IMG/VR virus record: IMGVR_UViG_3300049491_000064
Location: 1 to 25,071 of that record
Length of the DNA: 25,071 nucleotides
Source: a virus
Direction: 5' to 3' (one strand)
The translations under genes and the position numbers were made by a program. The notes beneath the pieces are model-generated. The model searched no databases. It saw only the letters and a list, made by a program, of their open reading frames with translations, and was not told the origin of the DNA. Positions 1 through 25,071 of this stretch are shown here, one piece after another; within the stretch, counting starts at the first letter, position 1; every line of letters starts with the position of its first letter.

Positions 1-833
1 GGAAAAATGATTACGGACGCGAGCGTCAGGAGATTGTCGGTGTGACGGCCGGGGCTATGGCTGTGGTCGGCGTGCCATTATTCCTGCTGTGGTTCTGGAT
101 ATTCTGTTCCCGCACGGTCAGCGCCGGAGAGGTCGGTATCATCACGCGCTTCGGCGAAGTGAACCGCGTCGCTGAGTCTGGCGTAGCCCTCAAGTTCCCG
201 TGGCCAATCGAGCACATCGAATACATGGAGACTCGCGTCCAGAAAGAGGAGCAGGACTCAACTGCCGCTACGAGCGATCTGCAAGACGTCACCGCAAAGC
301 TTGCGCTCAACTACCGCCTCGACAATGCTACCGCCCTCCGGGTGTACAAAGAGCTTGGTAGCGACTACGTGGCTCGCGTTGTCACGCCAGCCGTACAAGA
401 GTCGTTCAAGTCGGCAAGCGCTGGCTACACGGCACAGCAGCTCGTCACGGAGCGTCCAGCGGTCAAAGCCAAGGCATATGAGGCGATCAAGCAACGTCTC
501 GACAAATACGGTATCAGCATCGTCGACTTGAACATCGTCAACTTCAGCTTTTCGGCTGAGTTCAACAAAGCCATTGAGGCAGTGCAGGTCGCGAACCAGC
601 AGGTAGCGCAGGCCAAGCAAGAGCTAGAAAAGACCAAGATCGATGCCGAAAAGGCCGTCGCCAATGCTCAAGGTCAGGCCGAGGCACAGAGACTCCAGCA
701 ACAAACACTTACCCCTGAGATGCTGGAAAAAATCAAGCTCGACACGATGTGGCACGCTATCGACAAGTGGAACGGTATTATGCCTACCACCAACGCTGGA
801 GACGGTAACGTCCTGAGTATCCCACTACGCTAA
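1..833 (+). CDS. SPFH/prohibitin-like membrane protein (5' end may lie off the window)
   Basis: The frame is open to the left edge. A GTG at 42 preceded by AGGAG (28-32, 9-nt spacer) gives 263 residues, but residues encoded before it (K-N-D-Y-G-R-E-R-Q) could be a true N-terminus, so the start is unresolved. Counting from GTG-42, one hydrophobic segment covers about residues 8-26. It is followed by a band-7/SPFH domain containing the family-typical stretch S-A-G-E-V-G-I-I-T-R-F-G and ending near residue 180. An Ala/Gln/Lys-rich coiled coil follows at about 178-225, then a short C-terminal tail. Length and order match bacterial prohibitins, which assemble as membrane rings and in bacteria (HflK/HflC) modulate the FtsH protease. 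That a phage copy acts on host FtsH or the membrane is inference. The gene is on the strand opposite to the virion genes. Confidence 0.85.
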   Translation, partial: KNDYGRERQEIVGVTAGAMAVVGVPLFLLWFWIFCSRTVSAGEVGIITRFGEVNRVAESGVALKFPWPIEHIEYMETRVQKEEQDSTAATSDLQDVTAKLALNYRLDNATALRVYKELGSDYVARVVTPAVQESFKSASAGYTAQQLVTERPAVKAKAYEAIKQRLDKYGISIVDLNIVNFSFSAEFNKAIEAVQVANQQVAQAKQELEKTKIDAEKAVANAQGQAEAQRLQQQTLTPEMLEKIKLDTMWHAIDKWNGIMPTTNAGDGNVLSIPLR

Positions 834-840
834 CGCTCAA

Positions 841-849
841 TGGTACAAT
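841..849 (+). promoter_or_regulatory. Extended -10 promoter upstream of the 93-aa membrane protein gene
   Basis: TGG followed by TACAAT forms an extended -10 element (TGNTANAAT). It lies in the 42-base gap after the SPFH gene and 26 bases before the next start. No convincing -35 box is seen, as is common for extended -10 promoters. A start of transcription near 856 would coincide with a tiny frame (856-879) that stops across the next ATG. Confidence 0.5.
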
Positions 850-875
850 AAGCGTATGAAAGGAAACATAAACAC

Positions 876-1157
876 ATGAGGCATACAATTGTCGCAGTGT
901 TGTCCACGGCCGCTATCATCGGTGGGTTCGTAGCGACATCCATTGCATACAGCCAGTACCAAACAAAAAAGAACGAGGAGGCCGCTAGAGCAAAGGTCGT
1001 CGAGTCATTGCAGCTCCAAAAACAGCAGCTTGACGCCGAACGTCTCAAAGCATTGCGCTTGAAAGAGTGCATCAAGCAAGAGGCGTATTGGGCGGCTCTA
1101 CCTCAAGCCAACAGAGCAAAGCTGGAGGCTCCAGCATGTCGCTCCCTGGTCGAGTGA
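876..1157 (+). CDS. Small membrane-anchored coiled-coil protein, function unknown
   Basis: This encodes 93 residues with one N-terminal hydrophobic segment (about 4-24). A highly charged Lys/Glu/Gln-rich helix at about 27-65 probably forms a coiled coil. The C-terminal tail contains two cysteines (about 68 and 88). The topology of one N-terminal anchor plus a periplasmic or outward coiled coil resembles phage Rz-type inner spanins, but I see no diagnostic motif and the gene is not beside the endolysin. An AAAGGA sequence sits about 11 bases before the ATG. The stop codon TGA overlaps the extended -10 promoter of the next gene. Confidence 0.65.
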   Translation: MRHTIVAVLSTAAIIGGFVATSIAYSQYQTKKNEEAARAKVVESLQLQKQQLDAERLKALRLKECIKQEAYWAALPQANRAKLEAPACRSLVE

Positions 1158-1163
1158 TATAAT
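1155..1163 (+). promoter_or_regulatory. Extended -10 promoter upstream of the Pro/Ala-rich protein gene
   Basis: TGATATAAT is a perfect extended -10 (TGN plus TATAAT). Its TGA doubles as the stop codon of the preceding gene. It lies 31 bases before the ATG at 1195, leaving room for a leader of about 25 bases containing AAGGAG (1179-1184). Confidence 0.65.
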
Positions 1164-1194
1164 CAGAAAAGTTAACGTAAGGAGAATCATTAAC

Positions 1195-1542
1195 ATGCTA
1201 CTTTTCACCGAGAATGGTGTCGTCCGCAAGGTCGTCGAATCAACCGAAGTCACTCGAGAAGCCCTCACAACTCGCCTCAGCGAGATCGAAGCCGAAAAGG
1301 TAGAGCTTCAAGAAGCTATCGAAAAGTTTGATCGTCTGACCTCGCCAGCAGCCGCACCAGCCCCGGCTCCCGCCCCAGTACCAGAGGCTCCAACTCCTGC
1401 CGCACCCGAAGCGCCAGCTCCAACGCAGGCAACGGTCGACGTAAATGGCCAGCCTACCCCTGTTAGTCCCGAAGGCATTGTCACTGTAACGGTCGACACT
1501 ACCCCAGACGTTCCAGCAGCCCCTGAAGTACCAGCTCAATAG
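1195..1542 (+). CDS. Coiled-coil protein with Pro/Ala-rich linker, function unknown
   Basis: This encodes 115 residues. Residues about 1-48 are charged and helical, with heptad-like spacing (E-x-x-x-L/V) around residues 28-46. Residues about 52-82 form a low-complexity linker of Ala-Pro and Pro-Glu-Ala steps, a form usually extended and flexible. Residues about 83-115 contain a short valine/threonine-rich strand-like segment and another Pro/Ala-rich end. There is no signal peptide or membrane segment. The ribosome site AAGGAG lies 10 bases before the ATG. The gene has its own promoter candidate and is followed 12 bases later by the XhlA-like gene. I do not recognise a family. A spacer or scaffold role is possible but unsupported. 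Confidence 0.65.
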   Translation: MLLFTENGVVRKVVESTEVTREALTTRLSEIEAEKVELQEAIEKFDRLTSPAAAPAPAPAPVPEAPTPAAPEAPAPTQATVDVNGQPTPVSPEGIVTVTVDTTPDVPAAPEVPAQ

Positions 1543-1554
1543 TAGGAAACCCCG

Positions 1555-1887
1555 ATGCTACCCGATACAGAAAAACACATTGACCGTATTGAAGCGCAGG
1601 TCGAAAAAATGGCTGAGATGCTTCAAGAGGTGCGTATCTCGATCGGTGTACTAAAAGAGCGCGAAGACGAACAGGCCGCCAATATGGCAACCAAGGCAGA
1701 TGTTGCCGCAGTACGACGCGACCTGTCCTATATCAAAGAGCATGATGTGGAACAGGACAAAGCTATTGCTGCGGCACGGGAGCAGGTTGGAAGTATCACA
1801 AAGCCATTCGTAAAGATACTGCTCACGATAGCTACAACGGTAGCAACGACGCTCATATTGTCGTTTCTGAGCAGCAAGCTTCACTAA
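1555..1887 (+). CDS. XhlA-like membrane protein (hemolysin XhlA/holin-associated type), tentative
   Basis: This encodes 110 residues. A long amphipathic N-terminal region (about 5-75) with coiled-coil character is followed by one strong C-terminal membrane segment (about 84-106) and a short tail. That layout matches small phage proteins of the XhlA type, which are about 80-110 residues with a helix and a C-terminal anchor and assist cell lysis beside a holin. The family assignment rests on layout alone. It is the last gene of the plus-strand cassette and is followed at once by a rho-independent terminator. A TAGGAAA sequence precedes the ATG. Its separation from the endolysin, which is on the other strand, is unusual for a lysis gene and leaves other membrane roles open. 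Confidence 0.55.
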   Translation: MLPDTEKHIDRIEAQVEKMAEMLQEVRISIGVLKEREDEQAANMATKADVAAVRRDLSYIKEHDVEQDKAIAAAREQVGSITKPFVKILLTIATTVATTLILSFLSSKLH

Positions 1888-1893
1888 TAGAGA

Positions 1894-1917
1894 GCCGCCC
1901 ATCCGGGCGGCCTTTTT
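1894..1917 (+). terminator. Rho-independent terminator ending the plus-strand cassette
   Basis: A perfect 7-bp GC stem (GCCGCCC / GGGCGGC, loop ATCC) is followed by TTTTT. It starts 7 bases after the stop of the XhlA-like gene. Its T-run overlaps the stop codon of the convergent nuclease gene. Read on the minus strand the hairpin is followed only by TCTCTATTA, so termination there would be weaker. Confidence 0.9.
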
Positions 1918-2380
1918 AGAATAGTTCGCCGTTTTGCGGCACGCACATGTACCAGTCGATCAGCTTTTGCGCATGTTCGAAGCCAACACCAAAACGGGCG
2001 AAGTATCCCTCGCTTTGTTTTCGTTTCAAGAAGTTGTATTGCTCTTGTAGATGATCGTATTGGACGATGAAGCCATTCTTGCCCTTGTGTCGCTTGGTCT
2101 GCTTTCGCAGGGTTCCATCCTTGTTGAAGATGACTGTACCTTCGGGCTTCACCTCGAGAAAGAATCCGTGGTATCCACGGGACGGCCATGCGATGAATAT
2201 GTCAGACCAGCCACGGCCGGAGTTGATACTCTTGTATATCTGCTGCTGTGCAGCGTTCAACTGGAGCGACGTGGCGTAATCTGATATGTAATCGACATGC
2301 GGAAAGTTGCGGTCGAGGTAGCGACAGATTTGCTGCTGTACGCCTAACTCGACGCGCTTCCGGCTTTTCTTGGGCGCTAC
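1916..2380 (-). CDS. VRR-NUC domain nuclease; canonical start codon missing
   Basis: The PD-(D/E)xK-type VRR-NUC signature is clear: a Gly-rich W-S-D-I-F-I-A strand, then G-Y-H-G-F-F-L-E-V-K, a Gln in the following helix, and F-G-V-G-F-E-H-A-Q-K-L-I-D-W-Y at the end. These phage nucleases act on DNA, often in replication, repair or packaging. The only canonical in-frame start is TTG at 2260, giving 114 residues. However, 40 upstream codons also read like the family's N-terminus (V-E-L-G-V-Q-Q-Q-I-C-R-Y-L, then a F-P-H-V strand). No ATG, GTG or TTG exists there. The codon GTA at 2380 overlaps the preceding gene's TAG by one base, exactly where a GTG would be expected. The true start is therefore unresolved (GTA, TTG-2260, or a mutation). 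Confidence 0.8.
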   Translation of the reverse strand, partial: VAPKKSRKRVELGVQQQICRYLDRNFPHVDYISDYATSLQLNAAQQQIYKSINSGRGWSDIFIAWPSRGYHGFFLEVKPEGTVIFNKDGTLRKQTKRHKGKNGFIVQYDHLQEQYNFLKRKQSEGYFARFGVGFEHAQKLIDWYMCVPQNGELF

Positions 2381-2820
2381 TAGTAGGGGAAGACCTTGGG
2401 GGCTGGCTTCTGTTCTGACTCTAGGTAGTCGCCGACGGTAGTTGTATCGTCCAGTAGGAATGGCGGTGTCTCCTTGACAGCCTTGTTTTGTGCCGCAGCC
2501 TGCGTCTCGATAGCGTTGACCTGTTTAGCAATGCCAAACACAGCGAATAGCGGCTTGAGGGCAAGTTGATATAGCACGGTGGCGAATCCAGCGATCTCGA
2601 GGGTGTGAGGCCCGAGAGCCGATGGATCAAGCGTGGCGGTGTTGTTTACGATCTGGATGGCTGCCGCTACCAGAGACAGCGACAGGGCGAGCAGCACCTT
2701 TACCCAGTCTTTCTGGAGGTTGAACCATGTCTTGATAGCTTGGGTGAGGCCGTTCACGCTGAGTCCCGCTAGAACTACGTACAGCAGTTCAGGGGTAGCG
2801 AATTTCAATACTACGTCCAT
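2380..2820 (-). CDS. Holin-like membrane protein
   Basis: This encodes 146 residues with two strong hydrophobic segments (about 42-60 and 75-95) and a weaker one near the N-terminus (about 10-25). A polar, Pro-rich C-terminal tail of about 45 residues follows. Small size, two or three membrane segments, a hydrophilic tail and position directly after the endolysin (1-base gap) all fit a holin, which opens the inner membrane to release or activate the lysin. I do not recognise a named holin family, so this is a position-and-topology call. The stop TAG overlaps the apparent start of the nuclease frame by one base. Confidence 0.65.
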   Translation of the reverse strand: MDVVLKFATPELLYVVLAGLSVNGLTQAIKTWFNLQKDWVKVLLALSLSLVAAAIQIVNNTATLDPSALGPHTLEIAGFATVLYQLALKPLFAVFGIAKQVNAIETQAAAQNKAVKETPPFLLDDTTTVGDYLESEQKPAPKVFPY

Positions 2821-2821
2821 A

Positions 2822-4330
2822 TTATCCCTTTCTCTTTATCGACTTTACGACTGCCGATATGATGCCGCTGAGCGCACCGTCACGGCGACCGATTGCAATG
2901 GCCGCACGCTCGCGGATTGTCAGTTTATCGGCCTCCGCAAGACCCTCTAGCGCGGCCTGCATCGCTTGTAGTTCACCAATATCGAAGTCCTCCTCCGATG
3001 TTTCCATGACCTCGACAGGTATACCGTACCATGATCCGTTTTGGACACTGGTGCGAGTGCGATAGAAGTGCTGACCCTCTTTCTCGAACTCGCCTGCGAC
3101 ATTGACTGTAGTACCTTTGTCAATATGAACAGCCTCTAGCTTTCCATCGAGGTCAGTAATGGTGGCGCTGTCGGTAGCGATGTACGACCCAGCCTTGTTG
3201 ACCTTGAACGTAGCCTTCCAGCTGTCAGGGTTCGCAGGATCGATCGTCGCTCGTGGCGCTTCTTTTACCAGCTCGAGATCGCTAGAGACGATACCTTGTG
3301 CCACCTTTGCAGTCCCTGTGGTGTCGGCGTCACCAAAGCTTCCGGCAGACATGTAATACGTCGACCCGTTTGAGTGGATAGCCTTGCCGACTGCGGTGAA
3401 CGAAAAGCCCTTTGCTACCTGACCATTGACGGTAGGAGTGACATCGCTGATGCCGTACACGTTGGTCGGATCTTTAGTAGCTGCAACCTTGATGTCTTTT
3501 TCGAGCCGCACATAGCGAACGATGGTGGTTGCTTCCGCTGTTTTCTCGGGGGCAGTGCTGATCATCTTGTCGACCTCGGATCGAAGGCTATCACGCTCTT
3601 TGGCGATGGCGGTGAGCTGTTCTGTCGCTTGGCTCAGTTGGACAGATAGCGAGCTATTTGTTGCGACCAGTTGGTCGATCTGGCTTTGCAGCGCCCTCCA
3701 CCGTTCAGTACCGCCAAAGCCGTTGATGAAGCTCGTCGGGTTACTCTTTGCCATATGGAAGTCGATCTCGCCTTGAGTCGGCGTGCGGCCTTGGACTGCT
3801 TCGTATGTCTTGATGATAAATTCCGGCGTCATGAGCTTATTTCCTCCTGTTGATGTTGACGCTGCCGCTGGCGTTGGCGCTGTGACGGCTTGAGGTATGA
3901 ATTTTAGCGGGCGCAGCCAACCAATGACGTGCTGCCAGTTGTGAGTCACATAGTGGCAGTATGTACCGCCCCAGTTTTGGTCGAACGATACAAATGAATT
4001 GGCGTTGACCAGATGATCGAATATGGCAACGTGTCCACGAGGGTCGGGGCCGTTCCAGATGACAACGTCACCTTTTTGCGGAACTTGGTTTGGGTCACTC
4101 GGGTCGTTCGCGATTCTTTTGTACCATTTTCCAAGCCCGAGGCCGTCGAAGTTCTCAAACAAATCGCGAGCACCACCGGCGGGGTGAGCGCTAATATAGC
4201 CATGGCCGACGACATCGTTTCCATACTGGATAAACACGTCGTAGCACTGGAACCGCTGATTCTGTGGAAAACCATCGGTATCTAGCGATTTTCCGTTCCA
4301 GTTTCCAAAGAATCCGTCGACTATACCCAT
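2822..4330 (-). CDS. CHAP-domain endolysin with SH3-like C-terminal repeats
   Basis: This encodes 502 residues. The N-terminal CHAP cysteine peptidase/amidase domain covers about 1-145. Candidate catalytic Cys29 lies in Q-C-Y-D-V-F and His100 in R-G-H-V-A-I-F, with D-Q-N-W at 117-120 supplying the acidic/polar partner. CHAP domains cleave peptidoglycan cross-bridges or the amide link. An Ala/Thr/Pro linker (about 146-165) follows, then a small helical segment (about 166-210) resembling DUF4214-type modules, and a coiled coil (about 212-258). Two beta-rich SH3-like segments (about 270-355 and 375-445) probably bind the wall. The tail is basic. The start ATG overlaps the stop of the fibre gene (TAATG). 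Position before a holin-like gene supports a lysis role. A virion-associated lysin is an alternative. Confidence 0.88.
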   Translation of the reverse strand: MGIVDGFFGNWNGKSLDTDGFPQNQRFQCYDVFIQYGNDVVGHGYISAHPAGGARDLFENFDGLGLGKWYKRIANDPSDPNQVPQKGDVVIWNGPDPRGHVAIFDHLVNANSFVSFDQNWGGTYCHYVTHNWQHVIGWLRPLKFIPQAVTAPTPAAASTSTGGNKLMTPEFIIKTYEAVQGRTPTQGEIDFHMAKSNPTSFINGFGGTERWRALQSQIDQLVATNSSLSVQLSQATEQLTAIAKERDSLRSEVDKMISTAPEKTAEATTIVRYVRLEKDIKVAATKDPTNVYGISDVTPTVNGQVAKGFSFTAVGKAIHSNGSTYYMSAGSFGDADTTGTAKVAQGIVSSDLELVKEAPRATIDPANPDSWKATFKVNKAGSYIATDSATITDLDGKLEAVHIDKGTTVNVAGEFEKEGQHFYRTRTSVQNGSWYGIPVEVMETSEEDFDIGELQAMQAALEGLAEADKLTIRERAAIAIGRRDGALSGIISAVVKSIKRKG

Positions 4331-5406
4331 TACAACTGTGACCTCGACATGTAGAAGAAGTTGTTACGGTTGAACTCGACATCACGACTTGCACCGCTGT
4401 TCTGTAGCATCTTTATCTCGACAAAGTCCGTAGCCACTAGGTCAAGCTGGCAAGATACGGGTATGGATTCAAAGGCAACGGCGTTTGGCCTGTTTGCCTC
4501 CGCCATTAGCGTCCCGTTCTTATACACACCGACAGCGGTCGTACCACCACCGGCCGCCGACAGACGGATCTGTGCGCCTACCTGATAGACGCCCGGAACA
4601 GTAGCGGTAAACCTCCCGGTCGTGTTGTCGTACTCGCTACTCTTGTCGTAGTCCTCGCTGTTGAACACGACAACCGTCAAAGTGTTGTTAGCAATGGTCT
4701 GTACGCTTGTATTTCGGAAAGCGAAGAACGCGCTCTTGGTAACTGACAGCTTTGAGTCGGTGACGGACGAGGTGGCTAGATTCGCCGTCTCGACAAGACC
4801 AGTCGTCGAAACGATCAGCGTAGAATCAGTGACATTCGGGATGATGTGGCCGTTCTGGTTCGACGTTCCGCCCCATAGACGCCCCTTGAAAGATATCGGC
4901 TGGCGCATGTCAGTAATTTTAGCGTCGACGATGCTTGTGGCCGCTGCATCAACAGCGATACGGGCGATCTTCATCCACGGATTGCCGATGCCGACTGCCG
5001 CCTGAATGGCCGCGTCGTTTGGATCGATCGGCGTGCCGGAGGGCGCACCGTCCACCGATAGGAACTTGAGCGCCCCGGGGTTATTGTTCGACGCGCTCGA
5101 TACAACTGACAAGTCAACGTAGGCGACGACAATCGAGCGGCGCGGTGATGTCGGGTGGGCGGCACTGATGGATACGTTTTTTATAGCATCAGTGAAGCCA
5201 TGGAACATGTACGTCGTGTACGGTACGAGCACATCACCGATAGCAATGTCCACCGACATGTTTGCTCCAGAGCCGCGCTGAGAGGCTTTCAGAGATGTAG
5301 AGTCGAGGACGGTCGGCATACCGCCCGAGTGAGTCTTAGCCCACCATCGAGAAAACCCTTCTTCGGACGTTTTACCACCGTCACGGTACGATAGGAACTC
5401 GGACAT
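4330..5406 (-). CDS. Tail fibre/receptor-binding candidate with C1q-like C-terminal domain
   Basis: This encodes 358 residues. The N-terminal part (about 1-175) is a mixed, strand-rich region of the sort found in baseplate-attached upper fibres. Residues about 205-222 hold a short T-N-L-A-T-S-S-V-T-D-S-K-L stretch typical just before trimeric fibre heads. Residues about 225-358 look like a C1q/TNF-like jelly roll: A-F-F-A-F-R-N, then F-N-S-E-D-Y-D, G-R-F-T-A-T-V-P-G-V-Y-Q-V and a closing aromatic strand F-F-Y-M-S. C1q-like heads in phage fibres bind surface receptors. The gene has its own promoter candidate 43 bases upstream, and its stop overlaps the lysin start. Host-receptor binding is inferred. 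Confidence 0.75.
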   Translation of the reverse strand: MSEFLSYRDGGKTSEEGFSRWWAKTHSGGMPTVLDSTSLKASQRGSGANMSVDIAIGDVLVPYTTYMFHGFTDAIKNVSISAAHPTSPRRSIVVAYVDLSVVSSASNNNPGALKFLSVDGAPSGTPIDPNDAAIQAAVGIGNPWMKIARIAVDAAATSIVDAKITDMRQPISFKGRLWGGTSNQNGHIIPNVTDSTLIVSTTGLVETANLATSSVTDSKLSVTKSAFFAFRNTSVQTIANNTLTVVVFNSEDYDKSSEYDNTTGRFTATVPGVYQVGAQIRLSAAGGGTTAVGVYKNGTLMAEANRPNAVAFESIPVSCQLDLVATDFVEIKMLQNSGASRDVEFNRNNFFYMSRSQL

Positions 5407-5448
5407 CAGCGTTTTTCACTTTCTGCAAGCATTGCCATATTACTTTTT

Positions 5449-5457
5449 ATTGTATCA
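5449..5457 (-). promoter_or_regulatory. Extended -10 promoter before the fibre-lysin-holin block
   Basis: On the minus strand this reads TGATACAAT, the same extended -10 form as the two plus-strand promoters. It lies in the 82-base gap 5407-5488, the largest gap in the late operon, with about 36 bases of leader before the ATG at 5406. No good -35 box is seen. Confidence 0.5.
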
Positions 5458-5488
5458 GAGTTGTAGCCGTATGATAGGAGGTCGATCA

Positions 5489-5968
5489 TTATGTACTTGA
5501 CCCCGTTAGCTTTGGAAGGTAGAAGCGGATGTTGAAATAGTAGTCATGGCTCGCAGAGTCAGTGTTTTCGAGCAGTATCAGAAATGCCCTAGTATTGGTG
5601 GTGTCGTTAGATGCCGCCCAGTCCCATCGGTGGTAGATACTCGCTTTGCGCTGTCCAGCCGTCAGGCTTCCACCAGTTTTCCAGATGTGTGCAGCGTCGG
5701 CAACATCGACATATGGCGTGTAGAGGCAGTCCCAGCCAGTCAGTTTATTACCGAGCGGAGTGGCAAGTACGGTCAGTGTCAATCCAGCCCCAGCCCCGAC
5801 GGTATACGGCCCCGCGAGTAACGCTCCCGATTCTGGCAACTTCATATATTCGATGATGTCACCGCCGACAGTCTGCTTGGTCGTCTTTAGCTCTCGCATA
5901 TCACGGCGTAGATCAAGGATCATATTTTCTTGGGTGCGGTCGACGGTGTTTTCGGCTCTGTTAATCAT
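5489..5968 (-). CDS. Minor tail/baseplate protein, function unknown
   Basis: This encodes 159 residues. An N-terminal charged helix (about 1-35) with heptad-like Leu/Met/Ile spacing suggests an oligomerising coiled coil. Residues about 45-155 are strand-rich with many aromatics and end in a Tyr/Phe-rich strand (Y-Y-F-N-I-R-F-Y), resembling a compact beta sandwich. Good ribosome site AGGAG. The start follows the baseplate hub stop by 1 base. A trimeric coiled coil plus a beta head is the usual build of small fibre or adaptor proteins, so a baseplate or receptor-binding accessory role is plausible. I recognise no named family. Confidence 0.65.
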   Translation of the reverse strand: MINRAENTVDRTQENMILDLRRDMRELKTTKQTVGGDIIEYMKLPESGALLAGPYTVGAGAGLTLTVLATPLGNKLTGWDCLYTPYVDVADAAHIWKTGGSLTAGQRKASIYHRWDWAASNDTTNTRAFLILLENTDSASHDYYFNIRFYLPKLTGSST

Positions 5969-5969
5969 G

Positions 5970-7055
5970 CTATACTCCTAGCCATATTTGGACGATCTCG
6001 TCGTCATTTTCGTCGATTGTCACGACACGTTTTTCGACACGGTACATGCCGTTTAGGTGCTTCAGCGATCCGTAGCTACCGATTTTTACTTTGACGTAGT
6101 CGCCGATGCCGTAGGTATTGATCGCCGGATTCTGGCTACCGCTGACGGTTATCTTCGGTAGCTCATAGGGGATAGAGTAGGCGGACATGTACGCAGTAGC
6201 TGCGTCGGTGATGCCGTTATCCGAGTTGTCAGTGCCGTTGGTGACGATAATATTCTGCCTGAGCTTGTATGTCTCCTGCGAACCCCAGTCAGACACCTCT
6301 ATCTCGGTCGATGACTGGTCGCCAAAGCCACGCCCAAAAGCTATCACCTGATTCGCCACTCGGGTAGCGTCATTTTCCACTTCCATCTCGATAATGTTTC
6401 CGGGGTGCTCGAATACGATATCCGGGCGCGTGTTGCCGATATTCGCGTAGGTGTTAAAAACCTTGTCGTAGGTGAACTCGAAGTCGAAACTCTTGGATGA
6501 TGATTGCGATAGTGCGATGAGAGCGTCGCGAATATTGGTATAGCTAAACGTCTTGTCTCCCGTACCGACACTGGCGAGCAGACCAATGGTCACGCCGAAG
6601 CTACCCCTTGTCAGCGCCTGCGTTTGCGTGATGAGTGTCGACGCGATCGTTGTCCACTGCGTAGCGGTGAACGACTCCTGCACAGTCCCCATGCTGGTTG
6701 TGCCAGTGTAGCGATCGGCGAACATGTCGAGAAAGCCACTCGCGCGGATGGTCATAGACTGCGTCTTCGAGCTGAGGTATGTACCTGCGTAGTTGATGCG
6801 GCCACCGAGTATATATTGGCCTTTTCGCTTGACCCGCACTTCAGTGCTACCGGGTACAATGAGGCCGTCCTCTGGAAGCTTGAGGTCACGCGCGTACTGT
6901 TCCAGTTCGTTGACATCGACCTCCCACTGTATCTCCTCTGGGGCATTGCGACTCTGGACAAAGCGACGTTTGCGTGCCTTGCCCGATAGGTCGGCGATGA
7001 GCGTCCCTGTGGGACTGCGTAGCTCGAGGCTGTAGATTGACGGTACGCGGCTCAT
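5970..7055 (-). CDS. Baseplate hub/tail-associated protein (Gp37-like siphophage tail protein)
   Basis: This encodes 361 residues from ATG 7055, which overlaps the preceding stop as ATGA. A longer frame from 7091 is possible but lies inside the upstream gene. The N-terminus has a strand-rich hub-like fold with a basic K-A-R-K-R-R patch near residue 30. A central region with charged strands follows (V-R-V-K-R-K-G-Q-Y-I-L-G-G-R-I near residue 75-90). The C-terminal part has G-D-Y-V-K-V-K-I-G, then M-Y-R-V-E-K-R-V-V, and ends I-W-L-G-V, a pattern typical of siphophage tail proteins next to Dit. Such proteins form the trimeric hub closing the tail tube. Assignment is by fold-like features plus position between the Dit-like gene and fibre genes. 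Confidence 0.75.
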   Translation of the reverse strand: MSRVPSIYSLELRSPTGTLIADLSGKARKRRFVQSRNAPEEIQWEVDVNELEQYARDLKLPEDGLIVPGSTEVRVKRKGQYILGGRINYAGTYLSSKTQSMTIRASGFLDMFADRYTGTTSMGTVQESFTATQWTTIASTLITQTQALTRGSFGVTIGLLASVGTGDKTFSYTNIRDALIALSQSSSKSFDFEFTYDKVFNTYANIGNTRPDIVFEHPGNIIEMEVENDATRVANQVIAFGRGFGDQSSTEIEVSDWGSQETYKLRQNIIVTNGTDNSDNGITDAATAYMSAYSIPYELPKITVSGSQNPAINTYGIGDYVKVKIGSYGSLKHLNGMYRVEKRVVTIDENDDEIVQIWLGV

Positions 7056-7930
7056 ATACCGACATACCCCGGCGAGAATCGTACCTCGCATGTCCCAGTG
7101 TCCGACGCAACGGACGTGTTAAACGATATAGTATTGTCGCCCGGCTCGACCCCCCACCAGTCAGCAAAGTCGCTCTTTACCCCAAGGAGTGTCGTTGTAT
7201 CATTTAAAACAACTGTTTTCTTGGCCATATCAATCACGACCGTGTCGCTTGCCCCGAGGGTGTAGTTTAGCTGCATATAGATGCCTCCAGATCGAGAGTT
7301 CTGGATATATGGGCTGGACATCGCACCGCGCAGGGTGATGATCGGTAGCGTCGGCGCATTGCCGTTGTTGGTGACAACAACTGATCCACCGATCAGCGAG
7401 CTTGAGGTAATAGGGAAGACGACTGGCAATACAAACCCACCGCCAGACGGTCGCGTGAATTGTGTGCTTACCACCTCTGTCTCTCCGTAGATCAGCGGGG
7501 AAGGAGATATCAGCTGCACTTGAAAGTCGGTTGCGAGCACCGTGTCCGATGACAGCACTGGTCGGCGTGCGACGAAACAGTCGACGAAGTAGGTGAAGTT
7601 CGAGAGTGTCGTAAATGTCAGTCGGAGTGGCTGCGGGACGCCGTAGGCGTCCTTTTGGATAGCTAGTGCCTGCGAGAACAAGAAGCGGTTATCTTCGTAT
7701 GACTCGACGGAATCGCCCTTGATCTTGCCCTCAAGCGTGATAGTCCTCGAGCCGTAGAACTGGCTCGCAATAATGCTTCCATCCTCACCAGCCCGCTCGT
7801 TCTCGGTGATGCGGTAGTCGGGTGAATCAAGCCCCTCGACGTTCTGAAGCCAGATGTCATTGTAATTGACAATGTCATGGATCTTGAGTTGGAGCGGGTT
7901 GTCCGCTGTTCCAAGGTAGGCACTACGCAT
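7052..7930 (-). CDS. Distal tail protein (Dit-like, siphophage tail component)
   Basis: This encodes 292 residues. The N-terminal half has typical Dit features: a strand-rich start, then the loop R-A-G-E-D-G-S-I-I near residue 47 and F-Y-G-S-R-T-I-T-L-E-G-K-I, the belt-like fold that forms the hexameric ring at the tail end. The C-terminal half (from about residue 150) is a beta sandwich with S-P-L-I-Y-G-E and V-V-V-T-N-N-G-N-A-P-T-L-P, the second domain common in these tail components. The start overlaps the tape-measure stop by 8 bases and the stop overlaps the hub start. Gene order (tape measure, this, hub) is the classical one for siphophages. Confidence 0.85.
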   Translation of the reverse strand: MRSAYLGTADNPLQLKIHDIVNYNDIWLQNVEGLDSPDYRITENERAGEDGSIIASQFYGSRTITLEGKIKGDSVESYEDNRFLFSQALAIQKDAYGVPQPLRLTFTTLSNFTYFVDCFVARRPVLSSDTVLATDFQVQLISPSPLIYGETEVVSTQFTRPSGGGFVLPVVFPITSSSLIGGSVVVTNNGNAPTLPIITLRGAMSSPYIQNSRSGGIYMQLNYTLGASDTVVIDMAKKTVVLNDTTTLLGVKSDFADWWGVEPGDNTISFNTSVASDTGTCEVRFSPGYVGI

Positions 7931-9434
7931 GGCTGAGTCTGAATCCTAGCTCTCGGTTTGCCGATTCGATGTCTACCTGTTGATATACATTGTTTGTCTG
8001 GTAAATAGTGGTTCCCCCTCTACCAGACATTATATTCTGCGAATCGCCGTTGGAGTAGACGTTGCTACCCTTTGGAAGATGCACCAGCTCAGGCCCGCGC
8101 TCACCAACGACCGCAAGACCACCAGCAAAGTTGCGAACACCGTCGGCGAATCCCGGTATCTTGATATTCGACACGCCACCGCTGATAGTGTCACCGATTC
8201 CCTTGACGTAGCCAGATATATTGTCAACGACGCCCTTGATGCCGTTGTATGCGTCCCTGAACGGCCTTGTAAGCGCGTCAGCAACGCCGGACACCGCAGC
8301 GGCAATCTTGCCCGGAAGCGCTTTGAACCAGTTCACGACCTCGTTATAGCGATCTACGATCCATCCGGCGGCGATCGACGTATAGCTGGCGAATCCATCA
8401 AAAGCCTTGCGAGTAGTGTCTATGATGTACACCAGTGTTGCGAATGCCCCGACAAGGCCAGTAGCAATCAGCAGGACTATCCCTCCGATTATCATCCCTG
8501 CGATCTTCAGGCCGTCCCCGAGGATGCGCAGCGCATCGGTATTCTTACCGATGTAGTCGAACGTCGGCTGCATGAACTTGAGCCATTCCTGAAAGGCGTT
8601 GACGATGAATTGGACACCAGCGAGCAAGTTCTCGCCGATGACTTTCGCTAATGCCTCAAGCTCTGGTTTGTGCTCTTGAATGTAGTCGCCAAGCCGTCCG
8701 AGCTGCACCGACAGTGCATCAAAAATCGGCTTGGTGGCGACACCCGCCAGCTGTGTCAATAAGTCCTTGATCTGGTCGAAGCGTGCGGCCGTCGTTTTTC
8801 CCTGAGCGGCCACAACGTCATAGTCGATGCCCATCTCTTTCAGCGCAGTACGGATGGCCTCAATGGCCGGGACGCCCTCAGCCTTTAGCTGGTTCAGTCG
8901 TTGACGCGGCAGATTGAAGCGCTCGACGACCGACACGAAGTCGCCCGACAAAGCCTCGCGAAGCGAGAATGCAGCTCCTTTCAGCCCCTCCTCCGGGTTG
9001 ATAGCAGCCAGCACCTCTGCCTGCTTGACGAGTGTCTCCAGCGCGACGCCAGATTGCTTCGAGGCCGGAATCAGGTTTGCGGCAGCGTCGGCCATGTCTG
9101 AGAAGCTGAACTGCGTCTTGGCGGCCTCGTCCTTGACGAATGCCAGCACTTCGCCAGTCTTTTTGGCGTCCTTGGTGAACGCTTGTATTTTAGCCTGTGA
9201 CTGCTCGATAGCGCTGTTGAACTGGAAGCCCACGGCGACGGCGGCTCCAGCAGCGGCAACGGCGGCAGTGCCAGCCACGATCGCGACGTTTTGGAGCATA
9301 CCCGAAAGGCCGCTCAGTGTTTTACCGAGGCGGCCACCGCTGTCATCAAGCCTATTCAGCTCCCGCTCTGTCGAGTTGATGCCGGAGTTGTCGGCTACGG
9401 ATGAGATCTTGACTTTTACATCATCGTTGTTCAC
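7923..9434 (-). CDS. Tape measure protein, short type
   Basis: This encodes 503 residues from a GTG start, which lies inside the end of the tail-chaperone extension frame. An N-terminal charged region is followed by a hydrophobic Ala/Gly/Val segment (about 48-71). A helical core rich in Ala, Lys and Gln comes next (about 75-300), with A-L-S-G-D-F-V-S-V-V-E-R-F-N as in tail tape measures. A second hydrophobic stretch covers about 308-340, and the C-terminus carries G-E-R-G-P-E-L-V, a motif common at tape-measure ends. At the family's rule of thumb of about 0.15 nm per residue the tail would be near 75 nm, short for a siphophage. The protein sets tail length and enters the cell during DNA ejection. 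Confidence 0.92.
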   Translation of the reverse strand: MNNDDVKVKISSVADNSGINSTERELNRLDDSGGRLGKTLSGLSGMLQNVAIVAGTAAVAAAGAAVAVGFQFNSAIEQSQAKIQAFTKDAKKTGEVLAFVKDEAAKTQFSFSDMADAAANLIPASKQSGVALETLVKQAEVLAAINPEEGLKGAAFSLREALSGDFVSVVERFNLPRQRLNQLKAEGVPAIEAIRTALKEMGIDYDVVAAQGKTTAARFDQIKDLLTQLAGVATKPIFDALSVQLGRLGDYIQEHKPELEALAKVIGENLLAGVQFIVNAFQEWLKFMQPTFDYIGKNTDALRILGDGLKIAGMIIGGIVLLIATGLVGAFATLVYIIDTTRKAFDGFASYTSIAAGWIVDRYNEVVNWFKALPGKIAAAVSGVADALTRPFRDAYNGIKGVVDNISGYVKGIGDTISGGVSNIKIPGFADGVRNFAGGLAVVGERGPELVHLPKGSNVYSNGDSQNIMSGRGGTTIYQTNNVYQQVDIESANRELGFRLSHA

Positions 9435-9941
9435 GCTGTCGCTCCAATTGCTGCTCTATTCCGTACATCTCCAGATCGTTGATAACGACACTGAGTGGGA
9501 TCACCTTCTCCATATCCGGGAACCATGGCTGGCGCATGACGCGCCGCCACTTATACATCAGATACTTTGCTGAAACTGCACCGTTACTTTGCCCGGTTGC
9601 TGTTCGGATGATGTTTTTTTTTCATCTTTAGTGAGATAGTCAGAGAGTCCGAGGTGTTTGACGAGTTCTGCGAAGTCCTGTGCTTTGAATAGCGCTATAT
9701 TCTCCTCAGTAATCGGAAACTCCGACCCATCCTCGTCCTCGATATTCCAGTCGAGGATGCGCTTCGCGAGAACCTTTCGACCGATGACGACGTCCGATGC
9801 CTTGGTATCGATGTCGTCCATCTCGCCGACAGTTACTTCGCCAGAAAGCATTCTGACACGACACTGTTGGTCTTCTGGAAGCTCTGCGGTACTCGGTAGC
9901 ACCACTGTTACTTCTTTGAGCCGTTGGATATATTTTGCCAT
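9421..9941 (-). CDS. Tail assembly chaperone GT-type fusion by predicted -1 frameshift
   Basis: After 109 codons shared with the 127-aa G-type protein, a -1 slip in the nine-A run (9614-9622) continues as N-I-I-R-T and adds 64 residues, for 173 in all. The extension ends at a TGA (9421-9423) that overlaps the tape-measure start region. It fills the otherwise empty 9435-9557 gap and holds the conserved-looking stretches Y-L-M-Y-K-W-R-R and W-F-P-D-M-E-K. The G/GT pair is the known arrangement before tape measures, as in phage lambda. An alternative is reinitiation at an ATG overlapping the G stop (TGATG, 9556-9560), giving a separate 45-aa protein from the same frame. The frameshift is inferred. 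Confidence 0.75.
9558..9941 (-). CDS. Tail assembly chaperone (G-type)
   Basis: This encodes 127 residues that are acidic and helix-rich, with no membrane segment. Between the major tail protein and the tape measure, phages encode a soluble chaperone that coats the tape measure during tail assembly. Size, position and the slippery run near its 3' end all match. The start has a clear AGGAG ribosome site that overlaps the stop of the major tail gene. The last 18 residues, after the A-run, are Gln/Ser-rich and look like read-out of the zero frame after the slip site. Confidence 0.82.
   Translation of the reverse strand: MAKYIQRLKEVTVVLPSTAELPEDQQCRVRMLSGEVTVGEMDDIDTKASDVVIGRKVLAKRILDWNIEDEDGSEFPITEENIALFKAQDFAELVKHLGLSDYLTKDEKKTSSEQQPGKVTVQFQQSI
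9614..9622 (-). other. Slippery run of nine A (minus strand), -1 frameshift site
   Basis: The minus strand reads GAT GAA AAA AAA ACA in the G frame, which contains A-AAA-AAA, a strong -1 slip heptamer. It lies 17 codons before the G stop codon, and the -1 frame stays open to the tape-measure start. Confidence 0.75.
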
Positions 9942-9952
9942 TGCTATTGCTC

Positions 9953-11137
9953 CTAGATGGTCGCCAAGTTATTGATCATTTTGATATCGAATCCCTGACC
10001 ATCAGACGGGTCATATGCAGGGATATAGTCTATCTCGCTATAGAGGATGTCTCCAGCCTTGAGCGGTGGCTTCGGGCTGTTGCCGACCTTCGTGTTGTTC
10101 ATGGTCATGCGCAACTCGTACACCTGACCGTTTTGATACACATAATGTCGCGCGACCCACGCTGTTTTGATATTGGCGTGGTAGTTTTTCATGTCGTCGA
10201 GGGTGTCGAAGAATCGTTTCACCTTGAGGCTATATCCACCGACGGTACGGATCAGAGCGGCTGGATCGCGACCACCAGATCGCTTCTCGCCCTTCTCGTC
10301 TTTGAAATTGTGGTAGGCTTCCCACGTTGTGCCTTGCTCGAGACGGTTCTGTGCGGCTGATAGAGCAGCGGCGGCAGTAGCGCCGTTACAGAACTGGGTG
10401 TCGCTCCATGTGAACGGGTTCAACAGAGTAAACGATGGCGTGGTGGCTGGACGTAGGCTGATCATGTCGCCAGCAGCGAAAGCAGCAGCCGATGCACCGA
10501 GTACGATAGTGATACCATCACCGTTGACGGTCGTGACGGTCGTGTCGAGGGTAGCACCTGTGGATAACTTGGTAATACGAACGAGATCGCCTGCGACAAG
10601 CCCCTTGCTTGGTGCGATCGGATCGTAGTCGATCTTCAGGGTAATAGTGTTAGTCGATACTGTAGCGATTTCTCGAGTGTTGAACGACCCGAGAGCCGAC
10701 AATGCAAGCTGCATGGTCATTTCATTATCATTGTAGCCGGGGGTGAGCTTTGAGTTCTCCACGCCGAAGAATCGTGTCACGACGTTTCCAGTCGAGATGT
10801 CGACGGTGTAGCTATTAGCTGAAGCACCAAGAGTGTACGGGTGGGTGTATGGCCCTGTGCCAGTGGTCGTTCCTTTGGTCAGGGTCATGTCCAGCACCTT
10901 CGCCATGGTGTTTGGTTCAGCCATGATCGTTGCGGGGCCAAGATGCTCGCGCTGTCCGTATAGCACCTGATAGGTGTCGAACTTGCCGCCATAGATAGGC
11001 TGCTGGCGCTGGTAGTTCATCTCATTGACGATGTCTTCGTCGTACAGTGGCACATAATCGGTAGGAGTCAGCGGGACGCCTCTCGTCGCTTCCTTGACTA
11101 GTGCGAAATATCCAAGGTTGGCCAGACGTTCTGCCAT
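9953..11137 (-). CDS. Major tail protein (tail tube)
   Basis: This encodes 394 residues. The N-terminus (A-N-L-G-Y-F-A-L-V-K-E, then T-P-T-D-Y-V-P-L-Y) is the standard opening of siphophage tail tube proteins of this type. A strand-rich domain follows. A central Thr/Val-rich insert (about 150-235) has L-V-A-G-D-L-V-R-I and F-A-A-G-D-M-I-S-L, which look like a small inserted beta domain. The C-terminal part returns to tube-like strands ending in Y-D-P-S-D-G-Q. It is longer than simple tube proteins, consistent with an extra domain on the tube surface. The gene order (terminator candidate, small gene, this, chaperones, tape measure) fits. Confidence 0.85.
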   Translation of the reverse strand: MAERLANLGYFALVKEATRGVPLTPTDYVPLYDEDIVNEMNYQRQQPIYGGKFDTYQVLYGQREHLGPATIMAEPNTMAKVLDMTLTKGTTTGTGPYTHPYTLGASANSYTVDISTGNVVTRFFGVENSKLTPGYNDNEMTMQLALSALGSFNTREIATVSTNTITLKIDYDPIAPSKGLVAGDLVRITKLSTGATLDTTVTTVNGDGITIVLGASAAAFAAGDMISLRPATTPSFTLLNPFTWSDTQFCNGATAAAALSAAQNRLEQGTTWEAYHNFKDEKGEKRSGGRDPAALIRTVGGYSLKVKRFFDTLDDMKNYHANIKTAWVARHYVYQNGQVYELRMTMNNTKVGNSPKPPLKAGDILYSEIDYIPAYDPSDGQGFDIKMINNLATI

Positions 11138-11138
11138 G

Positions 11139-11363
11139 TTACATCACCTCTCCGTTTACGTTTGGCGACGCATCAGTGACCATGTTTGGCTGGCGCACCT
11201 GCGTTCCGACAACTTTATTATCAGTATCAGCACTCGTCTCGCCTGCAAGTTCAAACTGCGGGCCTGCAAGCTCGATTGGTGAGTCAATATAGCCGTTTTC
11301 GTCAGCGACGCCGACCCCCGGTACGACAGCCCCTGCTCCGTTTTTCACTTTATAGCGATACAT
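11139..11363 (-). CDS. Small protein beside the tail tube gene, function unknown
   Basis: This encodes 74 residues that are acidic overall with a basic first ten residues. V-P-G-V-G-V-A-D-E-N-G-Y-I and an L-A-G-P-Q-F-E-L-A-G segment suggest short beta strands. There is no membrane segment. A GGAGG ribosome site precedes the ATG. The stop lies 1 base before the tail tube start, so the two are surely co-translated. Small genes in this slot often encode neck or tail accessory proteins, but I recognise no family. Confidence 0.6.
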   Translation of the reverse strand: MYRYKVKNGAGAVVPGVGVADENGYIDSPIELAGPQFELAGETSADTDNKVVGTQVRQPNMVTDASPNVNGEVM

Positions 11364-11401
11364 GTTGCCTCCATTATCCTTTTATGCGCTTATGGTGTCA
11401 A

Positions 11402-11899
11402 TCAAGTGCGATTTGTCACGAAAACACGTTGCCTCAATGACAACGTAATATTTGCCTGAGATCTGATATATTGCTCGTCCATCGGTAGAATATCGTACTC
11501 GATCCGTACATCTGACTTCAAAATCCGTCCGTTCTGCGTATAAAAAGTGCGCAATCCGTACAGCATCGTACCCGGCAAATAGCTTCCATCGGTGGCTCGA
11601 GCGCCTACCATGCGGCGGAGCTTGCGCTCTGACAGGTCGGTATCGGGACTGGCTCCGATTTCGTCGGCCTTGTTCAGCACAATACTGATCATTATCGTCT
11701 CGTAGTACTCGTCGGTCATGGTAGCGCCGAGATCCACACTCTCTGATACTTTGTAGAGAACGATCGCCGGGAAATTGTCCTTCGGTATGTCGATCGGCTC
11801 GCCCTCGTAGTATGCCTTGATCTTGTCGCCAAACGTGCTGCGACAAAGCTCCATAAGAAGCGCCACGGTGTCTTTTTGAACGTTTGCGGTATCTTCCAT
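11402..11899 (-). CDS. Tail terminator/tail completion protein candidate
   Basis: This encodes 165 residues in an alpha/beta mix. An N-terminal helix is followed by F-P-A-I-V-L-Y-K-V and later strands (E-T-I-M-I-S-I-V-L-N and D-V-R-I-E-Y-D-I), resembling the small proteins that cap the tail tube (gpU and gp17 types). Its slot between a virion-morphogenesis protein and the tail tube gene is where terminators occur. The start overlaps the preceding stop by one base (TAATG). A longer antisense-like frame in another minus phase (11382-11936) covers it but has no recognisable content. The assignment is by position and fold impression. Confidence 0.7.
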   Translation of the reverse strand: MEDTANVQKDTVALLMELCRSTFGDKIKAYYEGEPIDIPKDNFPAIVLYKVSESVDLGATMTDEYYETIMISIVLNKADEIGASPDTDLSERKLRRMVGARATDGSYLPGTMLYGLRTFYTQNGRILKSDVRIEYDILPMDEQYIRSQANITLSLRQRVFVTNRT

Positions 11900-12360
11900 T
11901 ACAGTCCAGCCTCCTTGATCTTACGGCGAACTTCACTCTGCACGCGCAGTCTGATTATCTCCTTGACAGCGCTATTGATACCCATCATTTGACGACGTGG
12001 CAGGCGCGTGCGCGGGAGGCTTGACTGGTGGTACTTGAAGTACGGCATTCGGTTTGATATCTCAACGCTCGTCTGTGTGCTCTTGTGGCGGAACCCGCTC
12101 ATCATTTTTCCCGTTCTCACCAGAGGTGGACGGCCGGGATAGTGTCGTGATTTCCACAATGCGTAGGCGGTCTGTAGCATCGGCCATTTGTTGCGATACA
12201 CACCACCCTGCGACAAGAACCCACGAGTCGAGTAGTAATTCGAGACGTCATCACCGATCAGGTTCATCAAGCGCTCGTTCGTCTCGAAGCTATGGCCAAG
12301 CTTTTTCAGTTTGGCTATCTCCTCGTGAGTCCCGGTGATTTTGACCGATACCTGAAACAT
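11899..12360 (-). CDS. Phage virion morphogenesis (Mu gpG/HK97 gp10-like) head-tail joining protein
   Basis: This encodes 153 residues that are strongly basic. The family-like block runs from about residue 43 to 92: an F-x-x-G-G-V-Y-R-N-K-W-P-x-L stretch, a Lys-containing helix, then P-P-L-V-R-T-G-K-M-M-S-G-F. Such proteins join head and tail at the neck. The start overlaps the connector stop (TAATG) and the stop overlaps the terminator start (TAATG), so this is part of a tightly coupled neck cluster. Confidence 0.8.
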   Translation of the reverse strand: MFQVSVKITGTHEEIAKLKKLGHSFETNERLMNLIGDDVSNYYSTRGFLSQGGVYRNKWPMLQTAYALWKSRHYPGRPPLVRTGKMMSGFRHKSTQTSVEISNRMPYFKYHQSSLPRTRLPRRQMMGINSAVKEIIRLRVQSEVRRKIKEAGL

Positions 12361-13304
12361 TAGAATACGTCGCTTATCCTGAACAGCCTCTCGCCACCGC
12401 CCTGATCACCATCAGTGTCTGCCGTGGTAGCGTTTGGCCACATTTGCATAGCTGCGGCAGACGACAGCGCGAGGCTGGAGCCGTTCGCGTCGGTGACGAG
12501 TGTCTTCTTTGACTTCAGATCATCAAGCTCGCCGATTGCGAGGTCGTACTTTGCCTTGGCAGTGGTGTACGCATTGCTGAACTGGTCGTACTGCTCCATG
12601 GCCAGCATAGCGCCGCCGATGCGGGCAGTGAGATCACGGACGTATGGGCTGATAGGCTCGGTGAATGGCAGTGTGTACAGACCATCAAGAGTACCGTTGA
12701 GCAGCTGCTGCGCCGCCCGTCTCTTGAGGTCAACAGTGTTGTCGAGGATATTATAATTGCTCAGGAATCCAGCCTCGCGCCTGACATCCTCGAGCGTACA
12801 ATAGCTAACCTGACCGCCACGGACAGCGAAACTGTCGGCGATGTTCGTTTCAGCCGTCGATGTTGAGTTAAAGTATGTAAACTTGTACCAGTATCCCGAC
12901 CCGCCCGATGCGTCGGTGTAGCTCGTCTCTAGCTGGTCGTAGTCGATGGTGACGGTGCTGAGTAGCGAAAAACTGCCGTCTGATGGTTGCGTTCCGTCGA
13001 CATTGGCGGCACGATAGACGCGGATACTGTTGCCGAATAACGTGCTGATATCGTCGTAGCGGGTGTGTAGCTTCGAGGTGACGGCAGACAATGACACTAC
13101 TTGGCCACTTGGAGCACCGCTGACAGTGCGCAATTCCCCCAGTTCCGACCCGAGGCGACCGATGTATATATAGTTACCGTTGGCGATATTGTCGGCATAT
13201 TCCACCGATATGGTGCTTGCGCCGATAGCAACATCAGCCGCCAGTTTTGACCGTTCAACGACGTTGTTTGGCGAGAAGTTCGATACTTTTATTGTTTGGC
13301 TCAT
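12360..13304 (-). CDS. Head-tail connector (DUF1320/Mu gp36-like) with beta-rich N-terminal extension
   Basis: This encodes 314 residues. The C-terminal portion (about 165-275) is helical with Y-C-T-L-E-D-V-R-R-E, then V-D-L-K-R-R-A-A-Q-Q-L-L-N-G-x-L-D-G-L-Y, P-F-T-E-P-I-S-P-Y-V-R-D-L-T-A and a helix G-G-A-M-L-A-M-E-Q-Y. This is the pattern of gp36/DUF1320 connector proteins, which are usually about 130-150 residues. The first 160 residues are strand-rich (V-E-Y-A-D-N-I-A-N-G-N-Y-I-Y-I-G) and look like an added beta domain. The start overlaps the fibre-like gene's stop as ATGA. Confidence 0.78.
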   Translation of the reverse strand: MSQTIKVSNFSPNNVVERSKLAADVAIGASTISVEYADNIANGNYIYIGRLGSELGELRTVSGAPSGQVVSLSAVTSKLHTRYDDISTLFGNSIRVYRAANVDGTQPSDGSFSLLSTVTIDYDQLETSYTDASGGSGYWYKFTYFNSTSTAETNIADSFAVRGGQVSYCTLEDVRREAGFLSNYNILDNTVDLKRRAAQQLLNGTLDGLYTLPFTEPISPYVRDLTARIGGAMLAMEQYDQFSNAYTTAKAKYDLAIGELDDLKSKKTLVTDANGSSLALSSAAAMQMWPNATTADTDGDQGGGERLFRISDVF

Positions 13305-15526
13305 TTCCCCTCCAGTATAACCGTATTAGTAGTGTTGTCGCTAATGTATAACGATGATCCGGTCGCAGAATCAAGCGTCATAGATCCGTCACCTCCGGCC
13401 AGCAGTATCCCATCTCGCTGCTCGAGCAGCACGTCTGCGTTTGGCTGCACGGCCGTGAATCCCGATGTGATGATGTACGCGGAGCATGTCTGCGTCTTTG
13501 CGCGTGTATTGGCAAGTCTAGCAACCGCTGGTTGCGTTTTGGTGAAGGTGTTTGAGATTATAGCGACGGCCGTCTGTGTGATCGAGCGTACATTAGCGAT
13601 CCTCGCCACCGCCGACTGAGTCTTGGTTATGGCCATGACAATGCGCGCAGTAGCTGGCTGCGTCTTTGTAGATATGCCGCTGGTGATGATGGCAGCAACG
13701 GCGCTTTGAGTCTTCGTCAATACAACAGCGATACGTGCAGTCGCTGGTTGCGTTTTCGTCACTGCCTTGACGATGCGAGCAAATGCTGACTGAGTCTTAG
13801 CGATGATATTTGCAAGACGCGCTGTGGCAGGCTGCGTCTTGACGGTTGTGACCGAAATTCTCGATGTGGCGGTCTGCGTTTTCGTGAAATTCTGCGAGAT
13901 GCGAGCCACAGCCGATTGCGTTTTGGTTACGATATTTGCTATGCGAGCGGTTGCGGTCTGAGTCTTCGTGCCGAAGGCGATGATCCTCGCGGTGGCGCTT
14001 TGTGTATTGGTGACTATGTTGGAAATCCGCGAGATAGCACCTTGCGTCTTCGTAAACGTATTAGCGATTCGAGAGATGGCAGGCTGTGTTTTGGTCGACG
14101 TTACAGAGATACGTGATACCGCAGGCTGCGTCTTGGTGACACTCTTGGCTATCCTAGCGGTGGCTGGCTGCGTTGATGTTCGGGTATTGGATATGCGCGA
14201 TATAGCCGACTGTACCGACGTCCTCGTGTTCGCTATGCGAGCTATAGCGCCTTGGGTTTTCGTAGCTATGACAGCGATGCGAGCAAGCGCAGGCTGCGTC
14301 TTCGTAAGGTTATTGGCGATGCTCGCTATTGCACTCTGTGTCTTGGTCAGAGTTGCCCCACCGCTCGAGACGGTGAACGTCCTCGTAGCGCTCCACGCGC
14401 TGAAAGCACCGTTACCATTCGGGTCTTCGGCGCGGACACGCCAATAGTATGTCGTGGCTGGCGTCAGAGAGAATTGAGTGGTGTATCCGACTTGTTGCGC
14501 GGTGGTGAACGGATCGGTGTCGCCGCCGTTTATTTGGTTGGTGAACCCAGCATCGGTGCCGGAAAGGGCGCTAATCAGCGGGGTTTTTGCGGTCGACCTA
14601 AACGCCAGCGCGGCGACAAAAGCGTGATCGTTCGTGTCCAAGACACCGAAAGTGGCCGAAGCACCACCACGCCGCGCTACGATCTTCTCCTCTAGGGCTA
14701 TCTCGATACCAGTCGTGGCGTTTACGTTGGTGTTGAGGTTGCTGTAATTAGCCCCCAGTGACCACTGTCCAGTACCAGCGTTCAGGACGCCAAAGCCAAT
14801 AATAATATCGTTGTCTTGCGTGGTATTGGCGGTAGTGCCGGATTCGCGCACCGTGCCGATGATGCTTCCCGTGCCGATGTACTTGTCAAGTGACTGTATG
14901 CCGCTGTACTCAAAAATGGATACGCCAAGGTCAGCGCTGTTCTGGTTGACGGTAACTTGGAAGCTCGAGCCGCCAGTAGCGACGCCAACCGATACCCATA
15001 TCTCTGCACCGACGAAACTAGCATCGCCGCCACCGACGACGTGCGTGTAGGTATTGCCCTTGTTGTCTGTGACACTTGTGACCTGTCCATCACTACCCCA
15101 GTTGTTGCCGATCGCCACGATGATCGTATTCCCGACCGTGACTGGATTCGTGAAGCTGGTGGCAAGTGAGGCCGTGGCGGAAGCGCCATTTTGGGCTACC
15201 TGTACACGCGCCGGATCGGCGCTTTGGCTGTCGAACGTGCTAGCCGTATCGACCTGTATTTGGTATCGAACGTCGTCAGAGTCGCTGTCCGTGCCAGTGA
15301 ATAGAATCGTCGGCGTCAACGACCCGAAAGCGTTAGCATCGACCGTATCCTGCGCCACAGACGGGTACATGTTCGGCCAGAAGCTATTGCGAAAAATGGG
15401 GTTGTTGCTGGTGTTGTCTTTACGCTGTCGGTGTATCAGCAAAGAGCCAGAACGAAGACCCCGCCTACGAAGTGGGTAGGAGGATTTTGTGCCGGTGTAA
15501 GCATTACCCTTACCAGGCGTCGCCAT
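13301..15526 (-). CDS. 741-aa repeat protein with split fibronectin III-like domain; head-fibre candidate
   Basis: Residues 1-65 are basic and polar. A fibronectin III-like domain appears to begin at about 68-100 (T-P-T-I-L-F-T-G-T-D) and to resume at about 314-386 (P-L-I-S-A-L-S-G-T-D, then T-Y-Y-W-R-V-R-A-E-D-P). Between them lies a beta jelly-roll-like segment (about 105-312). Residues 394-690 are 21 tandem 14-residue repeats, consensus T-K-T-Q-x-A-x-A-R-I-A-N-x-x. A 50-residue Leu/Asp/Gly-rich C-terminus (about 691-741) follows. The repeats suggest a beta-solenoid or rod. The gene lies between the capsid and the connector, so it may encode a head fibre. It is co-translated with its neighbours (ribosome site AAGGG, ATGA overlap at the 3' end). 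Function is inferred. Confidence 0.8.
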   Translation of the reverse strand: MATPGKGNAYTGTKSSYPLRRRGLRSGSLLIHRQRKDNTSNNPIFRNSFWPNMYPSVAQDTVDANAFGSLTPTILFTGTDSDSDDVRYQIQVDTASTFDSQSADPARVQVAQNGASATASLATSFTNPVTVGNTIIVAIGNNWGSDGQVTSVTDNKGNTYTHVVGGGDASFVGAEIWVSVGVATGGSSFQVTVNQNSADLGVSIFEYSGIQSLDKYIGTGSIIGTVRESGTTANTTQDNDIIIGFGVLNAGTGQWSLGANYSNLNTNVNATTGIEIALEEKIVARRGGASATFGVLDTNDHAFVAALAFRSTAKTPLISALSGTDAGFTNQINGGDTDPFTTAQQVGYTTQFSLTPATTYYWRVRAEDPNGNGAFSAWSATRTFTVSSGGATLTKTQSAIASIANNLTKTQPALARIAVIATKTQGAIARIANTRTSVQSAISRISNTRTSTQPATARIAKSVTKTQPAVSRISVTSTKTQPAISRIANTFTKTQGAISRISNIVTNTQSATARIIAFGTKTQTATARIANIVTKTQSAVARISQNFTKTQTATSRISVTTVKTQPATARLANIIAKTQSAFARIVKAVTKTQPATARIAVVLTKTQSAVAAIITSGISTKTQPATARIVMAITKTQSAVARIANVRSITQTAVAIISNTFTKTQPAVARLANTRAKTQTCSAYIITSGFTAVQPNADVLLEQRDGILLAGGDGSMTLDSATGSSLYISDNTTNTVILEGK
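13457..14347 (-). repeat. Tandem array of 21 units of about 42 bp encoding 14-aa repeats
   Basis: Counted on the minus strand, 19 units encode 14 residues, one encodes 16 (unit 16) and one 15 (unit 21), totalling 297 codons. Units conserve T-K-T-Q at positions 1-4 and A-R-I-A around positions 8-11. Codons vary widely at synonymous positions, so the DNA copies are diverged while the protein pattern is kept. Confidence 0.9.
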
Positions 15527-15529
15527 GTG

Positions 15530-16357
15530 CTACCCTTGCGTTTCGAGGTATTGACCCATGAAGTTCGTGGCGGTTGTCGCAGAGGGGAACCACACCAGTT
15601 CTAGCACACTGTTGTCATACACGCGCGGCATACCTCCAGTAAGTGTGTCAATAGCGTTGCCGATGTTTGCCGATGTGATTTCTACCTGAGCGAGTACGCG
15701 GAACAGCACGAGGCTGTATGCCCCTGATGTGCGGGTAGCGCTCTGGATGAGCGCCTGTACCGATCGCACGCCACGGTCGCCAGCGGCGAGTGTGAACAGC
15801 TCGAAAGTACCGACAGGAGGTGTTGTGACAGCTGTCAGTACGCCGCTGTTGCTGGCGTTACCATCAGAGTCGGTGTAGGTGATGGTCACGGTTGGCGTAC
15901 CAGCACCACCAGTCGTTGACCACTCAAGCGCCGCGAGTACATCGTCGCCGTTGGTTGTGCCAGTACGGTCACGAGCGGGTATAGCGGCTGGCGTAATAGC
16001 CTGCGAGGTTGTCAGGGTCGTCGATAGACCGCTGTTGTGCCACAAGCGATCAATAAGCCATAGCGTGCCGGGCGTCGAGGCGTTCCATGCGAGGCGGCCG
16101 ACATGAGCGTTGCCGCTGACGGGGTTCGTGCGAGGGATACGGCCACCAACAACGCCTGCGGGCGTGTTGAGCGACGCAGTGACAGCCTCACCGTTCACAC
16201 CGATCGTCGGGGCGACAGATGCGCCGGGGTTTCCTGCGGCATAGCGCAAAGAATAGCCGCGCATACCACCGACGGCAGCGGTAGCGATACCAGTCTTGAT
16301 GATGGCGTTCGGCGGTTGAAATCCAGCTAGTGCTGCGTCTTCTGTGGTAACTGCCAT
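15530..16357 (-). CDS. Structural protein, head-ornament candidate
   Basis: This encodes 275 residues rich in Ala, Thr, Gly and Val with few charged residues, and no signal peptide or membrane segment. Tandem strand-rich stretches (V-T-I-T-Y-T-D-S-D-G-N-A-S near 160-172, and L-A-A-G-D-R-G-V-R-S near 190) fit a beta-sandwich shell or fibre protein. Y-T-D-S-D-G-N resembles an Ig-like or fibronectin-like strand-turn. Stop-start spacing with both neighbours is 1-3 bases. I recognise no family. Composition and context, between the capsid and connector genes, point to a virion surface protein. Confidence 0.65.
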   Translation of the reverse strand: MAVTTEDAALAGFQPPNAIIKTGIATAAVGGMRGYSLRYAAGNPGASVAPTIGVNGEAVTASLNTPAGVVGGRIPRTNPVSGNAHVGRLAWNASTPGTLWLIDRLWHNSGLSTTLTTSQAITPAAIPARDRTGTTNGDDVLAALEWSTTGGAGTPTVTITYTDSDGNASNSGVLTAVTTPPVGTFELFTLAAGDRGVRSVQALIQSATRTSGAYSLVLFRVLAQVEITSANIGNAIDTLTGGMPRVYDNSVLELVWFPSATTATNFMGQYLETQG

Positions 16358-16358
16358 G

Positions 16359-16535
16359 CTACGCTACCCTTTCTAGGTGAACGGGAGCAAAATCCTTGTG
16401 CTCTCCGTCAACATCAATGACACACGTCCCGTCTTCGTCGCTTTTCACCAAAACAACGGCGTAGACACCGGGCATGAACTGCTTAAAAGGCTCTTTGACG
16501 CTTACTCTGTCGCCTACAGTTATTGGTCGTTCCAT
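16359..16535 (-). CDS. 58-aa SH3-like small protein
   Basis: ATG 16535 to TAG 16359-16361 gives 58 residues. The ATG overlaps the stop of the upstream gene (TAATG), and the stop is 1 base before the next start (TAGCATG), so the frame exactly fills the gap. The protein begins M-E-R-P-I-T-V-G-D-R-V-S-V-K-E and has alternating strands (G-V-Y-A-V-V-L-V, then T-C-V-I-D-V-D-G) ending H-L-E-R-V-A. This pattern is like a small SH3/Tudor-type barrel. The function is unknown. Confidence 0.75.
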   Translation of the reverse strand: MERPITVGDRVSVKEPFKQFMPGVYAVVLVKSDEDGTCVIDVDGEHKDFAPVHLERVA

Positions 16536-16918
16536 TAGCGTAACTCCATCACTTCCTTCTGGCTTTTGCCAGTTTTATCAACGTATTGATAGCCGAAATC
16601 AACGCCAGACCACCAGAATTTCTGCGCCCCAGTCTCGACGTTTGTCTCGAGATTCCCTTGGCGGAATCGTATCGGCCGGGCGTTGTCTGGCAGACCGACC
16701 CAGTTGACGTCGTAACGCTTACCTTTCCAGTGTACAGAAAAACGCACGATGTTACCGTGTGCGGCCTCGTGGTATTTCTCGAGAATGTCGTGGAAGGTGT
16801 TTTTTCCTTCGACAAACTGTGAAACGTCATCGTGATCAATCTCGCGTACAACAAGTCCGTCCTCGTATACGGCCTCGACTGTGCTATCCAACGACATTGA
16901 ATTGTCGTTTACTATCAT
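16535..16918 (-). CDS. Protein of unknown function in the head region
   Basis: This encodes 127 residues, acidic, with several aromatic residues late in the chain (W-W-S-G-V-D-F-G-Y-Q-Y). It opens with a strand-like V-E-A-V-Y-E-D-G-L-V-V-R-E-I. A polar helix with F-H-D-I-L-E-K-Y-H-E-A-A-H-G follows, then strands I-V-R-F-S-V-H-W-K-G-K-R-Y-D-V-N-W-V-G. An internal ATG at residue 8 could be the true start. The start is 2 bases after the upstream stop. I see no motif. The layout could be a small structural or assembly protein. Confidence 0.65.
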   Translation of the reverse strand: MIVNDNSMSLDSTVEAVYEDGLVVREIDHDDVSQFVEGKNTFHDILEKYHEAAHGNIVRFSVHWKGKRYDVNWVGLPDNARPIRFRQGNLETNVETGAQKFWWSGVDFGYQYVDKTGKSQKEVMELR

Positions 16919-16920
16919 GT

Positions 16921-17430
16921 CTAGCTCTCAGTCCACGTAGCGGTGATCGTGCGGGACGTTATGTCACCGGGGCCGCCAGCGTAGCTGGAGGTCGTCTGGA
17001 GCTGCGATCGGAGCGCATTGGCGTACATCGTGCCCCCAGCGGTGGTCGACGACGTGCCTGCGCCGTATGGCGTAGTCGAGTTGTTGAAGTTTGCCGATAG
17101 ACCAGTGGTCGAGAGGGCAGAGTCACCTGACGCTGTTGTCGCAGGAGTCGTACCAGAGGTGACGACAGCACCAACAATCGAAAGTCCCGTCGCTGGGGCG
17201 TTGTTGTCGATCTTGTACGTCAGGGCGGACAGCGAGTTCCATGTACCAGCGAATTTGAGCGCTTGGTATTTGGTCATGCTGTTCTCGTTGTTGGTCGAGT
17301 TGATCGGGTTGCTCGAGTAGTCAGACTGCGTAGCACCGTCGTTGCGCTTCCAGTTGCAAGCGGTTACGTTGGCGGTTTCGGTGGCGGCAGACGCGCCATT
17401 GTACTCGCTCCAAGTTTGCGTACTAGCCAT
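16921..17430 (-). CDS. Ser/Thr/Asn-rich structural protein, head-ornament candidate
   Basis: This encodes 169 residues, very rich in Ser, Thr, Ala, Asn and Gly with few charges. It begins M-A-S-T-Q-T-W-S-E-Y-N-G-A. The composition resembles beta-sandwich decoration or fibre-tip proteins exposed on a virion. The start is 1 base after the upstream stop (TAGCATG). A strong GGTAGGGGTATAG leader overlapping that stop serves as ribosome site. No named family is recognised. Confidence 0.65.
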   Translation of the reverse strand: MASTQTWSEYNGASAATETANVTACNWKRNDGATQSDYSSNPINSTNNENSMTKYQALKFAGTWNSLSALTYKIDNNAPATGLSIVGAVVTSGTTPATTASGDSALSTTGLSANFNNSTTPYGAGTSSTTAGGTMYANALRSQLQTTSSYAGGPGDITSRTITATWTES

Positions 17431-17431
17431 G

Positions 17432-17617
17432 CTATACCCCTACCACTGGCTCTTTGTGCCAGCCGATTAGATTTCCATCAGCGTCGTAGTCGTACACGAC
17501 TCGTTCATCTGGCAGACCAGCAGGAGTCGGTAAAACAGTACCATCCGCGACGCCAGCACCCTCGTTCAGAGTGGTTGTCTGCGTTTCTGGTTGTGGCTGT
17601 GGCACATCTTCTAGCAT
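17432..17617 (-). CDS. Small acidic protein, function unknown
   Basis: This encodes 61 residues: an acidic, Pro/Gln/Thr-rich N-terminal half with a disordered look, then V-V-Y-D-Y-D-A-D-G-N-L-I-G-W-H-K-E-P, a short strand-turn-strand. Ribosome site CAGGAG precedes the ATG. It lies between a gene pair of the head region and is preceded by a 71-base gap carrying a hairpin. It could be a small virion or assembly accessory protein. Confidence 0.6.
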   Translation of the reverse strand: MLEDVPQPQPETQTTTLNEGAGVADGTVLPTPAGLPDERVVYDYDADGNLIGWHKEPVVGV

Positions 17618-17651
17618 GTTGTACTCCTGTTATGTTTTGCTGCGCTTAGTC

Positions 17652-17677
17652 GGGGGAGCGTGTGGCGTCACTCCCCC
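17652..17677 (-). other. Hairpin between two small head-region genes
   Basis: A 7-bp stem (GGGGGAG / CTCCCCC) with a 12-base loop lies 11 bases after the stop of the 76-aa gene. No T-run follows on either strand, so it is not a standard terminator. It could be a processing or mRNA-stability element. I have only the palindrome as evidence. Confidence 0.45.
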
Positions 17678-17688
17678 TCAAAACGCAC

Positions 17689-17919
17689 CTAGACGATGTC
17701 GTCGCTTGGCGGAACACCAAGCATATCGTCAGACTGTGCAGCACCGGGCGCGGTCACTGCGTCACTCTGGGCGCTCTGGGCGTCACCTTCTGCCAGCTCA
17801 GCACTGTATACGGCGATGAGTTCCTCGCCTCGGCTTTCACTGACTTCGATGACCGTCCCCGCCTTGGTGTATTCCAAGGCGTCGGGGACGTATAGATCGC
17901 GTAGAAGTTTAACCTTCAT
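17689..17919 (-). CDS. Small protein downstream of the capsid gene, function unknown
   Basis: This encodes 76 residues: a folded-looking N-terminal half with M-K-V-K-L-L-R-D-L-Y-V, then an acidic Ala/Ser/Gln/Asp-rich tail ending D-D-I-V that is likely disordered. The first 45 residues resemble a small SH3-like barrel (V-K-L-L-R-D, K-A-G-T-V-I-E-V-S). Ribosome site GGAG precedes the ATG. The gene sits 17 bases after the capsid stop. It is a head-region accessory protein of unknown role. Confidence 0.6.
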   Translation of the reverse strand: MKVKLLRDLYVPDALEYTKAGTVIEVSESRGEELIAVYSAELAEGDAQSAQSDAVTAPGAAQSDDMLGVPPSDDIV

Positions 17920-17936
17920 CTGATGCTACTCCTCTG

Positions 17937-18851
17937 TTAGACGGTGTTAGTGATGACGTACATTGCGTTTGGATCGACGACCTTGTTGTCGTAGTAGTCC
18001 GTAGCACGCACGAAGTCAGTCTTGATGTCCGGCTCGCTCCACTCGTCAACAGCTGCAACTCCCGAGAGCTTGATCTCGTATCCAGCAGTAGGAACCTCGA
18101 TGGCAGGGGTCGGGGTAACGTAAGCGAGAATAAAGTTGTCGCTCCACACCCAGTCCATGACGTCGGTCTGACCTTCTTTGGCGGTGTTGTTGATAGCATC
18201 AGCGATGAGCACACGTTCGACGTCAAACCACTGAGCGAGGGCGCTTCGCAGGTTTGCTTCGTTCACAACGTTGACGTACTGGATCGAAGCGAGGAAAGCG
18301 GTGTTCTTGAGCACGGCGTTCAACGAGAGCTTTGAGATGACAGCAACGTTTGGTCGCTTTCCAGTGTTCTTCTGGATGGTGTCGCGACCAGTGCGCACCT
18401 GCCCTACGATATCGGTCGAGATGGTATTCCATGCAGTAGCAGCGTCAAGACCGGGAGCGCCAGCAGCGAGAATAGTCGCCTGCAAGTCGATTTCCTTGTC
18501 GAGCGCCAGCTTGTCCTTGACAAGCATCGTGGCGTTCTTCTTGGGATCGAATGGCATTTGGCCGTTTTTGCGGAGCTTCCATGAGATCGGCGATTCGAGC
18601 GTCTTCTCCTCGAGGGTGTAGGTGGCCTGTGAGAGCGTGTTGGTCACACGGTTCGCACGGCTGAACTCACCACGACGAGCGTCGGCAGGAGCGCGGAGGT
18701 TTTCCTTGTCACGGACGAAGTAGATACCCGTCTCTTTGTCGACCTCTACGGTTGGGAACAGTTGGCCAGCAATGTAGTTTTGCTCACCACTGTATCCGAG
18801 GTAGATGTCGGTCAGGAGTGGGTTAACGTAAGTATCTCGTACAGCGGGCAT
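17937..18851 (-). CDS. Major capsid protein (HK97-like fold)
   Basis: This encodes 304 residues. The start M-P-A-V-R-D-T-Y-V-N-P-L-L-T-D-I, then the E-loop-like basic region (R-G-E-F-S-R-A-N-R-V) and A-T-Y-T-L-E-E-K-T-L-E-S, are typical of capsid proteins of this class. The later spine-helix and P-domain regions (T-I-Q-K-N-T-G-K-R-P-N-V-A-V-I-S, with L-I-A-D-A-I-N-N) and the C-terminal D-E-W-S-E-P-D-I fit as well. It is directly downstream of the DUF2190-type decoration gene and the protease/scaffold gene. AAGGAAAGGA provides a strong ribosome site. The subunit assembles the icosahedral shell. The specific subfamily is not certain. Confidence 0.9.
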   Translation of the reverse strand: MPAVRDTYVNPLLTDIYLGYSGEQNYIAGQLFPTVEVDKETGIYFVRDKENLRAPADARRGEFSRANRVTNTLSQATYTLEEKTLESPISWKLRKNGQMPFDPKKNATMLVKDKLALDKEIDLQATILAAGAPGLDAATAWNTISTDIVGQVRTGRDTIQKNTGKRPNVAVISKLSLNAVLKNTAFLASIQYVNVVNEANLRSALAQWFDVERVLIADAINNTAKEGQTDVMDWVWSDNFILAYVTPTPAIEVPTAGYEIKLSGVAAVDEWSEPDIKTDFVRATDYYDNKVVDPNAMYVITNTV

Positions 18852-18869
18852 GTCTTATTTTTCCTTTCC

Positions 18870-19235
18870 TTAGACCCTATCGTTCATTTGCATGACTTCG
18901 ACCATGTCGCCAGAAGCACCAGCTTCAAGCGCCATGCCAAGGATCTCGTTACCCGCCGTAACGGTAGCGATAGCTTGGCCAGAACCGTTGGTGGTCAGCT
19001 TATCGCCGACAGCGATCGTTCCACCAGCTTTGACCTTGATGGTTCCCTGCGAGCTGCGGAGACGAATTGACGCGGTTTCACCAGCAGCCGCTTTGTTCAT
19101 GGTGACACCGATGAATTTGTCGGTGGCAGCGGTAGCAACAACTGCCTGACCGCTTGAGAGCTTGACGATGATACCTTCACCGACGGCGGCGGTAGCAACG
19201 TAGCCTTTTGTACCGCTAGTGTTGAACTGCGACAT
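18870..19235 (-). CDS. Capsid decoration protein (DUF2190-type)
   Basis: This encodes 121 residues in an all-strand pattern with V-G-E-G-I-I-V-K-L-S-S-G-Q, then D-K-F-I-G-V-T-M, I-A-V-G-D-K-L-T-T-N-G-S-G-Q-A-I and G-M-A-L-E-A-G. This is the repeated Gly-turn pattern of DUF2190 cement proteins that stabilise the shell. An AAGGAG ribosome site overlaps the stop of the protease gene. Position between protease/scaffold and capsid is the common one for this family. Confidence 0.85.
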   Translation of the reverse strand: MSQFNTSGTKGYVATAAVGEGIIVKLSSGQAVVATAATDKFIGVTMNKAAAGETASIRLRSSQGTIKVKAGGTIAVGDKLTTNGSGQAIATVTAGNEILGMALEAGASGDMVEVMQMNDRV

Positions 19236-19238
19236 AGA

Positions 19239-19907
19239 TTACTCCTTTACCTCTTGGTTATAGCGCTTTTCCAGCTCGCGGTCGCTGGCAAACACCTTTG
19301 TGATAGCAGTGGCAATGTCGAGAGATTCGCCAGCCTCTTTGGCAGCCTTAACGAGATCGTTCGCCTTGCTGCGAACTTCGTCAGCGGCGGTCGTGGTGGC
19401 GTTACCAGCATTCGTGGAATCACCCTTGACAGCAAACATTTCGTTGTCTGGCAGATCGTGCATCAAAGCCTCGATCTCGGCGCGGTCTTCTTTGGTGCGA
19501 GAAGCGAGCAGCTTGTCGACCCACTTGCTCTCTTGGTCTGCCTTGATAGCACCACGAGCAATGTGACCCTTGACGATCTGAGTTGCCTTGTCGGTGCGAT
19601 ACTGTTGGCTGACTTCCTCGAGTTGCGAGAGAGTGTCGGCTTTGACAAGCTTCATTTCACCGCTTCGGATGCTGGCGAGAACACCTGCGTCCTCTGCTGA
19701 AAGGCTGGCATTTACGCCGCCGTCGGTTGGTGTTGGCACTTCTGGTTCCTCCTTGTCTTTGTCGTCCGTGGGATCGGCGTCAGCCGTCACCAGACCGAAT
19801 TTTTGCTTTTCGTCATCGCTCAGCTGATCCTTGTTTGCTGCGACAAATTCGCGCTCCTGATCGTTCAGATCAGCGGCGTTCTTCAGACGAATTTCGTCTA
19901 GGTTCAT
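19239..19907 (-). CDS. Nested in-frame scaffold product
   Basis: The internal ATG at 19907 (residue 210 of the protease) is preceded by AAAGGAG (19917-19923) with a 9-base spacer, so translation from it would give a 222-residue protein equal to the C-terminal scaffold half. It begins M-N-L-D-E-I-R-L-K. The phage Mu I/Z and lambda C/Nu3 genes use the same nested plan, where the short product is the scaffold. The start position falls exactly at the domain boundary. This is inferred and has no expression evidence. Confidence 0.72.
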   Translation of the reverse strand: MNLDEIRLKNAADLNDQEREFVAANKDQLSDDEKQKFGLVTADADPTDDKDKEEPEVPTPTDGGVNASLSAEDAGVLASIRSGEMKLVKADTLSQLEEVSQQYRTDKATQIVKGHIARGAIKADQESKWVDKLLASRTKEDRAEIEALMHDLPDNEMFAVKGDSTNAGNATTTAADEVRSKANDLVKAAKEAGESLDIATAITKVFASDRELEKRYNQEVKE

Positions 19908-20534
19908 GGTCACGTTCTCCTTTACATTTGCGAATATGAACACAGGTGTTGTCTTTTCATCACCCAGTGTAACAGATGCCATAACCGGTTTCATATTACG
20001 AAATAGTGGAATATTCGTCAGAGCAGCGCCCTCGAGGACATTCTCGACGTAGTTTTCGTAATTGAGAGGGTCACACCACCCACCACGGCCAGCAGGGTAG
20101 AACTCTGGGCTGATACATTTCCACTCGCCACCGCGCAGCCCTTCTGCACCTTTGGCCGTCCATTCTACCTGATCGGCGTACAGAATATTACCCTCAATAA
20201 CGAGGGCATTAATCCATCCAGCGGCTTCCTCGCCTTGCTCATGGCCAAAATTGATTGGCAGCCCGAGGAACGTCCCGTCGCCTTTGTCGGCGCGGGCTAG
20301 TCCGGCATTGAAGTTGTCGACGTATTTCTGCAAGTCGTCAGGAAAGATTGCGATATCGCCGTGCCATGGAGTGCGCCACATGCCAACATGCAGCAGCTCG
20401 AAACGGCTTGGAAGGTCGCCTTCCTTGCTGGCATGAATTGCGCGAGGCTTGCTGTTTGTGTCGGCAAAAACCATGGACACTTTTCGTGCAATGGAGATTT
20501 CGTTTTTAGTCTCTGTGGCCGCAGCCTTACTCAT
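19239..20534 (-). CDS. Mu I-like prohead protease fused to scaffold
   Basis: This encodes 431 residues. The first ~200 residues carry Mu I-type protease features: F-E-L-L-H-V-G-M-W (45-53), N-F-G-H-E-Q-G-E-E-A-A-G-W-I (95-108), Q-V-E-W-T-A-K-G (122-129) and W-K-C-I-S-P-E-F-Y-P (138-147). His98 and Ser142 are candidate active-site or core residues. Residues about 210-431 form a helical, Lys/Glu/Ala-rich scaffold-like domain with an acidic linker (about 250-270, E-E-P-E-V-P-T-P-T). Protease plus scaffold in one chain is known in several phages. Ribosome site GAGAGG lies before the ATG. A nested start at 19907 probably makes the scaffold alone. Confidence 0.87.
   Translation of the reverse strand: MSKAAATETKNEISIARKVSMVFADTNSKPRAIHASKEGDLPSRFELLHVGMWRTPWHGDIAIFPDDLQKYVDNFNAGLARADKGDGTFLGLPINFGHEQGEEAAGWINALVIEGNILYADQVEWTAKGAEGLRGGEWKCISPEFYPAGRGGWCDPLNYENYVENVLEGAALTNIPLFRNMKPVMASVTLGDEKTTPVFIFANVKENVTMNLDEIRLKNAADLNDQEREFVAANKDQLSDDEKQKFGLVTADADPTDDKDKEEPEVPTPTDGGVNASLSAEDAGVLASIRSGEMKLVKADTLSQLEEVSQQYRTDKATQIVKGHIARGAIKADQESKWVDKLLASRTKEDRAEIEALMHDLPDNEMFAVKGDSTNAGNATTTAADEVRSKANDLVKAAKEAGESLDIATAITKVFASDRELEKRYNQEVKE
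19917..19923 (-). promoter_or_regulatory. Internal ribosome binding site for the nested scaffold
   Basis: AAAGGAG on the minus strand, 9 bases upstream of the in-frame ATG at 19907, inside the protease coding sequence. It is as strong as the sites before the true genes in this operon. Confidence 0.75.
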
Positions 20535-20566
20535 GGATTTATCCTCTCATGACGATTATGTTGTTG

Positions 20567-21406
20567 TCAATTCAGTTCTTCAGGGTACACAAGGCGAAGG
20601 CCACATCGACAGCGAGGATGGGCGGTCGGCGCGAGGTGGCCGGAGGGGAATTGCTCGTCGATACCGATCATCCCGGCGCGCGTATTCTCGCCGCAGATGT
20701 CGAGAGCGTGGACGTTCTGCCATTCCTTACCGACAGCCCCCGTCGAATCTCCGTAGTACAGCACTCCTTTCTGGTAGGCGTTGACGCTTTCCGTTTCGGC
20801 AATCAACGTGGCACGCTTCTTGTTGTTGATCGTGCTACGCAGACGCTCGACGGCAGCGGCTTTGTCTTCACCGAGGCTGATGCTTGTGGCTATCGACTGG
20901 CGGATGTCGTCACGAGTCTTGTTGGAGATGGCGTAGTCTGACCGTGGGTTATCGACGAGAATGCCATTGACGACTTTCTTCCCTACCAAGTCTGCGACGT
21001 GCTGTTTGGTGATGGTTTGGATGGCGCTGTCAAAGCTTGTAGCCCCAAGCTGGATACCATACGACTCCTCGCCAGCCAGTGTGCCGATGGCCACCAGTTC
21101 GGCTACCTCGTCAAACACAACGGCCATAAACGTCGTGTCCTCGTCGGCCAGCACATGATCATTGACCGTCACATCGACTGCTACGGCAGCCTTCAGGCGG
21201 TAGTATTCATCCCAGTTGACAATTTCATCGGCTTTGAGCGACAGGTCACGGAAATAGCCCCGCACGAGACGTGCGAGGCGTGCTTCAGCATGTACGAGCT
21301 TGGTGAAGCTCTTTGCCTTTTTGTCATATCCCTTCGACCAGTCCTCAGACGCGAAAATTGCGCGGTCATGCAGCTCGAGGGCGCGTAGGTCTGCCAGATT
21401 ATCCAT
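20567..21406 (-). CDS. MuF-type head morphogenesis protein
   Basis: This encodes 279 residues from the ATG at 21406; a longer frame from 21457 is less likely because it lies inside the portal gene. The C-terminal MuF signature is clear: I-A-E-T-E-S-V-N-A-Y-Q-K-G, then K-E-W-Q-N-V-H-A-L-D-I-C-G-E-N and F-P-S-G-H-L-A-P-T-A-H-P-R-C-R-C-G-L-R-L-V-Y. The N-terminal half is helical. MuF proteins are minor head components injected or used in early head assembly next to the portal. The start overlaps the portal stop by 8 bases. Confidence 0.9.
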   Translation of the reverse strand: MDNLADLRALELHDRAIFASEDWSKGYDKKAKSFTKLVHAEARLARLVRGYFRDLSLKADEIVNWDEYYRLKAAVAVDVTVNDHVLADEDTTFMAVVFDEVAELVAIGTLAGEESYGIQLGATSFDSAIQTITKQHVADLVGKKVVNGILVDNPRSDYAISNKTRDDIRQSIATSISLGEDKAAAVERLRSTINNKKRATLIAETESVNAYQKGVLYYGDSTGAVGKEWQNVHALDICGENTRAGMIGIDEQFPSGHLAPTAHPRCRCGLRLVYPEELN

Positions 21407-22817
21407 AAACGACGTCGAGGAGCGTGTCACGATCGACGTGCAATGTTTCGATAGCACGCTGTCGGGCGGCCTTTTTGCTCTCAGCCGCCTTTTTCTTTTG
21501 ATCTGGGGTCAGAGTCTTGTCCGTCGTGGTGGTGTCAGTGGGCGTTCCGTGGGTTGTGGTGGGTTGTGGTGGGTTGAGCGCCATTTCACGCTTCTTCTCG
21601 TAATCGACCTTGTAATCCTCGGGCAGCTCTGGCAAGTGGGCAATTTGGCGAACGGTCTGCTCAGTGTCAAACGTTGGCGTGATCAATCCAGCGTCCTTGA
21701 AGTTCTTCACGGCTGCTGACAATACGCTCAGGTCGTCCTCGGACAGTTTGCCAAGCTCGAGACGTGGGTAGCCGTTTGGTAGATCGGTGAAGTTTTGGTC
21801 ACAGAGACGATTGATGACTTTGCGCTGTATCTCAGCCACGATCACCCGGCCAGCGGCCTCGAGTATTTCATGGAGTAGTTTGCTATGGTCTTCAGACAAT
21901 GCACGTCCGCCGCCAGCATTACTACCCTGAGCCAGTTCAAGGAATTGCGCGAGTACTGCACCAACGATTTGACGGTTATGATACTCAATGCTTGGGAGGA
22001 TTTCCTTCGTGGTCTGACCCTTCATGTCAAGCATCTCGATTTCCGTACCTTCGACCTTTTCGATGTAGGCTTCTTCATTGGCGCGGAACTGGCGGACGCT
22101 GTCTCGAGCGATCTCTTTGTCATCCTCTGTAGCGTTGGCAGCGTGGGTAATCACAGGTACACCGATGCCCTGCTTCTCAAGGCCGATAGCATTGATCTTG
22201 ATCAGTCCCTGCTTGATGTACCAGTCACCGTAGGCGCTACGAATCAGACTGATACCTTCGTAGTTGTCCCCCTCGCGCTCATTGACAAAATACAGGAGCT
22301 TCGACTCTGGGATGTCTACCATACCGTCTTTGAGCATCTGCGTGACGCCGGGTTTTCCATCCTGCGTCTCCCACCTCTCGATGCTAATCTGCTTGCGAAA
22401 TGCGATCTCTTTGATGCCGATGCGAGTCTTGCCCTCAAATTCGGTCATCTCCCACGTTTGCTCACAGAGAGCAAAACCGTAGATAAACTTTGAGGTGGCG
22501 TCACGGATGAGATCGGGGAAACTGATATTCCGCTCGAACAACTCACGCTTGATGAAGTTACTTATGTGCTGATCAGCCTCGTCGTCCGATGCAGCAACCA
22601 TTTTGAAGTTGGCGTTGATGAGTGGCTGGCGACATACCCGCACAGCTTGTGCCACTTTGGTGTCGCCGCGTGACATCTCGTCAAAGATCCGTCGGCCAGC
22701 TTTACCGACAAGCGACTTGTTATATTCTTCAGAGGATATGTAGCCGCTGTAGATCAGCGTGCCGCTTTTGCCCCTCGGCTTTCCCATATTGCCTGTAGAT
22801 TGTGGTGTATCTGCCAT
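21399..22817 (-). CDS. Portal protein (Mu gp29/DUF935-type)
   Basis: This encodes 472 residues from ATG 22817, chosen because AAGGGGG lies 4 bases before it; a longer frame starts at 22859 inside the terminase end. Portal features include V-C-R-Q-P-L-I-N-A-N-F near 65, G-F-A-L-C-E-Q-T-W-E near 115, and Q-I-V-G-A-V-L-A-Q-F-L-E-L-A with a later G-G-G-R-A-L-S-E-D-H. The C-terminal ~60 residues are Thr/Pro/Lys-rich and look flexible. Twelve subunits form the channel through which DNA enters the head. The neighbouring MuF gene supports the DUF935 type. Confidence 0.87.
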   Translation of the reverse strand: MADTPQSTGNMGKPRGKSGTLIYSGYISSEEYNKSLVGKAGRRIFDEMSRGDTKVAQAVRVCRQPLINANFKMVAASDDEADQHISNFIKRELFERNISFPDLIRDATSKFIYGFALCEQTWEMTEFEGKTRIGIKEIAFRKQISIERWETQDGKPGVTQMLKDGMVDIPESKLLYFVNEREGDNYEGISLIRSAYGDWYIKQGLIKINAIGLEKQGIGVPVITHAANATEDDKEIARDSVRQFRANEEAYIEKVEGTEIEMLDMKGQTTKEILPSIEYHNRQIVGAVLAQFLELAQGSNAGGGRALSEDHSKLLHEILEAAGRVIVAEIQRKVINRLCDQNFTDLPNGYPRLELGKLSEDDLSVLSAAVKNFKDAGLITPTFDTEQTVRQIAHLPELPEDYKVDYEKKREMALNPPQPTTTHGTPTDTTTTDKTLTPDQKKKAAESKKAARQRAIETLHVDRDTLLDVVYG

Positions 22818-22842
22818 ATTCCCCCTTATGGTAACACGCTGA

Positions 22843-24483
22843 TCAGAATCTATCACCAAGGCCAGTCAGTATCGAACCTTGGCGGTCGCGTGGCGTGGTA
22901 GCACGTCGAGCAATTGCGTGAGCTGGGCGCTTTTCCTCCGGCTTTTTGGGCTGCGTGATGAAGGTGTTGGTCGGGCGCTTTCTGGCAAATGCCAAGGCCA
23001 GAGCATCTGCTTTATCTGGCGACTTTCCGCCTGTACGGTTGCGATAATCATCCTTGCTCTCGACCTGAATTTTTCCTGCACCGTCCAGTTTCCAGCGGCG
23101 GGCAATCAGCTGTGTTTTTAGCTCCTCATCGTCAGGAAGGGCAATGCGTTTGTTGAGCAATTCGGTACGCAGGTTCCAGTACATCATGCTCGTGACGTCG
23201 TGGAACTTTGCAAGTTCACGTTCGGTCATCTTCTCCTTGCTGGACATGTTGTAGGCGTTGAGTCGATAGCGATGCGATGGCTCGCCAGAGAGCTTGAGCT
23301 GATCTGATATCTGACGGAGTCGATCGGTAGTACCGCCGCCGTTCCCGGTGTCGTCGATATTGACCTCGACCGTTTCGTCCAGCGGGTCGATGATGTTGAG
23401 GATGCGATCGGCCGATGCCATGAGATCGATCTTTCCCCAAGCGATAGCTTTCTGAACCCACCCGCCACGACGGGGGAAACAGACACACTTGTCGAGGCCA
23501 TAGCGTGCCATGTCCTGACCATACGTCATCGGGCCGTCGGGAATATTCCACCCGGACAACTCAGCATAGGTCTTGTTCGTATCGGGATCGACCTTGTCCA
23601 TACCCATAGCCATATTGACGAGGTCGGCGGGGAACAAGGCTTGATCCGACTGGCTGGGGAACTGACCCATGACCAATGATTCCCAAGCGGGGCTATCCGT
23701 TCCCCATTCGTGATATCGATCATAGACAACCTCTGGAGAGATCAGTGTCGGGTACGGCCACACGACGTCAGCGAACGGCTTGTGATCAAGCGGGTCGACA
23801 CCATCCGGCGGCGTCATGACAGCCAGCAGATCATCGAGCGTATTGATCCCGACATGCTTGAAGTTCGGCGTGTCGAAGGCGCTGATCTGAAACTTCTTGA
23901 ATGTCGGATCTTCGTGCGACTGCTGGAACGTACCACCGGGGTTCGTCGGGTTGCCGATGTAGAGGATACGAGCGTTGACGTTTGGCGTGATGGCTTTGAC
24001 GCCACGGAAAATTTCCTCCTCGATACCACCAGCCTCGTCGACGATCACGAGGATATAATCGGCGTGGTAGCCGAAGAAGTTCTCTGGATACTTGGTCGAT
24101 AGTCCGACGGCGAACCAGTCTTTGTCATACTCAAATCCCGTCTGTGATAGTTTTCCACCAAGCGGGAACCGGGCTTTGGTGTGGGCGATGGCGAACTCGC
24201 GCCACAAGACGTCTTTCACCTGACGCCACGTTGGAGCCGTGGTGACGACAAGTGATCCCGGTATCAGGTCGAGGAAAGCGTGGGCGACGCGGGCGGCTAA
24301 AAAGCTTTTGCCAATGGCGTTGCAGCTTGCTACGGTCGTTTTGCGATTGGCAAATACCGACCGCAAGATCTCAACCTGAACCTCCCACGGCTTGTCGCCG
24401 TAAACGTCATGGACGTACTGCTCGGGGACTTTTCGATATCCCTCGATGAGTGCCAGAGCTTCTTCTGGGGTGATATTTTCCAT
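22843..24483 (-). CDS. Terminase large subunit
   Basis: This encodes 546 residues. ATPase motifs: Walker A S-C-N-A-I-G-K-S (53-60), Walker B I-L-V-I-V-D-E (144-150) and the coupling motif G-N-P-T-N-P-G-G (177-184). Nuclease domain acids: D324 in G-Q-D-M-A-R-Y-G, D377/D378 in V-N-I-D-D-T-G-N-G-G-G, and an Asp in S-P-D-K-A-D-A-L-A-L-A near residue 500. The protein cuts DNA and drives packaging with ATP, docked on the portal. Its start is 12 bases after the small-subunit stop. All key residues appear intact. Confidence 0.96.
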   Translation of the reverse strand: MENITPEEALALIEGYRKVPEQYVHDVYGDKPWEVQVEILRSVFANRKTTVASCNAIGKSFLAARVAHAFLDLIPGSLVVTTAPTWRQVKDVLWREFAIAHTKARFPLGGKLSQTGFEYDKDWFAVGLSTKYPENFFGYHADYILVIVDEAGGIEEEIFRGVKAITPNVNARILYIGNPTNPGGTFQQSHEDPTFKKFQISAFDTPNFKHVGINTLDDLLAVMTPPDGVDPLDHKPFADVVWPYPTLISPEVVYDRYHEWGTDSPAWESLVMGQFPSQSDQALFPADLVNMAMGMDKVDPDTNKTYAELSGWNIPDGPMTYGQDMARYGLDKCVCFPRRGGWVQKAIAWGKIDLMASADRILNIIDPLDETVEVNIDDTGNGGGTTDRLRQISDQLKLSGEPSHRYRLNAYNMSSKEKMTERELAKFHDVTSMMYWNLRTELLNKRIALPDDEELKTQLIARRWKLDGAGKIQVESKDDYRNRTGGKSPDKADALALAFARKRPTNTFITQPKKPEEKRPAHAIARRATTPRDRQGSILTGLGDRF

Positions 24484-24495
24484 CAGCGTCGCGAG

Positions 24496-25026
24496 TTAAA
24501 TGACATCCCCAAGATAATCAGTGCTAGGAGCAGGAATTGGAGTTGATCCACTGCCGACAGACCCTGCCACACTTTCATCAGTTCCACTCGATACCTCCCC
24601 TTCGATGATCCGTTTGTTTCTGGCTAGGTTCACAAGGTCGCCAAGGCCGCCGACCTTGACCTCGTGCTTCTGGCTGGGCGGTTGCCAGTTGGCAAAATGG
24701 CCAAGGATGATTTTTGCCTGCTCGTGCTTGCCTTTGGCTGCTTGCAGGAACAATCCATTCCACACAGCCGTAAGACGATCGGTCTTGAACGCCTCGCCTC
24801 GCTTATCGTTAACCAAGTCCCAGAAGCCGGGTGTTTTCTTCCAACGGTTGAGCGTCGATCGCTCCACACCAATCTCTTTGGCAAACGCCGTGATTGTTTG
24901 TTTCACGATCTCACCGTCACGGACGTAGAGGCCACCGATAGCAACAAACTCGACCCACCGCTCGTACTGCTCGCGGAAGTACGGCTTCTCTATAACCTTC
25001 TCGTCTTTTTGTCGCATTTGTTGCAT
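24496..25026 (-). CDS. Terminase small subunit-like DNA-binding protein
   Basis: This encodes 176 residues from ATG 25026, preceded by AAGG with a 5-base spacer; the frame is open for 13 more codons to a start at 25065. A helix-turn-helix segment sits near 40-60 (A-F-A-K-E-I-G-V-E-R-S-T-L-N-R-W-K). A helical region follows, then an acidic Ser/Gly/Thr-rich flexible tail. HTH proteins directly upstream of the large terminase are small subunits that recognise the packaging site. The gene is likely the first of the packaging block, with its promoter outside or at the right edge. Confidence 0.8.
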   Translation of the reverse strand: MQQMRQKDEKVIEKPYFREQYERWVEFVAIGGLYVRDGEIVKQTITAFAKEIGVERSTLNRWKKTPGFWDLVNDKRGEAFKTDRLTAVWNGLFLQAAKGKHEQAKIILGHFANWQPPSQKHEVKVGGLGDLVNLARNKRIIEGEVSSGTDESVAGSVGSGSTPIPAPSTDYLGDVI

Positions 25027-25071
25027 TTCCACCTTACGATCATAACGCAAAAGGCAACACCACACACTACA

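Follow-up and report, generated by a model that had tools for sequence, protein, structure and literature searches.

The window analysed here, a stretch of 25,071 bases that makes up an IMG/VR virus record, carries a long run of minus-strand genes. It begins with the terminase subunits, a Mu-like portal, a gpF-like protein, a Mu-like protease, a phrog_673 protein and the major head protein, continues through small genes, g169, g127, g275, the repeat protein gene (REP), g314 and neck1, passes to a putative major tail protein (9953-11137, labelled by position), a 503-residue tape measure, Dit and a tail endopeptidase-like protein, and ends with a C1q-domain protein and an endolysin (Table 1). 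Judged by its gene content, the phage combines a Mu-like portal and protease with a siphophage tail. REP, whose stop codon runs into the start codon of the following gene (ATGA), sits in the head-to-neck interval, in agreement with the initial annotation, which had placed it between capsid and connector genes. The C-terminal half of g314 looks, from its sequence, like a head-completion protein; g275 had no family match and was not detected in the 17 relatives compared. Elsewhere in the window, a divergently oriented gene (42-833, plus strand) matched phrog_200, labelled lipoprotein, and resembles an SPFH/prohibitin-type membrane protein, and the product of the C1q-domain gene (4330-5406, minus strand) ends in a C1q/BclA-like domain and is likely a receptor-binding protein.

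Table 1. Features of the repeat protein and its neighbours in the window
Feature	Position	Strand	Basis or remark
Neck1 / tail completion protein	11899..12360	-	phrog_26, E 1.5e-13; downstream of REP
g314	12360..13304	-	Gene after REP; common to Mu-head relatives
REP, 741-residue repeat protein	13301..15526	-	ORF reading
REP C-terminal 36 residues, beyond the array	13304..13411	-	Sequence reading
REP array, residues 394-705	13412..14347	-	21 units of 14 residues plus a degenerate 22nd
Ig/FN3-like segment, residues 315-388	14363..14584	-	Directly before the array; sub-threshold Pfam Ig_Rha78A_N match
REP beta-rich domain, residues ~114-314	14585..15187	-	23-34% identity to other repeat proteins
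g275	15530..16357	-	Between g127 and REP; optional
g127, second cassette protein	16535..16918	-	Proposed adaptor or assembly factor
g169, most conserved cassette protein	16921..17430	-	Proposed anchor; up to 88-89% identical in unrelated phages
g61, small protein with motif YDYDADGNLIGWHKE	17432..17617	-	Often directly upstream of g169 in relatives
Major head protein	17937..18851	-	phrog_1005, E 2e-61; upstream of REP

The initial annotation had described REP as a 741-residue protein with 21 repeats of 14 residues; its coordinates and count were confirmed, and the strand, which it had not stated, is minus. The units (consensus TKTQxAxARI in the window) begin at residues 394, 408 and 422, with the 21st at 676 and a degenerate 22nd, TAVQPNADVLLEQR, at 691. 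The strict 14-residue pitch claimed earlier holds for 19 of the 21 unit-to-unit intervals, the remaining two being 16 and 15. A DNA pattern spanning two units had 12 matches in the window, whereas 100 dinucleotide shuffles gave none. Residue identity among units was ~52%, and where units share a residue their codons agreed in 37.0% of cases versus 36.4% expected from window codon usage, with no clear trend by distance. Such agreement at the random expectation indicates that the array is old and has been kept at the protein level by selection. Thus the earlier view of an old or selection-maintained array with widely diverged synonymous codons is well supported, and a recent expansion of the repeats was rejected, as synonymous sites are saturated. 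Near-identical units do exist in some relatives (L032, L042 and L008). Upstream of the array, the beta-rich domain was without a match in the PDB, and residues 60-105 resemble the Ig/FN3-like segment, which suggests that the two may form a single Ig-like domain split by an insert.

A degenerate version of the two-unit DNA pattern, searched in IMG/VR, returned 48 loci, about 34 of them with true arrays. Counting by a position matrix, over these loci and others fetched later, found 1405 units in 55 proteins, as compared with 18 above-threshold matches in composition-shuffled copies. Across the 55 proteins 1220 of 1350 successive intervals (90%) were exactly 14, and the family consensus was T-[KQR]-T-Q-[TSP]-[GA]-[VKTI]-[AS]-R-[IV]-x-x-[TS]-x. 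Arrays ranged from 2 to 99 units in the pieces examined, many of them interrupted by large domains of about 100-450 residues. Two further proteins were observed: i) a 2468-residue repeat protein (L123, 419-7825, minus strand), which is the L032 protein in longer form, has 115 unit positions above threshold and is encoded next to a GIY-YIG-like gene; and ii) a podophage cassette protein (L109, 11813-13783) with a diverged 14-residue repeat of QxGxFRV type that falls below the strict profile.

Neither Pfam nor PHROGs holds a family describing the 14-residue unit, and a six-unit profile searched against the PDB gave coiled-coil-like compositional matches only. Among isolate phages, tblastn with the REP protein and its array (E up to 10; repeat masking possible) found no relevant match, and g169 and g127 of two divergent types found none. 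The cassette proteins had no match among 50,697 phage records, nor any family or solved structure to account for them, the whole REP protein as query retrieved nothing from viral contigs, and a literature search found no paper on the motif. As far as its sequence tells, the unit is an undescribed repeat family, absent from the databases searched; the PHROG, Pfam, PDB and isolate-phage searches with protein or array likewise returned no similarity to any described head fibre.

The initial annotation considered REP by itself, without the cassette, the charge and the domains of relatives described below. The array protein does not travel alone. A profile search with g169 recovered 61 loci; gene maps of 58 loci placed g127 downstream of g169, no more than four genes away, in 54, and showed a downstream repeat protein in at least 35, several loci without a strict repeat protein being cut-off contigs or carrying diverged repeats (L109, L085). 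Conversely, of 32 records that the repeat pattern alone had retrieved and that were tested, 26 carried g169 (four of the other six are fragments of 5.7-12.4 kb), against none of 14 control records whose pattern match lay outside any array. REP is thus, on gene neighbourhood, the variable third member of a g169-g127-REP cassette. The cassette and the head and tail genes have separate histories: in L052 g169 is 88% identical to that of the window with no window gene detected outside the cassette, while in L063 g169 is only 62% identical yet TerL (54%) and the putative major tail protein (57%) are shared. The best reading of these identities is that the cassette has moved horizontally, passing between unrelated podo-, sipho- and myo-like phages. 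Clustering had seemed to link g169 to the major tail protein, but the link rested on one partial match and was dropped.

The third slot is often filled with lectin-like or surface-type domains, which we counted in favour of an exterior adhesin. Among 53 repeat proteins we found Gly-rich domains in six, ConA-like lectin domains in three, and DUF2341 and Ig-like segments in two each; in L066 a glycosidase-like protein, read by eye, lies between g127 and REP. Other occupants of cassette loci were also observed. Two Patescibacteria prophages (L119, 9911-12511; L120, 5296-7884) encode, after g169 and g127, an 860-residue protein whose short repeats are of another kind (IQKSLTYRI type); it also has beta-sandwich domains, and its C-terminus, again read by eye, is amidase-like. 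A cassette-linked protein in L092 (5514-7037) begins with an intein- or Hedgehog/Hint-like sequence, and in L041 (7929-11888, minus strand) a T4-like baseplate wedge protein bears a C-terminal extension of about 10 of the 14-residue repeats.

The arrays are strongly cationic. Asp+Glu make up 1.3% and Lys+Arg 14.1% of array residues, against 6.4% and 4.7% in the remainder of the same proteins, and each of the 52 arrays with at least eight units has a positive net charge, the median being +1.9 per unit. The array of the window (294 residues, 21 units) has a net charge of +40 and zero acidic residues, and the other 447 residues of REP have a net charge of -12. This charge could serve solubility or DNA contact instead of adhesion.

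With regard to fold, the conserved positions of the unit are T3, Q4, G/A6, A/S8, R9 and I10, the variable ones are 11-14 and 1-2, and insertions of 1-3 residues or of whole domains are located between units; together these features suggest a strand, a tight turn, a strand and a loop. A coiled-coil rod like the phi29 head fibre, with 14 residues as two heptads, would be in line with the profile searches, which weakly matched SMC and other coiled-coil families as well as heptad-repeat chains of coronaviruses, but these matches look compositional. Moreover, Gly occupies position 6 in 55% of units and Pro position 5 in 38% of window units, Gly or Pro is present in 74% of all units, and unbroken heptads without helix breakers were not found; Thr, Ile and Val are abundant, and acidic partners for salt bridges are lacking. 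We therefore rejected the coiled coil on the Gly/Pro content of the units and hold it to be highly improbable; a beta shaft rather than a coiled-coil shaft is very probable from the composition of the repeats. The initial annotation had proposed a solenoid rod, and a strand-turn-strand shaft would fit the sequence at least as well. A trimeric beta shaft is our preferred model, with a single-chain beta-solenoid as the alternative.

Whether such a shaft would stand on the head or the tail was approached through gene order in relatives. In 41 of 59 loci a gene for the major head protein is found no more than about eight genes from the cassette (34 upstream, seven downstream), a figure to be taken as a count and not as an independent test, the loci being partly near-duplicates. 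The capsid families beside the cassette are diverse (phrog_1005, 267, 10, 1357, 371, 138, 9953 and 422, with phrog_1328 in the Patescibacteria prophages), and the genomes are T7-like, Mu-like, HK97-like and T4-like. In 15 of the 59 loci no head protein gene was identified despite at least six visible upstream genes. The suggestion of a head fibre or capsid-bound rod made in the initial annotation thus finds statistical support in the frequent nearness of head genes, but not in the three tail-linked relatives L013, L105 and L041. Gene order is weak evidence for virion location, and the position in one genome is no proof of a head fibre.

In the most serious competing reading REP would belong to the tail, as a fibre or as a receptor-binding stalk at the tip, with its gene outside the tail block; we consider this possible though on balance unlikely. 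It would account for the cassettes that follow the Dit, tail endopeptidase and C1q-like genes (L013) or the tape measure gene (L105), and for the L041 repeats fused to a baseplate wedge protein; moreover, Ig-like and lectin-like domains occur in tail fibres too. A location in the tail-tip or fibre block does not apply to REP in the window and fits only a minority of relatives: in podophage, Mu-head and other siphophage relatives the cassette adjoins head genes rather than tail-fibre genes, and in the window the C1q-domain protein is a separate candidate for receptor binding.

A cationic, nearly acid-free array that is often head-linked might instead belong to an internal head protein in contact with packaged DNA. 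We regard this as very unlikely, given that i) the ConA-like lectin, Gly-rich and Ig-like domains of relatives are typical of exterior proteins, ii) an amidase-like domain ends the two prophage counterparts, and iii) one relative is fused to a baseplate protein. The same fusion, together with the place of REP among late structural genes and its ATGA overlap with the next gene, speaks against a non-virion protein that the infected host would display or secrete, a reading we find scarcely credible despite the adhesin-like domains and despite published work on Patescibacteriota phages that treats their ConA-like lectin genes as auxiliary genes benefiting the host (PMC12911398).

We think it probable, on the domains and gene neighbourhoods described, that REP is an external virion adhesin. 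Should it be one, attachment on the head is somewhat the likelier arrangement, the capsid being favoured over the tail. The fuller reading, in which a portable cassette would encode an adhesin of the virion surface with REP as its projecting stalk, we judge to stand at about an even chance. Under the adhesin reading, g169 would anchor the device on the virion and g127 would act as an adaptor or assembly factor. Each REP unit would contribute a strand (TKTQ), a tight turn (T/P-G/A), a second strand (VARI) and a loop, and the units would stack into a stiff, probably trimeric rod that keeps the beta-sandwich domains at a distance from the particle, the cationic shaft perhaps sticking to polyanionic surfaces or matrix.

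The triple beta-spiral shafts of adenovirus fibre and reovirus sigma1 have about 15 residues per unit, arranged as strand, Gly/Pro turn, strand and variable loop. The 14-residue unit, with Gly at position 6 in 55% of cases and extra residues between units, would fit this outline; it differs in having no PDB match and in being unusually basic and Thr-rich. Thr-rich antifreeze beta-solenoids share the T-x-T motif within a short repeat, but in REP the two threonines flank a K, Q or R, so that the ice-binding face is not reproduced; an ice-binding TxT solenoid was rejected, as these residues could not face the solenoid core. Phage structural proteins carry Ig/FN3-like and ConA-like domains that are thought to adhere to glycans. 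Such domains are also found in the repeat proteins, here joined to a cationic array and travelling with g169 and g127; the modular adhesins of PMC13370021 offer a comparison. Head fibres of phi29 gp8.5 type and outer capsid proteins of T4 Hoc type are accessory projections that aid ordered host attachment (PMC7602432). REP resembles them in its proposed accessory role and in genes often near capsid genes, but has no PHROGs, Pfam or PDB match, and its capsid attachment is a proposal; moreover the fibre on the phi29 head is built as an alpha-helical coiled coil (PMC7602432), a fold that the REP array disfavours. The best reading of the sequence is that REP belongs to a known kind of protein, the phage accessory adhesion fibre.

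As for hosts, a pattern search of 84,980 species genomes gave two matches, the one with an array being a Patescibacteria MAG. g169 was found in three of 380 Patescibacteria genomes, plus one more in the class, and in none of 398 Bacillota genomes, a difference that is not significant on these numbers and covers the only two phyla sampled. Two of the four Patescibacteria occurrences each lie within one long contig (0.8 and 1.1 Mb) and are therefore likely prophages; the other two, on contigs of 43 and 76 kb, could be mis-binned phages. The order g61-g169-g127-REP recurs in L126 as in the window. The window terminase was uninformative as a host indicator (one of 342 Patescibacteria versus 12 of 358 Bacillota). 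That the cassette is an adhesin module characteristic of Patescibacteria (CPR) phages, with a polycationic shaft gripping anionic surfaces, and that as a marker it could link uncultivated phages to these hosts, is a speculation we hold to be doubtful.

If the adhesin reading is right, a whole class of environmental phages would have a means of adhesion in common, one that passes as a block among short-tailed, long-tailed and T4-like virions, with g169 as its portable docking part. The cassette would moreover supply a marker gene for phages of a group that culture collections lack, and the arrays a natural cationic repeat scaffold for study. The published lectin genes of Patescibacteriota phages, reported as auxiliary metabolic genes (PMC12911398), might then in part be such virion adhesins.
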